64,000 bases of DNA. Source: Paraburkholderia sabiae (lineage in GTDB: Bacteria; Pseudomonadota; Gammaproteobacteria; Burkholderiales; Burkholderiaceae). The DNA is taken from contig NZ_CP125295.1 in NCBI RefSeq assembly GCF_030412785.1, positions 6,510,001 through 6,574,000 of the forward strand, given 5' to 3'. Made by a program: the position numbers and the translations under genes. Of the stretch, positions 1 to 64,000 are shown one piece after another. The notes under the pieces are model-generated. The model searched no databases and was not told the DNA's origin. It saw nothing but the letters and a program-made list of their open reading frames with translations. The stretch's first letter is position 1; each line of letters opens with the position of its first letter.

Positions 1-615
1 GTCTTTGGACAGATCCAGCTCGATGCGTTTGAACGACACCGCGGCCAACACATACAGCATGACCATCAGCACAAGGCACAACGGCGCGAGCGCGACCACG
101 AATCCGCCGAACGAGACACCACTCGTCTGCCAGAGAAACAGATTTTGAGGATTGCCCAGCGGGGTGAGTATCGAACCGGCATTCACCGCGATTGCGATGA
201 AAATGACGAGCCGCTTGAGTGGCAGCGGCGTCAACTCGTTCAGCGACAACGCGAGCGGCACAACGACGAACAGCGCGACATCGTTGGTCAGCAATGTGGA
301 CAGCGCGGCCGCCAACCCGATCAGCAAATAGGCAAGCGCGCGCTGCGATCGAATGCGATGGACGACGCGATGCGCAAGCCACATCAGGAATCCTGAATAT
401 TCGACGGCCTTCGTCAAAATCAGAAGTCCCGCGAGCGTCATCACTGTTTGCCAGTCGACCAGCGCAGGCAGCGATGTGAATGGACGCGGATGAAAAACCT
501 GCAGCGCGATCAATGCAGCGACGAGCACGGTAAGCACCGGCTCTTTCGCCACATAGTGAGTGATCGTGCGCAGCAGGTTTCGATTAGGTTTTAGCGTTCG
601 CTCGGCAGCCGGCAT
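1..615 (-). CDS. SLC13/ArsB-type anion permease, N-terminal part (cut by window edge)
   Basis: Open minus-strand frame from an ATG at 615 to the left edge, 205 codons with no stop, so the C-terminal half lies outside. The translation is very hydrophobic with several membrane segments. It carries TNDVALFVVVPL (around residues 112-123) and NPQNLFLW (around 160-167), which are hallmarks of the ion transporter superfamily that contains ArsB, NhaD and the SLC13/CitT permeases. It is probably an inner-membrane anion or Na+-coupled carrier; the substrate cannot be read. It lies 11 bp after the parB stop on the same strand and may be co-transcribed with parAB. Confidence 0.75.
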   Translation of the reverse strand, partial: MPAAERTLKPNRNLLRTITHYVAKEPVLTVLVAALIALQVFHPRPFTSLPALVDWQTVMTLAGLLILTKAVEYSGFLMWLAHRVVHRIRSQRALAYLLIGLAAALSTLLTNDVALFVVVPLALSLNELTPLPLKRLVIFIAIAVNAGSILTPLGNPQNLFLWQTSGVSFGGFVVALAPLCLVLMVMLYVLAAVSFKRIELDLSKD

Positions 616-626
616 CGGGAAGCTTC

Positions 627-1517
627 TTATGCCGTCGTCGTGTTGCCTCGCAGGCGGGCGAGAATGCCTTCGAGCGCGTCGAGGTCGCCGAAATCGACCT
701 GCACCTGGCCTCGCCCGCGTCGACCGAGCTTGATCTTCACCGTTGCGGCGAGCAGATCGGACAGCTCCTCTTCGAGCCGGCGCGTATCGCGGCCGCCGTC
801 GTTGTTCGCTTTCGCTTTCACGGCGGGCGCAGCCTTCGTCGTCGTCGTGACCAGTTTTTCCGTTTCGCGGACGGACATCCGTTTGTTGATCACCTGATTG
901 GCGAGCGTGATCTGCGTGGCGGCATCGACGGCGAGCAGCGCGCGCGCATGGCCCATGTCGAGGTCGCCGGCGAGCAGCATCGTCTGCACGGGCGAAGCCA
1001 GGTTCAACAGACGCAGCAGATTCGACACCGCGCTGCGCGAGCGTCCAACCGATTCAGCCGCCTGTTCATGCGTGAAGCTGAACTCGTCGAGCAAACGCTG
1101 GATGCCTTGCGCCTCTTCGAGCGGGTTCAGATCCTCGCGCTGGATGTTCTCGATGAGCGCCATCGCGGCCGCAGCCTGATCGGGCACATCGCGCACCAGC
1201 ACGGGCACTTCGTCGAGACCCGCCAGACGCGCCGCGCGAAAGCGCCGCTCGCCGGCGATGATCTCGAATTTTTCCGGTGAAACGGGCCGCACGAGAATCG
1301 GCTGCATCAAGCCTTGCGCGCGGATGCTGGCCGCCAGCTCCTGCAGCGCGCCCTCGTCCATGCGCGTGCGCGGCTGGTACTTGCCCGCCTGCATCTTGTC
1401 GAGCGGCAGCGTGTGCGGCGCGCCGTCGATCTTTACCGCTTCCGTGATGTCCGCGCTTCCGCCGAGCAGCGCTTCCAGCCCCCTGCCCAACCCTTTCTTC
1501 CGTGCTACTGCGTTCAT
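627..1517 (-). CDS. parB: Chromosome partitioning protein ParB
   Basis: CTP-dependent clamp and centromere-binding protein that loads at parS and spreads. With the start at 1517 it is 296 aa. The N-terminus (NAVARKKGLGRGLEALLGG) is the usual ParA-interacting segment. Box II GERRFRA is at residues 89-95, ENIQREDLNPLEEA at 123-136, a helix-turn-helix at about 149-170, and a dimerisation domain at the C-terminus. An ATG at 1559 would overlap the parA stop as ATGA and add 14 residues. I prefer 1517 because an AGGA site precedes it and the family starts there. It is the second gene of parA-parB, and two perfect parS sites lie nearby at 3574 and 5127. Confidence 0.96.
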   Translation of the reverse strand: MNAVARKKGLGRGLEALLGGSADITEAVKIDGAPHTLPLDKMQAGKYQPRTRMDEGALQELAASIRAQGLMQPILVRPVSPEKFEIIAGERRFRAARLAGLDEVPVLVRDVPDQAAAAMALIENIQREDLNPLEEAQGIQRLLDEFSFTHEQAAESVGRSRSAVSNLLRLLNLASPVQTMLLAGDLDMGHARALLAVDAATQITLANQVINKRMSVRETEKLVTTTTKAAPAVKAKANNDGGRDTRRLEEELSDLLAATVKIKLGRRGRGQVQVDFGDLDALEGILARLRGNTTTA

Positions 1518-1555
1518 CGTGGTTCCTCGATCGGCTTTGGATGATAGTCGCTGCG

Positions 1556-2326
1556 TCATAGCGCACGCACCCGTTCAATCATTTCGGCGCCGAACTGCAC
1601 ATAAGCCTGCGCGCCGCGCGACGCGCGGTCGAACACGACGCCCGGCAAGCCATAACTCGGCGCCTCGGCAAGTCGCACGTTCCGCGGAATGACGACGTCG
1701 AACACCTTGTCGCCAAAATGCTCTTTCAATTGATCCGATACCTGCTGTTGCAGCGTGATGCGCGGATCGAACATCACGCGCAGCAAGCCGATTACCTTCA
1801 GGTCGCGATTCAGATTGGCGTGAACCTGCTTGATGGTATTGACGAGGTCCGACAGGCCTTCAAGCGCGAAGTATTCGCATTGCATCGGAATCACGACGCC
1901 ATGCGCGGCACACAGGCCGTTGAGCGTGAGCAGCGAGAGCGCGGGAGGACAGTCGATCAGGACGAAGTCGTAGTCTTGCACGACGTGCGCGAGCGCTTCT
2001 CTGAGCTGTCGCTCGCGGTTTTCCATGCTAACGAGTTCGACTTCGGCGCCCGCCAGTTCGCGATTGGCTGGCAACACGTCATAGGAAACGGATTCCGGCT
2101 TGACGCGTGCATCGGCGACCGACACACCGTCGACCAGCACTTCGTACACCGTGTTCTCGCAGGCGGCCTTATCGATGCCGCTGCCCATCGTGGCGTTGCC
2201 TTGAGGATCGAGATCGATGAGCAGAACCCGCTGTCCCTGCGATGCGAGGCTCGCGGCGAGATTGACCGCGGTCGTCGTTTTGCCGACTCCCCCCTTCTGG
2301 TTCGCAACGCAGAAGATTTTTGCCAT
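1556..2326 (-). CDS. parA: Chromosome partitioning ATPase ParA (Soj)
   Basis: Walker-type ATPase that drives segregation of ParB-parS complexes over the nucleoid. It is 256 aa, the normal length for chromosomal ParA without an N-terminal HTH extension. The deviant Walker A KGGVGKTT is at residues 11-18, with DLDPQGNAT and the switch region IDCPPALSLLTLNGL further on. The gene is 48 bp downstream of rsmG and 38 bp upstream of the chosen parB start, in the standard mnmG-rsmG-parA-parB order of origin-proximal clusters. Confidence 0.97.
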   Translation of the reverse strand: MAKIFCVANQKGGVGKTTTAVNLAASLASQGQRVLLIDLDPQGNATMGSGIDKAACENTVYEVLVDGVSVADARVKPESVSYDVLPANRELAGAEVELVSMENRERQLREALAHVVQDYDFVLIDCPPALSLLTLNGLCAAHGVVIPMQCEYFALEGLSDLVNTIKQVHANLNRDLKVIGLLRVMFDPRITLQQQVSDQLKEHFGDKVFDVVIPRNVRLAEAPSYGLPGVVFDRASRGAQAYVQFGAEMIERVRAL

Positions 2327-2374
2327 CTTTTAGGTGTCCCTTTGCAGCCTGTTTAATGAAATCCCGATTGGTAT

Positions 2375-3052
2375 TCAGCCTACCGTGACTTCGACCAGAT
2401 GCCGTTCGGCTTCCAGCGATGGCACTTTGAGACGAATCACCTGCTTGACGTGCGCGCCTTCCGGCAAGCGCTCGATTTCCCCATCCGGTCGAACACCCTT
2501 CATCGCCCAGATCGCGCCGTTGTCCGCAACGAGGTGACGGGCCAGTGTAACGAAATCCGCGAGTTCTGCGAATGCGCGCGAGACGATCACATCAAACTTT
2601 TCTGGAATCTCGACGCCCGGCTGCAGACTTTCGACGCGGCCGGTCACCACAAACAGATTCGTCAGACCAAGTTCCGCCTTGGCCTGCGACTGGAAGGCCG
2701 ATTTCTTCTGCACGATGTCGTTGACCGTGATCGACCATTCCGGGAATACGATCGCCAGCACGATACCGGGCAATCCACCGCCCGAGCCGACATCCAGCGC
2801 CGAGGCAGGCCCGAGCGCAGCCAGATGCGGAACGATCGAAAGGGAATCCAGAATGTGCTGAATCAGCATTTGCCGCGGATCGCGGATCGCCGTCAGGTTG
2901 TAGACGGCGTTCCATTTCGCCAGCAATGCAACGTAGTCGAGCAGTTTGGCCTTTTGCTCCGGGCTCAGGTCGATGCCCAACTCACGCAGGCCTTCGTCCA
3001 GCAGACCGGCGAGCGCATCCCGCCCCGCCGCCGTGTTGGAACGCGCCGTCAT
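2375..3052 (-). CDS. rsmG: 16S rRNA (guanine-N7) methyltransferase RsmG (GidB)
   Basis: SAM-dependent methyltransferase for m7G527 of 16S rRNA (E. coli numbering). At 225 aa it has the family length. The SAM-binding motif [17 protein letters not shown] is at residues 85-101 and a conserved VSRAFAEL segment follows. Its start overlaps the mnmG stop by 4 bp, so the two are translationally coupled. Loss of RsmG is known to give low-level streptomycin resistance; no lesion is visible here. Confidence 0.96.
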
Positions 3053-5007
3053 TGAGCCACCGGCGAGTTGTCGGTGCCAGCATCCGCGGGTTTCTGCGCG
3101 CGTCGGCCGAGACCGCGCTTCAGATGGACCATCAACAGCGAGATCGCGGCCGGTGTAATGCCCGAAATGCGCGACGCCTGCCCGATCGTTTCCGGCCGGA
3201 ATTGCGTCAGCTTCTGGCGTGCTTCGAACGACAATCCGCGCACTTCGGCGTAATCGAGATTTTCCGGCAGCCGGGTGTTCTCGTGTGCTTCGTTGCGCTC
3301 GATCTCCCCTGCTTGTCGCTCGATATACCCCTGATATTTGACGCCGATCTCGATCTGCTCCTTGATCTGCGCCAGCAGCACATCGTCGTCCGCAAGCGTT
3401 TCAGCGGGCCCGCAGGTGCCTTCGCGCAACGCGCAAACGCCGTCGTAGGACACGCCGGGGCGCCGCAAAAGGTCGGCGAGGCTGTATTCGTGGTCGATCG
3501 GTTTGCCGAGCAAAGCAGTCGCTTCCTCAGACGAAAGCGTCTTCGGATTCACCCAAGTCGTCCGCAGTCGCTCTGTTTCACGTGAAACAGCGTCGCGCTT
3601 GCGGCTGAACGCGTCCCAGCGGACATCGTCGACCACACCCAGCTCACGACCAATCTCCGTCAGACGCATGTCTGCGTTGTCCTCACGCAGGCTCAAGCGG
3701 TATTCCGCACGGCTGGTGAACATGCGATACGGCTCCGAAACACCGCGCGTCACCAGATCGTCCACCAGCACGCCCAGATACGCCTGATCGCGGCGCGGGC
3801 ACCACGCGTCCTTGCCCTGGACGTACAAACCGGCGTTGATACCTGCCAGCAAGCCTTGCGCAGCCGCTTCTTCGTAACCCGTGGTTCCGTTGATCTGGCC
3901 GGCAAAGAACAGGCCGTTGATCACCTTCGTCTCCAACGACGCCTTCAATCCGCGCGGATCGAAGTAGTCGTACTCGATCGCGTAGCCGGGACGCAGGATG
4001 TGCGCATGCTCCAGACCGACCATCGAACGCACCAGCTCCAGCTGGACATCAAAAGGCAGGCTCGTCGAGATACCGTTCGGGTAGAACTCGTTGGTGGTCA
4101 GCCCTTCCGGCTCCAGGAAGATCTGGTGTGATTCCTTGGATGCGAAGCGATGAATCTTGTCTTCGATCGATGGGCAGTAACGCGGTCCAACGCCCTCGAT
4201 AACGCCCGTGTACATCGGCGAGCGGTCCAAACCGCTGCGGATGATGTCGTGCGTCTGAGCGTTGGTGTGCGTGACCCAGCACGGAACCTGTCGCGGATGC
4301 TGTTCGACTCGACCGAGGAACGAGAAAACCGGGATCGGATCGAGATCGCCCGGCTGCTCTTCGAGCTTCGAGAAATCGATCGTGCGTCCGTCGATTCGCG
4401 GCGGCGTCCCCGTCTTCAGGCGCCCTTGCGGGAGCTTCAACTCCTTCAGGCGTGCCGACAGTGACACGGCCGCAGGATCCCCTGCCCGTCCGCCCGTGTA
4501 GTTGTTCAGGCCGACGTGGATCTTTCCATCGAGGAACGTGCCAGCGGTCAAAACCACCGCACGCGAGCGGAATCGCACGCCAACCTGCGTCACAGCACCG
4601 ACGACACGGTCGCCTTCGACCATCAAATCATCGACGGATTGCTGGAAAAGCCAAAGATTCGGCTGATTTTCGAGCCGGTGACGGATTGCCGCCTTGTACA
4701 GAATGCGGTCAGCCTGAGCGCGCGTGGCCCGAACAGCAGGCCCCTTCGACGAATTCAGGATGCGGAACTGGATGCCGCCTTCATCGGTGGCAGCCGCCAT
4801 CGCGCCGCCAAGCGCGTCGACTTCCTTCACCAGATGGCCTTTGCCAATGCCGCCAATCGACGGATTGCAGCTCATCTGGCCGAGGGTTTCGATATTGTGG
4901 GTCAGCAAGAGGGTCTTGTTGCCCATGCGCGCGGACGCCAGTGCGGCTTCCGTGCCGGCATGACCGCCGCCAACGACGATTACGTCAAACTCTGTGGGAT
5001 AAAGCAT
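3049..5007 (-). CDS. mnmG: tRNA U34 carboxymethylaminomethyl synthesis protein MnmG (GidA)
   Basis: FAD-dependent subunit that works with MnmE to make cmnm5U34 in tRNA. With the ATG at 5007 it is 652 aa. The Rossmann FAD motif [12 protein letters not shown] is at about residues 11-22. The GidA signatures ([11 protein letters not shown] and [18 protein letters not shown]) and the C-terminal helical MnmE-binding domain are present. A GTG at 5019 would add MRSA in frame; the family N-terminus ML(Y/F)[12 protein letters not shown] favours 5007. A perfect parS site at 3574-3589 lies inside the coding sequence and encodes A-V-S-R-E-T. Confidence 0.97.
3574..3589. promoter_or_regulatory. parS centromere site inside mnmG
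   Basis: A perfect copy of the universal chromosomal parS palindrome TGTTTCACGTGAAACA. It is read through as codons of mnmG. It is the expected loading site for ParB, whose gene is 2 kb away. This sequence type is the one used by primary chromosomes; secondary replicons of Burkholderia are known to use other parS sequences. Confidence 0.93.
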
Positions 5008-5111
5008 CGCGGATCTCACGCAGGATCCAGCGTGAGCCTAAAAAAGAAAAAGTATGGGCGAAATTATAGCGGGTTCGCTTTCGGCCCGAATTCCGTCCGA
5101 TCGGCATAAGA

Positions 5112-5148
5112 CAAAAAAAAGCGGCGTGTTTCACGTGAAACACGCCGC
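5112..5148 (-). terminator. Rho-independent terminator of the first liv operon, built on parS
   Basis: Positions 5121-5148 form a perfect 28-bp palindrome with a 14-bp GC-bounded arm on each side. On the minus strand it is followed at once by a run of eight T (plus-strand A's at 5113-5120). This is the layout of an intrinsic terminator for transcripts leaving livF (stop at 5184). The central 16 bp are a perfect parS. Confidence 0.75.
5127..5142. promoter_or_regulatory. parS centromere site in the livF-mnmG intergenic region
   Basis: Perfect TGTTTCACGTGAAACA, about 1.5 kb from the copy in mnmG. The palindrome continues 6 bp on each side (GCGGCG/CGCCGC), giving a hairpin at the RNA level as well as a ParB site in DNA. 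Confidence 0.93.
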
Positions 5149-5183
5149 TCGTTTGACAGCTAAACCGCCAGAAGATCCTTCGA

Positions 5184-5945
5184 CTACGCGACTTTCTTCG
5201 TCAGCCCCAGATAGGTTTCGATCACACGCGGGTTTTGCGCCAGCGCATTGGCCTCCCCTTCCAGCGCCAGCTCACCGGTCTCGAGAACATAGCCATAGTC
5301 CGAAATCTGCAGTGCGGCGCGCGCATTCTGTTCGATCAACAGCGTGGCAACGCCTGTCTGCCGCAGCGCGCTAATGATGTGAAAAATCTCCTTCACGATC
5401 AAAGGCGCCAAGCCCAAGCTCGGTTCATCAAGCATCAGCAGGTCCGGCTTGCCCATCAGCGCCCGGCCGACTGCCAGCATCTGCCGTTCTCCGCCGGACA
5501 GCGTTCCCGCCGCCTGCTTGCGGCGCTCCTTCAGCCTCGGAAACAACTGGAAAACGGGCTCCAGCTGGTCGAGAAAGTTGCGCTCCCCAGCCCGCTTGCG
5601 CCGATACGCGCCGAGAATCAGGTTGTCTTCGACCGTCATCGCGGCAAACAACTCGCGTTTCTCCGGCACGAGGCACATGCCGCGCGCGACACGCTTTTCG
5701 ACGGGCACGTGGCTCACGTCTTCATCGCGATACATGATCGCGCCCTTCGCGTGTCCGGTCACCGGCAACGCACCCATGATCGCGTTGAGCAGCGTCGACT
5801 TGCCGGCGCCATTCGGACCAATGACAGAGACGATCTGCCCCGGGCGCACCGCAATCTTCGCGCCGTGCAACGCTTCGACCTTCCCGTAGCGGACGGAAAG
5901 GCTGCTCACTTCGAGAATCGGCGATGCCGTTGTCTGATCTGCCAT
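5184..5945 (-). CDS. livF: Branched-chain amino-acid type ABC transporter ATPase LivF
   Basis: ATP-binding subunit of a HAAT-family importer on the cytoplasmic side of the inner membrane. With the ATG at 5945 it is 253 aa. Walker A GPNGAGKS is at residues 43-50; the signature LSGGERQML and Walker B LLMLDEPSLGLAP are intact. The start overlaps the stop of the upstream fusion gene, so the two are translationally coupled. It is the last gene of livH-livMG-livF; a terminator containing parS lies about 40 bp past the stop. Confidence 0.93.
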   Translation of the reverse strand: MADQTTASPILEVSSLSVRYGKVEALHGAKIAVRPGQIVSVIGPNGAGKSTLLNAIMGALPVTGHAKGAIMYRDEDVSHVPVEKRVARGMCLVPEKRELFAAMTVEDNLILGAYRRKRAGERNFLDQLEPVFQLFPRLKERRKQAAGTLSGGERQMLAVGRALMGKPDLLMLDEPSLGLAPLIVKEIFHIISALRQTGVATLLIEQNARAALQISDYGYVLETGELALEGEANALAQNPRVIETYLGLTKKVA

Positions 5946-7729
5946 CACTCCACCCCACCCAGATAGGCTTCCAGCACCGCGGGATCGTTCTGCACGTCCT
6001 GTGGCAAACCTTCCGCAATTCGCGTCCCAAACTCCATCACCACCAGCCGATCCGTCAGATTCATCACGAAATCCATATCGTGCTCGACGAGCAATACGCT
6101 CATGCCTTCCTCGCGGAGCTTGCGCAGGAGCGTCGCAAGCTGCTGCTTCTCCTGATAACGCAAACCGGCCGCCGGTTCGTCGAGCAACAGTAGCGTCGGA
6201 TCGCAGCACAGTGCCCGCGCAATTTCCAGAATCCGCTGCTTGCCAAGCGCGAGACTGCCTGCCTCGTCGTACATATGCTCTTCGAGACCTACCCGGCGAA
6301 TCTGCCGCGCCGCTTCCGCCATCAGACGCGCTTCCTCCGCCGCGTTCAGACGCGCCACGCTGCGCCATACGCCCGCATGACCGCGCAGGTGCGCGCCAAT
6401 CGCGACGTTCTCCAGCACCGTCATCCCTGGCAGCAATTTGACGTGCTGGAACGTCCGACCGATGCCACGTTTAACAATTTCACGTGAATTGAGCGCGTCG
6501 ATGCGCTCACCGCGGAACGAGATCGCGCCGCTGGTCGCTTGCAGGACGCCCGTGACCAGGTTGAACGTCGTCGATTTGCCGGCGCCGTTCGGGCCGATCA
6601 AACCGATAATCTGCCCCGCCTTCACCTCGAAGCTGACGTCATTCACGGCGACAAGTCCGCCGAACTGCTTGCGCGCCTTGTCGACGACGAGCAGCGACTC
6701 GCCGGTTGCAGGCTTGCTGCGCTGCGGCAACGCATCGGCGTGATCCGGCACATGCGCACGCGGGCCGCGCGGGAAGATGCGTGCCACGAACGGCCAAACG
6801 CCTTGCCGTGCGTATTGCAGCAGCAGCACCATCAGAATGCCGAAGACAATAATTTCGAAGTTGCCGTTCTCACCCAGCAGCTTCGGCAGCAGCGTCTGCA
6901 AATAGTCCTGCAACACGGTCAGGATCGCCGCGCCCAGCACCGCGCCCCACACGTGCGCCACGCCGCCGACCACCGCCATGAACAGAAACTCGATACCGTG
7001 ATTGAGGCCGAACGGCGTCGGGTTCACCGCACGCTGCAGATGCGCGTAGAGAAAGCCCGAAATCGCCGCCAGCACCGCTGCATAGACGAAAATCACGACG
7101 CGCATCCACGCCGTATTCACGCCCATCGCTTCCGCCATCAGCCCGCCGCCGCGCAGCGCGCGAATCGCCCGCCCCGGCCGGCTATTAAGCAAGTTTTGAA
7201 CAGACACGACAGCGACGAGTACGACGACCCAGATCAGGTAGTAGATATGTCGGCCGGACTCCAGATTGATGCCGAGCACGTTCAACACCGGAATGCCGTT
7301 GATGCCGTCGTACTTGCCGAGCATCTCCATGTTGCCAAACAGGAAGAACAGCGCGAGGCCCCACGCGATCGTCCCCAGCGGCAGGAAGTGCCCGGACAGC
7401 CGCATCGTGACGGCGCCTAACAGCAGCGCTATCAGGGCCGTCAGCACGACGCCGGCGATCAGTGCAAGCCAAGGTGACACGCCGAGCTGCGTCGTCATAT
7501 ACGCGGTCGTATAGGCGCCGACGCCGACGAAAGCGGCCTGCCCGAAGCTCGTCATTCCGCCGATACCCGTCAGCAGCACGAGCCCGATCGCCACGATCGA
7601 ATACAGCCCGATGTAGTTGAGCAGCGTCACCCAGTATTCAGGCACGCGGATCGGCTGCGGCAGCACGGGCAGCGCGAACATCACGACGAGGAAAATCCAG
7701 AAGAACTTGTTTTTCATGATGCGGTTCAT
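5945..7729 (-). CDS. LivM-LivG fusion: ABC permease joined to ATPase
   Basis: A single 594-aa frame. Residues 1 to about 320 are a LivM-type permease with multiple membrane helices and the motif GGMTSFGQAAFVGVGAY (about 57-73). After a short hydrophilic linker (about 320-345), residues 346-594 are a LivG ATPase with Walker A GPNGAGKST at 379-387, Walker B LLLLDEPAAGL and the H-loop LLVEHDMDFV. Separate livM and livG genes are the usual state. The start could also be the second ATG at 7717. Only 4 bp separate the ORF from the upstream livH stop, so it is in the same operon. Confidence 0.92.
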   Translation of the reverse strand: MNRIMKNKFFWIFLVVMFALPVLPQPIRVPEYWVTLLNYIGLYSIVAIGLVLLTGIGGMTSFGQAAFVGVGAYTTAYMTTQLGVSPWLALIAGVVLTALIALLLGAVTMRLSGHFLPLGTIAWGLALFFLFGNMEMLGKYDGINGIPVLNVLGINLESGRHIYYLIWVVVLVAVVSVQNLLNSRPGRAIRALRGGGLMAEAMGVNTAWMRVVIFVYAAVLAAISGFLYAHLQRAVNPTPFGLNHGIEFLFMAVVGGVAHVWGAVLGAAILTVLQDYLQTLLPKLLGENGNFEIIVFGILMVLLLQYARQGVWPFVARIFPRGPRAHVPDHADALPQRSKPATGESLLVVDKARKQFGGLVAVNDVSFEVKAGQIIGLIGPNGAGKSTTFNLVTGVLQATSGAISFRGERIDALNSREIVKRGIGRTFQHVKLLPGMTVLENVAIGAHLRGHAGVWRSVARLNAAEEARLMAEAARQIRRVGLEEHMYDEAGSLALGKQRILEIARALCCDPTLLLLDEPAAGLRYQEKQQLATLLRKLREEGMSVLLVEHDMDFVMNLTDRLVVMEFGTRIAEGLPQDVQNDPAVLEAYLGGVE

Positions 7730-7733
7730 CGCG

Positions 7734-8789
7734 TCACTCCTCCTCTTCTTCCGCGTGCGGGCTGGCGAGACTCCGCCAGAGCAGCACGGGGATGATCAGC
7801 GTGAACACGATCACTTCCTTATACGAGCTGGCCCAGAACGACGAATACGACTCCAGCAGACCAACGAGGATCGATCCCGCAGCCGCCAGCGGATAGCTGA
7901 CCAGCCCGCCGATAATCGCCCCCACGAAGCCCTTCAGACCGATCAGGAAGCCCGAGTCGTAATAGATGGTCGTCAGCGGCGCGACGAGGATCCCGCACAG
8001 CACGCCGAGGCCTGCTGCGAGCGTGAACGCGAGCCGCCCCGCCTGCGTCGTGCCGATACCGACGAGCCGTGCGCCAAGCCGGTTCACCGACGTCGCGCGC
8101 AGCGCCTTGCCGGAGATCGAGCGATCGAAGTACACGTACAGCACGCCGATCATCACGATGGCCACGCCGATCACCCACACGCTCTGTCCCGAGATCGACA
8201 GGCTGCCGATGTTGAACGTGGAATCGGTGAAGGCGTTGGTGCGCGAGCCTTCCGCGCCGAACATCACGAGCCCGAGTCCAACCATCGCGAAGTGCACGGC
8301 GACGGACACGATCAGCAGCAACAGCGTCGTCGCTTCGGCAACCGGCTCGTAGGCGAGGCGATAGACGAACGGCCCCATCGGCACGACGATCAGCAGCGTC
8401 AGCGCGATCTGCGCGACCATCGGCAGCGGTTGCATGAAGACGCCACGCGTGACGGCATAGACGGCGATCGGAAACAGCAGATACTTGCCGACCAGCGTCA
8501 CGAGCGTGCGCGCCGCGTGACGCCGCCGCTCCGGATGCCGCGCCATAGCGACCACGTCGACGACGAAGCACGCGAGCCCCATCGCCATCAGCAGCCAGCA
8601 CGTCGCCGGAAACTTCTGCGTCTGCAAGGCCGCGAGCGTCAGCGCGCCGTACGAAACGAACTCCCCTTGCGGGATGAAAATGGCGCGCGTCACGGAGAAC
8701 ACCAGCACCAACGCAAGCGCGAGCAATGCGTAGATCGCGCCGGTCGTGATGCCGTCCTGCGCGAGGATCGCCGCAATTGATAGATCCAT
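7734..8789 (-). CDS. livH: Branched-chain amino-acid type ABC transporter permease LivH
   Basis: Inner-membrane permease of 351 aa from the ATG at 8789, which follows a GAGGAAG ribosome site. It opens with the family pattern DGITTGAIYALLALALVLVFSVTRAIFIPQGEFVSYGAL. It is longer than a typical 290-310 aa LivH because of an extra hydrophilic stretch around residues 65-90 (ARHPERRRHAARTL) before the next membrane segments. The C-terminus is acidic (HAEEEEE). It pairs with the LivM half of the downstream fusion. Confidence 0.92.
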   Translation of the reverse strand: MDLSIAAILAQDGITTGAIYALLALALVLVFSVTRAIFIPQGEFVSYGALTLAALQTQKFPATCWLLMAMGLACFVVDVVAMARHPERRRHAARTLVTLVGKYLLFPIAVYAVTRGVFMQPLPMVAQIALTLLIVVPMGPFVYRLAYEPVAEATTLLLLIVSVAVHFAMVGLGLVMFGAEGSRTNAFTDSTFNIGSLSISGQSVWVIGVAIVMIGVLYVYFDRSISGKALRATSVNRLGARLVGIGTTQAGRLAFTLAAGLGVLCGILVAPLTTIYYDSGFLIGLKGFVGAIIGGLVSYPLAAAGSILVGLLESYSSFWASSYKEVIVFTLIIPVLLWRSLASPHAEEEEE

Positions 8790-8887
8790 ACTTCCTCGTC
8801 CTGAAACGTCGAAATCGAAACTTAGAGACAGTGAGAGCCGGCCGAACATCTGCCAGCCACGAAGCGAAGCCGAAACACATAAAACAA

Positions 8888-8915
8888 CTGCCGCGCCTAA
8901 GATACGGCGCGGCAG
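8888..8915 (-). terminator. Intergenic hairpin between the binding-protein gene and livH
   Basis: A perfect 10-bp stem (CTGCCGCGCC at 8888-8897 with GGCGCGGCAG at 8906-8915) and an 8-nt loop, in the 220-bp gap between the binding-protein stop (9010) and livH. Only a weak T-rich stretch (TTGTTTTATG) follows on the minus strand. It may be a leaky terminator or an mRNA-stabilising hairpin that lowers permease expression relative to the binding protein; that role is inferred from layout. Confidence 0.5.
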
Positions 8916-9009
8916 AGCTTGCCATTGTTATCGATCAGAATTGCCAGCGCGGCTTAAGAGCTTTCTCATACGCTCGTCGCCACGCCTTGCGCGAGAGGCG
9001 CGTACCTTC

Positions 9010-10170
9010 TTAGTCGTTTTGGAGTTTCCACTTGCCATCCGAGATCTCGACGATCACGCGTGCGCGCTTGTCGAGACCGTTGTGATCGGTGGTCGTGATG
9101 TTCATGATGCCGTGCGAGAGTGGCAAGTCCTTGACGTTCTCGAGTGCCTCGCGCAATGCGACGCGGAACGCTTCCGTACCCGGCTGGCCCTTCTTCAGCG
9201 CCTCGGGAATCGCGCGCTGGAGCATCTGGCCTGCATCCCATGCGTGACCGCCGAACGTCGCCACAGAACCTGCGCCATAGGCCTTCTCATATGCGTTCTT
9301 GTAGGCCAGCGACGACTTCTTCACAGGGTTCGAATCCGGCAGCTGATCGGCGACGAGAATCGGGCCTGCGGGCAGCAATTCGCCTTCGCAGTCCTTGCCG
9401 CACACACGCAGGAAGTCGTTGTTCGCGACGCCGTGCGTCTGATAGATCTTGCCCTTGTAGCCGCGCTCCTTGAGCGCCTTCGCAGGCAGCGCCGACGGCG
9501 TGCCCGAACCGGCGATCAGCACCGCATCCGGATTCGATGCAGCGATCTTCAGCACCTGCCCCGTCACCGATGCATCGGTACGGTTATAGCGCTCATTCGC
9601 GACGAGCTTCAGATGATGCGCTTCCGCTGCCTTGCTGAACACGTTGTACCAGTTCTCGCCATACGCATCCGCGAAGCCGATGAACGCGACCGACTTCACG
9701 CCGTGCTTCTCCATGTACTCGGCGATTGCATCGGCCATGAGGCCGTCGTTCTGCGGCGTCTTGAATGCCCACGAACGCTTCGCGTCCATCGGCGAAATGA
9801 TGGCCGCAGACGCCGCGAGCGAGATCATCGGCGTCTTGCCTTCGGAAATGGGATCGAGCATCGCGAGCGAATTCGGCGTGACCGTCGAACCGATGATCGC
9901 ATCGACGTGATCTTCGTCGATCAGCTTGCGCGTGTTCTGCACGGCGCGGCTCGTGTCGGATGCATCGTCGAGCACGATGTACTGCACGCTCTTGCCTGCG
10001 ATCTCCTTCGGCAACAGTGCAATAGTGTTCTTCTCAGGGATACCGAGCGATGCAGCGGGCCCCGTCGTCGACAGCGTGACGCCGATCTTCACCTGCGCGA
10101 TCGCTGCACTCGTTCCGCACACGAGCGCCATCGCGATCGCAGTACGGACCCACAGTTTTGTCTTTTTCAT
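9010..10170 (-). CDS. Branched-chain amino-acid type ABC transporter, periplasmic binding protein (copy 1)
   Basis: LivJ/LivK-type (Peripla_BP_6) binding protein, 386 aa. It has a Sec signal peptide of about 25 residues (KKTKLWVRTAIAMALVCGTSAAIA). The mature part begins QVKIGVTLSTTGPAASLGIPEKN. Two cysteines in FLRVCGKDCEG may form a disulfide. It feeds the adjacent livH-livMG-livF transporter. A close paralogue, with long identical stretches (NNDFLRVCGKDCEG, VADQLPDSNPVKK), lies directly upstream at 10420-11586, which points to tandem duplication. The ligand cannot be told from sequence. Confidence 0.93.
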   Translation of the reverse strand: MKKTKLWVRTAIAMALVCGTSAAIAQVKIGVTLSTTGPAASLGIPEKNTIALLPKEIAGKSVQYIVLDDASDTSRAVQNTRKLIDEDHVDAIIGSTVTPNSLAMLDPISEGKTPMISLAASAAIISPMDAKRSWAFKTPQNDGLMADAIAEYMEKHGVKSVAFIGFADAYGENWYNVFSKAAEAHHLKLVANERYNRTDASVTGQVLKIAASNPDAVLIAGSGTPSALPAKALKERGYKGKIYQTHGVANNDFLRVCGKDCEGELLPAGPILVADQLPDSNPVKKSSLAYKNAYEKAYGAGSVATFGGHAWDAGQMLQRAIPEALKKGQPGTEAFRVALREALENVKDLPLSHGIMNITTTDHNGLDKRARVIVEISDGKWKLQND

Positions 10171-10357
10171 TTGCTTGTCTCCAAACGCTTTAAATGCGTG
10201 TCGTAATCCAGTTCGAGAACCGGGTAACTGAATCTAGTTATCGGGTATAAGCCTGCCAAGCATGGTTTTCCCTGCTCGTTGCAATTGCGTCAAACGCAGG
10301 CCCTACCGCTTTAGTGATCTCCCTTCTGCAACCTTATTCAGACATCTCGCATGCAAT

Positions 10358-10390
10358 AAAAAAGACGCGTCAACTGCTCGCGTCTTTTTT
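10358..10390 (-). terminator. Rho-independent terminator after the second binding-protein gene
   Basis: A 12-bp perfect stem (10358-10369 with 10379-10390, AAAAAAGACGCG arms) with a 9-nt loop. A/T runs on both sides make it usable in either direction. Placed 30 bp after the stop of the 10420-11586 gene, it separates the two paralogous binding-protein genes. Confidence 0.8.
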
Positions 10391-10419
10391 GTTAATTCGG
10401 ATGCGTTAATTCGCCTCGC

Positions 10420-11586
10420 TTAATCGGAAGCAAGCTTCCATTTGCCGTCGACGATTTGCACCATCACGCGTGCCCGCTGATCGAGGCCCGCGTGATCGTT
10501 CGCGCTCATGTTGAAGATGCCGTGCGAGCCCGGCAGATCTTTCGTGCCTTCAAGGGCTGCACGCAGTGCTTCACGGAATTGCGGCGTACCCGGCTGGCCC
10601 TTCTTCAGCGCAAGAGGAATCGCATGTTGCAGCAGCAGGCCAGCGTCCCACGCGTGACCACCGAACGTCGAAATCGAACCTGCGCCATTCGCGCCTTCAT
10701 ACGCATGCTTGTACGCGAGCGAAGCCTTCTTCACAGGATTCGAATCGGGCAATTGATCCGCGACGAGCAGCGGACCTGCGGGCAGATACGTGCCTTCGCA
10801 ATCCTTGCCGCACACGCGCAGGAAATCGTTATTCGCGACGCCGTGCGTCTGATAGTACTTGCCCTTGTAGCCGCGTTCGCGCAGCGTCTTCTCCGGCAGC
10901 GCGGCCGGCGTGCCCGCGCCGGCGATCAGCACGGCATCCGGGTTCTGCGACATCATCTTGAGCACCTGGCCCGTCACCGACGCATCGTTTCGCGCGAAAC
11001 GTTCATTCGCGACGACCTTGATCTTCTTGAGATCGGCGGCCTTGGTGAATTCCTTGAACCAGCTTTCGCCGTATGCGTCCGAGAAGCCGATGAAGGCCAC
11101 CGTCTTCACGCCGTGATTGGACATGTGTTGCGCGATAGCCGTCGCCATCAGGATGTCGTTCTGCGGAGTCTTGAAGACCCACGAACGCTTCGCATCCATC
11201 GGTTCGACGATCGATGCCGCCGCAGCCATCGAGATCATCGGCGTTTGCGTTTCATTGGCGATGTCGATCATCGCGAGCGAATTCGGCACGACGGTCGAGC
11301 CGATCATTGCGTCGACGTGATCTTCGCTGGTGAGCTTGCGCGCGTTCTTGACGGCTTGCGTCGAATCCGTCGCGTCGTCGAGCACGATGTAGTCGATCTT
11401 CTGGCCCGCGATTTCCTTCGGCAGAAGCGCGCTGGTGTTCTTCTCCGGAATGCCGAGCGAGGCCGCTGGACCCGTCGCCGACACCGTCATGCCGATCTTC
11501 ACATCCGCGCTTGCCGCGCCGCTATAGGTTGCGCACACGCCTGCCGCGACGAGTGCCGCGCTGATCCACCGCAATGCCGACTTCAT
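10420..11586 (-). CDS. Branched-chain amino-acid type ABC transporter, periplasmic binding protein (copy 2)
   Basis: Peripla_BP_6 family, 388 aa from the ATG at 11586, which has a clear GAGGAGCGG ribosome site. The longer open frame to 11859 lacks support. The signal peptide is about 27 residues (KSALRWISAALVAAGVCATYSGAASA), and the mature part starts DVKIGMTVSATGPAASLGIPEKN. It is co-linear with copy 1 throughout and very similar to it. It is bounded by terminators on both sides (10358-10390 downstream, 11815-11849 upstream), so it is probably a monocistronic unit that supplies an alternative binding protein to the same transporter. Confidence 0.92.
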   Translation of the reverse strand: MKSALRWISAALVAAGVCATYSGAASADVKIGMTVSATGPAASLGIPEKNTSALLPKEIAGQKIDYIVLDDATDSTQAVKNARKLTSEDHVDAMIGSTVVPNSLAMIDIANETQTPMISMAAAASIVEPMDAKRSWVFKTPQNDILMATAIAQHMSNHGVKTVAFIGFSDAYGESWFKEFTKAADLKKIKVVANERFARNDASVTGQVLKMMSQNPDAVLIAGAGTPAALPEKTLRERGYKGKYYQTHGVANNDFLRVCGKDCEGTYLPAGPLLVADQLPDSNPVKKASLAYKHAYEGANGAGSISTFGGHAWDAGLLLQHAIPLALKKGQPGTPQFREALRAALEGTKDLPGSHGIFNMSANDHAGLDQRARVMVQIVDGKWKLASD

Positions 11587-12077
11587 TCCGCTCCTCTGCC
11601 CCGATGTTCGAATTGATTCGAGTATTCCAAATGCCGACCCGATGGTCGGCGAATGGCGAGTGTAGCGGACGCATACCACGCGCGGCAAGCGCTTTGAAGG
11701 CTTTGAATCTTTGGGGAAAACGCTGTGTGCGGCGGGAAGAAAAGCGCCAGATTTACAACGTGGCGCGGCGCGCGATGAGCGCTTGAAAATACGGCTTTGG
11801 ACAGCAGAAAAGTAAAAAGCGCTGTTGGACCTAATCCAACAGCGCTTTTGTATGGGCACTTTTGTGCCTCATGTCTCCTCGTTCTCCACCTGCAAAATTC
11901 GGTGCATCAGAACTGTGTGAAGATTAAACGGGGGCAGCTTTGCGAGCAACTAGCATTTACCCTAGTGGTGCAGTGCCGCACAAAATTGGGGCACGTTCTT
12001 GTAGTTTCGCTCCGTGTTGGCCTCATTTCGTAGCAGCAAGCCGTTACTTCGGATAGCGAACCAAATTCGCAGCGTAC
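11587..12077. other. 491-bp intergenic region between the two liv loci
   Basis: Holds the terminator at 11815-11849 and, on the minus strand, a tiny ORF (11831-11872, 13 codons, MRHKSAHTKALLD) preceded by GAGGAG. Three imperfect TGCACC/GGTGC-type half-site clusters lie between 11905 and 11995 and resemble NtrC-type motifs; I could not find a sigma-54 promoter with the required GG-N10-GC spacing. The promoter of the downstream binding-protein gene should be in here. No protein-coding gene is apparent. Confidence 0.5.
11815..11849 (-). terminator. Rho-independent terminator, perfect 15-bp stem
   Basis: AAAAGCGCTGTTGGA at 11815-11829 pairs perfectly with 11835-11849 around a 5-nt loop, with A/T runs at both ends. 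It would end transcripts of the second liv operon (livM stop at 12078) and, being symmetrical, could work in both directions. Confidence 0.8.
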
Positions 12078-13052
12078 TCAGGCGCGCAACGGTTTGACCC
12101 GCTGCACGATCTCGCCGACGATACCGCGCCTGAACGCCAGCACGCACGCGATGAAAATGAGGCCTGTCACGATCGTCGCTGACTCTCCGAGAGAGCGGAA
12201 CCACTCCACGCCCGTCATCGATGCCAACCCGCCGCCGATATCGCCGAGCCGGTCTTCCAGCGCGACGATCAGCGCTGCGCCGAGCAGCGGACCGAAGAGC
12301 GTGCCCATGCCGCCTACGAGCGTCATCAGCACGACGAGACCCGACATCGTCCAGTAGGCATCGCCGAGCGTCTCGAAGCCCAGCACGAGCACTTTAAGCG
12401 ATCCTGCAAGGCCCGCCAGACCCGCCGACAGGATGAACGCGAGCAGCTTGAAGCGGTTCGTATCATAGCCAAGCGAGATCGCACGCGGCTCGCTTTCCTT
12501 GATCGCGATCAGCACCTGCCCGAACGGCGAATGCACGATCCGCACGATCAGCAGGAACGCGAGCACCATCACCGCGAGCACGACGAAGTACAGCGTCAGA
12601 TCGGACGAGAGACTCAACACGCCGAACAGCTTGCCGCGCGGCACGCCTTGCAGACCGTCCTCGCCATGCGTGAACGGCGCCTGCAGAAAGACAAAGTAGA
12701 CCATCTGCGCGAGCGCGAGCGTCACCATCGCGAAGTAGATGCCCTGTCGACGAATCGCGAACAGTCCGACGACAAGACCGAGCAGCGTTGCCGCGACCGT
12801 CCCGGCAACGACGCCGAGTTCGGGCGACAGCGTGAGCGTCTGGATCGCGTAGCCGGTGACATAGCCGGCCGTCGCGAGGAACATCGCGTGACCGAACGAC
12901 AGCAAACCCGTATAGCCGATCAACAGATTGAACGCGGCCGCGAACAGCGCGAAGCACAGCACCTTCATCACGAACACGGGATACGCGCCGACGAACGGCG
13001 CAGCGATGAGCGCGAGCAGCAGCAGAACGTAGAGCGCTTTTCTCTGCATCAT
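12078..13052 (-). CDS. livM: Branched-chain amino-acid type ABC transporter permease LivM (second system)
   Basis: Inner-membrane permease of 324 aa with many hydrophobic segments and the LivM motif LIGYTGLLSFGHAMFLATAGYVTGY (about 44-68). Two ATGs in tandem (13052 and 13049) overlap the livH stop as ATGATG, giving translational coupling. The long frame upstream of 13052 is the shadow of livH. The C-terminus is basic (RRGIVGEIVQRVKPLRA). It forms the membrane channel with the adjacent LivH. Confidence 0.93.
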   Translation of the reverse strand: MMQRKALYVLLLLALIAAPFVGAYPVFVMKVLCFALFAAAFNLLIGYTGLLSFGHAMFLATAGYVTGYAIQTLTLSPELGVVAGTVAATLLGLVVGLFAIRRQGIYFAMVTLALAQMVYFVFLQAPFTHGEDGLQGVPRGKLFGVLSLSSDLTLYFVVLAVMVLAFLLIVRIVHSPFGQVLIAIKESEPRAISLGYDTNRFKLLAFILSAGLAGLAGSLKVLVLGFETLGDAYWTMSGLVVLMTLVGGMGTLFGPLLGAALIVALEDRLGDIGGGLASMTGVEWFRSLGESATIVTGLIFIACVLAFRRGIVGEIVQRVKPLRA

Positions 13053-13933
13053 TTTTCCTTGCCGAAGAGACCCGCCGGACGCACGAGCAACACGAGCGCC
13101 ATGATCACGAAGACCACGGTCGCCGAGGCTTCCGGATAGAACACGCGCGTGAACCCTTCGATCACGCCGAGCAGCAGGCCCGTGAGAATCGAGCCCATGA
13201 TCGAGCCCATGCCGCCGATCACGACGACGGCAAACACGGTGATGATCATCGGCTGGCCCATCAGCGGCGACACCTGGATCACGGGCGCTGCGAGCACACC
13301 CGCAAACGCGGCCAGCGCGACGCCGAAGCCATACGTGAGCGTGACCATCATCGGCACGTTCACGCCGAACGCTTCGACGAGCTTCGGGTTCTCCGTGCCC
13401 GCGCGCAGATACGCGCCCAAACGCGTCTTCTCGATCACGAACCACGTCGCAAAACAGACGATCAGCGACGCGACGACCACCCACGCGCGGTAGTTCGGCA
13501 GGAACATGAAGCCGAGATTGGTCGCGCCCGACAGCGCCGACGGCACGTCATACGGTTGACCGGACGAGCCGTAGATCGAACGGAACACGCCTTCGACGAC
13601 GAGCGTGAGTCCGAACGTGAGCAGCAATCCATACAGGTGATCGAGCTTGTACAGCCAGCGCAGCATCGAGCGTTCGATCACGATGCCGAACAGCCCGACA
13701 AGAATCGGCGCGAGCACGAGCATCACCCAGTACGGCAGACTGAAATACGACAGGCCCATCCACGTGAGCATCGCGCCCAGCATGAACAACGCGCCGTGCG
13801 CAAAGTTGATCACGTTGAGCAGACCGAAAATCACGGCCAGACCCAGACTCAGGATCGCGTAGAACGAACCGTTCACGAGACCGAGCAGCAACTGGCTGAG
13901 CATCGCCGGTAGCGGAATGCCAAAGATATCCAT
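13049..13933 (-). CDS. livH: Branched-chain amino-acid type ABC transporter permease LivH (second system)
   Basis: Permease of 294 aa starting at the ATG at 13933 (DIFGIPLPAMLSQLLLGLVNGSFY). A TTG at 13981 would add 16 residues without a ribosome site. It contains LGLAVIFGLLNVINFAHGALFMLGA, the usual LivH signature. It ends in RPAGLFGKEK and overlaps livM. The binding-protein gene ends 138 bp upstream, so all genes from 16878 down to 12078 may form one operon. Confidence 0.93.
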   Translation of the reverse strand: MDIFGIPLPAMLSQLLLGLVNGSFYAILSLGLAVIFGLLNVINFAHGALFMLGAMLTWMGLSYFSLPYWVMLVLAPILVGLFGIVIERSMLRWLYKLDHLYGLLLTFGLTLVVEGVFRSIYGSSGQPYDVPSALSGATNLGFMFLPNYRAWVVVASLIVCFATWFVIEKTRLGAYLRAGTENPKLVEAFGVNVPMMVTLTYGFGVALAAFAGVLAAPVIQVSPLMGQPMIITVFAVVVIGGMGSIMGSILTGLLLGVIEGFTRVFYPEASATVVFVIMALVLLVRPAGLFGKEK

Positions 13934-14071
13934 TGAAGCCGTCGTCAAAGTGAAAGCGGCATGCACGCACCGGATCTTCAATCAGCTGAAGACCCGACAC
14001 GTCCAGCACGCAGAACATCGACGCCCGCTGTATCTACACGATACGAACCAGCAGGCGATCCTCGGCGCCGC

Positions 14072-15286
14072 TTATTTCCACAGCGCGCAGCGCGTTTCCT
14101 GCTTCGTCGTAAACGCCTGCTCGCCCGGAATCGTGGCGGTGATCTTGTAGTAGTCCCACGGCTCTTTCGACTCGGCCGGCGTCTTCACCTGCATCAGGTA
14201 CATGTCGTGGATCATGCTGCCGTCCTGACGGATGTAGCCCTTCGCATAGAAGTCGTCGATCTTCTGCTTCTTCAGTTGCGCCATCACCTTGTCGGCATCC
14301 GTCGAACCCACCGCCTTCACGGCGTTCAGGTATGTCATCGTTGCCGAGTAGTCGGCGGCCTGCAGGCTCGACGGCATCTTCTTCATCTTGTCGAAGTAAC
14401 GCTGCGACCACTTGCGCGTCGTGGCGTCCTTGTTCCAGTACCAGCTGTCCGTGAGCACGAGGTTTTGCGTCGTTTCGAGGCCCAGGCTGTGGATGTCGTT
14501 GATGAAGACCAGCAGTGCCGCGAGCTTCATCGTCTTCGTGACGCCGAATTCCTTCGCGGCCTTGATCGAGTTGATCGTGTCGCCGCCCGCGTTCGCGAGG
14601 CCGAGAATCTGGGCCTTCGACGCTTGCGCCTGCAACAGGAACGACGAGAAGTCCGATGCCGACAACGGGTGACGCACTTCGCCCAGCACCTGGCCGCCGT
14701 TCGCCTTGACGACGTCGGCGGTGTTCTTTTCCAGCGCCTTGCCGAACGCGTAGTCAGCCGTCAGGAAGTACCACGTCTTGCCGCCCTGCTTCGTCACGGC
14801 CGAACCGGTGCCCTTGGCGAGCGCCGTCGTGTCGTACGCATAGTGGACCGTGTACGGCGTGCATTGCTCGTTGGTCAGCGTATCGGCGCCTGCGCCGATG
14901 CTGATGTAGACCTTGTGCTTTTCGCCCGCGACCTGGTTCATCGACAGACCCGTTGCCGAGTTCGTGCCGCCCACCAGCATGTCGACGCCATCGCGGTCGA
15001 ACCATTCACGCGCGCGCGACGCTGCAATATCCGCCTTGTTCTGGTGGTCGGCATAGACGACCTGGATCGGCTTGCCGTTCACCTTGCCGCCGAAATCGGC
15101 CACTGCCATGCGGATCGCTTCGAGACCGCCCTGCCCGTCGATGTCGGCGTAAAGACCCGACATGTCCGTGATGAAACCGATCTTCACTGCATCGTCGGCA
15201 GCCCGCGCGCTGCCCGCCGTCAATGCGACGCCTGCGGCTGCCGCAAAACAGATTGACGTGAACCGCGCGAGTGTCTTCCTTTTCAT
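14072..15286 (-). CDS. Periplasmic binding protein of the second Liv-type transporter
   Basis: Peripla_BP_6 family, 404 aa, with a GAAGGAGA ribosome site and a signal peptide of about 29 residues ending in TAGSARA. The mature region starts ADDAVKIGFITDMSGLYADIDGQGG. It is a different subfamily from the two binding proteins at 9-11.6 kb. Members of this subfamily are often linked to catabolic clusters rather than plain amino-acid uptake. The neighbouring GMC oxidoreductase and MmsA suggest an alcohol- or acid-type substrate, but the ligand is unknown. Confidence 0.92.
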   Translation of the reverse strand: MKRKTLARFTSICFAAAAGVALTAGSARAADDAVKIGFITDMSGLYADIDGQGGLEAIRMAVADFGGKVNGKPIQVVYADHQNKADIAASRAREWFDRDGVDMLVGGTNSATGLSMNQVAGEKHKVYISIGAGADTLTNEQCTPYTVHYAYDTTALAKGTGSAVTKQGGKTWYFLTADYAFGKALEKNTADVVKANGGQVLGEVRHPLSASDFSSFLLQAQASKAQILGLANAGGDTINSIKAAKEFGVTKTMKLAALLVFINDIHSLGLETTQNLVLTDSWYWNKDATTRKWSQRYFDKMKKMPSSLQAADYSATMTYLNAVKAVGSTDADKVMAQLKKQKIDDFYAKGYIRQDGSMIHDMYLMQVKTPAESKEPWDYYKITATIPGEQAFTTKQETRCALWK

Positions 15287-15346
15287 TACTGTCTCCTTCG
15301 TTCTGCGTTGTGGTTGTCAGAGGCAATCAGGTCCGCACTCCCCGGC

Positions 15347-16102
15347 TCATACCCCGAGCAAATCGTGCAGCACCGGCATTTTGCTTTCGAGTTCCTTCGC
15401 CCCGAAATGCTCGACGATACGACCGTGCTCCATCACATAGAAACGATCGGCGAGCGGCGCGGCAAAGCGGAAGTTCTGTTCGACCATGACGATCGTGTAG
15501 CCGCGAGATTTCAGCGTCACGATCATGCGCGCGAGCGCCTGCACGATCACCGGCGCAAGACCTTCGGAAATCTCATCGAGCAGCAGCAGGTTCGCGCCCG
15601 TGCGCAGAATGCGCGCGACGGCCAGCATCTGCTGCTCGCCACCAGACAGACGCGTGCCCTGGCTCATGCGCCGTTCCTGGAGATTGGGAAACATCTGGTA
15701 GATCTCGTCGATCGACATCATCAACGACTTGTCGCCGACGGGCGGCGGCAACAGCAGATTTTCTTCGCACGACAGGCTCGAAAAAATGCCGCGCTCTTCC
15801 GGGCAATAACCGACGCCGCAATGTGCGATCCGATGCGTCGGCATCGATATGGTCTCGCGTCCACCGACGCGGATCGAGCCCGTGCGACGCCCCGTCAGGC
15901 CCATGATCGCGCGCAGCGTCGTGGTGCGGCCCGCGCCGTTGCGGCCGAGCAGCGTGACGACTTCCCCGCGGTTCACGGTCAGATCGACGCCATGCAGGAT
16001 GTGCGACTCGCCGTACCACGCCTGCAGCCCGGCGATCTCCAGCGCGGGTTCGCCGCTCACGACACTGACCGCTGCGTTTTCCTGTTCGCTCACTGTGCTC
16101 AT
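15347..16102 (-). CDS. livF: LivF-type ABC ATPase of the second system, with Arg in Walker A
   Basis: ATPase subunit of 251 aa. The Walker A motif reads GRNGAGRT at residues 53-60: the invariant catalytic lysine is replaced by arginine (residue 59, codon CGC). The signature LSGGEQQML, Walker B LLLLDEISEGLAP and H-loop MVEQNF are all intact, and the frame shows no other decay. The start overlaps the livG stop (ATGA). Lys-to-Arg at this position usually cripples ATPases, so this subunit may be a degenerate nucleotide site paired with the intact LivG. Confidence 0.9.
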   Translation of the reverse strand: MSTVSEQENAAVSVVSGEPALEIAGLQAWYGESHILHGVDLTVNRGEVVTLLGRNGAGRTTTLRAIMGLTGRRTGSIRVGGRETISMPTHRIAHCGVGYCPEERGIFSSLSCEENLLLPPPVGDKSLMMSIDEIYQMFPNLQERRMSQGTRLSGGEQQMLAVARILRTGANLLLLDEISEGLAPVIVQALARMIVTLKSRGYTIVMVEQNFRFAAPLADRFYVMEHGRIVEHFGAKELESKMPVLHDLLGV

Positions 16103-16878
16103 GCATGCGCTCCGGCAAGCGCTGCGTCCGCACTGCCCATATAGGCCTGCATGACGAGCGGGTTCTTCGAGACTTCCGCGTACGTGCCTTCGGCGAGCAC
16201 CTCGCCGCGTTGCAGGACGGTAATCGTGTCGGAGATGCCGGCAATCACATTCATGTTGTGTTCGACCATCAGGATCGTGCGGCCCGCCGATACTTTTTTG
16301 ATCAGCGCGGTCACACGGTCGACGTCTTCATGTCCCATGCCTTGTGTCGGTTCGTCGAGCAGCATGAGTTCGGGTTCCATGCCGAGCGTCGTCGCGATTT
16401 CGAGCGCGCGCTTGCGGCCGTACGACAGTTCGACGGCGGGTACATCGGCGAAATCGGTCAGGCCGACTTGCGTCAGCAGATCGATTGCGCGGTCATCGAG
16501 TTGATGCAGCGTGCGCTCGCTTCTCCAGAAGTGAAACGCGCTGCCGAGCTGACGTTGCAAACCGATGCGAACGTTCTGCAATGCCGTCAGATGCGGAAAC
16601 ACAGCGGAAATCTGGAAGGAACGGATGATGCCGCGACGCGCGATCTGCGCGGGACGCTCGCTCGTGATGTCGACGCCGTTAAAGACGATCTGACCCGCAG
16701 TGGGCACGAGAAACTTGGTGAGCAGATTGAAGCAGGTGGTTTTGCCTGCGCCGTTGGGGCCGATGAGCGCATGAATCGAGCCGCGCTTCACGCGCAGGTT
16801 CACGCCATTGACTGCGGTAAACCCCTTGAACTCACGTGTGAGCCCGCGCGTCTCGAGTATCGTATCGCCGAGAATCAT
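16099..16878 (-). CDS. livG: LivG-type ABC ATPase of the second system
   Basis: ATPase subunit of 259 aa with intact Walker A GPNGAGKTT and Walker B LMLLDEPTQGMGHEDV, and the LivG-type signature LSYGRKRALEIA. I chose the ATG at 16878 because GGAAGGG stands 4 nt upstream. The ATG at 16890 would add MEGN but has no ribosome site. It is the first gene of the second liv operon; the 243-bp gap to the GMC gene upstream probably holds its promoter. Confidence 0.92.
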   Translation of the reverse strand: MILGDTILETRGLTREFKGFTAVNGVNLRVKRGSIHALIGPNGAGKTTCFNLLTKFLVPTAGQIVFNGVDITSERPAQIARRGIIRSFQISAVFPHLTALQNVRIGLQRQLGSAFHFWRSERTLHQLDDRAIDLLTQVGLTDFADVPAVELSYGRKRALEIATTLGMEPELMLLDEPTQGMGHEDVDRVTALIKKVSAGRTILMVEHNMNVIAGISDTITVLQRGEVLAEGTYAEVSKNPLVMQAYMGSADAALAGAHA

Positions 16879-17121
16879 GTTCCCTTCCATGCGAAGTAAG
16901 GCGAAGCACTACCGCGTTCTGTACCGCGCAGATTCGGCGCGACTGTTATTGGCGATGACACCCCCGTGCCAATCGTGGCGTGGTGCACCAATGAGGACGG
17001 TAATCCATGCCGCACCACGCAGCATGGCGCCATTGTCGCGCCAATGATGCAGCGCAATCATTGGGATTTGCACTTAGTGTTTGATGCGACCTTCGCGGCG
17101 CAAAACGTTAAACGTTGCGTG

Positions 17122-18816
17122 TCATGCAACCGACATTGGCGATGCAGCGCGTGTCTCGATTGAGAGACTGTCTGCACGCGCGCGACGGTCGGCGCGAATC
17201 ATGTCGCTTGCACGCTCGGCGATCATCAGCGTCGGCGAGTTCGTGTTGCCCGACGTGATCGTCGGCATCACCGACGCATCCACGATACGCAGACCTTCGA
17301 CGCCAATCACACGCAAGCGGCTATCGACGACTGCACCCGGATCGTCCGCCGTGCCCATCCGGCACGTGCCGACAGGATGGAAGATCGTCGTGCCGACATT
17401 GCCTGCCGCGCGCTGCAACTCTTCCTCAGTCTGAAACTGGATGCCGGGAAGAATCTCTTCGGGCCTGTAGCGCTGCAACGCAGGCGCGGCTGCAATGCGT
17501 CGCGTGAGACGCAATGCGTTCGCAGCCACATGACGGTCGTAATCGGTCGACAGATAATTCGGCGCAATCAGCGGCGCTGCATGCGGATCGCGCGAGTCGA
17601 TGTGCACGCTGCCGCGCGACGTGGGCCGCAAATGACACACGGATGCGGTGAACGCATTGAAACGATGCAATGGCTCGCCGAACTTGTCGAGCGAAAGCGG
17701 CTGCACGTGATACTCGAGATCGGGACGCGTCAATGACCTGTCGTTCATGTCCGACTTCGCGAACGCGCCCAGTTGCGATGGCGACATCGACATCGGTCCG
17801 CTCTGCATCAACAGATACTGCAGCCCGATCATCATCTTGCCCCACCAGTGTGCTGACGCCGTGTTCAACGTGCGTACGCCGTGCACCTTATACGCCATGC
17901 GCAACTGCAAATGATCCTGCAGATTTTCGCCGACGCCGCGCAGATCCTTGACGACCTCGATGCCGAGATTCTGCAAACGCGCGCCATTCCCGACGCCCGA
18001 CAGTTCGAGCAATTGCGGCGAGTTCACCGCGCCCGAACTCATGATCACTTCGATACGCACCTTCGCGATGTACTCGACGTTGTCGCCGCGATATTCGACA
18101 CCGACGCAACGCTTGCCTTCGAACACGACGCGTTGCGTGTGCGCGCCCGTGATGACGGTGAGATTCGATCGCTGTAACGCAGGCCGCAAAAACGCCTTCG
18201 ATGCATTCCAGCGAATGCCGCGCTTCTGGTTCACATCGAAATAACCGACACCTGTGTTGTTGCCGCGATTGAAATCGTCGGTGGCGGGTATGCCGGTTTC
18301 TGTTGCGGCTTCGGCGAACGTCTCAAGAATCTTCCATTTGAGGCGCTGCTTCTCGACACGCCATTGACCGCCCGCGCCGTGAAATTCATTGGCGCCGCCG
18401 TGATGATCTTCGCTGCGTTTGAAGACTGGCAGCACGGCATCCCATGACCACGATGCATCGTTCGTTACGCGCGCCCATTCGTCGTAATCTTCGCGCTGAC
18501 CGCGCATGTAGATCATGCCGTTGATCGACGAACAGCCGCCCAATACGCGGCCACGCGGATACGACAACGCGCGACCATTCAAACCCGGTTCAGCCTGCGT
18601 TTTATAGAGCCAATCGGTGCGCGGATTGCCGATGCAATAGAGGTAGCCGACCGGCACATGAATCCAGTGATAATCGTCTTTGCCGCCTGCTTCGAGCAAC
18701 AGCACGCTGACGTCGGGATCTTCGGTGAGCCGATTCGCAAGCACACAACCCGCCGTGCCCGCACCAATGATGATGTAGTCGAACTCGCCTTCGAGTTTTC
18801 TTGCTGTCGTGCTCAC
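17122..18816 (-). CDS. GMC-family FAD oxidoreductase (choline/alcohol dehydrogenase-like)
   Basis: 564 aa, full length for the family. The FAD-binding motif IIIGAGTAGCVLANRL is near residues 15-30. The GMC signatures are GRVLGGCSSINGMIYMRG (about 89-106) and SSGAVNSPQLLELSGVG (about 260-276). The active-site region is FHPVGTCRMG, followed by NTNSPTLMIAERASDMI. Family members oxidise primary alcohols such as choline, polyethylene glycols or long-chain alcohols. It is not next to betB or betI, so choline is not the obvious substrate. MmsA is 42 bp upstream on the same strand, which suggests alcohol-to-aldehyde-to-acyl-CoA oxidation of whatever the Liv transporter imports. Confidence 0.9.
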   Translation of the reverse strand: MSTTARKLEGEFDYIIIGAGTAGCVLANRLTEDPDVSVLLLEAGGKDDYHWIHVPVGYLYCIGNPRTDWLYKTQAEPGLNGRALSYPRGRVLGGCSSINGMIYMRGQREDYDEWARVTNDASWSWDAVLPVFKRSEDHHGGANEFHGAGGQWRVEKQRLKWKILETFAEAATETGIPATDDFNRGNNTGVGYFDVNQKRGIRWNASKAFLRPALQRSNLTVITGAHTQRVVFEGKRCVGVEYRGDNVEYIAKVRIEVIMSSGAVNSPQLLELSGVGNGARLQNLGIEVVKDLRGVGENLQDHLQLRMAYKVHGVRTLNTASAHWWGKMMIGLQYLLMQSGPMSMSPSQLGAFAKSDMNDRSLTRPDLEYHVQPLSLDKFGEPLHRFNAFTASVCHLRPTSRGSVHIDSRDPHAAPLIAPNYLSTDYDRHVAANALRLTRRIAAAPALQRYRPEEILPGIQFQTEEELQRAAGNVGTTIFHPVGTCRMGTADDPGAVVDSRLRVIGVEGLRIVDASVMPTITSGNTNSPTLMIAERASDMIRADRRARADSLSIETRAASPMSVA

Positions 18817-18858
18817 CGTCGTCTCCCGCTTTTACTTCGTCGCTTTTATTTCGCTGCT

Positions 18859-20376
18859 TTATTTCGCAACAGGCATCGTGAATTCGGCGCCCTTCGCGAT
18901 GCTGTCCGGCCAGCGCTGCATCACGCTCTTGTAGCGTGTATAGAAGCGCACGCCTTCTTCGCCATAAGCATGGTGATCGCCGAACAATGACTTCTTCCAG
19001 CCGCCGAACGAATGCCACGCCATCGGCACCGGAATCGGCACGTTGATGCCGACCATGCCGATCTGAATCTGCCGCGAAAACGCACGCGCAACGCCGCCAT
19101 CCGACGTGAACAGCGAGACGCCATTCGCAAACTCGTTCTTGTTGATCAGTTCGACAGCGGAAGCGAAATCAGGCACACGCACCACGCACAGCACAGGCCC
19201 GAAAATCTCTTCGCGGTAGATCTTCATATCGGTCTTCACATCGTCGAACAATGTGCCGCCAAGGAAGAAGCCCTTCTCGTGACCGGCCACCTGATGACCA
19301 CGCCCATCGACGACCAGCTTCGCACCAGCATCGACCCCCGCTTCGATATAGCCCGACACTTTCTCGCGATGCGCTGCCGTCACGAGCGGACCCATTTCGG
19401 CTTCACCTTCCATGCCGTTCATGATCTTCAGCGACTTCACACGCGGCGTGAGTCGCTCGATCAGTTCGTCGGCGATATGACCGACGGCCACAGCAACCGA
19501 GATCGCCATGCAGCGCTCGCCCGCCGAGCCATAGGCCGCGCCGATCAACGCATCGACGGCCTGATCGAGATCCGCATCCGGCATCACGACGAGATGATTC
19601 TTTGCGCCGCCCAGCGCCTGCACGCGCTTGCCGTGTTTCGTGCCTTCTGTGTAGATGTATTCTGCAATCGGCGTCGAGCCGACGAACGACAACGCGCTCA
19701 CATCAGGATGTGCGAGCAGTGCATCAACGGCCACCTTGTCGCCATGCACGACATTGAACACGCCGTCAGGCAAGCCCGCTTCCTTCAATAGTTCGGCGAG
19801 TCGCACGGATGCCGACGGATCGCGTTCCGAAGGCTTCAACACGAACGTGTTACCGCACGCGATCGCAACGGGGAACATCCAGCACGGCACCATCATCGGG
19901 AAGTTGAACGGTGTGATGCCCGCGACGACGCCGAGCGGCTGACGCAGATTCCAGTTGTCGATGCCGCCGCCGATCTGATCGGTGAAGTCCGTCTTCAACA
20001 GATTCGGAATGCCGCATGCGAACTCGACGATTTCGATGCCGCGCATCACTTCGCCCTTCGCATCGGAAAACACCTTGCCGTGCTCGCGCGTGATCAGTTC
20101 GGCGAGTTCGTCGTGATGTCGGTCGAGCAGTTCCTTGAACTTGAACAGCACGCGCGCGCGTTTGATCGGCGCCGTTTCGCTCCATGCGGGAAACGCGGCC
20201 TTCGCCGCAGCAACAGCTGCATCGACTTCGGCAACACTCGCGAGCGGCACGCGCGAAGTGACGTCGCCCGTCGCGGGATTGAACACGTCGCCAAAACGCT
20301 GGCTCGTGCCATCGACGGGCTGGCCGTTGATCGCGTGCGTCAGCGCGCGCACCTTGCTTTGATCTGTCTCGCTCAT
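18859..20376 (-). CDS. mmsA: CoA-acylating methylmalonate-semialdehyde dehydrogenase (MmsA type)
   Basis: NAD-dependent aldehyde dehydrogenase of 505 aa. [29 protein letters not shown] is the MmsA-type cofactor region. The catalytic cysteine lies in [11 protein letters not shown], and [10 protein letters not shown] is present near the C-terminus. MmsA converts malonate or methylmalonate semialdehyde to acetyl- or propionyl-CoA in valine, inositol and beta-alanine breakdown. Here the usual valine-pathway partner mmsB is absent and a GMC oxidoreductase follows, so the physiological aldehyde may differ. It is transcribed divergently from a LysR gene 160 bp away. Confidence 0.92.
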
Positions 20377-20491
20377 GATGTCTCCTGGGAATCGGACCTT
20401 GGGACTTTGTGTTGGTCGATGCTGCAGCGCAATGCGTCACGCCTTCGCATGATGTTGCCTAGCGTAATCGCGAGCCGCGCAGCAAATCCAA

Positions 20492-20504
20492 TGAGTAATG
20501 CTCA
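20492..20504. promoter_or_regulatory. Candidate LysR-type operator (T-N11-A dyad)
   Basis: TGAGTAATGCTCA is a dyad with the T-N11-A spacing of LysR-type regulator sites. It stands 31 bp upstream of the LysR start, in the 159-bp divergent region shared with mmsA. A role in autoregulation and mmsA control is inferred from position. Confidence 0.5.
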
Positions 20505-20535
20505 AATGCGATATAAGGCGCGTTAATATCAGCGG

Positions 20536-21435
20536 ATGGATCTCACCCTGCTCCGCGCATTTGCAACGGTCGCACGCGAAGGCAATCTGACGCGCGCCGC
20601 GACGCAATTGCATCTGACCCAGCCCGCCGTGAGTCTGCAGATCAAGAACCTGCAGACTGCGCTCGGCGTGACGCTCTTCACGCGCACGTCGCACGGGCTC
20701 GCGCTGACGCGCGACGGTCAGGCGCTGTTGCCACATGCCGAGCGCGCGCTCGCGGCCGCAAGCGATGTCGAACGCGCGGCGGCCACGCTGCGTCAGGAAG
20801 TGCGCGGACGTCTGCGCATCGGCACGATTCTCGATCCGACGTTCCTGCGACTCGGCGGCTTTCTGAAGCAGCTGGTCGAAACGTGGCCGCATGTCGAGAC
20901 GCAGCTTCGGCACGGCATGTCGGGCTGGGTGCGCGATCAGGTGCGCGCGGGCGAACTGGACGTCGGCTATTACATCGGCCAGCCAGATGACGACGACACG
21001 CGCGACGCGCCGATCTTTCATGCCGTCACGCTCACGCACTTCCAATATCGCGTGCTGGCGCCGCCCGGCTGGAAAGACCGCATGAAGGGCGCGCGCGACT
21101 GGCGCGCGCTCGCTTCGTTTCCATGGATCTGGACGCCCCCCGCGTCCGCGCACAACCGCCTGCTGACGCGCCGTTTCGCCGATGCCGGCGTCAAGCCCAT
21201 CAAGGTCGCCGAAGTCGATCAGGAACCGTCGATGCTCGATCTCGTCAAATCCGGCATCGGGCTCACGCTCGCGCGCGATTCGATTGCGCTCGCCGAAGCG
21301 CACGCGCACGCGCTGACAATCGTCGAAGACGTGACGGTGCCGACGGAGCTGACGTTCATCACGCTCGCCGCGCACAGGGACGAGCCGGCCATCGCCGCGG
21401 CGTTGAAACTGATCGAGCTGCAATGGTCGACTTGA
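20536..21435 (+). CDS. LysR-family transcriptional regulator
   Basis: 299 aa. The N-terminal winged HTH (residues 1-60) contains the typical FATVAREGNLTRAATQLHLTQPAVSLQIKNLQ. Residues 90-295 form the effector-binding domain. It is divergent from mmsA and the GMC gene, the classical layout for a LysR regulator of a neighbouring catabolic operon. The inducer is unknown. Confidence 0.92.
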   Translation: MDLTLLRAFATVAREGNLTRAATQLHLTQPAVSLQIKNLQTALGVTLFTRTSHGLALTRDGQALLPHAERALAAASDVERAAATLRQEVRGRLRIGTILDPTFLRLGGFLKQLVETWPHVETQLRHGMSGWVRDQVRAGELDVGYYIGQPDDDDTRDAPIFHAVTLTHFQYRVLAPPGWKDRMKGARDWRALASFPWIWTPPASAHNRLLTRRFADAGVKPIKVAEVDQEPSMLDLVKSGIGLTLARDSIALAEAHAHALTIVEDVTVPTELTFITLAAHRDEPAIAAALKLIELQWST

Positions 21436-21694
21436 GCGACGCGCATGCGCGTCGTGCGATATGAGCCGACCTCATGACACGGCCGCTTCGGCAACCGTTT
21501 TCTGTCCCCTTCGCACGCCGTGGGCTTTAACTACATCGTCACGGGCTTTTTGCTAGATTGACGCTTTGCCCGATTTCCCCGCTGTAATCCGTATGTCCTT
21601 CGGTCTCTGACGAGCAGCTTGCTCACGCAGGCCAGCGACGCCGGTCCCGTCGTCGTCAGAAGCCGTTCACGTTCACTTTCGACAGGAGCTTCAC

Positions 21695-22225
21695 ATGGCA
21701 CGCAACATCGAAATCAAAGCCCGCGCGCAGCAGTTCGAGCAGCTTCGCGAGCGCGCGGCCGCTCTTGCGCCTGACGCTCCGTTGATCTTTCGCCAGCAGG
21801 ACTTTTTCTACGACGTGCCGCGCGGCCGTCTGAAGCTGCGTCAGTTCGACGACGGCACGCCTGCCGAACTGATCTTCTATCAGCGCGACGACCGCGACGG
21901 TCCGAAGGCGTCGTACTACACGCGCAGCCCGGTGACGAACCCCGAAGCGATGCACTCGCTGCTCGCAACCGCGCTCACGACGCGCGGCATCGTCACGAAG
22001 GAACGTCACGTGTATATCGTCGGGCGTACGCGGATTCATCTGGATCGCGTCGACGGTCTCGGCGATTTCGTCGAACTCGAAGTCGTGCTCGCGCAGGATG
22101 ACGACGAAGAAGGCGGCGAAACCGAAGCGCATGAAGTGTTTGCGAAACTCGGCGTGCCGGAATCGGACCTCGTCGCCGTCGCGTATGTGGATATGCTGAA
22201 TCAGGAGCCGTTGAAGGCCGCGTGA
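21695..22225 (+). CDS. CYTH-domain protein (class IV adenylate cyclase / triphosphatase-like)
   Basis: 176 aa, a single CYTH domain starting ARNIEIKAR. The N-I-E-I-K is this subgroup's form of the ExExK triphosphate- and metal-binding motif. Alternating charged residues typical of the tunnel fold follow (KLRQF, ELIFYQR, RIHLDRVDGLGDFVELEVV). The family includes CyaB adenylate cyclases and thiamine-triphosphatase-like enzymes; sequence alone does not decide between them. An AGGAG site precedes the ATG. It stands alone between LysR and the convergent Lrp gene. Confidence 0.85.
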   Translation: MARNIEIKARAQQFEQLRERAAALAPDAPLIFRQQDFFYDVPRGRLKLRQFDDGTPAELIFYQRDDRDGPKASYYTRSPVTNPEAMHSLLATALTTRGIVTKERHVYIVGRTRIHLDRVDGLGDFVELEVVLAQDDDEEGGETEAHEVFAKLGVPESDLVAVAYVDMLNQEPLKAA

Positions 22226-22244
22226 TTCGTCACACGCTGCGCGG

Positions 22245-22736
22245 TCAGACAGCCGGCGCGCCCGGCGTCAGATGACCGAGCGGCAGCGGGCCGTTGCGCT
22301 TGAACGTCGTCAGCACGATGTTCGAGCGCACACTGTCGACGCCCGGCACCCGCATCAGCTTCTTCATCACGAACGACGACAGCGCGTTCAGATCCGGCGC
22401 CACGATGCGCAGCAGATAATCGGCATCGCCCACCACCGCGTGACATTCGAGTACTTCCGGCAGCACGTCGATCTGCTGCTGGAACTGCTCGATGATCGAA
22501 TCGCCGTGGTGCTTCAGTTTCAGGCTCGTGAACGCCATCACGCCGAGCCCGAGTTTCTCCGGCCGCAGCACGACGCGATAACCGTCGACCACACCGATCG
22601 CCTCCAGCCGCTGAAGACGCCGCCCGATCTGCGACGGTGACAGCGGCACCTGCTCGCCGAGTTGCTGGTGCGTTGCGCGCCCGAAGCGCTGCAGGACGTC
22701 GAGAAGCGCCAGATCGAAGTGATCGAGTTCCACCAT
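22245..22736 (-). CDS. Lrp/AsnC-family transcriptional regulator
   Basis: 163 aa from the ATG at 22736 (VELDHFDLALLDVLQRFGRATHQQLGEQV), chosen because GGAGA stands just upstream; an ATG at 22751 would add five residues. The N-terminal HTH includes LSPSQIGRRLQRLEAIGVVDGY, and the C-terminal half is a RAM ligand domain (DADYLLRIVAPDLNAL). It is divergent from phhA, so it probably senses an aromatic amino acid and controls phenylalanine hydroxylation, as inferred from position. Confidence 0.9.
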   Translation of the reverse strand: MVELDHFDLALLDVLQRFGRATHQQLGEQVPLSPSQIGRRLQRLEAIGVVDGYRVVLRPEKLGLGVMAFTSLKLKHHGDSIIEQFQQQIDVLPEVLECHAVVGDADYLLRIVAPDLNALSSFVMKKLMRVPGVDSVRSNIVLTTFKRNGPLPLGHLTPGAPAV

Positions 22737-22763
22737 GTAAATTCTCCGCATGCAATTGCGTTT

Positions 22764-22785
22764 TGATGCGCGATTATCGCATTCA
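22764..22785. promoter_or_regulatory. Inverted repeat in the lrp-phhA divergent region
   Basis: TGATGCG at 22764-22770 is mirrored by CGCATTCA at 22778-22785 across a short A/T-rich spacer. The site lies 28 bp from the Lrp start and 84 bp from the phhA start, a plausible Lrp-family operator. No experimental or consensus support can be read. Confidence 0.3.
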
Positions 22786-22868
22786 CACCGTGCATTCCGG
22801 AAAACATGCGCCCTTGCCGCGCGTTCGCCGCTCTAGACTTGCATCTTCTCCTTTCTCCGCTGCAAGTC

Positions 22869-23759
22869 ATGTCTGTTCCGAACACCGCGAAGCTCAAAGA
22901 GCAATTCGACGCAGGCCTCGAAACCCGCGCCGACTTCACCATCGACCAGCCTATGCATCGCTACGGTGCGGTCGATCACGCGGTCTGGAATCAGCTCTAT
23001 ACGCGGCAGACGGCGCTGCTCAAGGGGCGCGTCTGCGACGCGTTCCTGGAAGGCGTGGAGCGGCTGAATCTGTCGCCGGAAAGCGTGCCGTCGTTCGACG
23101 CGATCAACGCGCAGTTGATGCCCGCGACGGGCTGGCAGATCGTCGCCGTGCCGGGGCTCGTGCCCGATCAGGTGTTCTTCGAACATCTCGCGAATCGCCG
23201 CTTTCCCGTTACATGGTGGATGCGTCGGCCGGATCAGCTCGACTATCTGCAGGAACCCGATTGCTTCCACGATCTGTACGGCCACGTGCCGCTGCTGATC
23301 AATCCTGTATTCGCCGACTACATGCACGCATACGGCCGCGCAGCGCTCGCCGCACACGATGCGAACGCGCTGCCGCTGCTCGCGCGGCTCTACTGGTACA
23401 CGGTCGAGTTCGGCCTGATCCGCGACGAAGCGAGTCCGAACGGCGTGCAGATCTACGGTGCGGGCATCGTGTCGAGCAAGGGCGAAACGCTGTACAGCCA
23501 GCTAAGCGACGCGCCGAACCGCATCGCGTTCAATCTCGAACGCGTGATGCAGACGCAATACCGGATCGACACGTTCCAGAAGACCTACTTCGTGATCGAC
23601 GATTTCTCGCAGCTGTTCGACGTCGCGCGCACCGATTTCGCGCCGCTGCTGAACAAGCTCGCAGACGCAAAGCCTTTCGCAGCCGGCGATGTGCGCGACA
23701 CTGACACCGTCATCACGCGCGGCACGGGCGAAGGCTGGGCAACGGACGCCGACGTCTGA
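22869..23759 (+). CDS. phhA: Phenylalanine-4-hydroxylase PhhA
   Basis: Non-haem iron, tetrahydropterin-dependent monooxygenase turning phenylalanine into tyrosine. It is 296 aa from the ATG at 22869, the compact bacterial form without an ACT domain. The iron ligands fit His134 and His139 in FHDLYGH and Glu180 in YWYTVEFGL; PDQLDYLQEPD precedes the first histidine. The gene for the cofactor-recycling enzyme phhB follows 116 bp downstream on the same strand. Confidence 0.96.
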   Translation: MSVPNTAKLKEQFDAGLETRADFTIDQPMHRYGAVDHAVWNQLYTRQTALLKGRVCDAFLEGVERLNLSPESVPSFDAINAQLMPATGWQIVAVPGLVPDQVFFEHLANRRFPVTWWMRRPDQLDYLQEPDCFHDLYGHVPLLINPVFADYMHAYGRAALAAHDANALPLLARLYWYTVEFGLIRDEASPNGVQIYGAGIVSSKGETLYSQLSDAPNRIAFNLERVMQTQYRIDTFQKTYFVIDDFSQLFDVARTDFAPLLNKLADAKPFAAGDVRDTDTVITRGTGEGWATDADV

Positions 23760-23875
23760 CCTGGCACCCTGCAACACCCGTTCAAGCGTGAAAAAATAGA
23801 ACCACTGCGCATGCGCGCGGCGCGTCCATGCAGCCGGCATCGACGCGGTCGCGCACAGCTTTTAAAGGTGACACG

Positions 23876-24172
23876 ATGATCCAGAAACTAACTTCGGAAG
23901 AACGCACGCAGCAAGTCGCGCAACTGAACGGTTGGCAAAACGTCGAAGGCCGCGACGCGATCAAGCGGCAATTCAAGTTCGCCGATTTCAACGAAGCGTT
24001 CGGCTTCATGACGCGCGTCGCAATCAAGGCTCAGGAGATGGACCATCACCCGGAATGGTTCAACGTCTACAGCAACGTCGAGATCACGCTTTCGACGCAC
24101 GATGCAAACGGAATCACCGAGCGCGACATTCGGCTCGCGCGTTTTATCGATGAAATAACTGCCGGAAAGTGA
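23876..24172 (+). CDS. phhB: Pterin-4a-carbinolamine dehydratase PhhB
   Basis: 98 aa from the ATG at 23876, preceded by AAAGGTG. It contains the conserved EMDHHPEW motif and the T-x-x-A-N-G-I-T-x-x-D-I-x-L-A segment with the catalytic histidines. The enzyme dehydrates the 4a-hydroxypterin made by PhhA so that the cofactor can be recycled. Gene order phhA-phhB supports a common transcript. Confidence 0.95.
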
Positions 24173-24267
24173 CGAGAACGGCGGATCGGGAGAAACCCGA
24201 TCAGGCTAAAAACTCAGAGGAAAACCCGCGCTGAAAGCGTATTGCAGGTAATCAGGCCACCAAACCT

Positions 24268-24498
24268 TCACTTCATTAGGCCATTTTTAAGGGACACGTA
24301 AGAATCCCACGCGGCGCGGGCAATCTCGTCCAATCCTTCCTGCGGCAGCGCGGTCTGTCGCTGTACAATCATCAGCGCATACGGCTTGGAGAGCGCGCTT
24401 GCCTCCTTGCACAGAACGAGTTCGTCGCCGCTCGAAGGCGAGCGGGTACGCCAGAAATTGATCGCGGCTTCCAGTTCGTAGATCGTAATATCGGACAT
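24268..24498 (-). CDS. Small DUF3717-like protein
   Basis: 76 aa, starting SDITIYELEAAINFWR. Its N-terminal pattern and length match the DUF3717 proteins found in Burkholderiales. It has no signal peptide or membrane segment; two cysteines are not expected to be structural (only CKEAS is visible). It is divergent from the response regulator at 24616, leaving 117 bp for two promoters. Function unknown. Confidence 0.75.
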   Translation of the reverse strand: MSDITIYELEAAINFWRTRSPSSGDELVLCKEASALSKPYALMIVQRQTALPQEGLDEIARAAWDSYVSLKNGLMK

Positions 24499-24615
24499 GG
24501 CTGGCTGGTCTGTTGATGGCCGCATCGAACGGCACGCCGCACGGCATTCTGTGCAGCAGGCGCCCCGGCGAACCGCGTGCCCCCTGCCTAAACCCATTGT
24601 ACTTGAGCGAAATCC

Positions 24616-25302
24616 ATGCGACTCCTTCTGATCGAAGATGACCGCCCCATCGCACGCGGCATCCAAAGCAGTCTCGAACAAGCCGGCTTCACGGTCGACA
24701 TGGTCCACGACGGCATCTTCGCCGAACAGGCCCTCACGCAAAACCGCCACGAACTCGTGATCCTCGATCTGGGCCTGCCCGGTATCGACGGCATGACGCT
24801 GCTCTCGCGTTTCCGCCAGAGCAACCGTCATACACCCGTGATCGTGCTGACCGCGCGCGACGAACTCAACGACCGCGTGCAAGGCCTCAATTCCGGCGCG
24901 GACGACTACATGCTGAAACCGTTCGAACCCGCCGAACTCGAAGCGCGTATCCGCGCCGTGATGCGCCGCAGCGGTCCGCATGGCGACATGCCGCGTCCGG
25001 AAGTGTCGCTGGGTGGCGTGCGCCTGTCGGGCGTCGATCGCCGTATCTTCAATGACGACAAGCCGCTCGAACTGTCGCCGCGCGAATTCGCCGTGCTCGA
25101 AATGCTGCTGCTGCGTCATGGCCGCGTGGTCAGCAAGGCGCAACTGCAAGATCATTTGACGCACTTCGGCGGCGATCTCGGCGATACCGCGATCGAAGTC
25201 TATGTGCACCGCGTTCGCAAGAAGCTCGAAAACTGCCGCGTCGAAATCGTCACGGTGCGCGGCTTCGGCTATCTGCTCCAGGAAATCCGCCAGGCGTCAT
25301 AA
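24616..25302 (+). CDS. OmpR/PhoB-family response regulator
   Basis: 228 aa. The receiver domain has the acidic pocket ED8D9, phospho-acceptor Asp51 (VILDLGLPGIDG) and Lys101 (YMLKPFE). The C-terminal winged-helix DNA-binding domain ends with the usual VYVHRVRKKLE...TVRGFGYLL. It resembles the TctD/QmrA/QseB subgroup. The cognate histidine kinase starts 203 bp downstream; the gap holds no gene. Confidence 0.93.
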   Translation: MRLLLIEDDRPIARGIQSSLEQAGFTVDMVHDGIFAEQALTQNRHELVILDLGLPGIDGMTLLSRFRQSNRHTPVIVLTARDELNDRVQGLNSGADDYMLKPFEPAELEARIRAVMRRSGPHGDMPRPEVSLGGVRLSGVDRRIFNDDKPLELSPREFAVLEMLLLRHGRVVSKAQLQDHLTHFGGDLGDTAIEVYVHRVRKKLENCRVEIVTVRGFGYLLQEIRQAS

Positions 25303-25505
25303 TGGTCGTCGAGACCGTTGTGGTCTGACGGCGTCCGGGTCGTTCGACGGGCGGCCGCACGTGCATCATCGTATGCGCGGCGGCCGCCTTGTCATTCAGC
25401 CCGGCCGAAACCCGCCGTCTGAACTGCAATCTGAACCGCATCTTGAATGTGTGACTGACGCAGTCGATCATCCGTCGGCGTCGGTCTTTTATCGCGGGTT
25501 CGACC

Positions 25506-27005
25506 ATGAACTATCCCGCCGCGAATAGCCTGCGCCGCCAGTTGCTGCGCCGGCTCGCCGCTCCCCTTTCGCTGCTCGCGCTGATGAGCGGCCTCATCGC
25601 GTACTGGCTCGCGTGGCAATACACGCAGCACGTCGTCGACCGTTCGCTCGCCGATCTCGCTACCGCCATTTCGAAGCAGATCCAGATCGCCGGTCCCGAG
25701 GCGCCCATCACGGTCCCGCCGCTCGCGCAGGCGATGTTCTCCGATCCCGTCGAACAGCTGGTCTACCGCATCAGCAACGGCGAAACCGAAATCGCCGGCG
25801 ATCCGAAGCTGCCGCTGCAAGGCACGAACGTGCGGCGCATGCATTACGCGTATGTGTTCGAGACGCAGCACGAAGGCACGGCAGTGCGCGTCGCGCAGGT
25901 TCGCGTCGATCAGCCGACGGGCAATCCCGTCGTCATCGAAGTCGGGCAGCCTGTACATCACCGCTTCCGCATCGCCGCCGAGTTCCTGATCGCGATCATG
26001 ATGCCGCTGCTGCTGTTGCTGCTCGCCGGTTGGGTGATCGTGTGGCGCGTCGTAAACCAGCAATTGAATCCGCTGACCGATCTCGCCGATTCATTGAACC
26101 GGCAGACACACACGTCGCTGGAACCTGTCGACGAAACCTTCGTCCCCGTCGAAATCCGTCCGCTGACGGGCGCGTTGAACGGCCTGCTCGACCGTCTGAA
26201 GTCTGCCCTCGACGCGCAGCGAAAATTCATCGCCGACGCCGCGCATCAACTGCGCACGCCGCTCACCGCGATCAAGCTGCACGCGGAGCAGGCGGTCGTC
26301 GCCCGCGATCCGCAGCAGACGCTCGCGGCCGTCAAGGAACTGCGTGCGGCCGCCGATCGCGCGGTGCGTCTGTCGAATCAGCTGCTGTCGCTTGCGCGCG
26401 CCGAGCCAGGCGAACAGGCCGCGCGTTTTGTGAATCTCGATGTCGCGTCGCTCGCGTTCGATACGGGCGCCGAATGGGTGCCGCGTGCGCTCGCCGTGCA
26501 CGTCGATCTCGGCTTCCAGCGGCTCGACGATCCATCGAACGATCATCCGTTGGTCGCGCGCGGCAATCCTGTGCTGCTGCGCGAAGTGATCGCGAATCTG
26601 CTGGATAACGCGCTGAAGTACGTGCCGCCGTCCCGCATCAATGGCGCACGTATCACGATGACGGTCGCGCAAGTGGTCGTGGATGGCGTCGCGATGGCGG
26701 AAGTCGCCGTCGAGGACAACGGCTCAGGCGTCCCGCCGAAACAGCAGCCCGAACTGTTCAAGCGCTTCTTCCGCGGTGACGGTCAGGGGCAAAGCGACAG
26801 CAGCGTGGACGGCGGTGCAGGTCTCGGCCTCGCAATCGTGCATGACATCATGGCGCTGCATCGCGGCAGCGTGCATTACGAAGATGCCGTCGAAGGCGGC
26901 GCACGCTTTATCGTGCGGTTGCCCGTCGCGACGGGCGCCGTGCTGCGCGAACCCGAACAGGCTCGCGAAACAAAAAAACCGGCGCATGCGCCGGTCGATC
27001 CCTGA
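25506..27005 (+). CDS. Sensor histidine kinase (TctE/QseC-like)
   Basis: 499 aa. Transmembrane segments lie at about 19-38 and 159-182, framing a periplasmic 2CSK_N-type sensor domain (about 40-155). The H-box is DAAHQLRTPLTAIKLHAEQA with phospho-acceptor His247. The N-box ANLLDNALKYVP, G1 VEDNGSGVP and G2 GAGLGLAIVHDI are intact. It pairs with the response regulator upstream. The last codons overlap the minus-strand terminator of the convergent SET gene. The signal is unknown; TctE relatives sense tricarboxylates. Confidence 0.93.
   Translation: MNYPAANSLRRQLLRRLAAPLSLLALMSGLIAYWLAWQYTQHVVDRSLADLATAISKQIQIAGPEAPITVPPLAQAMFSDPVEQLVYRISNGETEIAGDPKLPLQGTNVRRMHYAYVFETQHEGTAVRVAQVRVDQPTGNPVVIEVGQPVHHRFRIAAEFLIAIMMPLLLLLLAGWVIVWRVVNQQLNPLTDLADSLNRQTHTSLEPVDETFVPVEIRPLTGALNGLLDRLKSALDAQRKFIADAAHQLRTPLTAIKLHAEQAVVARDPQQTLAAVKELRAAADRAVRLSNQLLSLARAEPGEQAARFVNLDVASLAFDTGAEWVPRALAVHVDLGFQRLDDPSNDHPLVARGNPVLLREVIANLLDNALKYVPPSRINGARITMTVAQVVVDGVAMAEVAVEDNGSGVPPKQQPELFKRFFRGDGQGQSDSSVDGGAGLGLAIVHDIMALHRGSVHYEDAVEGGARFIVRLPVATGAVLREPEQARETKKPAHAPVDP
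26972..26995 (-). terminator. Terminator of the SET-domain gene, inside the kinase 3' end
   Basis: An 18-bp perfect GC-rich palindrome (26978-26995, ACCGGCGCA arms) is followed on the minus strand by seven T (plus-strand A's 26972-26978). It lies within the last dozen codons of the convergent kinase gene. Confidence 0.75.
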
Positions 27006-27023
27006 AGTTCATCAATCGATGAG

Positions 27024-27049
27024 CGTGCTGCCACGTACATGGCAGCACG
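27024..27049 (+). terminator. Hairpin after the kinase gene
   Basis: A perfect 10-bp stem CGTGCTGCCA/TGGCAGCACG with a 6-nt loop, 19 bp after the kinase stop. Only an interrupted T-rich stretch follows (CACTTCTTCTTCTTC). It is a likely weak terminator between convergent genes. Confidence 0.5.
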
Positions 27050-27055
27050 TCTGAA

Positions 27056-27538
27056 TCACTTCTTCTTCTTCGATTTCTTCTCGTCTTTCTTGTCCGGCCG
27101 CGCAAGCATCGTGCCGCGGCACTTACGCGCGCCGCAGCGGCATTCGTATTCCTTCTTGAGCTTCTTCGTCTGCCGCGCGTCGATCACGAGCCCGTAGTCG
27201 TAGAACAGCTCTTCGCCGGCGTCGATATCGCGCAGCGCGTCGATATAGACATGGCCGTCGATCTCTTCCGCTTCACAGTTCGGCGCGCACGAGTGGTTGA
27301 TCCAGCGCGCGCTGTTGCCCTTGATCTTGCCGTCGATCACGTCGCCGCTGTCGAGCGCGAAGTAGAACGTGTGATTCGGTTCGTCCGGATTATGAGGATG
27401 CCGACGCAGCGCTTCTTTCCACGAAATCCGTTCGCCCTTGTATTCGATCAGCCGCTCGCCGGCCGCGATCGGTTCGAGTGCAAACACGCCTTTGCCGTGC
27501 ACGCCCGATTGACGCACAGCGATCCTGCGTGAACTCAT
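27056..27538 (-). CDS. SET-domain protein-lysine methyltransferase
   Basis: 160 aa from the ATG at 27538, preceded by AAGGATTG. A complete SET core is visible: GVHGKGVFA at the N-terminus, RWINHSCAPNCE (residues 79-90, NHSC 81-84), and EELFYDYG (109-116). It is followed by a post-SET cysteine cluster, ECRCGARKCRG (Cys133, 135, 140), that would bind zinc with the NHSC cysteine. The tail is extremely lysine-rich (KKDEKKSKKKK). SET proteins methylate lysines; bacterial substrates are mostly unknown, and the basic tail suggests nucleic-acid or ribosome contact. Confidence 0.88.
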   Translation of the reverse strand: MSSRRIAVRQSGVHGKGVFALEPIAAGERLIEYKGERISWKEALRRHPHNPDEPNHTFYFALDSGDVIDGKIKGNSARWINHSCAPNCEAEEIDGHVYIDALRDIDAGEELFYDYGLVIDARQTKKLKKEYECRCGARKCRGTMLARPDKKDEKKSKKKK

Positions 27539-27644
27539 TGAATCAATCCTTGTAGAACGGTGGATGAGCAAACTCTTGTTCGCCGATGCTTCCGCGTTTC
27601 GCGCCAGATCCGTGGATGCATGGCTTTTCTGACGCGGATAGCAA

Positions 27645-27669
27645 ACGCGGCGCCTTGCTGGCGCCGCGT
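27645..27669 (-). terminator. Hairpin downstream of the old yellow enzyme gene
   Basis: A perfect 10-bp stem ACGCGGCGCC/GGCGCCGCGT with a 5-nt loop, about 110 bp past the stop of the 27780 gene. Only GTTTGC follows on the minus strand, so termination would be weak. The rest of the gap 27539-27779 shows no gene. Confidence 0.4.
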
Positions 27670-27779
27670 CGACATGTGACGCTTGCAACGTCACAACCGA
27701 AATCGTACACGGATGATGCAGTTTCGTTCAACCGTCAATGCTTGATTGACGTCGAAGGGACACTGCGCGTGAGTGGCAA

Positions 27780-28892
27780 TCAGCGCTGACCGAACGAAAT
27801 ATCGCCGAATAGCGCCTTCTGCTCACGCGGTTGCGAGCGCCAGTATTGCGGCGGCGCCTCGACGGTTGCACCGAGCTTCGCGGCCGCGTGCCACGGCCAG
27901 CGCGGATCGTAGAGCATCGCGCGCGCCATCGCGACGAGATCGGCGTCGCCCTCTTCGATCAGCTGGTTCGCATGCTCCGGGTCCGTGATCAGACCGACGG
28001 CGACCGTCGTCAAACCCGTCGCTTCCCTGACCGCCTTCGCGAACGGCACCTGATAGCCGGGTTCAACGGGAATCTTCTGCAAAGGCGAAACGCCGCCCGA
28101 CGATACATCGACCCAGTCGCAACCGCGCTTCTTCAGCTCCTTTGCAAACGCGATGGTGTCTTCGATCGTGATGCCGCCTTCGACCCAGTCGACCGCCGAC
28201 ACGCGCGCGCCAACTGGCTTATCTGCCGGAAATGCCGCGCGCACGATATCGAAGATTTCGAGCGGGAAACGCATGCGGTTTTCGAGCGAGCCGCCATATT
28301 CGTCCGTGCGCTGGTTCGCGAGCGGCGACAGGAACTGATGCAGCAGATAACCATGCGCAGCGTGCACTTCGAGCGCATCGATGCCGAGACGCGCGGCACG
28401 TCGCGCGGTCGCTGCGAACGCTTCGCGAATGCGGTTGAGACCGGCACTGTCGAGCGCGAGCGGCGCTTCTTCGCCTGCCTTGTGCGGCAGAGCGGACGGC
28501 GCGTGCGGTAACCAGCCGCCGTCGGCGACAGGAATCAGTTGTCCGCCTCTCCACGGTACTTCGCTCGATGCCTTGCGCCCCGCGTGCGACAACTGCATCG
28601 CAATGTGTACCTTCGAATACTTGCGGATCGCGGCGATCACGGGCTTCAGCGCTTCTTCCGTCACGTCGTCCCACAAGCCGAGATCGGCGGGTGTGATGCG
28701 GCCATCGGGTTCGACAGCCGTTGCCTCGATGCACAGCATGCCCGCGCCCGACAGCGCGAGATGGCCGAGGTGAATCATGTGCCATGCCGTCGCTTCGCCG
28801 CGTTCAGCGGAGTATTGGCACATCGGCGACACGACGATGCGGTTCGGCAGCGTCACGCTACGCAGCGTGAGCGGAGTGAAAAGTGCGCTCAT
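27780..28892 (-). CDS. NADH:flavin oxidoreductase, old yellow enzyme family (YqjM-like)
   Basis: 370 aa from the ATG at 28892 (SALFTPLTLRSVTLPNRIVVSPMCQYSA). FMN-binding TIM barrel. PMCQYSA carries the cysteine typical of the thermophilic-like/YqjM subclass. QLSHAGRKA and HAAHGYLLHQFLSPLANQRTDEYGGSLENR are the family signatures, with the substrate-binding H-x-x-H. It reduces activated C=C bonds; the physiological substrate is usually unknown. The GTG at 28910 is an alternative start without a ribosome site. Confidence 0.92.
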   Translation of the reverse strand: MSALFTPLTLRSVTLPNRIVVSPMCQYSAERGEATAWHMIHLGHLALSGAGMLCIEATAVEPDGRITPADLGLWDDVTEEALKPVIAAIRKYSKVHIAMQLSHAGRKASSEVPWRGGQLIPVADGGWLPHAPSALPHKAGEEAPLALDSAGLNRIREAFAATARRAARLGIDALEVHAAHGYLLHQFLSPLANQRTDEYGGSLENRMRFPLEIFDIVRAAFPADKPVGARVSAVDWVEGGITIEDTIAFAKELKKRGCDWVDVSSGGVSPLQKIPVEPGYQVPFAKAVREATGLTTVAVGLITDPEHANQLIEEGDADLVAMARAMLYDPRWPWHAAAKLGATVEAPPQYWRSQPREQKALFGDISFGQR

Positions 28893-28986
28893 GGTTGGGG
28901 AGATGCTCACGGGAACTCAAGAGCGATCGAGCATAGCACCGGGTCCGAATTGCTGCAGACGGCCTGGCGCGTTTGCAGGCGCGGAT

Positions 28987-29718
28987 CTAGCTCGCGTTGA
29001 CCGGTCCGTCGAGACGCTTCGTCCACGATTCGACTTCGCCGCTTTCCAGCCGCTTCGTTGCTGTTTTGCGCCACGACGGCGACAGCGTGTCGAGTTGCGC
29101 CATGCCTTCGAGCGCCTGCCGGTCGTCGCGATCTACATACAGCGCGCGCAGCAGCCGCTCGATGCTCCACTGCGCATGCGGACGTGCAAGCCGCTCGATC
29201 GTATCGCCCGCACCGATTTCGCCCGCTTCGAGCACGCGGTAGTACCAGCCCGTGCGGCGCGTGTTCTGCACGGCGCGCGACATGTCGGCGCGCGCGAATC
29301 GCAGGTTCAGTTTCCAGCACGGTTGCCGCGGCTGCGAAACCTGCACGATCGCTCCGCCGATCCGATAAACATCGCCGACGCACACATCCGCTTCCGTCAA
29401 ACCCGAGGTGCTGATGTTTTCGCCGAAAGCGCCAGCCTGATCGAGCGTCGCGAGACGGGAGGTGCTGCCTTGCCATTCGTGTCGCCAGGTCGCGTAGTGA
29501 TCGAATGGATAGTGATGCAGCGCTTTTTCCGGGCCGCCGTGTACCTTGAGTTCGGCCTGCTGATCACCTTCGAGTCCTGTCTCGCCGAGCCACACGCGGC
29601 CATCGACGGGCGACTTGGCAATCGCGCTCGTCTTGTTCGAGGCTTCATCGCCGAGCGGCGCGATCTTGCCGGTCAGCACGGTATCGACGGTAAAAACGCG
29701 GTGATCCACTGCACTCAT
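28987..29718 (-). CDS. MOSC-domain protein (YiiM-like)
   Basis: 243 aa. The MOSC beta-barrel includes LEGDQQAELKVHGGPEKALHHYP and the conserved cysteine segment QVSQPRQPCWKLN, proposed to bind a metal-sulfur or molybdenum cofactor ligand. A C-terminal three-helix segment follows (about residues 180-240). YiiM relatives act in reduction of N-hydroxylated compounds. The gene is 9 bp from the glutamine amidotransferase gene on the same strand, so they are probably co-transcribed. Confidence 0.88.
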   Translation of the reverse strand: MSAVDHRVFTVDTVLTGKIAPLGDEASNKTSAIAKSPVDGRVWLGETGLEGDQQAELKVHGGPEKALHHYPFDHYATWRHEWQGSTSRLATLDQAGAFGENISTSGLTEADVCVGDVYRIGGAIVQVSQPRQPCWKLNLRFARADMSRAVQNTRRTGWYYRVLEAGEIGAGDTIERLARPHAQWSIERLLRALYVDRDDRQALEGMAQLDTLSPSWRKTATKRLESGEVESWTKRLDGPVNAS

Positions 29719-29727
29719 TCAGGACGT

Positions 29728-30441
29728 TCAGGGTTGCGCGGCCACCTGATCGAGCCATTCGCCGAACATGCTGGTGGCGGCGGCTTCGAGCTTCGGGCCG
29801 TGTTTCGCGGTATCGGCGCGCAGTGTGCGGACGTCGATACCGTGACCGGCGATCTCGCCGGCATTGCCGATCAGCCAGGGCTCGAAACGGTCGGTGCGGA
29901 TTTCAGGGTGGCATTGCAGGGCGAGCACATGCTTGCCCCACGCAAACGCCTGATTCTCACAGGCAGGCGTGGACGCGAGATGCACGGCGCCTTGCGGAAG
30001 ATCGAATGTATCGCCGTGCCAATGAAGCATCGACGTGTGCGCCGCGTCCAGATGACGCAGCGGCGACTGCTTGCCGGCATCGGTGAGCGTGAGCGGTGTC
30101 CAGCCGATTTCGGTTTGGCCGGACGGATAGACCTTCGCGCCCAGCACGCGCGCAATCAACTGCGCGCCCAGACAGATGCCCAGCGTAGGCAGGCCGGCTG
30201 CAATGCGCTTTTCAATCATCGCGACGAGCGGCGCGATGGTGGGATAGCGATCGTCGTCGTACGCGCTGATCGGGCCGCCGAGAATCACCATCAGCGACGG
30301 CATCACGGGGTCGGGCGCTTCGATACGCGCAAAGCCGACGTCGAGATAACGCACGGGACGCCCGCGTTCGCCGAGCACCCGTTCGAGACTCCCCAGATCC
30401 TCGAAGTGCACGTGGCGTATGGCCAGAACTTCGTGAAGCAT
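29728..30441 (-). CDS. Class I glutamine amidotransferase domain protein
   Basis: 237 aa. The nucleophile elbow GICLGAQ (Cys90) and the catalytic His178-Glu180 in LQCHPEI complete the triad. The sequence resembles stand-alone GATase proteins annotated as GMP-synthase-like, but there is no synthetase domain. It is probably an amidotransferase or peptidase-like enzyme acting on a small glutamyl compound. It sits in a minus-strand run with the MOSC gene. Confidence 0.87.
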   Translation of the reverse strand: MLHEVLAIRHVHFEDLGSLERVLGERGRPVRYLDVGFARIEAPDPVMPSLMVILGGPISAYDDDRYPTIAPLVAMIEKRIAAGLPTLGICLGAQLIARVLGAKVYPSGQTEIGWTPLTLTDAGKQSPLRHLDAAHTSMLHWHGDTFDLPQGAVHLASTPACENQAFAWGKHVLALQCHPEIRTDRFEPWLIGNAGEIAGHGIDVRTLRADTAKHGPKLEAAATSMFGEWLDQVAAQP

Positions 30442-30586
30442 CGGCGAATCCCACCGTCAGGTTGACTGGACACGCCACAGGCGTGCTGGAAGACACGCCG
30501 TCTGCCGATGCGCAAGACGGCGCAAGTTCACCCGACGCCGCACGCGAATACCCGCGAGCGGCGGCCGGCTCAGCAGTTTAGCCGAC

Positions 30587-31231
30587 TCAGGCTTGCTGCG
30601 CGAAGATCTTCCAGGTCTTTTTCTGCGTGGCGGCGTCGGCCGTTTCGTGCACCGAGCAATCCAGACGCAGATCGGTATCCGACATCGACAGATCGAGCAG
30701 CATGCAGCGATGCGGCGTCTTCTTCGGGTTCTTGCTCGGCTCGAAATGCGTACACGTCACGCACATGCGATGCGGCGGAATATGGCCTTGCACTTCGAGC
30801 TGACGCACGGTCTTCAGCAGCGTGCGATAGAAAATCGACTGCTCTTCGTCGCGCAGCGTGCCGACCGCCTTCGCGAGGAAATCCGGCCATTGCGCGGCGC
30901 GCTTCGCCGCCGTGCGGCCGCGTGCCGTCAGACGCACGGCGAGCGCGCGTCCGTCGTCGAGTGCACGGCGCTTTTCCACCAGGCCCTTGCTTTCCAGCGT
31001 GCTCACGGCATCGCTCGTGGTCGCGGCCGTCAGCGCGGTTTCGCGGGCAATTTCGCCGAGACGCATCGGCCCCTTGCGCTGCATCAGCAGCACGAGGATT
31101 TCGCCCTGGGTCGGCGTCAGGCCTGCGCCTTCCGCCCATTCCCATGCCTGGCTCCGCATGGCCGTGCTGAGTCGCAGCAGGCTGTGGGTCACCCGCCCGG
31201 TTGCCTGCTCTCCGTATACGCCTTCGCTCAT
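30587..31231 (-). CDS. MarR-family regulator with C-terminal four-cysteine motif
   Basis: 214 aa, longer than the usual 140-160. The winged HTH spans about residues 37-105 (LTPTQGEILVLLMQ, LGEIARETALTAATTSDAVSTLESKGLVEKR, ALDDGRALAVRLT). After the helical core come Cys157, Cys160, Cys176 and Cys192 (CVTC, HRC, LDC), spaced like a zinc or Fe-S site. It may sense metal, redox state or sulfur. It is the last gene before the candidate origin region. Confidence 0.88.
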   Translation of the reverse strand: MSEGVYGEQATGRVTHSLLRLSTAMRSQAWEWAEGAGLTPTQGEILVLLMQRKGPMRLGEIARETALTAATTSDAVSTLESKGLVEKRRALDDGRALAVRLTARGRTAAKRAAQWPDFLAKAVGTLRDEEQSIFYRTLLKTVRQLEVQGHIPPHRMCVTCTHFEPSKNPKKTPHRCMLLDLSMSDTDLRLDCSVHETADAATQKKTWKIFAQQA

Positions 31232-31520
31232 AGTCTTTCGTTCGTTGTTGACAGCATGCCGTCGCCCGTCGACACCCGATATCCGATGCCCGCGCGCCGG
31301 CAGTCTGTGGGGGGAAGCTTCGCCGGATCACCCGGCTCGCCGAATCCTACTATCTCAAAAATTTCCTGTGATGCCGGCCTGTTCCGGTCGGTCACGCAGG
31401 CGTTGCACACGCTCCGTCTGTTGCGAGCCCTGTTGGTTCGGGCCACGCATGAACGTGATCCCTGGCAGGCCGCAACGATGAAAAACGTCATTCTATGCGA
31501 GAGCGGCGAATCGTACAGCT

Positions 31521-31770
31521 AAGTTATCCAATGCAATCTGTGGATAACCACGGGATAAGACAGGGGACGACTTGTGCGCCGATTCTTGATAACCCATGCG
31601 ACTGCGCCAGTTCTGAGAATCGTTCTCCCAGGTTCCGGCTCGCGATGCACGGCCGATCCGCATGGTTATCGTTTACGCAGCCCCTTGAGTTTGCAGGAAA
31701 TTATTCGGTTGTCCACAGGCAAACGCAATGCTTGTTAACTACTACTACGTTTGTATACGTAAACTTTGAG
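31521..31770. other. Candidate oriC, left lobe (DnaA boxes and DnaA-trio-like repeat)
   Basis: An A/T-rich stretch in a gene-free region (31232-31895). Perfect DnaA box TGTGGATAA at 31539-31547, with a diverged box TTATCCAAT at 31524-31532 forming a dyad AAGTTATCCA-N8-TGTGGATAACC. A second box TTGTCCACA (8/9) is at 31709-31717. Exactly 14 nt later TTGTTAACTACTACTACGT (31732-31750) carries three CTA/TAG triplets like the DnaA-trio of bacterial unwinding elements, then A/T-rich TTGTATACGTAAAC. The same layout recurs inverted at 34960-35227. Its position next to the parAB/parS domain fits a primary-chromosome origin. Origin function is inferred. Confidence 0.72.
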
Positions 31771-31799
31771 AAAAGCTTAAGGACGCGTTACCGGAATTC

Positions 31800-31827
31800 G
31801 AAAAAAAAAACCCGCCAGAAGCAGGTT
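31800..31827 (-). terminator. Rho-independent terminator of the YbdK-like gene
   Basis: AACCTGC/GCGGGTT stem with one G-T wobble (31809-31815 with 31821-31827) and loop TTCTG, followed on the minus strand by about ten T. It lies 69 bp after the stop at 31896. Confidence 0.85.
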
Positions 31828-31895
31828 TCTTCAAGCTTCGCTCATTCGCAAGGCAGTTGCTTGCGGGAGCAAAACAGCGAACTGCGTTGTCCGGA

Positions 31896-33011
31896 TCATG
31901 CGCGCCACTGCAGGCACTGCTGACGAACCGCTTCGTGCAGCGACTTTTCCTGTTCGACCACGTTGCGCAGCCACGTTGCATCGTTCACCTGACCGCGCGC
32001 AATCGCGCCGATCTCTTCGAGCGCCTTGCCCGAGCCCAGCGCATCCGCATGAGGCGCAATGCGCTCGAGCGTTTGAATGATGTCTTCGGAGATCGTGCGA
32101 CGCTCGCCCGTCTGCGGATCGATACAGGTGCCGGCAAGACCGAAGCGGCACGCCTCGAAGCGGTTGAAGGTGTAGACGAGGTAGTCGTCTTCCTTCGGCG
32201 TCAGCGGTTTGTCGAGCAGCAGATGACGCGCGAGCGTCTGGATGTAGCAAGCGATCGCGGCCGCGCGATCGACGGAAAGCGGTGTATCCATCACGCGCAC
32301 TTCGATCGTGCCGAAACCGGGCTTCGGCCGGATGTCCCAGTAGAAGTCCTTCATGCTGTTGACGACGCCCGTATGCACCATCTTCGAAAAGTATTCTTCG
32401 AAGCTGTCCCACGTGAGGACGAACGGCGCGCGGCCCGACAACGGAAACGCGAACACGGAATTCAGGCGTGCCGAGTGAAAGCCGGTATCGACGCCCTGCA
32501 CGAACGGCGACGACGCCGACAACGCGATGAAGTGCGGAATGAAGCGCGACATCGAATGCAGCAGGAACAACGCGCTGTCGGCATCCGGACAGCCGATGTG
32601 CACGTGCTGGCCGAACACCGTGAACTGTTTCGCAAGGTATCCGTAGAGTTCCGAAAGGTACTGAAAGCGCGGCGTGTCGACGATCTGCCGCTCGCTCCAT
32701 TGCTGGAAAGCGTGCGTGCCGCCGCCGCACAGCCCGACGTTCAGGCGGTCGGCTGCGGCGACGAGCACATCGCGAATCCTGCGCAGATCCGCGACGGCCT
32801 GTTCGTGCGTCGTGCAGATGCCCGTCGACAGCTCGATCATGCTTTCCGTGATTTCCGGCGTGATGTTGCCCGGAATCTTTTCGTCCTTGATGAGCCGGAG
32901 CAGGTCGGTCCCCGCTTTGGTCAGATCATAGTCATGGGTATTGACGATCTGCATCTCGAGTTCGACACCGAAGGTGAACGGTTTCGAATCGATGAAGGCT
33001 TCGAGTGACAT
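31896..33011 (-). CDS. YbdK-family carboxylate-amine ligase (glutamate-cysteine ligase 2 type)
   Basis: 371 aa. It starts [29 protein letters not shown], the GCS2 family opening with the glutamate-binding ELE motif. [15 protein letters not shown] and HVHIGCPD are further family signatures. Members catalyse ATP-dependent gamma-glutamyl or similar amide formation, and E. coli YbdK has weak glutamate-cysteine ligase activity. A true gshA is also present at 58697-60310, so this copy probably has another role. It lies between the two candidate origin lobes. Confidence 0.9.
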
Positions 33012-33140
33012 GGCGTTTCCTGATTCATGTCGGCGCAGGCGCGCCCGTTGCTGACGGCGCCCGGCCGGAGTGACTGTCGAATGCTGCAGCTAGACGCGCG
33101 AGCTGCGGGTAAAACGTGTGGTGTCGCGCGGACTGGCGCG

Positions 33141-34343
33141 TCACTCGCGGCGCTCGCCCACGAGCGCAAGCGAGCGGTACACGAGCCACGGTCCGACGAG
33201 TTGCAACACGACGATCGAACACATCGTGACGGCGCGCAGCGTCGGGTCGAAATTCGGATAGAGCTGGTACGTGTCGTCGACGAGCAGATAGGCGAGCGCC
33301 GACATCGGCGACAGCGACAGACCGAGCGCCACGCCCTGCTTCATGTTCAAGCCGCTCGGTTTGGCGAACGCCAGCACACCGACAAGCTTCGCGATCAGCC
33401 GCGCGACGATCAGCCCCAATGCAGCGAGACCGCCTATCGCGATGTCGCGCCACTCGAAGGTCGTCAGCGTGAGCACGAACAGAATCACCGTCAGCAGCCA
33501 GCCTGCCGTGCCGAAATGCGCCGGCCACAACTGCGGACGCGCTTCCAGATTCTTCACGATGATGCCGGCCGCGAGCAGACTCAGAATGGTCGACAGCTTG
33601 AAGATATGCGCCAGCGCAATCGCCAGCAGCACGAGGCCGAACAGCGCGACAAACGAGTGTTCGTCCTGCAGATTCACACGCTTGTAAAAGAACGTGATGG
33701 TGCGCGCGAGCAGATACGCGAGGATCAGCGAACCGATCAGCAGATAAAGCGGCTGGAGAATCGTCGCGAGCAGATTGCCGTACGCCTCCTGATGCAGCCA
33801 GCCGGACGCGAGCTTTTCGATGATCACCGCGTACATGCTGTTGAGCGCCGTGAGCGTCATCAGGCGCTGCGTGACCTGCCCTTCCGCGCGCAGTTCCGTT
33901 TTCAGCTGGATCACCATCGCGGGCGACGTCGCCATCGCGATCGACGCGAGCACGAGCGCCGTCACCGTCGATACGTTCAGGAACAGCAGCACCAGCAGCA
34001 CGAGCACGAACGTCAGCGTCGATTCAGCGACGCTCGACACGATCAGCCACGTATTGCGGCGAATCCACCGCAGATCCAGCCGGCTTCCCAGCTCGAACAG
34101 CAACAGCCCGAGCGCGACATCGAGCAGCGGACGCGCGGTCGCAGCCGAATCCGCGTCGATCACGCCCGAACCCGCCGCGCCGGCGATCAGGCCGATCACT
34201 GCATAGCCGGAAATGCGCGGCAAATGCCACGCGCGATAGCACAGCTCGCCGACGAGACCTGCGGCGAGCAGTGCGAGGCCTGCCCAGAAAATGGCATCGG
34301 GCGTGAGCGGCCAGCCTGGAAAAAATGAAAACGCCGACTTCAT
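33141..34343 (-). CDS. CPA2-type cation/proton antiporter membrane domain
   Basis: 400 aa from the ATG at 34343, which has an AAAGGAG ribosome site. The frame to 34643 is not supported. About 12 hydrophobic segments with the Na_H_Exchanger pattern: LPRISGYAVIGLIAGAAGSG near residue 40 and LLLFELGSRLDL near 80. There is no C-terminal TrkA-N or RCK domain, unlike KefB/KefC. It probably exchanges K+ or Na+ for protons at the inner membrane. It is 129 bp upstream of the YbdK gene and probably co-transcribed with it. Confidence 0.9.
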   Translation of the reverse strand: MKSAFSFFPGWPLTPDAIFWAGLALLAAGLVGELCYRAWHLPRISGYAVIGLIAGAAGSGVIDADSAATARPLLDVALGLLLFELGSRLDLRWIRRNTWLIVSSVAESTLTFVLVLLVLLFLNVSTVTALVLASIAMATSPAMVIQLKTELRAEGQVTQRLMTLTALNSMYAVIIEKLASGWLHQEAYGNLLATILQPLYLLIGSLILAYLLARTITFFYKRVNLQDEHSFVALFGLVLLAIALAHIFKLSTILSLLAAGIIVKNLEARPQLWPAHFGTAGWLLTVILFVLTLTTFEWRDIAIGGLAALGLIVARLIAKLVGVLAFAKPSGLNMKQGVALGLSLSPMSALAYLLVDDTYQLYPNFDPTLRAVTMCSIVVLQLVGPWLVYRSLALVGERRE

Positions 34344-34959
34344 CGTGGTGGCTTCTCCTTTGCAGCAACGGCAGGCAACGCGAACGGGCAGACGCCGCCA
34401 GCACGCAAGCCGTGGGCCGCATCCATTGCCGCGATCGGTTCGCGTTCGCCGGCGTTGCGAGTTGTCAACGATCGGATGAAAACTGAAACGACTACACCGA
34501 TGCCGCATGACTACAGGCGGCACGACGTGAGTGAAAAGAGCGCCGTCGACTTTTGAATCAGATTCTTGGGGTCCGGCAACCGTTCCATTGGCGCGTCGGT
34601 TGCGGGGGCAAAACACGACGCGGAAGAACGGCGATTGTGCCATAGCTTCTTTGCACTTGACGGAAAAGCGTCGAACAAGCGCTCAAAGCGGTAAAACGTA
34701 CGCTAACTCGATGACAACAGGAAAAAGCGACCGGAAATAGCGCGCATTTCGGCGGAAAACGGCTTGTTCCTGGCGCTGTTGTACGGCTGGATCCGCCTTC
34801 GGACGCTGGATGGGCGGGGGTGCTTGCGTTTGAGTGTCGCCGAGGCCGGGCGTTCCGGTTTTCGGCCGAGTATGAACAGAACGGTTCGCCCGGGAAGTGC
34901 GGTTCTGTACATGCAAGATCCAAAGATGTTGCCGCCAGCCGACCACGGGCTTCTCAACA
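34344..34959. other. Gene-free stretch upstream of the antiporter gene
   Basis: Several short overlapping frames but none with a ribosome site or family resemblance. It must hold the antiporter promoter. I see no repeat or RNA gene. It leads into the right origin-like lobe at 34960. Confidence 0.5.
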
Positions 34960-35227
34960 ATAGGTTTACCTGTATGTATACGTAGTAGAAGTTAACAAAG
35001 GCACTGCTTTTCTGTGGATAACCAAGGTTTACCGAAACGAATCAGCGCTTTGCCGAACGCATAACCGGATGCGTTTGATGTGTGCGCCCGTCGGTGTTCT
35101 TCGGATAACTTTTGGGGCTGCGTTAACGTCTGCCGAGTTACCCCGTTTACGTCCACATCGATTCCACACGAGTTTCGCCCGCAATTTCCCCGGTTATCCA
35201 CAGCACGCCGTGGATAACTTTTCCACA
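34960..35227. other. Candidate oriC, right lobe (inverted copy of the left lobe layout)
   Basis: Read on the minus strand: perfect DnaA box TTATCCACA at 35021-35013, then exactly 14 nt, then TTGTTAACTTCTACTACGT (34998-34980), identical to the left lobe at 18 of 19 positions, then A/T-rich sequence with TATACATAC. Further out, about 170 bp away, AAGTTATCCA-N8-TGTGGATAACC (35219-35192) repeats the outer dyad of the left lobe. It combines a perfect box at 35194-35202 and an 8/9 box at 35209-35217; TTTTCCACA (8/9) at 35219-35227 extends it. The order, spacing and mirrored orientation match the left lobe 3.2 kb away. Confidence 0.72.
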
Positions 35228-35236
35228 GGCGTCAGG

Positions 35237-37204
35237 TCAGGTCGCCGTGCCTTGGCGCAGCGCGCGCAACAGAAAACGCGCGGGATCGAGTGCTTCGGAA
35301 AGATCGCGTTCGATGGGCCACGGCTCGCCTTCGATTTGCGAAGCGATCAGTTCCGCGCCGAGCGACGCCCACACCAGTCCGCGTGATCCGAACGCGAACG
35401 CGCCATACAGCCCATCCGCGCGTGGCAGATCGAGCGGCCTGGCGCCGCGCAACTTGTCGGCGTCCTGGATTGCGGCGGCTTCGTCGGCGAATGCGCCGAT
35501 CATTGGCAGACGATCACTCGTCACGCAGCGAAACGCGACGCGCCCTGTCAGCGAAGCGCCCGCATGGGCGCCAATCGAATCGGGCATATCGGGCAGCATC
35601 TGAGCCACGCGCTCGATGTTTTCGATGTGCGCATCCTCGCGCAAGCGGGTCTCGGGATCGTCGATGTCGTAGGTTGCGCCCGTCAGCGTGAAACCGTCGG
35701 GCAAAGGTACGGCGTAGCCTTCGCCGATCACGGGAAGGCGAAGCGTGTTGGCGGGATCGGTGGGAAGCAGCGTCAATTGCCCGCGCACGCTGCGTGTCGT
35801 CGCATGACGCAAGCCCGCGATGCGCGCCGCTTCATGCGCGTTCGCAAAGATGACGACCGGCGCGCTCGCGACGGCGACGCCGTCTTCATCGAACACAATC
35901 CATTGATTCTCGAAGCGTTCGACTCGCGCCACGGCGACGTTGAAGCGCCGTTCGAGCAAACCGCCCGCCGCTTCGCACTGCGCCGCGCACAACGACGCGG
36001 GATCGATCCAGCCGCCATGCGGGAACAACCAGCCGCCGCGTGCGACGCGCATGCCGGCAATCCGCTGTGCATCGTCGCGGGAAACGGGCGTCACATAGTC
36101 TTGTGGATAGGCAAACGATGCGAACGTCTGCGCCATCGCCGACGCTTCGTCGTCATCGGCGGCGATTTGCAGCAGGCCTTCCGGACCACGCGATGGATGA
36201 AGCCCACGTCGTTCGAGTGCTGACCATTGCCGCAGCGCATACAGAAAGCCCGCGCGCGTGATGCGCGAGCCGACGCTGTCGTCGCGCGACATCATCGGGT
36301 GAAACACGCCTGCCGGATTGCCCGACGCATCGCGCGCGACGCCCGCATGCCGTTCGAGCGACGTGACACGCCAGCCGCGCGCCGTCAGCCGTTCGATGGC
36401 TGCGCAACCCGCGAGTCCTGTGCCGATCACGACGGCATGCCGTTCCTCGACAGCAAGCGGAAGCGGCGGCTCATGACGCCGCACACGATAGCGCGGCGCA
36501 AAGCGCCCGACGAGCATCGCGCGTTTCCATCCGAAACCATCCACTTTCTTGTATTCGAATCCCGCTTGCAGCAGGCTGCGTTTCACATCGCCCGAACTCG
36601 TGTAGGTGGAGAACGTGGCGTCGTCGCCGGCGAGCCGCGCGAGCGACTTGAAGATTGCGGGCGTCCACAACTCGGGATTCTTCGCGGGCGAGAAGCCGTC
36701 GAGATAGAACGCGTCGGCGCGCAACCAGAGTGTGGACAGCGCTTGAACCGCGTCGCCGAACGCGAGCGTGAGGATCACGCGGCCTTCTTCGAACTCGAGC
36801 CGGTGCGTGCCGGGCACGAGCATGGGCCATGCGTCGGCGAGCTGTCGCGCGAGCGGTGCGATCGATGCGTCCGCAACGGCCGCCGCGCTTGCCGCGATCA
36901 GATCCTCGCGTGAAAACGGATGCTTTTCGATGGAGACGAAGTGCAGACGCTCGCACCGATCGGGATCCGCGCGCCATGCCGCCCACGTCACGAGGAAGCT
37001 GATACCCATGCCGAAGCCCGTCTCCAGCACGGTGAAGAGGCGCCGCTGCTGCCAGCGCGACGGCAGATCATTGCCTTTCAGGAAGACGTATTCCGCCTGC
37101 GCGAGCGCGCCGACGGCACTGTGATAGATGTCGTCATGGAGCGGCGAATAAGGCGTGCCGTTGTCGCGAAACGCAAGGACGGCGGGGACGAGCGGGTCGG
37201 TCAT
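35237..37204 (-). CDS. mnmC: Bifunctional tRNA mnm5s2U34 biosynthesis protein MnmC
   Basis: 655 aa from the ATG at 37204 (TDPLVPAVLAFRDNGTPYSPLHDDIYHS). The N-terminal MnmC2 methyltransferase domain (about 1-235) has VLETGFGMGISFLVTW and FYLDGFSPAKNPELW. The C-terminal MnmC1 FAD oxidase has VVIGTGLAGCAAIERL at about residues 258-273. It converts cmnm5U34, made by MnmE-MnmG, to mnm5U34. The mnmG gene is in the same window. Confidence 0.95.
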   Translation of the reverse strand: MTDPLVPAVLAFRDNGTPYSPLHDDIYHSAVGALAQAEYVFLKGNDLPSRWQQRRLFTVLETGFGMGISFLVTWAAWRADPDRCERLHFVSIEKHPFSREDLIAASAAAVADASIAPLARQLADAWPMLVPGTHRLEFEEGRVILTLAFGDAVQALSTLWLRADAFYLDGFSPAKNPELWTPAIFKSLARLAGDDATFSTYTSSGDVKRSLLQAGFEYKKVDGFGWKRAMLVGRFAPRYRVRRHEPPLPLAVEERHAVVIGTGLAGCAAIERLTARGWRVTSLERHAGVARDASGNPAGVFHPMMSRDDSVGSRITRAGFLYALRQWSALERRGLHPSRGPEGLLQIAADDDEASAMAQTFASFAYPQDYVTPVSRDDAQRIAGMRVARGGWLFPHGGWIDPASLCAAQCEAAGGLLERRFNVAVARVERFENQWIVFDEDGVAVASAPVVIFANAHEAARIAGLRHATTRSVRGQLTLLPTDPANTLRLPVIGEGYAVPLPDGFTLTGATYDIDDPETRLREDAHIENIERVAQMLPDMPDSIGAHAGASLTGRVAFRCVTSDRLPMIGAFADEAAAIQDADKLRGARPLDLPRADGLYGAFAFGSRGLVWASLGAELIASQIEGEPWPIERDLSEALDPARFLLRALRQGTAT

Positions 37205-37596
37205 GCGCGATGAAATGCTATGCGAGGAAGAGGTTCGGGCGACCGCAAAGGGCACTTTGAACGCATCGTTGCGCCGCGCCGATGACATGTCGACTGCCGT
37301 CACAGCCTGTCCAGACGGGGTTCAGAGCCCGTTCGACAGGTGCCGAACGTTGGCAAAAACCAACGCTGGCGGGGCTTTGAGCCACGCGGATCGCATCTAT
37401 TCGATGCCCGACATGGCAAAAATGCTGTTTTCCATGCTGTATCAGGCGTTGCAGCGTGTAATTCTTCGAAACCCTTATCCAGATTGGGTTTGCGCTGCGC
37501 TATCATAGCAAGCGCCGCGAGGGAAGCGGCAGCACGGTGCTCTGCGCCGCGCCTGGCGCGCTGCGGGAGTCGGGGGTATTCCCGAGCCGTCGCTGC

Positions 37597-37624
37597 TCGA
37601 CGGCGCGGCGCGCGCACGTATAAT
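37597..37624 (+). promoter_or_regulatory. Sigma-70-type promoter of the HU gene
   Basis: TCGACG (37597-37602, 4/6 to -35) and a perfect TATAAT (37619-37624) with 16-bp spacing, 48 bp upstream of the HU start. The rest of the gap 37205-37596 shows no gene. Confidence 0.65.
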
Positions 37625-37672
37625 CGGCGCGTTCGCGCTGTTCGTGTCAACCTAAACCAGAAAGGAACCTTA

Positions 37673-37951
37673 ATGAACAAACAGGAACTGATCGACGCCG
37701 TCGCAGGTCAGACGGGCGCCAGCAAGGCTCAAACCGGCGAAACGCTGGACACGCTGCTTGAAGTTATCAAGAAGGCTGTGGCGAAGGGTGATGCAGTCCA
37801 GTTGATCGGCTTCGGCAGCTTCGGTTCGGGCAAGCGCGCAGCACGTACGGGCCGCAACCCGAAGACGGGCGAAACCATCAAGATTCCGGCCGCAAAGACC
37901 GTCAAGTTCACGGCTGGCAAGGCGTTCAAGGACGCAGTCAACAAGCGCTAA
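37673..37951 (+). CDS. hup: HU-family DNA-binding protein
   Basis: 92 aa, the standard HU length, from the ATG at 37673 with an AAAGGAAC ribosome site. [10 protein letters not shown] starts the dimerisation helices, [22 protein letters not shown] carries the family signature and the arm, and it ends FKDAVNKR. A nucleoid-associated architectural protein. It has a good promoter upstream and a strong terminator 25 bp downstream, so it is monocistronic. Confidence 0.97.
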
Positions 37952-37975
37952 GCATCAGCAGCTTGAGTTGTTGAC

Positions 37976-37999
37976 ACCCGCCATCGGCGGGTTTTTTTT
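37976..37999 (+). terminator. Rho-independent terminator of the HU gene
   Basis: ACCCGCC-ATC-GGCGGGT stem-loop (37976-37992) followed by seven more T. Confidence 0.9.
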
Positions 38000-38058
38000 C
38001 GTCTGCGTTTTTTACGACGGGTGTCGGGTCAGGCGTTCATCACGCTCATTCATCACGC

Positions 38059-39336
38059 TCAATGATGGTGATGATGATGGCCGTCATCGTCGTGATCGTG
38101 ATGATGATGATCGTGGCCATGGTCGTGGTCATGATCGTCGTCTTCGAGATCCCACGCGGGGAACGGATCGGCGAGTGCTAGCCAGCCTTCTGCACCCAAC
38201 GCGTATTCGGCATCGGTCAACAGACACGCATCGAACTTCGCGCGCCATTGCGCCGGATCGATATCCACGCCGATCAGCACCAGCTCCTGACGACGGTCGC
38301 CGATCGTGAAGTCGTCGGCATCGCCATACCAGTCGGCTGCGATCTCTTCGAGCAGTTCGTCATCGCCCTCGGGCCATTCGCTGCGATCCTGCGCGGCCCA
38401 CCAGGTGCCTGCAGGCGCGGGCCGGCAAGCACCGCCCGCTTGCGACAGCGAGCCGCCGATCTCATTGCGCGTCGCGAGCCAGAAGAAACCTTTGCCGCGC
38501 AACACGCCCTTCCACTCTTCATGCAGCAGCGCCCAAAGACGCTCGGGATGGAACGGCCGACGCGCGCGATACACGACATGCCCGACGCCTTGCCCACCGC
38601 TCTTTTCTTCGTGGCTCGACGGATCGTGCAGCAACGCAAGCCAGCCCGCCGCGTTCGACGTCACGTCGTAATCGAAGCGCGCCGTGCCGAGCACTTCCTC
38701 GACGGGCGCATTGCCGTAGCTGCTCACGATCTGCGCGGCGCGCGGATTGAGCGCCACGAGCACGGCTTGCAGATGCGCGAGATCGTCGGCGGAAATGAGG
38801 TCCGCCTTGTTGATCACGAACACGTCGCTGAACTCGACCTGTTCGATCAGCACTTCGACGATCGTGCGATCGTCGTCTTCGTAAGCGGCAATGCCGCGCT
38901 CGGACAGCGCATCCGTCGATGCATAGTCGCGCAGAAAAGCGGCTGCATCGAGCACCGTCACAGCCGTGTCGACACGCACGAGCGTCGCCAGCGATTCGTC
39001 TTCGAGAATCGATTCGACGAGATTGAGCGGCTCATCCGTCGCGGCCGATTCGACGACGATCGCGTCGAAGCGATGTTCCGCAGCGAGTGCGGCCAACTGT
39101 TCGAGCACGTCCTCATCGGCCTGGACGCAGGCACAACCATTCGGCAGATCGACGCGCAGCGCGGCAGACGACGCGGGCGCCGCGTTGTCGATGTCGAGGC
39201 GCACGGCCGCAAGATCGGTGACGAGCGCCGCGACGCGCGGGCCATTGCGGTTCGACAGAATCTGTTCGACGAGCGCGGTCTTGCCGGCGCCCACAAAACC
39301 GGAGATCACGGTGACGGGCAAAAGCGGCTGGTTCAT
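38059..39336 (-). CDS. CobW/COG0523-family metallochaperone GTPase
   Basis: 425 aa. The P-loop GFVGAGKT is at residues 13-20 and the guanine-specificity motif NKAD further on. The metal-binding CxCC motif is reduced to C68-A-C70-V71 (GCACVQ), lacking the third cysteine. The C-terminal CobW domain ends in an acidic tail with 15 histidines in the last 27 residues, a probable metal reservoir. Family members deliver zinc, cobalt or other metals; zinc is the common case, but no Zur box could be recognised upstream. Confidence 0.9.
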   Translation of the reverse strand: MNQPLLPVTVISGFVGAGKTALVEQILSNRNGPRVAALVTDLAAVRLDIDNAAPASSAALRVDLPNGCACVQADEDVLEQLAALAAEHRFDAIVVESAATDEPLNLVESILEDESLATLVRVDTAVTVLDAAAFLRDYASTDALSERGIAAYEDDDRTIVEVLIEQVEFSDVFVINKADLISADDLAHLQAVLVALNPRAAQIVSSYGNAPVEEVLGTARFDYDVTSNAAGWLALLHDPSSHEEKSGGQGVGHVVYRARRPFHPERLWALLHEEWKGVLRGKGFFWLATRNEIGGSLSQAGGACRPAPAGTWWAAQDRSEWPEGDDELLEEIAADWYGDADDFTIGDRRQELVLIGVDIDPAQWRAKFDACLLTDAEYALGAEGWLALADPFPAWDLEDDDHDHDHGHDHHHHDHDDDGHHHHHH

Positions 39337-39375
39337 CGCGGTACGGGAAAGCTAGAAGGTGAATGACGCATGCGC

Positions 39376-39403
39376 CGTCGATCGTTCGCACGGACGATCG
39401 ACG
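39376..39403. other. Inverted repeat between the CobW gene and the transglycosylase gene
   Basis: CGTCGATCGT (39376-39385) and ACGATCGACG (39394-39403), a perfect 10-bp stem with an 8-nt loop, 40 bp upstream of the CobW start. There is no T-run on either side. It may be an operator or a weak terminator of the gene at 39474. Confidence 0.3.
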
Positions 39404-39473
39404 ACAGCAGCACGAAGCCGCATTGTGCATCAACTGGAATGAGGGGATGGCGCTTCTGAACGAAGTTGCCCAA

Positions 39474-39929
39474 CTATCGGGCAGGCTGATGGACAGGCAT
39501 CAGATTCCACTTGCGGAGAATCGCCACGATCTGCCGCGCGTATTCGTCGCGCAGCGTGGGCGTTTCCGAATGGTATGCACCGACAGCCGCCCACGTGTTG
39601 CCGTACTTGTTCATCTTCTGCCGAAGATGCCACGCGGCGATGTACACGTTCTTGCACGGCTCCATCAGCGTGCCCTGCGAGATGCCGTATTGCGCGAGCA
39701 CGGGCAGATGAACGGAATTGATCTGCATGACGCCGTAATCGGTCGAACCGTTGGCGTTCTTGTGGACAGCGGCGGGACGGTTGTGCGATTCCTGCCAGGC
39801 GATGGCGCGAAGGATCAGCGGATTGACTTTCTGATAGCTGGCCGCTTCATCGAAACAGTCGGCGCGTGCGGAACCGGCGCCCAAGAGCGCTGCGAATCCA
39901 ACGGCGGCAGTGATGGCGGTCAGCTTCAT
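39474..39929 (-). CDS. Small secreted lytic transglycosylase (SLT/IagB type)
   Basis: 151 aa with a signal peptide of about 23 residues (KLTAITAAVGFAALLGAGSARA). The mature part starts DCFDEAASYQ. The catalytic glutamate is Glu47 in AIAWQESHN; DYGVMQIN and the ANG/YN-type motif region follow. Proteins of this type open local gaps in peptidoglycan for secretion systems or pili. The type II secretion cluster begins 500 bp away on the other strand, but a link is only positional. Confidence 0.88.
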   Translation of the reverse strand: MKLTAITAAVGFAALLGAGSARADCFDEAASYQKVNPLILRAIAWQESHNRPAAVHKNANGSTDYGVMQINSVHLPVLAQYGISQGTLMEPCKNVYIAAWHLRQKMNKYGNTWAAVGAYHSETPTLRDEYARQIVAILRKWNLMPVHQPAR

Positions 39930-40431
39930 CGGTCAAGATGACGAACTATGTTCGATTCCTAATTAACGGAACGGTAAAGACGACACGAAACCCTTATGGG
40001 ACGGGGCTGTACTCGGGAAAACCCGCTTCTTTGGGGTTACTCGAACTGTCGATCCGCCCGTATGATACCGGCAGTAGAAGGCGCCTCAAAGTTGGCCAAC
40101 CGACATAAGCCAGTAACTTGCGGCCAAAGGCAGCGGCCGAATAGTTACCGGACCAAGGCGCAAAACTTTCAACGACGTAACATTTTGCGCAATCGGATGG
40201 ACCCCAGAGCGCAATCGGTAGAGGAATCTCACGAGACCCAGCCGTTTTGTGACATTTCCGACACGAAAAGCTGTTACTGTTCGTTGTTTTCGGTTACAGG
40301 GAGGCAAGGCATATCCTTGGCACTGGCTGCCATGGGAGCCTTTGTTCAAACCGAGGATGCCGGGGTGTCGGCCGGTCGTCCACTGTGCATGACCGTCGGC
40401 GGATCACAACGTCGGCTTCGAATTCATATCC
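39930..40431. other. 502-bp gap between the transglycosylase gene and gspD
   Basis: No ORF here has a ribosome site and family resemblance. GGGAGG at 40299-40304 does not lead to a convincing start. Promoters for both divergent genes must lie here. I looked for a riboswitch-like fold around 39985-40045 (GGGAAAACCCGC hairpin) but could match no known class. Confidence 0.45.
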
Positions 40432-42825
40432 ATGAGAAGAAATCGTATGGCATTGCGTCGCGTCGCGATGGCGTTGCTGGTCGCTGGAACGATCACCTCG
40501 CAACTCGCGCACGCACAGGTGACGCTCAACTTCGTCAACGCGGACATCGATCAGGTGGCGCGCGCGATTGGCGCGGCGACGGGAAAAACGATCATCGTCG
40601 ACCCGCGTGTGAAAGGACAACTGAACCTGGTTTCCGAAAACCCGGTTCCTGAAGATCAGGCGCTGAAGACCTTGCAATCCGCGTTGCGGATGCAGGGCTT
40701 TTCGCTCGTGCAGGATCATGGCGTGCTGAAGGTCGTGCCCGAAGCGGACGCGAAGCTGCAGGGCGTGCCCACCTACGTCGGCAACGCGCCTGCGGCGCGC
40801 GGCGATCAGGTGATCACGCAGGTGTTCCAGCTGAAGAATGAATCGGCGAACAACCTGCTGCCCGTGCTGCGTCCGCTGATCTCGCCGAACAATACGGTGG
40901 CGGCCTACCCGTCGAACAATACGATCGTCGTTACCGATTACGCGGATAACGTTCGCCGCATCGCGCAGATCATCCAGGGTGTCGATACGGCGGCAGGCCA
41001 GCAGGTGCAGGTCGTGCCGCTGAAGAACGCGAACGCGATCGACGTCGCGACGCAGATGTCGAAGATGCTCGACCCCGGCACGATCGGCAACACGGATGCA
41101 ACGCTGAAGGTTTCCGTGCAGGCCGATCCGCGCACCAATTCGCTGCTGCTGCGCGCGTCGAACGCCGGGCGTCTCGCGGCGGCGAAATCGCTCGCCAGGC
41201 AACTCGATGCCGCGACCGGTCAGCCGGGCAACATGCACGTCGTGTCGCTGCGCAATGCCGACGCCGTGCGTCTTGCGAAGACGTTGCGCGGCATGCTCGG
41301 CAAGGGCGGCGGCGGCAACGAATCGGGTTCGTCGTCAGGCGGCAACAACGCGGCGAACTCGTTCAACCAGAACAACTCGCCGTCGTCGACGGGTGGCTCG
41401 GGCAACCCGCCGCTGCCATCGGGGTCGATGGGCGGTCAGTCGTCGGGTGGGCTGGGTAACAATCCGCTGGGTGCAGGCGGCGGTGGTTACGGCGGCCAGG
41501 GCAACAACAACAATTCGGATTTCCTCGGCGAGAAGGAAGGCAGCAACAACGAAGACAATCAGCCAGGCGGCATGATCCAGGCCGATGCGGCGACGAACTC
41601 GCTGATCATCACCGCGGCCGATCCCGTCTACCGAAACCTGCGCGCCGTGGTCGACCAGCTCGACATCCGCCGTCCGCAGGTCTACATCGAAGCGCTGATC
41701 GTCGAGCTGAACTCGAATACGAACGCCAACCTGGGTATCCAGTGGCAGATCGGCAGCGGCAACCTGCTCGCGGGCACCAACCTTGCCACGGGCAGCGGCA
41801 ACAGCATCATCAACCTGACGGCGGCAGCGGCAGCCAACGCCGCCACGGGCGGACTGGCAACCGGGCTCGCGGCGTCGAATCTGCAGCAGGGCTTGAACGT
41901 CGGCTGGGTGCACAACCTGTTCGGTGTGCAGGGGCTCGGCGCGTTGCTGCAGGCGCTGTCGCAGACGGCCGACGCCAACGTGCTGTCCACGCCTAATCTG
42001 ATCACGCTCGACAATCAGGAAGCGAAGATCGTCGTCGGTACGAACGTGCCGATCCAGACGGGCTCGTATTCGAACCTGACGAGCAGCACGGCGACCACGG
42101 CGTTCAATACCTTCGACCGTATCGACGTCGGCCTGACGCTGCATATCAAGCCGCAAATCACCGATGGCGGCATCCTGAAACTGCAGCTGTACACCGAAGA
42201 TTCGGCGATCGTGGCCGGCACGACCAACGTGACGACCAATCCGGCCGGCCCCGAATTCACGAAGCGCTCGATCCAGTCGACCGTGCTGGCCGACAACGGC
42301 GAAATCATCGTGCTGGGCGGCCTGATGCAGGACAACTATCAGGTCACCAACAGCAAGGTGCCGCTGCTCGGCGACATTCCGTGGATCGGCCAGCTGTTCC
42401 GCTCGGAGAACAAGATTCGCGCGAAAACGAATCTGCTGGTGTTCCTGCGTCCCGTGATCATCGCTGACCGCGCAACGGCGCAGGCGGTGACGGCGAACCG
42501 TTACGACTATATTCAGGGTGTGACGGGCGCGTACAAGTCCGACAACAACCTGATCAAGGACAAGGACGACCCCGTCGTGCCGCCGATGCCGGTCGGCCCC
42601 AATGAGGGCGGATCGACGCTGAACCTGTTCGACCTGGACAAGATGCGGCGTGAGCAGATAATGGGCGTGCCGCAACCGGCGCCCGCCAACGTGCCGCCAG
42701 GCACGAACGGCGCGACGTATGGAACCCCGACGGGCACGCCGACCACGACCCCGAACGGAACCAGTACAGGCACGCCAGGTGCTGCGCCACAAGGCACGAC
42801 AGCATCGCCAGGAGCCACGCAGTGA
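40432..42825 (+). CDS. gspD: Type II secretion system secretin GspD
   Basis: Outer-membrane channel, 797 aa. A signal peptide ends near residue 28 (TSQLAHA). The N0 domain (VTLNFVNADIDQVARAIG) is followed by N1-N3 repeats. A long Gly/Ser/Asn-rich insert (about 285-375) splits N3, and a secretin domain follows with VPIQTGSYSN and VLADNGEIIVLGGLMQDNY. The C-terminal tail is Pro/Thr/Gly-rich low complexity. ATG at 40432 or 40450. It overlaps gspE by 4 bp. First gene of the gsp operon. Confidence 0.95.
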   Translation: MRRNRMALRRVAMALLVAGTITSQLAHAQVTLNFVNADIDQVARAIGAATGKTIIVDPRVKGQLNLVSENPVPEDQALKTLQSALRMQGFSLVQDHGVLKVVPEADAKLQGVPTYVGNAPAARGDQVITQVFQLKNESANNLLPVLRPLISPNNTVAAYPSNNTIVVTDYADNVRRIAQIIQGVDTAAGQQVQVVPLKNANAIDVATQMSKMLDPGTIGNTDATLKVSVQADPRTNSLLLRASNAGRLAAAKSLARQLDAATGQPGNMHVVSLRNADAVRLAKTLRGMLGKGGGGNESGSSSGGNNAANSFNQNNSPSSTGGSGNPPLPSGSMGGQSSGGLGNNPLGAGGGGYGGQGNNNNSDFLGEKEGSNNEDNQPGGMIQADAATNSLIITAADPVYRNLRAVVDQLDIRRPQVYIEALIVELNSNTNANLGIQWQIGSGNLLAGTNLATGSGNSIINLTAAAAANAATGGLATGLAASNLQQGLNVGWVHNLFGVQGLGALLQALSQTADANVLSTPNLITLDNQEAKIVVGTNVPIQTGSYSNLTSSTATTAFNTFDRIDVGLTLHIKPQITDGGILKLQLYTEDSAIVAGTTNVTTNPAGPEFTKRSIQSTVLADNGEIIVLGGLMQDNYQVTNSKVPLLGDIPWIGQLFRSENKIRAKTNLLVFLRPVIIADRATAQAVTANRYDYIQGVTGAYKSDNNLIKDKDDPVVPPMPVGPNEGGSTLNLFDLDKMRREQIMGVPQPAPANVPPGTNGATYGTPTGTPTTTPNGTSTGTPGAAPQGTTASPGATQ

Positions 42826-44393
42826 GCACCACGCCGCTTTCCGGTCCACACGCATCGGCCTCGCCCGAAGGCGTGCGCGACGCGCCGGAAACACCCGCTC
42901 AAACCGGGCGCGACGCCCCGCCCGAAGCAGGCGGAGGACGCGATGCGCCCTCTGCGCTCGCCGCGCGGCTCGTGCCGTACGGCTTCGCGAAGAGCGGGCA
43001 GATTCTCGTCGCGCATCAGCACGCCGATTCGATCGAAGTGTGGATCAGCGAGCGCACCAGCCAGGCCGCGCTCGCCGAAGTCGCGCGCAATTTCGGCGCG
43101 ATTTCCGTGGTGAGGATGGCGGCGGACGAACTCGCGCAAGCGATCAACCATGCGTACGCGCGCCAGGACGGCAGCGCCGCGCAGGTGGTCGGCGAAGTGG
43201 AAGGCGAAGTCGATCTCTCGCGTCTGATGCAGGACATTCCCGAAGTGGAAGACCTGCTGGAATCCGAAGACGACGCACCGATCATCCGCATGATCAACGC
43301 GCTGCTCACGCAGGCCGCGCGCGAACAGGCATCGGATATTCACATCGAGCCGTTCGAAAATGCGTCGGTGGTGCGCTTTCGCGTCGACGGCACGCTGCGC
43401 GATGTCGTGCGTCCGAAGAAGGCGCTGCACGGCGCGCTGATTTCGCGGATCAAGATCATGGCGCAGCTCGACATCGCCGAGAAGCGTCTGCCGCAGGATG
43501 GCCGTATCACGTTGCGCGTCGGCGGAAGACCGGTCGACGTGCGTGTGTCCACGCTGCCGACGGGCCACGGCGAACGCGCCGTGCTGCGTCTGCTGGAAAA
43601 AGACGCGCAGCGTCTGAATCTCGAAGCGCTCGGCATGGCATCCGACACGCTCGGGCAATTCGACAAGCTGATCTCGCGTCCGCACGGCATCGTGCTCGTG
43701 ACGGGTCCGACGGGTTCGGGCAAGACGACCACGCTCTATGCGTCGATGTCGCGCCTCGAAACGGCGACGACCAACATCATGACCGTCGAAGACCCGATCG
43801 AATACGATCTGTCCGGCATCGGCCAGACACAGGTCAACGAGCGGATCGGCATGACGTTCGCCCGCGCGCTGCGTTCCATTCTGCGTCAGGATCCCGACAT
43901 CATCATGATCGGTGAAATCCGCGATCTGGAAACGGCGCAGATTGCCGTGCAGGCATCGCTGACGGGTCACCTCGTGCTCGCCACGCTGCACACCAACGAC
44001 GCCGCGTCCGCCGTCACGCGTCTCACCGACATGGGCGTCGAACCGTATCTGCTCGCGTCGTCGCTGCTCGGCGTGCTTGCGCAGCGTCTCGTGCGACGGC
44101 TGTGCCCTGTGTGCAAGGAAGCGCGCGAAGAAGAAGGCGGCCGCAAGGTGTGGCATCCCGTGGGTTGCGACAAGTGCGGGCACTCGGGTTATGCCGGCCG
44201 GCGCGGCGTGTACGAACTGCTGAACGTCGACGAGTCGATTCGCTCGCTGATCCACCGCAATGCCGCCGATGCCGAAATCGCCGAAGCCGGCCGTCACCAG
44301 GGCATGCGTACGTTGCGCGAGGACGGCGAACGATGGCTCGCGTCGGGCATGACGTCGCTCGAAGAAGTGATACGCGTGACAGGCGGGGTCTGA
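42822..44393 (+). CDS. gspE: Type II secretion system ATPase GspE
   Basis: Cytoplasmic hexameric ATPase, 523 aa, with a GTG start overlapping the gspD stop. Walker A GPTGSGKT is at 295-302. The Asp box VEDPIEYD, Walker B IMIGEIRD and His box TGHLVLATLHTNDA follow. The zinc-binding tetracysteine is Cys428-Cys431-Cys449-Cys452 (CPVC, CDKC). The N-terminal 45 residues are Pro/Ala-rich and not conserved. It powers pseudopilus assembly with GspF and GspL. Confidence 0.96.
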   Translation: MSTTPLSGPHASASPEGVRDAPETPAQTGRDAPPEAGGGRDAPSALAARLVPYGFAKSGQILVAHQHADSIEVWISERTSQAALAEVARNFGAISVVRMAADELAQAINHAYARQDGSAAQVVGEVEGEVDLSRLMQDIPEVEDLLESEDDAPIIRMINALLTQAAREQASDIHIEPFENASVVRFRVDGTLRDVVRPKKALHGALISRIKIMAQLDIAEKRLPQDGRITLRVGGRPVDVRVSTLPTGHGERAVLRLLEKDAQRLNLEALGMASDTLGQFDKLISRPHGIVLVTGPTGSGKTTTLYASMSRLETATTNIMTVEDPIEYDLSGIGQTQVNERIGMTFARALRSILRQDPDIIMIGEIRDLETAQIAVQASLTGHLVLATLHTNDAASAVTRLTDMGVEPYLLASSLLGVLAQRLVRRLCPVCKEAREEEGGRKVWHPVGCDKCGHSGYAGRRGVYELLNVDESIRSLIHRNAADAEIAEAGRHQGMRTLREDGERWLASGMTSLEEVIRVTGGV

Positions 44394-44397
44394 GCGC

Positions 44398-45615
44398 ATG
44401 CCCGCATTCCGCTTCGAAGCGATCGACGCCGCAGGCAAGGCGCAAAAAGGCGTGCTCGACGCCGACAGCGCGCGCGGCGCGCGCACGCAGTTGCGCACGC
44501 AAGGCCTGACGCCGCTTGTCGTCGAACCCGCGGCGACGCGCACGCGCGGTGAACGCAGCCAGCGGCTGTCATTGGGACGCAAGCTGTCGCAACGCGAACA
44601 GGCGATTCTCACGCGCCAACTTGCCAGTCTGCTGATCGCCGGCCTGCCGCTCGACGAAGCGCTGTCCGTGCTCACCGAGCAATCCGAGCGCGATTACATC
44701 CGCGAACTGATGGCCGCGATCCGCGCGGAAGTGCTCGGCGGCCATTCGCTGGCGAATGCGCTGTCGCAGCATCCGAAAGACTTCCCCGACATCTACCGCG
44801 CGCTCGTCGCAGCGGGCGAACATACGGGCAAGCTCGGCCTCGTGCTGTCGCGTCTCGCCGATTACATCGAGCAACGCAACGCGCTCAAGCAGAAGATCGT
44901 TCTCGCGTTCACGTATCCGACGATCGTCACGATCATCGCGTTCGGCATCGTCACGTTCCTGCTGAGCTATGTGGTTCCGCAAGTCGTCAACGTGTTCGCG
45001 AGTACGAAGCAGCAACTGCCGTTTCTCACCATCATGATGATGGCGCTGTCCGGCTTCGTGCGGAGTTACTGGTGGGCGATGCTGATCGCCGTGGTGATCG
45101 TTGTGCTGGTGGTGCGTTCGATACTCTCGCAGCCGGGCCCGCGTCTCGCGTTCGATCGCTGGACGCTGACAGCGCCTCTCGTCGGCAAGCTCGTGCGCGG
45201 CTACAACACGGTGCGTTTCGCGAGCACGCTCGGCATTCTGACGGCGGCAGGCGTGCCGATTCTGCGCGCATTGCAGGCCGCGAGCGAGACGCTCAGCAAT
45301 CGCGCGATGCGCGGCAATATCGACGACGCCATCGTGCGCGTGCGCGAAGGCACGTCGCTGTCGCGCGCGCTCGGCAACACGAAGACGTTTCCGCCTGTGC
45401 TGGTGCACCTGATCCGTTCGGGCGAAGCGACGGGTGACGTGACGTCGATGCTGGACCGCGCGGCCGAAGGCGAAGCGAGCGAACTCGAACGTCGCACGAT
45501 GTTCCTGACGAGTCTGCTGGAACCGCTGCTGATCCTGGCGATGGGCGGTGTGGTGCTGGTGATCGTGCTCGCGGTGATGCTGCCGATCATCGAGTTGAAC
45601 AACCTGGTGCAATGA
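44398..45615 (+). CDS. gspF: Type II secretion system inner-membrane platform protein GspF
   Basis: 405 aa with two GspF domains (about 70-190 and 270-395) and three membrane segments around 170-190, 220-240 and 375-400. QLASLLIAGLPLDEALSVLTEQ and SGEATGDVTSMLDRAA are the repeat signatures. It starts 4 bp after gspE. Confidence 0.96.
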   Translation: MPAFRFEAIDAAGKAQKGVLDADSARGARTQLRTQGLTPLVVEPAATRTRGERSQRLSLGRKLSQREQAILTRQLASLLIAGLPLDEALSVLTEQSERDYIRELMAAIRAEVLGGHSLANALSQHPKDFPDIYRALVAAGEHTGKLGLVLSRLADYIEQRNALKQKIVLAFTYPTIVTIIAFGIVTFLLSYVVPQVVNVFASTKQQLPFLTIMMMALSGFVRSYWWAMLIAVVIVVLVVRSILSQPGPRLAFDRWTLTAPLVGKLVRGYNTVRFASTLGILTAAGVPILRALQAASETLSNRAMRGNIDDAIVRVREGTSLSRALGNTKTFPPVLVHLIRSGEATGDVTSMLDRAAEGEASELERRTMFLTSLLEPLLILAMGGVVLVIVLAVMLPIIELNNLVQ

Positions 45616-45705
45616 CGGCGCGGACGCGCCGTCAGCGTAAGCGCGCGAAAGTGTTGCAAGCCGGGCCGATGCTTTCAGATTGCATCGGCGCGGCAGAGAA
45701 TGAAA

Positions 45706-46128
45706 TCAGCGCACGTAGATGGTGGGACCGGGCGGGTTCTGCGGAAGAAACACTTCGGAGCGCGAGCCGTTGCGGTCGATGATGATCGAGCGGGCGCGCA
45801 CTTCGCCGAGCTTCACGCCCTGCATGATGTTGCTGCCGAGCGAGACGGCGTGCGGCGGTTCGCCACCGGTACTGATGATCGCGGCGGCGCCTTCGCGCAG
45901 GGCGAGGATGCCGAACAGATGAATGTCCTGATTCGCGGTGCGTGCCAGCTGGCCGCCGAACAGCACTGCCGCCTGGTCCGTCGAAACGGGCGGGCGCACG
46001 GCGGCAGCGGGCACGGGCGCGCCGCCATGCGACGTGAGCGTGACGATCCAGTAAGTGAGCGTCGCGCAGAACACCGCGAAGACGGCTAGCGAAATCAGGC
46101 GGATCTGGAGTGCGTTCATGCGTGTCAT
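45706..46128 (-). CDS. gspC: Type II secretion system protein GspC, reversed orientation
   Basis: 140 aa. One membrane segment at about 10-29 (RLISLAVFAVFCATLTYWIVTL) is followed by a periplasmic HR domain (DIHLFGILALREGAAAIISTGGEPPHAVSLGSNIMQGVKLGEVRARSI). There is no C-terminal PDZ domain. It would link the inner-membrane platform to GspD. It lies between gspF and gspG on the opposite strand, so it needs its own promoter, in the 160 bp before gspG. The ATG at 46119 is an equally possible start. Confidence 0.88.
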   Translation of the reverse strand: MTRMNALQIRLISLAVFAVFCATLTYWIVTLTSHGGAPVPAAAVRPPVSTDQAAVLFGGQLARTANQDIHLFGILALREGAAAIISTGGEPPHAVSLGSNIMQGVKLGEVRARSIIIDRNGSRSEVFLPQNPPGPTIYVR

Positions 46129-46288
46129 TGTACGGATTATTGTGAATTTTGCGGTATAGGGAACGACGAACGGAACCCTTCAACTGCATGACATTAAAAT
46201 GACCGACCGGACGTGCAGAGTGCTCCATTCTCGACGCATGACGTGACGTCCGATCGATCGACCCCTAATCCTGGAGAGGTAGCAAGCT

Positions 46289-46765
46289 ATGCAAATGTGG
46301 ACCACACGCCGCAACGAGATCGCGGCCATGCGCGCGGGCGTGCGCGCCCGCCGTGAACGCGGGTTCACGCTGATCGAAATCATGGTCGTGATTGCGATTC
46401 TCGGCATTCTGGCTGCGCTGATCGTGCCGAAGATCATGAGCCGTCCGGACGAAGCACGCCGCGTCGCCGCGAAGCAGGACATCGGCACGATCATGCAGTC
46501 GCTGAAACTCTATCGTCTCGACAATGGCCGCTATCCGAGTCAGGAGCAAGGACTGCGCGCGCTGATCGAAAAGCCGTCGACGGATCCCGTGCCGAACAAC
46601 TGGAAGGACGGCGGCTATCTGGAGCGTCTGCCTAACGATCCGTGGGGCAACCAGTATCAGTACCTGAACCCGGGCGTGCACGGCGAGATCGACGTGTTCA
46701 GCTACGGCGCGGACGGCAAGGCGGGCGGCGAAGGCAACGATGCCGACGTCGGCTCCTGGCAATAA
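46289..46765 (+). CDS. gspG: Major pseudopilin GspG
   Basis: 158 aa with a GGAGAGG ribosome site. Prepilin peptidase cleavage is predicted after Gly25 in RERGFTLIEIMVVIAILGILAAL, with Glu at position 5 of the mature protein. The C-terminal domain has YRLDNGRYPSQEQGLRAL and the calcium-site region DPWGNQYQY. The leader is unusually long at 25 residues. Confidence 0.96.
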   Translation: MQMWTTRRNEIAAMRAGVRARRERGFTLIEIMVVIAILGILAALIVPKIMSRPDEARRVAAKQDIGTIMQSLKLYRLDNGRYPSQEQGLRALIEKPSTDPVPNNWKDGGYLERLPNDPWGNQYQYLNPGVHGEIDVFSYGADGKAGGEGNDADVGSWQ

Positions 46766-46805
46766 GCGGCTTCGGACTGCATCGATATCGATCGTAACCG
46801 GCACC

Positions 46806-47348
46806 ATGCGACTGCACGACTGCATGCCCTATGCATCCCGCGACACCGTCAGCGCCGATGGCGCCGGCGGTCGTGCGAAGCAGCATGCATCGGGCGGACG
46901 TCAGCGCGGCTTTACGCTGCTCGAAATGCTTGTCGTGCTGGTGATCGCGGGTTTGCTGGTATCGCTGGCGTCGCTGTCGCTGAATCGCAATCCGCGCACG
47001 GATCTGAACGAGGAAGCGCAGCGGCTCGCGCTGCTGTTCGAATCGGCGGGCGACGAAGCGCAAGTGCGCGCGCGCCCGATTTCGTGGCTGCCGCTCGAAG
47101 GCGGCTTTCGTTTCGATATCCATACGAACGACGGCTGGCGTCCGTTGCGCGACGACCTGCTCGGACCGCGCCGCTGGGAAGGCGGCGTGACGGGCGTAGC
47201 AATCGACTATCCCGGTTCGAACACGCAGGCGGATCGCATCGTGTTCGGCACCGAGAGCATCGATGCGCCCGTGCAGGTCACGCTGTTCTCCTCCGTGGGG
47301 CGCGTGACGATCGTCGGCACGGGCAACGGCCGTTACGAGGTCCGCTGA
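46806..47348 (+). CDS. gspH: Minor pseudopilin GspH
   Basis: 180 aa from the ATG at 46806, with prepilin cleavage after Gly35 (RQRGFTLLEMLVVLVIAG). The open frame reaches back to 46740 inside gspG; 46806 and 46824 are both possible starts, and none has a strong ribosome site. The C-terminal domain is the GspH fold (LEGGFRFDIHTNDGW, IVGTGNGRYEVR). The stop overlaps the gspI start. Confidence 0.88.
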   Translation: MRLHDCMPYASRDTVSADGAGGRAKQHASGGRQRGFTLLEMLVVLVIAGLLVSLASLSLNRNPRTDLNEEAQRLALLFESAGDEAQVRARPISWLPLEGGFRFDIHTNDGWRPLRDDLLGPRRWEGGVTGVAIDYPGSNTQADRIVFGTESIDAPVQVTLFSSVGRVTIVGTGNGRYEVR

Positions 47349-47779
47349 TGCCGCGCGCGCTTCGGGTTCGCCGCGTGCGCGGCGCTGTGCATAACGTCGG
47401 CGCGAGCCAGTCCAAAGGCTTCACGATGATCGAAGTGCTGGTCGCGCTGACGATCATCGCGGTGGCGCTGGCCGCTTCGCTGCGCGCCGTCGGCAGTCTT
47501 GCGACGGGCGAGGCGGATCTGCATCGACGGCTGCTGGCGGGCTGGAGCGCGGACAACGCGCTCGCCCAGTTGCATCTGACGCATGCATGGCCCGAAGTCG
47601 GGTCGCAGAGTTTCGACTGTTCGCAGGGCAACCTGCAACTGATGTGCACGGAAAACGTGAGCGCGACGCCGAACCCGGTGTTTCGACGCGTCGAGGTGTC
47701 AGTGACGTCGCCCGGCCGGCCGGGCAACCTCGCGCAGATGGTGACGGTGATCGCGAATGAAACGAATCGCTCGCTCTGA
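47348..47779 (+). CDS. gspI: Minor pseudopilin GspI
   Basis: 143 aa. The ATG overlaps the gspH stop (TGATG). Cleavage is predicted after Gly24 in SKGFTMIEVLVALTIIAVALAA. The C-terminal part has the GspI pattern RRVEVSV. It overlaps gspJ by 23 bp. Confidence 0.92.
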   Translation: MPRALRVRRVRGAVHNVGASQSKGFTMIEVLVALTIIAVALAASLRAVGSLATGEADLHRRLLAGWSADNALAQLHLTHAWPEVGSQSFDCSQGNLQLMCTENVSATPNPVFRRVEVSVTSPGRPGNLAQMVTVIANETNRSL

Positions 47780-48461
47780 GCACGAGGTGCCGCGCGTTCG
47801 CCGTTCGCTGCTGTCGAGAAAGACAGCGGGCGGTTTCACGCTGATCGAGCTGCTCGTCGCGATTGCGATTCTGGCCGTGATCGCGGTGCTGTCGTGGCGT
47901 GGACTGGATCAGATCATCCGCGGACGGCAGACGATCACGAATGCAATGGAAGACGAGCGCGTGTTCGCGCAGTTCTTCGACCAGGTGCGCATCGACGTGC
48001 GCAACGCCGCCTCCGACGACGAAGCGGGCGAACCCGCCGTCGCAGTCAACGGCAATGCGCTGCAGATCGTGCGATACATGCGCACGCCGGGTGTGGCGCC
48101 GCGGCTGGTGGTGGTGCGGTACAGGATCGCCGAAGGGCGCATCATCCGCTATGCGTCGCCGCCGCTCGCGAACATCGGCGAAGTGCGCCGCGCGCTCGGC
48201 GGGTCGGAGAACGGAGACTGGAATTCGGTGCCGTTGATCGGCGGCGTCGGCGCGATTTCCGCGCGGATGTACGTGCCGAAAGTCGGCTGGACGACGCAGA
48301 TGAAAGACGTGCAGGCGGCGATCACGGAGAACGACAATAATCTGAAGGTGCCTCAGCTCGGCAATGCGCCGCTGCCGAGGTCGGTGACGGGGCTCGAGGT
48401 GAGCATCGGCGCGAATTCGCTCGCGCGGCCCGTGACGCGGGTTTTTCTCGTGGGAGAGTGA
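47757..48461 (+). CDS. gspJ: Minor pseudopilin GspJ
   Basis: 234 aa. Cleavage is predicted after Gly26 (TAGGFTLIELLVAIAILAVIAVLSW). The remainder matches the GspJ beta-rich domain (DRVFLV-type ending VTRVFLVGE). With GspI and GspK it caps the pseudopilus. Confidence 0.93.
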   Translation: MKRIARSEHEVPRVRRSLLSRKTAGGFTLIELLVAIAILAVIAVLSWRGLDQIIRGRQTITNAMEDERVFAQFFDQVRIDVRNAASDDEAGEPAVAVNGNALQIVRYMRTPGVAPRLVVVRYRIAEGRIIRYASPPLANIGEVRRALGGSENGDWNSVPLIGGVGAISARMYVPKVGWTTQMKDVQAAITENDNNLKVPQLGNAPLPRSVTGLEVSIGANSLARPVTRVFLVGE

Positions 48462-48470
48462 GATCTGATC

Positions 48471-49574
48471 ATGCGCTTTCGCCCTGCCCGTTCCCGTTCG
48501 ACGCGTTCCGCGCAACGCGGCGCCGCGATCATCAGCGCGCTGCTGGTCGTCGCGCTGTCGGCGATTCTCGTCTCGGGCATGTTGTGGCGGCAGCAGGTGC
48601 AGATCCGGCGCATCGAAAACCAGCGGCTGCTCGCGCAGGCGCATTGGGTGTCGCGCGGCGCGCTCGACTGGACGCGGCTGATTCTGCGCTCGGAAGGCGA
48701 TACGTCGGCGGGGATCACGTATCTCGGCGGTGTCTGGGGCGTGCCGATTGCGCGGACGCGGCTGTCGGACTTTCTCGGCCAGATCGGCGAAGTCCGCGCG
48801 CAGGAAGGCGCGGCTACCTACATCTCCGGTTCCATCGAGGACGCGCAGGCCAAGTTCAATCTGCGCAACCTCGTTTCGACGGCCGTCCCCGGCGCGCTGA
48901 CGCTGAATCTCCAGCAGATCGAGGCGTTCCAGCGCCTGCTCCAGCTGCTCGGCATCAACGGACAGCTCGCGAAAAACACGGCGTTGCAGTTGCGCGCGGG
49001 TCTGCGGCAGTCGGCGACGCGCTTTCAGACGGCCGTCAATCCCGGTACCCCCGTCGATCCCACGCAGCAGGTGCAAGGCGGCGCCGCAGGCGGCGGCAAC
49101 TACACGAATCAGCCTGGCATCGACGACACCGAAGGGAACGCGCCTGTCGCGCCGCTGCAGATGACGGGCGTCGATTCGTTGCTCGACGTGCCGGGCTTCA
49201 CACCGGAGACGGTCGCGCGGCTGCGTCCATTCGTGACCGTGCTGCCCACGGCGACGCCCGTCAACATGAACACCGCGCCCGCCGAAGTGGTCGCGGCGGT
49301 CGTGCCGGGCATGAGTCTGTCGAGTGCGCAGGCTTTCGTCGCGCGCCGCGAGACGGTGTTCTTTCACAACGTCGGCGACGTGCAGCTCGCACTGCGCGGC
49401 TCGGGCGTGCAGCAGCTCGTATTCGATCCGAACCAGCTCGACGTCAATACCAGCTACTTCCTCGTCCACGGACGCGTCGAGCACGAGCGGGCGGAAGTCG
49501 ATCGCACGACCCTCGTCTATCGCGACGCACTGACGCATACGACGCGTATCGTATGGGGACGAGATCAACTATGA
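48471..49574 (+). CDS. gspK: Minor pseudopilin GspK
   Basis: 367 aa. A short leader to Gly17 (SAQRGAAIISALLVVALSAILVSGM) lacks Glu5, as is normal for GspK. A large alpha domain follows, with FNLRNLV, NMNTAPAEVVAAV and the helix-hairpin-helix-like PGMSLSSAQAFVARRE. An Ala/Gly-rich insert sits at about 185-215. It caps the pseudopilus tip. Confidence 0.94.
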   Translation: MRFRPARSRSTRSAQRGAAIISALLVVALSAILVSGMLWRQQVQIRRIENQRLLAQAHWVSRGALDWTRLILRSEGDTSAGITYLGGVWGVPIARTRLSDFLGQIGEVRAQEGAATYISGSIEDAQAKFNLRNLVSTAVPGALTLNLQQIEAFQRLLQLLGINGQLAKNTALQLRAGLRQSATRFQTAVNPGTPVDPTQQVQGGAAGGGNYTNQPGIDDTEGNAPVAPLQMTGVDSLLDVPGFTPETVARLRPFVTVLPTATPVNMNTAPAEVVAAVVPGMSLSSAQAFVARRETVFFHNVGDVQLALRGSGVQQLVFDPNQLDVNTSYFLVHGRVEHERAEVDRTTLVYRDALTHTTRIVWGRDQL

Positions 49575-49602
49575 ACAACGCATTTTCCCGAGAGAGTGGC
49601 CT

Positions 49603-50991
49603 TTGAGCACGCTGATCGTTCTTCTGCCGCCGCGTGATCCGGCGGTGCCGTCGCAGGAATGGCAACTGCCGGAGCTGCCGTTTCTGCTGCTCGACAAATC
49701 GGGGCGCATCCAGCGCGCCGGCCGCTCGGCGCCCGGTCTGCTGCCGCGCGCCACGTCGACCGTGCTGATGCTCGCTGCGCGCGACTGCCTGATGCTCGCC
49801 GCGACGGTGCCGCCGCTCAAGGGCCCGCGCTTGCGTCAGGCGTTGCCGAACGTCGTCGAAGATCAACTGATCCAGGATCCGCAGACGACGCACATCGCGC
49901 TCGATCCGCAGTCGCTGGACGGCAAACGCCATGTGCTCGCGATCGTCGATCGCGGCTGGTTCCGCTTTATCGTCGAGACGTTCGCGGCGGCGGGCCATCG
50001 CAATGTGAAGGCGGTCCCCGTCGCGCGCTGTCTGCCGCAGCCGGTTGCCGCAGCGGTTGCTTCTAACGTGGCCACCACGGCAGTGCACGCGGAAGAAGCT
50101 GTCGCTGCAGGCGCCGATGCCCCACCGCCGCCCGAAGAACCGTCCGCCGTCGACATCACGCCTGTCGTTGCCGCCGTGCTCGGCCATGTCGTGTCGTCGA
50201 CGGCAGCCGTACTCGGCGAAGGCGCCATCGACGCCACGCCGCCTCGCGTCGAACTGGCGCTCGCGCGCGGCCCGCTCGGCGAAGGGCTGGCCGTTCCCGA
50301 AGCGGCTGTCGGCGCGACCGTCGCGGCGCTCGCCGGCAATGCGCCCGTCACGCTTTACACGCTCGTCGATATGCCCGGCAGCGAGCCGCGCATGGCGTCG
50401 ACCGCACAGCCGGGACGGCCGACCATCGCGGGCGCGCTGCCGTTGTCGTTCGAAACGCTGGCGCGCAATGCCATTCAATGCCGCTTCGATCTCGCGCAGT
50501 TCGAATTCGCCGTGCAGCCGTGGCGGCTCGATCGCGCGACACTGCGCCGTCTGCGCCTGCCGCTGTGGCTGCTGGTCGGCACGGTGGTGGTCGCGATCAT
50601 CGGCGCGAATCTGCAGTGGCTGATGCTGTCGCGTCAGCGCGATGCGATCAGCGCGCAGATGACGGAACTGCTGCTCAACACGTTTCCGAAGACGACGGTC
50701 GTGCTCGACGCGCCTGACCAGATGGCGCGCCAGTTGCAGCAATTGCGCGTCGCGGCGGGAGAACTGTCGCCGGACGATTTCCTGTCGCTGGCGGATGGCC
50801 TTGCTCGCTCGCTCGGGCCGATTCCCGTCAACGGTCTTGCCGCGCTCGACTATCACGACCGGCGCGTCGACGTGACGTTCAAGCCCGAGGTCAAGGTCGA
50901 CCCGGAGTTTCAGCAGCGTCTGACGCGTAACGGCCTGAACGGCGCGATCGACAGCAACACGGGCAAGTGGACGATCAGGAAAGGACAATGA
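49603..50991 (+). CDS. gspL: Type II secretion system protein GspL
   Basis: 462 aa with a probable TTG start at 49603 (STLIVLLPPRDPAVPSQEWQLPELPFLLL), preceded by GAGAG. The N-terminal half is the cytoplasmic actin-like domain that binds GspE. An Ala/Pro/Glu-rich insert lies at about 147-200. One membrane segment is at about 320-340 (LPLWLLVGTVVVAIIGANLQW), then a small periplasmic ferredoxin-like domain. It overlaps gspM by 4 bp. Confidence 0.92.
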   Translation: MSTLIVLLPPRDPAVPSQEWQLPELPFLLLDKSGRIQRAGRSAPGLLPRATSTVLMLAARDCLMLAATVPPLKGPRLRQALPNVVEDQLIQDPQTTHIALDPQSLDGKRHVLAIVDRGWFRFIVETFAAAGHRNVKAVPVARCLPQPVAAAVASNVATTAVHAEEAVAAGADAPPPPEEPSAVDITPVVAAVLGHVVSSTAAVLGEGAIDATPPRVELALARGPLGEGLAVPEAAVGATVAALAGNAPVTLYTLVDMPGSEPRMASTAQPGRPTIAGALPLSFETLARNAIQCRFDLAQFEFAVQPWRLDRATLRRLRLPLWLLVGTVVVAIIGANLQWLMLSRQRDAISAQMTELLLNTFPKTTVVLDAPDQMARQLQQLRVAAGELSPDDFLSLADGLARSLGPIPVNGLAALDYHDRRVDVTFKPEVKVDPEFQQRLTRNGLNGAIDSNTGKWTIRKGQ

Positions 50992-51491
50992 AAGCAGAAC
51001 TGTTGAACACGTGGGCCGGCTTCTGGGAAGCGCGCACGGTACGCGAAAAAGGGCTGTTGACGTGGGGCGGCGTGGTGCTCGCGGTGGTCATCGTCTGGTC
51101 GGTGCTGTGGGCGCCTGCACAGGAAGGCCGCGCACGGCTGCGCGAATCGATCCCGAGCCTGCAGCGGCAGCTTTCGCAGATGACGGCGGACGCGAATGAA
51201 GCGCGTGCGCTGTCGGCGTCGGCACAAGGCGTGGCGCCGACGGGCGGTGCGCTGAAGGACGCGCTGACGGCGTCGCTGAACGATCATGGCCTTGCGGCGA
51301 CGCAGGTGCAGGTGATCGGCAACGCGGTGCAGATCCAGTTGAAGAACGCGTCGTTCCCCGCGTGGACGCAATGGCTCGACGACGCGCGCAAGCAGTTCAA
51401 GGTGCAGGTGTCCGAGGCGCACGTGACGGGGCTCAAGCAGGACGGACAGGTCGATCTGACGGCGTCGCTGCAGCCGGCTGCCATCAAATGA
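50988..51491 (+). CDS. gspM: Type II secretion system protein GspM
   Basis: 167 aa from the ATG at 50988, overlapping the gspL stop. A single membrane segment lies at about 26-45 (GLLTWGGVVLAVVIVWSVLW), followed by a coiled segment and a periplasmic ferredoxin-like domain. FWEARTVREKGLL before the membrane helix is a family signature. Partner of GspL. Confidence 0.93.
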   Translation: MKAELLNTWAGFWEARTVREKGLLTWGGVVLAVVIVWSVLWAPAQEGRARLRESIPSLQRQLSQMTADANEARALSASAQGVAPTGGALKDALTASLNDHGLAATQVQVIGNAVQIQLKNASFPAWTQWLDDARKQFKVQVSEAHVTGLKQDGQVDLTASLQPAAIK

Positions 51492-51513
51492 CGGCGCTGC
51501 CACGGGATCACGC

Positions 51514-52293
51514 ATGAGTTTCTGGATGCGGCGATTGCGCGCCGCGCTGCCCTGGCTCGTCGTCGCGCTGATCGCGAACGTTCTGGTGTTGCTCGTGATG
51601 GCGCCCGCCGCGTGGGTCACGCCGCAGTTCGCGAAGGCGACGCAGGGGCATGTCAATCTCGTCGACCCTTCGGGGTCGCTGTGGCACGGCTCGGCTTCGC
51701 TGATGCTCGCCGCCGGGCCCGGCTCGGAAGCGGCGACGCTGCTGCCGGGGCGGATCGAATGGCGCACGTCGTTCTGGCCGCTTTTCATGGGCCGCGTCCA
51801 CATGCAGATGCGGCAAAGCGAAGCGATGCCGGACCCCGTGGTCGTCGATGCGACGCTGCGCAACGCGACGCTGTCGGGCGGCAGCATTGCGGTGCCGGCG
51901 TCGTTGCTCGCCGGCCTCGGTGCGCCCTTCAATACGCTCGATCTGCAAGGCGACGTGCGGCTCACATGGACCGACTGGCGCAGCTTCAATCGCCAGGCGT
52001 TCGGCCAGCTGATCGTCACGCTCAACGATATGAGCTCGCGTGTGTCGCGTGTGAAGCCGCTCGGGTCGTATCGCGTGGTCTTTCAGGCGCAGGGCGCGTC
52101 CGGTGCGCTCGATCTGTCGACGACGAAAGGACCGTTGCTGCTCAACGGTCATGGCACGGTCAGCGAGGCGTCGACGTCCTTCACGGGCGTCGCGAGCACG
52201 ACGCCCGACGCCGTCGACAATCTCGCGGGACTGCTAAATCTGTTAGGACGTCCGATGGGGCCCGGCCAGGTTGCGCTGACCTTCGCTCACTGA
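51514..52293 (+). CDS. gspN: Type II secretion system protein GspN
   Basis: 259 aa with an N-terminal membrane anchor (about 10-32) and the GspN pattern GSLWHGSASLMLA, IEWRTSFWPLF and GDVRLTWTDW. GspN is present only in some type II systems. It is the last gene of the cluster. The prepilin peptidase gene (gspO/pilD) is not in this window and must be elsewhere. Confidence 0.92.
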   Translation: MSFWMRRLRAALPWLVVALIANVLVLLVMAPAAWVTPQFAKATQGHVNLVDPSGSLWHGSASLMLAAGPGSEAATLLPGRIEWRTSFWPLFMGRVHMQMRQSEAMPDPVVVDATLRNATLSGGSIAVPASLLAGLGAPFNTLDLQGDVRLTWTDWRSFNRQAFGQLIVTLNDMSSRVSRVKPLGSYRVVFQAQGASGALDLSTTKGPLLLNGHGTVSEASTSFTGVASTTPDAVDNLAGLLNLLGRPMGPGQVALTFAH

Positions 52294-52329
52294 CTTCGCT
52301 CCTGACTTCATTCGCCGCCTCAAAAAACG

Positions 52330-52359
52330 ACGGCCGCCATGTTTGCGCATGGCGGCCGT
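52330..52359. terminator. Bidirectional terminator between gspN and the efflux lipoprotein gene
   Basis: A perfect 12-bp stem (52330-52341 with 52348-52359, ACGGCCGCCATG arms) and loop TTTGCG. On the minus strand it is followed by CGTTTTTTG; on the plus strand only by TTGC. It separates two convergent genes. Confidence 0.8.
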
Positions 52360-52393
52360 TTGCATTGCGGTGGTTAGGTTGCGTGCGTTCCGT

Positions 52394-53995
52394 TCAGCCT
52401 GCGGAGGCTGCTGCCTTTGCGACCGGCACGACAGGTGCCGCAGGCGCGGAAGCGGGCGCGGGCGCCGCGATATCGCCCGTTTCGCGGTTCATCTGCGATG
52501 CGTCCCAGCCACCGCCGAGCGCCTTCACGAGCCCAACCGACGACACCATCCGCTGACCCGCGATGCTCGCGAGCTTCTGCTCCGCCGTGAACGCGGTGGT
52601 TTGCGCCGTCAGCACGTTCAGGTAATCGACGGTGCCGGACTTGTACTGGTTTGTGACGATATCGAGCGCCTGCTGGGCAGACTGGACGGCCTGCTCCTGC
52701 ACGTCGATTTCCTGCTCGAGGATTCGCAGCGACGCCAGATTGTCTTCGACATCCTGGAACGCCGTCAGCACCGCCAGCCGGTACGTGGCGACGTCCTGAT
52801 CGTAGGCGGCGCGCGCGGCGTCCGTCTGCGCCTTGCGCAGACCGGCGTCGAAGATCGTGCCCGCGAGTTGCGGTCCGAGCGTCCAGAAGCGCGACGGCAT
52901 TTGCAGCAATTGCGAGAACACCGAGCTTTCGAAGCCGCCGCTCGCCGACAACGTCAGCGTCGGGAAAAACGCGGCGATCGCGATGCCGATCTGTTCGTTT
53001 GCCGCCGCCGCCTTGCGTTCGGCAGAAGCGATGTCGGGACGCCGTTCGAGTAGCGCGGACGGCAGCTGCGCGGGAACGCCGGGCGGCACGGCATCGAGCG
53101 GCGCGGGCGGCAACGAGAACGTGGACGCGGGCTCACCGACCAGCACGGCGATCGCGTGTTCGTTCTGTGCGCGGGCGACGCCGTTGTCGATCGCGGCCGC
53201 CTGCGCCGATTGCAGCTGCGTTTGCGCCTGAATCACGTCCGAACGGGCGGCGACGCCCTGCGCGTAGCGATTCTGCGTGAGCGTGAGCGAGCGCTGGTAC
53301 GCGGCGACGGTGTCGTCGAGCAGTTTTTGCTGTGCGTCGAGCGAACGGGTGTTGAAGTAGGTTTGCGCGAGCGTCGCCTGAGCGGACAGGCGAGCGTTCG
53401 CGAGATCGGCGGCTGCCGCCTGCTGTCCGGCCTGCTGACCGGCGACCGTTCGGCTCACCTTGCCCCACAGGTCCGGTTCCCAGGTGGCGTCGAGCGACAG
53501 GCTGTAGCTGTTGCTGATCGTGCCCGAACTGCTCAGCGACGACGTCGTGCCGCCGCCTCCGCCCGTCACCGAGCCACTGAAGCTGCGGCTGGGCGTGCGC
53601 GAGCGCGACGCATCCGCCGAAGCGCTGATCACCGGGAAATACGCGGCGCGCGCTTCGCCGACCAGCGCGCGCGCCTGCCGGTAAGCGGCGGCGAACTGGG
53701 CGACGCTCTGGTTCGATGCGTTGAGCCGCTCTTCGAGCGCGTTCAGCTGCGAATCGTTGTAGATGGACCACCATGCGCCGCGGTCCTGCTGGTCGGCGGG
53801 CTGCGCGACTTTCCAGCCGTCGGCGGCTTCCTTGTACGAAGCGGGAATGTCGACGGACGGCCGCTTGTAGTCGGGCCCGACCGCGCAGCCGGCGAGCGCG
53901 AAAACCAACGCGGCGGAAACAGCGATGCTCAGGACGCGCGGCCCCGCGACGTTCGCGACAGCGGCGCGTGCGCGCGAAGTTCGATCAAACTGCAT
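52394..53995 (-). CDS. Efflux outer-membrane factor lipoprotein (OprM/NodT family)
   Basis: 533 aa from the ATG at 53995. A lipoprotein signal has the lipobox FALAGC (Cys37). Two OEP repeats follow, with GPDYKRP after the lipobox, TWEPDLWGKVSRTVAGQQAG in repeat 1 and ERRPDIASAERKAAAANEQIGIAIAAFFPTL in repeat 2. The C-terminus is Ala/Pro-rich. It forms a TolC-like trimeric channel. No periplasmic adaptor or RND pump is next to it; the nearest pump is the disrupted MFS gene at 55505. Confidence 0.93.
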   Translation of the reverse strand: MQFDRTSRARAAVANVAGPRVLSIAVSAALVFALAGCAVGPDYKRPSVDIPASYKEAADGWKVAQPADQQDRGAWWSIYNDSQLNALEERLNASNQSVAQFAAAYRQARALVGEARAAYFPVISASADASRSRTPSRSFSGSVTGGGGGTTSSLSSSGTISNSYSLSLDATWEPDLWGKVSRTVAGQQAGQQAAAADLANARLSAQATLAQTYFNTRSLDAQQKLLDDTVAAYQRSLTLTQNRYAQGVAARSDVIQAQTQLQSAQAAAIDNGVARAQNEHAIAVLVGEPASTFSLPPAPLDAVPPGVPAQLPSALLERRPDIASAERKAAAANEQIGIAIAAFFPTLTLSASGGFESSVFSQLLQMPSRFWTLGPQLAGTIFDAGLRKAQTDAARAAYDQDVATYRLAVLTAFQDVEDNLASLRILEQEIDVQEQAVQSAQQALDIVTNQYKSGTVDYLNVLTAQTTAFTAEQKLASIAGQRMVSSVGLVKALGGGWDASQMNRETGDIAAPAPASAPAAPVVPVAKAAASAG

Positions 53996-54240
53996 GCAAA
54001 TGAATTCCTGTCGATTCGGATGGCGCCATGCGCCGGGACGATCGCCAAGCGGCCGCTCGCGCGATGTCCGGTGCTGTTCGCGTTGGCCGAATGGTAGCTC
54101 ACGCGTCGCGCGGCGAGGAAACCAGAAGAGTAATGCCGCGCACGCCCGGCGTGTGTTACCGACGGTGAAGTGACGGTTACGCGCTGTTACGCCACGGTTC
54201 GCGGGTCGGCGCCGTGTCGGTCGTGGAAGCAAAAAGCAGC

Positions 54241-54263
54241 AAAAAAGCCGCCCGTTGGGCGGC
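54241..54263 (-). terminator. Terminator of the small membrane protein gene
   Basis: GCCGCCC (54247-54253) pairs with GGGCGGC (54257-54263) around a 3-nt loop, followed on the minus strand by six T. It lies 29 bp after the stop at 54292. The gap 53996-54240 shows nothing else beyond the promoter space of the efflux gene. Confidence 0.8.
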
Positions 54264-54291
54264 CTTCATGACAAGGTGACGTGCGACGCGT

Positions 54292-54657
54292 TCAGACGCG
54301 CGGATCGGCGCTCGTGTGGCGCGCCTGTTTGCCTGCGGCGGCGCGGCAAGCCGGCGCATCGGTGCGTGTCTGGCAAACCGTCGCGGCAGGCGCGATCGAT
54401 TGATGATTGCCCGCTGAACGGGCTTTGAGCGGCGCAGTGAGCAGTGCGATCGGCTTCACGGCCCGCGTTTTGGCGCTGCGGGAGCGCCGATGTTCGAACC
54501 ACGCGAAGAGCAACACCCCGAGAGACCCGCCCGGCAGGACGAAAATCACCGCGTACAGAGCCACTTTCCACCAGCGGTTGGCTCCCTGGAAAGTTTGCAG
54601 CGCGGAGTCGGTAAATGAGCGGCCCCAGCCGCCAAGGGTGTTTTTCAGGTACAGCAT
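54292..54657 (-). CDS. Small single-pass membrane protein, unknown function
   Basis: 121 aa from the ATG at 54657, which has an AGGATTCC ribosome site. The N-terminus is LYLKNTLGGWGRSFTDSALQTFQGANRWWK, then one membrane segment at about 31-52 (VALYAVIFVLPGGSLGVLLFAWF) and a basic, Ala/Arg-rich cytoplasmic tail with three cysteines. It has its own terminator. I do not recognise the family. Confidence 0.65.
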   Translation of the reverse strand: MLYLKNTLGGWGRSFTDSALQTFQGANRWWKVALYAVIFVLPGGSLGVLLFAWFEHRRSRSAKTRAVKPIALLTAPLKARSAGNHQSIAPAATVCQTRTDAPACRAAAGKQARHTSADPRV

Positions 54658-54830
54658 CGCGGGAATCCTCTGTGCGCCGGCAAAAGTAGGCGCACCCAAG
54701 TGCGGTCAGAACATGATCTCCGATGACGCGGATTGCGTAACTCGTTGTCTGTCATAATATTGACCATGCAACCAATTTTCAAGATACTGTGCGTCGCAGC
54801 ATGGTCTTGTGTTGTTTTTTAGCGTTCGAT

Positions 54831-54858
54831 TTGACTTCACTGCCTGGGCAGATAGAAT
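54831..54858 (+). promoter_or_regulatory. Promoter with MarR-type operator upstream of the marR remnant
   Basis: TTGACT (54831-54836), 16-bp spacer, TAGAAT (54853-54858). The dyad CTGCCTGGGCAG (54840-54851) fills the spacer, an ideal repressor position. A near-identical dyad, CTGTCTGGGCAG, precedes the MFS gene at 55398. Confidence 0.7.
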
Positions 54859-54907
54859 CCGGGCGATCCGCGCGAGACGCGCTACTCAGGCGATTTCAAA
54901 AGCTTCC

Positions 54908-55358
54908 ATGACGGACGGTCCCTATCAGCCGGAATCGATTCACCTCGAGTCGAGCCTCGGCTATTACCTGACCAAAGCGCGCAACGTGCTGGTCGAGCGA
55001 ACGGATCGCGCGGTCGCGGGCCATGTCGTACGACAGCGGATCGATGACGCGGATGCTCGATCGCCTTGAAAAGAAAGGGTTAATCGCGCGCTCGCGCAGC
55101 GACACCGATCGGCGCGTCGTGAAACTCGGCCTGACGGCGCAGGGCCAGCACGCTGCATCGCAACTGCCGGAGATCGGCGCGGACGTGCTGAACGAACAGT
55201 TGCGCGGGTTCTCGGACACCGACCTCACGACATTGATCGATTTGCTGAGCCGTTTCATTGCAAATGGCATCGGCGGCGGCAATGGCGCGGGCGGATGCGG
55301 AACGGGCATGCCGTCGGACGAAGAACCCGGTTCGTCGATTCAGGGCGAAGAACAATAA
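54908..55358 (+). pseudogene. MarR-family efflux regulator, internally deleted and frameshifted
   Basis: The first frame from ATG 54908 gives a normal MarR opening (TDGPYQPESIHLESSLGYYLTKARNVLVERTDRAVAG), then runs out of frame to a stop at 55069. From 55023 the +1 frame continues with the second half of the wHTH and C-terminus (SYDSGSMTRMLDRLEKKGLIARSRSDTDRRVVKL...). The roughly 30-37 residues expected between DRAVA and SYDSGSMTRM, covering the first part of the DNA-binding domain, are missing, so about 100 bp were lost with a frame change. No full-length protein is possible. Two operator-like dyads remain nearby. Confidence 0.85.
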
Positions 55359-55397
55359 GCGGCCGCGCCGATGCGCGCCTTTGTTTTATCGATTTAT

Positions 55398-55409
55398 CTG
55401 TCTGGGCAG
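55398..55409. promoter_or_regulatory. MarR-type operator upstream of the MFS pseudogene
   Basis: CTGTCTGGGCAG differs at one base from the dyad in the marR promoter. It lies 96 bp upstream of the MFS start, next to a possible -10 TTATCT (55394-55399). Confidence 0.6.
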
Positions 55410-55504
55410 AGAGTGTCGGAACATGAAAGTGGCGTCGAAGGTCGCTGTCATTTTCATGTCATGACAAGTTTCTGACGGCTCAACGTGATCAGGAGAGCAC
55501 GCGC

Positions 55505-57121
55505 ATGAATGCTTCGGTATCCGCTCCCGGCGATACAACAGCCGATTCGACGCCGCCCATCGCCGCTACGCCCGCGCAACTGGCCGCCCCTGCTCCGGCC
55601 CCGGCTCCGCTCACCGGCGGCACGCTCGCGCTGCTGACGGTCGGCCTCGCGCTCGGCACGTTCATGGAAGTGCTCGACACGTCGATTGCCAACGTCGCCG
55701 TGCCGACCATCTCCGGCAGTCTCGGCGTCGCGACCAGCGAGGGGACGTGGGTAATCTCGTCGTACTCGGTGGCATCGGCGATTGCCGTGCCGTTGACGGG
55801 CTGGCTCGCCCGGCGGGTCGGCGAGGTGCGATTGTTCACGCTGTCAGTGCTGCTTTTCACGATCGCGTCGGCGGCTTGCGGCTTCGCGCACAACTTCGAG
55901 TCGCTGATCGCGTTTCGTCTGCTTCAGGGGCTGGTTTCCGGTCCGATGGTGCCGCTGTCGCAGACCATTTTGATGCGCTCCTATCCGCTGGAAAAGCGCG
56001 GCCTCGCGCTCGGCTTATGGGCGATGACGGTGATCGTCGCGCCGATCTTCGGTCCCGTGATGGGCGGCTGGATCACCGACAACTACACCTGGCCGTGAAT
56101 CTTCTACATCAACCTGCCGATCGGCCTCTTTTCGGCGGCGTGCGCCTACTTTCTGCTGCGCGGACGCGAAACGCCGAAGTCGACACAGCGTATCGACGGC
56201 ATCGGCCTCGGCTTGCTGGTGATCGGCGTGGCGTGTCTGCAAATGGTGCTCGATCTCGGCAAGGACCGCGACTGGTTCAATTCGACGTTCATCGTCGCGC
56301 TCGCGATCATCGCCGTGACGTCGCTTGCGTTCATGATCGTGTGGGAAACGACGGAGAAGGAGCCCGTCGTCGACCTGTCGCTGTTCAAGGACCGCAACTT
56401 TGCGCTGGGCGCGCTGATCATCTCGTTCGGCTTTATGGCGTTTTTCGGGTCTGTGGTGATCTTTCCGCTCTGGCTGCAGACGGTGATGGGCTACACGGCG
56501 GGCAAAGCCGGCCTCGCGACGGCGCCCGTCGGTCTCCTCGCGCTGGTTCTGTCGCCGCTGATCGGACGCAACATGCATCGGCTCAATCTGCGGATCGTGG
56601 CCAGCTTCGCGTTCGTCGTGTTCGCGCTCGTGTCGATATGGAATTCGACGTTCACGCTCGATGTGCCGTTCAATCACGTGATCCTGCCGCGACTCGTACA
56701 GGGCATCGGCGTCGCCTGCTTCTTCGTGCCGATGACGACGATCACGCTCTCCAGCATTTCCGACGAGCGGCTCGCGAGCGCATCCGGGTTATCGAATTTT
56801 CTGCGCATGCTGTCGGGCGCAATCGGTACGGCGATCAGTACGACGTTTTGGGAAAACGACGCGATCTATCACCACGCGGTGCTGTCGGAATCGGCGAGCG
56901 CCTATTCGGCGAATACGGCGTCTTATAGCGATCTGCTCACGTCGCTGGGCTTCAAGGGACAGGCGTTGACAGCGCAATTGAATGAGATCGTCACGCAGCA
57001 GGGCTACATGATGGCGACCAACGATTTCTTCCGCATTTCGTGCGCGGCTTTCGTCGTGCTTGCCTGTCTCGTGTGGATAACGAAGCCACAAAAAGGCGCG
57101 GCGGCGTCAATGGGTCATTGA
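55505..57121 (+). pseudogene. DHA2/EmrB-type MFS drug transporter interrupted by one in-frame stop
   Basis: A continuous 538-codon frame apart from TGA at 56096-56098, which falls in NYTWP-stop-IFYINLPIG, where DHA2 pumps normally have Trp (TGG). The first part (197 codons) has ALGTFMEVLDTSIANVAVPTISGSLG and WVISSYSVASAIAVPLTGWLARR; the rest has the remaining membrane helices to AASMGH. Everything else is intact, so this is either a recent nonsense mutation or a base error. No HlyD/EmrA adaptor gene is visible anywhere in the window. Confidence 0.85.
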
Positions 57122-57154
57122 CGCCGCCGCTGCGGATACTTCGGGGAAGAAGAA

Positions 57155-57880
57155 TTACTTGCCGTCGACCTGGATCTCGACGCGGCGATTCTTCGCACGG
57201 CCGATAGCCGTCTTGTTCGGCGCAACAGGCGAGGCGCTGCCGTAGCCTTCGACGTCCCACTTCGTAGCACGCAGGCCTGCCGTCGCGAGATAGCCCTGGA
57301 CCGAGCGAGCGCGTGCCGCGGACAGACGGTTGTTCAACTCGGCCGAACCCGTCGAATCGGTATAACCGGCAATCGTCAGGCGATCGATGTCGACGCCCTG
57401 ATTCGCCGCGACGAAGTCGTCGAGCTTGGTCGTTGCGATCGGCGTGAGCGTGGCGCTGCCGACTGCGAAGGTCGCGTCGCCTTGCAATGTGATCTTGCGG
57501 ATGGGTGCATGGCGAACGGGCGCCGGTGCGGGCGTGGGTGCAGCGACGGGCGCAACGACGACGGGCACCGGCTTGACCGGTTCCTCGACGACCGGCGTCG
57601 AGCACTGGAAGGTGATTTCGCGCGGATCGTTTTCACCTTTGAGATCCGACGTCATGTGATCGACCGACGTGATGCGCGTAGCCGGCTTGTCGCCGCAAAC
57701 GCGCTTGACTTCGTTCATGCAGGTCTTGGAGCTTTCCAGCAATCCGAGACATTGCACGCGGTACGCTTGAGTGCCGTTGGGCAGCACGACGACATCGGTG
57801 TTGTGGGCGAGACCAGAATACGCAGTGCAGCCTGCGATGCCGGCGGCGCAGGCCATCGCTGTGAGAATGCGAAAAAACAT
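57155..57880 (-). CDS. OmpA-family peptidoglycan-binding lipoprotein
   Basis: 241 aa from the ATG at 57880. Lipobox GIAGC (Cys18). The middle region has paired cysteines (VQCLGLLESSKTCMNEVKRVCGDK) and a Pro/Val/Ala-rich linker (about 100-125). The C-terminal OmpA domain (about 135-240) carries TIAGYTDSTGSAELNNRLSAARARSVQGYL and NRRVEIQ, the diaminopimelate-binding region. It anchors the outer membrane to the cell wall. Confidence 0.92.
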   Translation of the reverse strand: MFFRILTAMACAAGIAGCTAYSGLAHNTDVVVLPNGTQAYRVQCLGLLESSKTCMNEVKRVCGDKPATRITSVDHMTSDLKGENDPREITFQCSTPVVEEPVKPVPVVVAPVAAPTPAPAPVRHAPIRKITLQGDATFAVGSATLTPIATTKLDDFVAANQGVDIDRLTIAGYTDSTGSAELNNRLSAARARSVQGYLATAGLRATKWDVEGYGSASPVAPNKTAIGRAKNRRVEIQVDGK

Positions 57881-57983
57881 GAGACTTCTCGTAGAGTAAA
57901 TTGAAGTGACGAGACGATATGAGGAGAGCGTCAACACCAATCGGAGAAGTCTTAAAGGAGGCGTTGCGCGGGATGCTTCCGTT

Positions 57984-58460
57984 CTATTGCGAAACGGGCT
58001 CGCCCGTCGGCGAGGTTGTCGACTGCCCACCTGATCCCGCAGATCCCGCCGACTGGCCGGATGTCGTCGCACCAGCCGAACTGCTTCGCACGAACGCCTT
58101 GAAATCGGCGCCTGCTTCCCACGGATTCGGTTTACAGCCGAGCGAACTGTCGCAATGCGCGGCGAAGCCGATCGTCGAAGTGCCGTCGTTGTTCGGCGTC
58201 TTGGTCATTTCGAATGAGAGATCGCGTTTGCCGCCGTCCGGACCGGCCGTCTGGATCAACGTATCCGTCGAAGTCGCGACTTCGTAGCGGGAATGCGTCG
58301 TGACCCACGTATGCGCGCGCGCCCACCACACATCGCATTGACTCTTGCTCGTGCATGTCAGCGGCGCGGTGGCGATCTGCATCACGTCGGGATTCACCTG
58401 CCCGCGCGTCGTGCAGCCGGCCGCCACGACACAAAGCGCGACTATCAGACTCTTGTTCAT
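57984..58460 (-). CDS. Small secreted lipoprotein, unknown function
   Basis: 158 aa from the ATG at 58460, with a GGGAGGAAA ribosome site. Lipobox VVAAGC (Cys16). The mature part has four further cysteines in two pairs (TCTSKSQC, HCDSSLGC) that probably form disulfides, and WWARAHTWVTTHSRYEVAT. The last 30 residues are Ser/Gly/Thr low complexity. It resembles hypothetical lipoproteins of Burkholderiales; function unknown. Confidence 0.8.
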   Translation of the reverse strand: MNKSLIVALCVVAAGCTTRGQVNPDVMQIATAPLTCTSKSQCDVWWARAHTWVTTHSRYEVATSTDTLIQTAGPDGGKRDLSFEMTKTPNNDGTSTIGFAAHCDSSLGCKPNPWEAGADFKAFVRSSSAGATTSGQSAGSAGSGGQSTTSPTGEPVSQ

Positions 58461-58624
58461 AACCCGGTTTCCTCCCTGGCATTTGTTCGAGCGGCAAAGC
58501 GCTGCGTTATACAGGGTTGGACCGCGACGTCGCCGGTGCGTTTCATACCGCGCGCATGAAGCGGCAGCGATGTTCGGGCAGCGCACCGTCCGTCGCAGCA
58601 ATTTCCGGCCCCGCTCCGTGCTCA

Positions 58625-58653
58625 CAAAAAAGGGCAGCGCGAAGCTGCCCTTT
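58625..58653 (-). terminator. Rho-independent terminator of gshA
   Basis: AAAGGGCAGC (58629-58638) pairs with GCTGCCCTTT (58644-58653) around GCGAA. A run of A at 58625-58631 gives the T-tract on the minus strand. It lies 43 bp after the gshA stop. Confidence 0.85.
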
Positions 58654-58696
58654 CTTCTTGCGACACCCAAAGCGCGAACTGCGCGCCGTAGTTTCC

Positions 58697-60310
58697 TTAG
58701 ACGCTGAAGCGGTTCAACGTATACGCGCGATAGGCGGCGACGAATGCATCGAACGAACCGACTTCTTCGCGCTCCAGCTTCGTCTGTTCGGCGAGCGATT
58801 CGGCGGCAAGCGCAGTGAACTCTTGCGTTTGCGCTTCGTCGAGCGGACGCGCGCGGAAAAACTCCGCATGCGCGATGCTCTGCGCGAGACCGAATTCGAG
58901 GAAGCTCTGTTTCTTGTCGTGCATGATCTGCAGCACGCGAGCCGACGGCGTCAACGACGCGTCCGCGAGCTTCGCGCGTTGCGCCGCAACCGAGCGCGCG
59001 TGGCTGTCGTCGCCGCGAATCGAATCGAGCACGCCGGCCGCGTGATCGATTTTCGCGAGCAGCTCGTTGGCCCAGTCGAGCATCTTGACGGGTTGTCCGT
59101 CGCGCACCAGTTCGAGGCCCGGCTTGCGCCCTTCCATCGTCACGCGGCCGAAGTTCTGGTTCGCCTCGCAGTACGCGGGCGGCGGCAGCGTCGCGCTGTC
59201 GTCGAGTGCGCAGACGAGCAGATAGGCGTCGAGGAAACGCGCCGTTTCGAGCGCGATGCCCGTCGGTTCGAACGGATCGATATCCATGCAGCGCACTTCG
59301 ACGTACTGCACGCCACGCGCAGCGAGCGCATGCAACGGGCGCTCGCCGGGATACGTGACGCGCTTCGGGCGAATCGTCGAATAAAACTCGTTTTCGATCT
59401 GCAGCACGTTCGTGTTGATCTGCACCCATTCGCCGTCGCGCTGCGTGCCGATTGCCTCGTATTGCGGATACGGCTGGCTGACGGCTTTCGCGAGCGCGTC
59501 GAGATAGCCGGGCAGCGTGTCGTAGTCGGCGTGAAGTGCGGCTTGCGCGGTCGTGTTCGAATAGCCGAGATCGCTCATGCGCAGACTCGTCGCGTACGGA
59601 CGATAGAGCGTATCGGCGTCGAACGTTTCGAGCGTGTGCTGACGGCCGCGCAGGAAGCGCCGGTCGAGCGCCGGCGACGCGCCAAACAGATACATCAGCA
59701 GCCAGGCTGTGCGGCGGAAATTGCGGATCAGTGCGAGATAGCGCTCGGACTGGAAATCCACGGCATTGGCCGTCGATTTCTGATCGGCGCGCAACAGCCG
59801 CCACACTTCTTCGTTCAACGAATAGTTGTAGTGGATGCCTGCGATGCATTGCATCGTGCGTCCGTAACGCAGCGCGAGTCCCACGCGATACACGTACTTC
59901 AGTTTGCCGATATTCGACGTGCCATAGCGCGCGATGGGAATCTGGTCGTCCTCGGGCAAGAGGCCCGGCATCGAGTTGTTCCACAGCACTTCGTCGCCGA
60001 TGACCGAATAGACGAAGCGATGCAGCGTATCGAGGCGTTCGATCGTCGTCGACGCGTCGTGCTCGGCGGGCGTGATCAGCTCTAGCAGCGCTTCCGAATA
60101 GTCGGTGGTCAGCGAAGGATGCGTGAGCGCCGAGCCAAGCGAGCGCGGATGCTGCGTCATCGCGAGATGGCCGTCGGACAGGACGCGCAAGCTTTCCTTT
60201 TCGATGCCGCGCAAACCGGTCGTCAGCGCTTCGCGCTGCGGACCGGAAGTCAGCACGGACAGGCGATGCAAAAGCGCGTCGGTCGTGCGGGTGGGTGTCG
60301 TGTTTGGCAT
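58697..60310 (-). CDS. gshA: Glutamate-cysteine ligase GshA
   Basis: 537 aa from the ATG at 60310; the frame extends to 60403 without support. First step of glutathione synthesis. Typical class 1 GshA features: GLRGIEKESLRV near the N-terminus, DYSEALLELITP, IGKLKYVYRVGLALRYGRTMQCIAGIHYNYS, QYVEVRCMDIDPFEPTGI and the C-terminal SFDAFVAAYRAYTL. It belongs to a different family from the YbdK-like ligase at 31896. Confidence 0.96.
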   Translation of the reverse strand: MPNTTPTRTTDALLHRLSVLTSGPQREALTTGLRGIEKESLRVLSDGHLAMTQHPRSLGSALTHPSLTTDYSEALLELITPAEHDASTTIERLDTLHRFVYSVIGDEVLWNNSMPGLLPEDDQIPIARYGTSNIGKLKYVYRVGLALRYGRTMQCIAGIHYNYSLNEEVWRLLRADQKSTANAVDFQSERYLALIRNFRRTAWLLMYLFGASPALDRRFLRGRQHTLETFDADTLYRPYATSLRMSDLGYSNTTAQAALHADYDTLPGYLDALAKAVSQPYPQYEAIGTQRDGEWVQINTNVLQIENEFYSTIRPKRVTYPGERPLHALAARGVQYVEVRCMDIDPFEPTGIALETARFLDAYLLVCALDDSATLPPPAYCEANQNFGRVTMEGRKPGLELVRDGQPVKMLDWANELLAKIDHAAGVLDSIRGDDSHARSVAAQRAKLADASLTPSARVLQIMHDKKQSFLEFGLAQSIAHAEFFRARPLDEAQTQEFTALAAESLAEQTKLEREEVGSFDAFVAAYRAYTLNRFSV

Positions 60311-60570
60311 TGATGCGGGTCGAACATGGTCGGCCGCCATGCGCCGCACGGTACTGCTCGAGCGCGGCCGACAACGTTCGGCGGAATTTTCAGTAGCGGG
60401 CACTTTAACATCTCGCCGAAACGGCTGCTTGTCGTTGCCTCAGGCCCGTCCCGCGCCGCTCTCCCGCCGCTTCCGATGGGGCTCGCGAGGTTCGCGCGCG
60501 TCCTCTCACTGTACGCCGCGCGGGTCCGCAAAGTCGATTGCCGCCGACCGCCGATATGTGCGGAAGACCG

Positions 60571-60642
60571 CTAGCCGCCGCGTGCTGCGCCCGCGCGATC
60601 GGCGACTTCATTCCACAGATGCATCGTCGCGTACGAAGGCCG
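60571..60642 (-). repeat. 72-bp in-frame duplication of the alkA 3' end
   Basis: Directly downstream of the alkA stop, in the same frame, 24 codons encode a second copy of the C-terminus (YATMHLWNEVADRAGAARGG, then TAG), differing from alkA (YAAMHLWNEVADRAGAARGG) at one residue. The DNA differs at about one base in five, mostly at third codon positions. It is an old tandem duplication or the tail of a recombined second alkA. The rest of the gap 60311-60570 shows no gene. Confidence 0.8.
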
Positions 60643-61566
60643 CTAACCGCCACGCGCCGCACCGGCGCGGTCGGCAACCTCGTTCCATAGGTGCATCGCC
60701 GCATACGCGCGCCACGGTCGCCAGGCGTCGGTGCGGGCGCGCTGCTGGTTGGGACGCACGAGCGCCGGGTCGCGCGCCGCGATCGCCTGCATCAGCACGA
60801 GGTCCCACGCGGGCCATGCGTCGGCGTCGCGCCAGGCGCGCATCGCCACGTACTCGACGGTCCACGGACCGATGCCCGGCAGCGCGAGCAGCGAGGTTCG
60901 CAGTTGCGCGAGGTCGAACGAAGCGCTGCCGATGCTGTCGATCGGCACCTCGCCGTCCGCCACGGCCCGCGCGAACCCTTGCAGCGCCTGGATGCGCTTG
61001 CCCGGCATGCCGATCTGCGCGAGATCGACGGCGGCGAGCGCGGCGGGCGTCGGGAAGCGCCAGGCGGTGCTTTCGTGCGGATGGCCGTCGATCCGCTCGC
61101 CGGCGCGCTGCACGATCCGTCCGATGATCGTCGTCGCGGCCTTCACGCTGACCTGCTGGCCGACAATAGCCCGCACGACGAGCTCGAACCCGGACCACGC
61201 GCCGGGCACGCGCAGGCCGGGCGCGTTGGCGACCAGCGGAGCGAGCCATGGATCGGCGGCAAGGCTCGCGCCGATCGACTTCGGATCGGCGTGCAGATCG
61301 AACATGCGCGCGATCGGCGCGGCGAGCGCGTCCGCGTGACGGCTCACCGCGCCGTCGAGCGTGACGACAATGCAGTGTTTGCGCGGATGCTTGCGGACGG
61401 CGAGCGTGCCGTTGTCGCCATTCCAGCCGATTGCGCGGCGCCAGACGCCGTCTTCGACCGATTCGACGCCGGGCGTCGCGCGTCCTCCGAAAAACCGGAG
61501 GATGCGCGGCCAGTCATAAGGAGCTTTGAACGGAAGTTCGAGTGTGGCGGTCGGCGTGGGGCTCAA
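60643..61566 (-). CDS. alkA: DNA-3-methyladenine glycosylase II AlkA
   Basis: 307 aa with a TTG start at 61566 that overlaps the ada stop (TTGA), so its translation is coupled to ada. The helix-hairpin-helix LPGIGPWTVEYVAMRAW (229-245) is followed by catalytic Asp255 in WPAWDLVL. The N-terminal AlkA domain (LPFKAPYDWPRILRFFGGRATPGVE) is complete. It excises alkylated purines. ada-alkA forms a compact adaptive-response operon. Confidence 0.93.
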   Translation of the reverse strand: MSPTPTATLELPFKAPYDWPRILRFFGGRATPGVESVEDGVWRRAIGWNGDNGTLAVRKHPRKHCIVVTLDGAVSRHADALAAPIARMFDLHADPKSIGASLAADPWLAPLVANAPGLRVPGAWSGFELVVRAIVGQQVSVKAATTIIGRIVQRAGERIDGHPHESTAWRFPTPAALAAVDLAQIGMPGKRIQALQGFARAVADGEVPIDSIGSASFDLAQLRTSLLALPGIGPWTVEYVAMRAWRDADAWPAWDLVLMQAIAARDPALVRPNQQRARTDAWRPWRAYAAMHLWNEVADRAGAARGG

Positions 61567-62708
61567 GCGGCGTGATCCATGTCGGCGGTGGTTTCAGTGG
61601 GTTTGTCGCCATGGCGGGATTCGCGCTGCGCTTCCGTATCGAGCAGCGTCGCCTTGCGCGCGGCGCCCCAGCGATAGCCCGACAGCGCGCCCCCCTTTTG
61701 CACGACGCGATGGCAGGGTATCGCAAGCGCGACCGGATTCGATGCGCACGCGTTGGCGACGGCGCGCACGGCGCGCGGCGAACCGACCGCTTCGGCGATC
61801 TGCGAGTAGCTGCGCGTCTCGCCGTACGGGATGCGCCGCAGCGCTTCCCACACGCGCTGCTGGAATGCGGTCGCCGCGATGTCGAGCGGCAGATCGAAGC
61901 GCTCGCGCTTGCCTTGCAGATACGCGTCGATCTGTTCGATGAACGGCGCGAGCCGCACGGGATCGCCGACCAGCTCCGCGCTCGCGAATTCGGCGCGAAG
62001 ATCGTCGACGAGCGGCGCTTCGGCGTCGCCGAATGCGATCTTGCAGATGCCCTTGTCGGTTGTCGCGACCAGCACGAGGCCGAGCGACGTCGGCGCGCTC
62101 GCATAGTGCACGCGCAATCCGGCGCCCTTCCGCCGATACTCGGACGGCGCCATGCCCAGTTCCGCCGCGGCCGTGTCGTACATCCGCGATGGCGAACCGA
62201 AGCCGGCATCGACGGTCGCGCGCGTAACGTCCGCGCCTCGCTGAAGCGCGTCGCGCAACGCCGCGCCACGCTGTGCGGCCTGATACTGCCGCGGCGACAC
62301 ACCGACCACGCGCTTGAAAAGCCGCTGCAAGTGAAACGGGCTGACGTGCACGGCGTCACTCAACTGCGCGAGCGTGAGGCGCTGTTGCGGATCGGCGTCG
62401 AGCGCCGCGCAGGCGCGGTTCACGATCTCGAGCTCGCGCGGCAGGCCGCCCGGCTGACAGCGCTTGCATTCGCGATAACCGGCGGCGCGGGCGTCGTCGG
62501 CGGATTCGAAGAAGTCGACGTTTTCACGACGCGGCAATCGCGATGCGCATGACGGACGGCAGAAGACGCCCGTCGTCCGGACGCCGTAGAAGAAGGCGCC
62601 ATCGGCGGACATGTCGCGTTTCAGTACGGCCGTCCAGCGGTCATCTTCGCTGTCGAACGCGGCGGGTGCGGCGTGAGAGAAGGCTGTGTTCATCGCTGTG
62701 TTCATCAT
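61563..62708 (-). CDS. ada: Bifunctional Ada: methylphosphotriester sensor, AraC-type activator and O6-methylguanine methyltransferase
   Basis: 381 aa. The N-terminal zinc/methyl-acceptor site uses Cys50 and Cys54 (FCRPSC) and Cys81 and Cys84 (CKRC). An AraC-type HTH spans about 110-200 (VHVSPFHLQRLFKRVVGVSPRQYQ). The C-terminal MGMT domain has the acceptor Cys332 in PCHRVV and ends in GYRWG. Methylation of the N-terminal cysteine turns Ada into an activator of its own operon. Start ATG at 62708 or 62693. I could not identify a clear Ada box upstream. Confidence 0.95.
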   Translation of the reverse strand: MMNTAMNTAFSHAAPAAFDSEDDRWTAVLKRDMSADGAFFYGVRTTGVFCRPSCASRLPRRENVDFFESADDARAAGYRECKRCQPGGLPRELEIVNRACAALDADPQQRLTLAQLSDAVHVSPFHLQRLFKRVVGVSPRQYQAAQRGAALRDALQRGADVTRATVDAGFGSPSRMYDTAAAELGMAPSEYRRKGAGLRVHYASAPTSLGLVLVATTDKGICKIAFGDAEAPLVDDLRAEFASAELVGDPVRLAPFIEQIDAYLQGKRERFDLPLDIAATAFQQRVWEALRRIPYGETRSYSQIAEAVGSPRAVRAVANACASNPVALAIPCHRVVQKGGALSGYRWGAARKATLLDTEAQRESRHGDKPTETTADMDHAA

Positions 62709-62871
62709 GTGCCCCGGAGGACGGTTTTGATGCTTACCACTTTAGCGGGCACCTTCACACAGTACGCTCCGCTTCTTGCTATGTCATTTGGGCTGCCCGC
62801 GAACCGGCTTTTTCCCAGATATCGGGAGTCATTCCGCCCCAAAAAAGTTGGGGTTTTCCCTTAAAAAGTTA

Positions 62872-62900
62872 TTGCGTCGCATCAACCCCGCGTGTATAGT
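62872..62900 (+). promoter_or_regulatory. Promoter of the small-RNA candidate
   Basis: TTGCGT (62872-62877), exactly 17 bp, TATAGT (62895-62900). Predicted transcription start at about 62907-62908. Confidence 0.6.
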
Positions 62901-62907
62901 GGTTCTT

Positions 62908-62970
62908 GTCTCCTCCATGTCTCCTCCTGATATGGATTCAGCCCGCTCCAAGTCGAGCGGGCTTTTTTTT
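62908..62970 (+). ncRNA. Small-RNA candidate with two anti-Shine-Dalgarno CUCCUCC motifs
   Basis: About 63 nt between a good promoter (62872-62900) and a strong terminator: AGCCCGCT/AGCGGGCT, 62940-62963, followed by T's to 62970. CTCCTCC occurs twice, at 62910-62916 (single-stranded 5' end) and 62921-62927 (in the 13-nt loop of a hairpin with stem TCCAT/ATGGA, 62914-62918 with 62932-62936). Exposed CUCCUCC is the complement of a Shine-Dalgarno sequence and is typical of trans-acting translational repressors. On the opposite strand a 29-codon ORF (62829-62918, MEETRTTIHAG...) starts after AGGAGGAG and is the competing explanation. The rest of 62709-63060 shows no other gene. Confidence 0.6.
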
Positions 62971-63060
62971 GCCTTGTCGCTTGATGCCCGCGACGATCTC
63001 CACGCGCGATACCTTCTAAACTGGGTTCTCCACCGAACTCCAGAGACGGGATGCGCCGCC

Positions 63061-63474
63061 ATGAACTTCCAGATTCTCGATATCGATCACGTCGTCATCC
63101 GTGCCGCCAATCTCGACACGATGACGCGCTTTTATCGCGATGTGCTCGGCTGCGCGCTGGAGAAGGAGCAGCTCGATCTTGGCTTGATCCAGTTGCGGGC
63201 GGGACGCTCGCTGATCGATCTGCTGCAGGTCGGCGGCCGTATCGATCGGCCGGAAAGTGGTGAGCCGGGCGCGGGACGCAACATGGATCACGTTTGTCTG
63301 CGCGTCGAGCCTTTCGACGCCGAAGCGCTGAAAACCTGGTTCACCGCGCAGGACGTGCGCATCGGCGAGCAGGCGACGCGATATGGCGCAGATGGTTATG
63401 GACCGTCGCTGTATCTGTTCGATCCAGAGGGCAATATGGTCGAACTCAAAGGGCCGCCCGCTTCCACGGCCTGA
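63061..63474 (+). CDS. VOC-superfamily (glyoxalase/dioxygenase fold) protein
   Basis: 137 aa from the ATG at 63061 (NFQILDIDHVVIRAANLDTMTRFYRDVLGC). A single VOC domain: metal-ligand candidates are His in IDHVVI, His in MDHVCLRV and Glu in GNMVELKG. It could be a glyoxalase, fosfomycin-type thiol transferase or isomerase; no subfamily motif decides. The short distance to the small-RNA terminator suggests a separate promoter. Confidence 0.85.
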   Translation: MNFQILDIDHVVIRAANLDTMTRFYRDVLGCALEKEQLDLGLIQLRAGRSLIDLLQVGGRIDRPESGEPGAGRNMDHVCLRVEPFDAEALKTWFTAQDVRIGEQATRYGADGYGPSLYLFDPEGNMVELKGPPASTA

Positions 63475-63529
63475 TTTTCACTTTGATTTTTAGGTACACA
63501 GTACGAGCGGTACGCTGCGCGCGGGCCGA

Positions 63530-64000
63530 TCAGCGTCCGCCGTGCGCCGCCGGACGCGTGTCCGCTGCAGCCTTCAGAACAGTCCACTCGATCGGAACGG
63601 CATCGGCGGTTTCGCTGCCGAGCCACGCTGCGTGGTCCTGAACGGTGCATTGCAGGCGCATCGTCCGTTCGGCCAGAGCGCCGAGCGCCGGTGCGACATC
63701 TTCGCCAAGCGACCATACCGTCACGTTGCGCATGCGCTCGACCTTGTTGCGTACGCCCTGCCACCAGATGTCGGAAGTCCGGCCGCCGTAAGCGATCACG
63801 ATCACTTCGTTCGCACGGCCGCTTGCCTTGGCAATGCGGCGCTCGTCGGGCTGGCCGACTTCGATCCAGGTGTCGATCGCGCCCGTCAGATCCTTGGCCC
63901 AGAGATCCGGCTCGTCGATGTCCGACAGGCCCTTGCAGAATTCGAGGCGTTCCTGCGCGAAGAGCGCGAATGCGGCGACGCGGACCATCATCCGTTCGTT
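63530..64000 (-). CDS. yaeQ: YaeQ family protein, C-terminal part (cut by window edge)
   Basis: Open minus-strand frame of 156 codons to the stop at 63530, running off the right edge. NERMMVRVAAFALFAQERLEFCKGLSDIDEPDLWAKDLTGAIDTWIEVGQPDERRIAKASGRA is the YaeQ core, with the PD-(D/E)XK-like fold. About 25 N-terminal residues are outside. YaeQ is a small cytoplasmic protein once thought to replace RfaH; its function is unclear. Confidence 0.9.
   Translation of the reverse strand, partial: NERMMVRVAAFALFAQERLEFCKGLSDIDEPDLWAKDLTGAIDTWIEVGQPDERRIAKASGRANEVIVIAYGGRTSDIWWQGVRNKVERMRNVTVWSLGEDVAPALGALAERTMRLQCTVQDHAAWLGSETADAVPIEWTVLKAAADTRPAAHGGR

Follow-up and report, generated by a model that had tools for sequence, protein, structure and literature searches.

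Two inverted DnaA-box modules flanking two genes as a candidate bipartite origin of chromosome 1 in Paraburkholderia sabiae

Replication initiation at oriC of E. coli is under GATC/Dam/SeqA control. In Bacillus subtilis and Helicobacter pylori the oriC is bipartite and consists of two separated DnaA-box halves (PMC6669920, PMC8235120). The unwinding element BUS is made up of a DnaA box, a spacer, repeated 3'-GAT-5' triplets and an A/T tract, the spacer being limited to 16 nt unless a second box lies in between (PMC8287927). CHR1 of Cupriavidus metallidurans carries 213 nt with three perfect boxes beside the skew switch, 90 kb from dnaA (PMC2864759). Chromosome 1 (c1) of B. cenocepacia J2315 replicates bidirectionally; its exact origin has been termed 'not clear', and two DnaA-box clusters are mentioned (PMC4948915). 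Since BCAL0003 of this species is a MarR gene (PMC7364216), nucleotide 1 of c1 lies, by gene order, near the NHE/MnmC junction which holds one of the two lobes described below (lobe B). For B. pseudomallei, a 2026 study reported binding of DnaA to amplicons that contain DnaA boxes and come from the skew switch or its vicinity (PMC12914326). Published reads exist from deep sequencing of B. cenocepacia (PMC4948915) and from marker-frequency work on strains of Burkholderia and Cupriavidus (PMC13342612).

In the 64-kb stretch of DNA analysed here (the window), two lobes, A and B, face each other across two genes. The locus at 31.5-35.2 kb is very probably the origin region of the primary chromosome, because the skew minimum falls within the pair, synteny is conserved, and a g13 module adjoins dnaA. 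Judged from sequence, the lobes are probably the two halves of a bipartite, DnaA-dependent oriC of chromosome 1, each half carrying an unwinding module in mirror orientation to the other. The initial annotation had proposed a primary origin arranged in two lobes; skew, synteny and conservation support the origin region, and both lobes may be used. That no such arrangement had been described, as was also claimed, has to be narrowed: the locus corresponds to nucleotide 1 of B. cenocepacia c1 with its two box clusters (PMC4948915), and DnaA binding is on record for B. pseudomallei (PMC12914326). A mirrored two-module oriC in Burkholderiaceae was not found in the titles and abstracts listed by searches of the open PMC literature. 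The new elements are the module itself, its pairing in mirror orientation, the decay of that pair and the additional copies.

Table 1. Features of the candidate origin region; coordinates refer to the 64-kb window unless a distance is given.
Feature	Position	Strand	Remarks
ParB, ParA, GidB and MnmG genes	627-5019	-	neighbours of the origin region
Two perfect parS-like sites	3574 and 5127		in block 627..5142 (-)
Lobe A distal DnaA-box dyad, AAGTTATCCA-N8-TGTGGATAACC	31521..31549	+	direct sequence reading
Lobe A GTWWAC sites (four)	31671..31764		starts 31671, 31734, 31753, 31759
Lobe A proximal DnaA box, TTGTCCACA	31709..31717	+	next base G, giving CACAG
Lobe A 14-nt spacer	31718-31731	+	direct sequence reading
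Lobe A 19-mer, TTGTTAACTACTACTACGT	31732..31750	+	GTWWAC site and three CTA triplets; followed by A/T-rich TTTGTATACGTAAAC
GCS2-family (ybdK-like) gene	31896..33011	-	between lobes; PF04107, E=2.5e-58
Cumulative GC-skew minimum	32046		computed over 634 contiguous kb surrounding the pair; 314 bp inside lobe A
Na/H exchanger (NHE) gene	33141..34643	-	between lobes; PF00999, E=3.9e-26; longest ORF, start codon not settled
Lobe B GTWWAC sites (six)	34964..35150		starts 34964, 34976, 34991, 35027, 35122, 35145
Lobe B 19-mer, TTGTTAACTTCTACTACGT	34980..34998	-	followed by TATACATACAGGTAAACC
Lobe B 14-nt spacer	35012-34999	-	direct sequence reading
Lobe B proximal DnaA box, TTATCCACA	35013..35021	-	direct sequence reading
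Lobe B distal DnaA-box dyad	35192..35220	-	direct sequence reading
Third lobe B box, TTTTCCACA	35219-35227		extra to the distal dyad
Copy C	~202 kb left of lobe A		other box at -120
Copy D	53 kb from lobe B		14 kb further out than dnaA (39 kb from lobe B)

Each lobe forms a self-contained module with a direction, about 230 bp long. It starts with a distal DnaA-box dyad, followed after 170-181 bp by a proximal DnaA box; a further 14 nt on come GTTAAC (GTWWAC) with CTA triplets and then A/T-rich DNA with more GTWWAC sites. Direct reading found both lobes where they had been annotated, on opposite strands, with exactly 14 nt between the proximal box and 19-mers that agree in 18 of 19 bases. The distance from dyad to proximal box, previously given as about 160-170 bp, is 159 bp in lobe A and 170 bp in lobe B. 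The minus-strand dyad on the right is present but runs from 35220 to 35192; position 35227, as stated earlier, is the end of the third box. Within the lobe A dyad, a perfect '<' box is separated from the proximal one by 170 bp. All 24 A lobes tabulated have a box at -191 to -193 (g11 modules differ, with -194), and most B lobes have boxes at -203/-204 and -218/-219. Of 225 module instances, a number that counts repeat entries, 220 have CACAG at the proximal box. Architecture and core are common to lobes A and B, whereas identity is just 49% over 280 aligned bp.

The pattern of box, spacer and 19-mer (up to three mismatches) had two matches in the window, against zero across 100 dinucleotide shuffles. 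With up to two mismatches the 19-mer had four matches in the 9.9-Mb genome, and a reversed control had none. DnaA boxes with up to one mismatch have a background density of 4e-5 per strand-position; lobe A holds two and lobe B four, numbers reached in 2 and 0 of 1000 mononucleotide shuffles, respectively. By this measure the boxes are clustered beyond chance in both lobes.

Pfam searches agreed with the first description of the intervening genes as ybdK-like and antiporter. The labels MOSC, GATase, MarR, GCS2, NHE, MnmC, HU and CobW are Pfam-based; HK, SET, OYE, LYZ and GspD come from ORF reading without family search. The ParB, ParA, GidB and MnmG genes with the parS-like sites lie about 26-31 kb left of the lobes (initially 26-30 kb for parAB, parS and mnmG), and dnaA, as stated before, is outside the window, about 39 kb right of lobe B at the contig start as rotated. 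A plasmid or otherwise mobile origin of the lobes was considered and rejected: blastn against plasmids gave no match for lobe B, and for lobe A matches in four Paraburkholderia replicons to the outer part of the query (24-33% of its length).

The likeness to the DnaA-trio layout, also claimed initially, holds in part. A DnaA box, a spacer, triplets (CTACTACTA in lobe A, CTTCTACTA in lobe B) and an A/T tract are all present, as in BUS (PMC8287927). The CTA run, however, begins 21 nt from the box and thus past the 16-nt limit, unless TTGTTAACT, with four mismatches to a DnaA box, acts as a degenerate second box; moreover, only two strict CTA triplets are conserved overall, in a set selected using that motif. 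The module further differs from BUS (PMC8287927) in having two to three triplets and several copies per chromosome. Some relatives come nearer to the published layout (PMC8287927): g24 and g3 modules carry CTACTACTACTA, with four triplets, and in the three g24 modules the first box is followed by another, imperfect one.

The pair resembles the bipartite oriC of B. subtilis and H. pylori in its two separated DnaA-box clusters, which here are split by genes and conserved together in 21 of 27 genomes, and in those decayed lineages where the unwinding motif is left in a single half and its partner has boxes only (PMC6669920, PMC8235120). It differs in that the spacer consists of two unrelated genes, dnaA is 39 kb off, and the intact form, as in this genome, has an unwinding motif in both halves, in mirror orientation (PMC6669920). 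C. metallidurans CHR1 and Ralstonia pickettii likewise have a box cluster of similar size at a skew switch far from dnaA and a further cluster about 130 kb off, and more than one origin has been suggested for them; in the parts compared, the clusters were not recognised as copies of one directional module, and there is no mirrored pair (PMC2864759, PMC4403523). B. cenocepacia c1 has the same neighbourhood, inferred by gene order (PMC4948915, PMC7364216), but the parts of PMC4948915 compared describe neither a module with triplets nor a mirrored pair, and no extra copies either.

A profile search with the core found two to four copies in each of 58 genomes of the genus. In a more sensitive search, 21 of 27 genomes had a convergent A-B pair 3.0-4.5 kb apart, and none of these 21 had a close divergent pair. 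Lobe A was low-scoring in three of the 21 (G020, G048, G057). The six genomes without the pair comprise two drafts (G010, G033), three with a decayed lobe A (G011, G030, G052) and G014. By a strict pattern, 13 of 120 genomic stretches hold both lobes within the stretch. The gene order MarR-A>-GCS2-NHE-<B-MnmC-HU is retained in several genera, so that conservation of both lobes in relatives was upheld. When 79 modules were placed in a tree, the A lobes grouped together (split support 0.79), as did the B lobes (0.88 for most; 0.49 when a g8 lobe and a g11 module are included). The lobes are therefore old and separately conserved; a recent duplication is ruled out by these separate groups and the low identity. 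In the one g13 genome compared, a related module of similar geometry adjoins dnaA.

Cumulative GC skew, computed over 634 contiguous kb, has its minimum between the lobes, hence not far from 31-35 kb; the rest of the replicon was spot-sampled in eight 20-kb pieces, with mixed skew signs near 3-4 Mb. Among 23 pair-bearing 20-kb loci the minimum fell within the A-B interval in 20 and outside the pair in three. In 17 of the 23 the raw minimum lay 0.2-0.7 kb inside lobe A and not at B; as these loci have genes in common, this position may reflect gene composition. Fourfold-site skew per gene was similar for MarR, GCS2 and NHE across the A+B, B-only and A-position-only groups and did not separate the lobes.

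In E. coli, the loci datA and DARS titrate or reset DnaA. It is possible, though clearly less probable than a bipartite oriC, that the origin here consists of a single lobe, B being the likelier candidate, while the other lobe and the copies C and D are satellites that bind DnaA and titrate or reset it, the triplets of that lobe being a relic or regulatory. Eight of 12 single-module loci keep B, and the four g11 modules at position A group by sequence with B lobes; two further loci carry tandem modules at position B, with no box found in their A region. In the eight B-only loci the triplets are lost from the A region, which has decayed to boxes: a distal '<' box (up to one mismatch) in all eight and, 168-170 bp further, a proximal box in four. 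Thus, the unwinding motif is confined to one half in these loci. C and D, too, are core copies that lie away from the origin, and neither has its own skew switch. On the other hand, lobe A scores at least 53 bits in 18 of 27 genomes and retains triplets and spacing, which plain titration would not need, and in most loci the raw skew minimum is closer to A than to B. Since B-only (two of three Burkholderia-like g12 genomes, genus presumed) and single-module loci exist, the two-lobed form is not universal, and one lobe is enough somewhere. As to which half of the favoured bipartite oriC would be the main opener, retention across lineages favours B and the raw skew minimum A; we lean towards B.

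The initial annotation did not mention the further core copies, of which a genome has up to four when both lobes are counted. The 19-mer has two more copies on the same chromosome, C and D, and in this genome C lacks a distal box at the spacing normally seen; the other box that it has is at -120, and C is thus not a complete module. In G000 and G020, D arose more recently, as a copy of lobe B, and in G000 it is 75.5% identical to B. As the core occurs at two other chromosomal places, the origin may consist of several modules acting as a team and not of a single site. A system of up to four directional modules at recurrent places, at least two of which open DNA and load forks in one cell type, with the mirrored pair as main start, the others in reserve and all kept in step by GTWWAC methylation, appears unlikely.

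Archaea can have several independent origins per chromosome. That the modules here are likewise independent origins, with starts at A and B and at times at C or D, is very unlikely: there are up to four core copies per genome, C and D occupy recurrent neighbourhoods, and double origins 291 kb apart were proposed in silico for R. pickettii (PMC4403523), but there is one main skew minimum, at the pair, and C lacks the usual distal box. Skew is near zero between C and A in G000; the left arm of G024, the one C-less genome compared, is similarly weak, and the weak skew therefore does not point to firing at C. At fourfold sites near C, strand differences were smaller in one genome with C (G022) than in G024, but another genome with C, G000, did not follow. 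For C and D, a role as DnaA-binding satellite or dormant origin is more likely than one as routine start. We give hardly any credence to a start adjoining dnaA with the modules as DnaA- or methylation-controlled promoter elements. In its favour, dnaA and D are 39 and 53 kb from lobe B, and the SET/HU region of Ralstonia solanacearum, with three conserved GTWWAC sites, was interpreted as regulatory (PMC5390034); against it, the skew minimum is at the pair and not at dnaA or D, A and B are intergenic with fixed two-box geometry, and C. metallidurans has its skew switch 90 kb from dnaA, beside a box cluster of similar geometry (PMC2864759).

Lobes A and B hold ten of the 16 GTWWAC sites of the window, and A, B, C and D are four of the five densest 300-bp GTWWAC clusters in 634 kb. 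Density was 3.7 sites per 140 bp of module (220 instances including repeats; one site belongs to the selecting motif) and 0.26 in random pieces of the same loci (one per instance). Methylation of GTWWAC and CACAG has been reported, that of GTWWAC in relatives. As in E. coli oriC, methylation sites are dense at DnaA boxes and along the stretch of unwinding, the motifs here being GTWWAC and CACAG (PMC7364216, PMC5390034).

In the proposed bipartite oriC, ATP-DnaA at the proximal box would extend over the CTA triplets of one strand and open the A/T tract. The distal dyad and the other lobe may help through DnaA-DnaA contact, with the intervening DNA bent or looped. GTWWAC and CACAG methylation, altered right after fork passage, probably restrains re-initiation. 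Lobe A could decay to a box-only partner, giving an ordinary bipartite oriC.

A module defined by sequence lets the origin be placed to the base, including that of the main chromosome of B. cenocepacia (PMC4948915), and gives the reported GTWWAC/CACAG methylation a concrete site of action, the Ralstonia SET/HU region included. The extra copies of the origin core raise the question of why they are retained elsewhere on the chromosome. Loci with A+B, with B and a box-only A, with a single module and with tandem modules form a natural series for the rise and decay of bipartite origins, and the mirrored pair offers a way to test if opening at two opposed sites can serve one bacterial origin.

The two mirrored origin-like modules described in the initial annotation, lobe A on the left and lobe B on the right, were confirmed by direct reading of the sequence. 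Two occurrences of the combined pattern of box, spacer and 19-mer were found in the window, and 100 shuffles yielded none. Three facing pairs of DnaA boxes 160-190 bp apart were found in 634 kb of the P. sabiae genome, namely those of A, B and a further copy, D. Just nine perfect DnaA boxes occur in the 634 kb, and one of them stands isolated at window position 57072. At the outer end of lobe A, 80-107 bp that take in a stretch before the dyad (window 31480-31587) have counterparts with 77-88% identity on four Paraburkholderia replicons of a plasmid collection.

Elements of lobes A and B (window positions) and further core copies on the same chromosome (contig positions)
Feature	Position	Strand	Remark
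Lobe A dyad	31521-31549	+	sequence read directly
Lobe A proximal DnaA box TTGTCCACA	31709-31717	+	sequence read directly
Lobe A 19-mer TTGTTAACTACTACTACGT	31732-31750	+	14 nt after box TTGTCCACA
Lobe B dyad	35220-35192	-	one additional box reaching 35227
Lobe B proximal DnaA box TTATCCACA	35021-35013	-	sequence read directly
Lobe B 19-mer TTGTTAACTTCTACTACGT	34998-34980	-	14 nt after box TTATCCACA
Copy D	contig 14,347		14 kb past dnaA start; 19-mer search
Copy C	contig 6,339,404		202 kb left of A; 19-mer search

The genes between the lobes, initially termed ybdK-like and antiporter, were found to be a GCS2-family gene and a Na/H exchanger gene (NHE), both on the minus strand. ParB, ParA, GidB and MnmG genes and two parS-like sites were placed 26-31 kb to the left, in agreement with the 26-30 kb proposed for parAB, parS and mnmG. 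As the window comprises bases 6510001-6574000 of a 6,584,006-base contig whose start is dnaA, this gene lies about 39 kb to the right of lobe B. In 20-kb loci the gene order is HK, SET, OYE, (MOSC), GATase, MarR, lobe A (inward), GCS2, NHE, lobe B (inward), MnmC, HU, CobW, LYZ and GspD, with single genes absent in some.

With up to two mismatches, the 19-mer matched four sites in the 9.9-Mb genome and none when reversed. A looser 16-mer matched A, B, C and D without mismatch; at two mismatches it gave six sites versus 25 for the reversed control. Scanning genome contigs with a 16-mer yielded at least 120 stretches, 80 of them with names. Among these 80, the motif is preceded by a DnaA box at a constant distance in all from Burkholderia, Paraburkholderia, Caballeronia, Trinickia and Mycetohabitans; none was present at that distance in L112 and L113 (loci named only Burkholderiales) or in other bacteria. 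A DnaA box (up to two mismatches) was located within 45 bases upstream of the motif at 125 of the 174 sites compared; a few of these, at other distances and in other phyla, look like chance.

A 99-position profile was built from 42 modules. Under stricter filters, the 58 genomes of the genus (own included) contained four copies (24 genomes), three (23) or two (11), and none more than four. At least one match was present in 199 of 220 genomes of the family (17 of 25 genera). Across the order 13 of 120 sampled genomes matched; four were family members, P. sabiae among them, and seven of the nine others had E-values of 3e-4 to 9e-3. A more sensitive search of 27 genomes gave four copies in 13, three in five and two in nine. 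Conservation of both lobes in relatives, proposed initially as a check, was borne out by a convergent pair in 21 of the 27, spaced 3.0-3.5 kb (4.5 kb in genome G020). Once dnaA was located per genome, the pair proved in most cases to be 37-65 kb upstream of this gene, with D some 6 to 85 kb downstream of it and C some 170-344 kb upstream. G034 has the pair 252 kb downstream, and some drafts have the pieces on separate contigs. Module C (G000:C1:6339404; L013, L004) has the same flanking gene cluster in several genomes, the module itself being oriented oppositely in P. sabiae (G000) and G229 versus G165 and G022. Module D (G000:C1:14347; L014, L003) is a younger lobe B copy; it and D of G022, G031 and G165 flank a gene cluster on opposite sides.

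All 24 listed A lobes have the distal box at -191 to -193. Most B lobes have it at -203/-204, with another at -218/-219, and for C and D copies -207 is a frequent position. C of P. sabiae has no distal box at the usual distance and only one at -120. Loci of groups g24 and g3 carry related modules with CTACTACTACTA between SET and HU and elsewhere, the three g24 copies having a second, imperfect DnaA box behind the first. The module adjoins dnaA in the one g13 locus, and the g16 and g7 loci carry a tandem of two modules at position B. Same-direction tandem modules about 360-490 bp apart were seen in two family genera (L279, 9706/10190; L280, 9700/10061), and similar tandem profile matches in a genome from another family of the order (G266:C1:5138104/5138493).

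GTTAAC in the module motif is a GTWWAC site, and the lobes hold ten of the 16 such sites of the window. Density was 3.7 per 140 bp in modules (220 instances, including duplicates, with one site belonging to the selecting motif) versus 0.26 in random pieces. Of 225 module instances, 220 have CACAG at the proximal box. The available part of PMC5390034 places the region common to a SET gene and an HU-like gene of Ralstonia solanacearum among the five loci that hold two or more conserved methylated GTWWAC sites; a SET/HU junction is a module site in g24 and g3 loci. As two modules of the g24/g3 group (L272; L283 of g13) have no GTWWAC, the site is not universal outside the genus.

The cumulative GC-skew minimum, expected near 31-35 kb for an origin there, fell at window position 32,046, between the lobes, over 634 contiguous kb. 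Local minima were between the lobes in 20 of 23 pair-bearing loci and 0.2-0.7 kb inside lobe A in 17, the 23 loci not being independent because the same genes are common to all. The pair region is very likely the origin region, and a bipartite origin with both lobes contributing is the favoured reading by some degree. That one lobe alone is the opener and the other a satellite is a serious rival. Gene-by-gene skew at fourfold sites gave no distinction between A and B as the switch. Independent multiple origins are a less likely possibility, unsupported by the skew. Skew was -0.046 left of C, -0.016 from C to A, +0.018 from B to dnaA and +0.021 beyond D. The weak C-to-A skew was rejected as a sign of C firing, because the left arm of G024, which lacks C, is about as weak. 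In P. sabiae, skew is near zero over about 70 kb of the left arm (G000:C1, ~6.34-6.41 Mb).

In the available text of PMC4948915 the exact c1 origin of B. cenocepacia is left unclear; since BCAL0003 is a MarR gene, gene order would place nt1 of c1 at this locus. B. pseudomallei DnaA is reported to bind amplicons located at the skew switch or close to it (PMC12914326, available part). Box clusters and putative double origins are described for Cupriavidus and Ralstonia (PMC2864759, available part; PMC4403523).

By profile, eight loci have lobe B alone. Their MarR-GCS2 space has lost the triplets and retains a distal '<' box in all eight (one mismatch in two), with a proximal box 168-170 bp beyond it in four. 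Four g11 loci have one module, at position A, and no DnaA box in the NHE-MnmC space; this module clusters with B lobes at modest support in a tree in which A and B lobes otherwise form separate groups and D of P. sabiae and G020 is nested in B. From these sequences we read the bipartite arrangement as the old form of the origin, in which lobe A would tend to decay into a box-only half.
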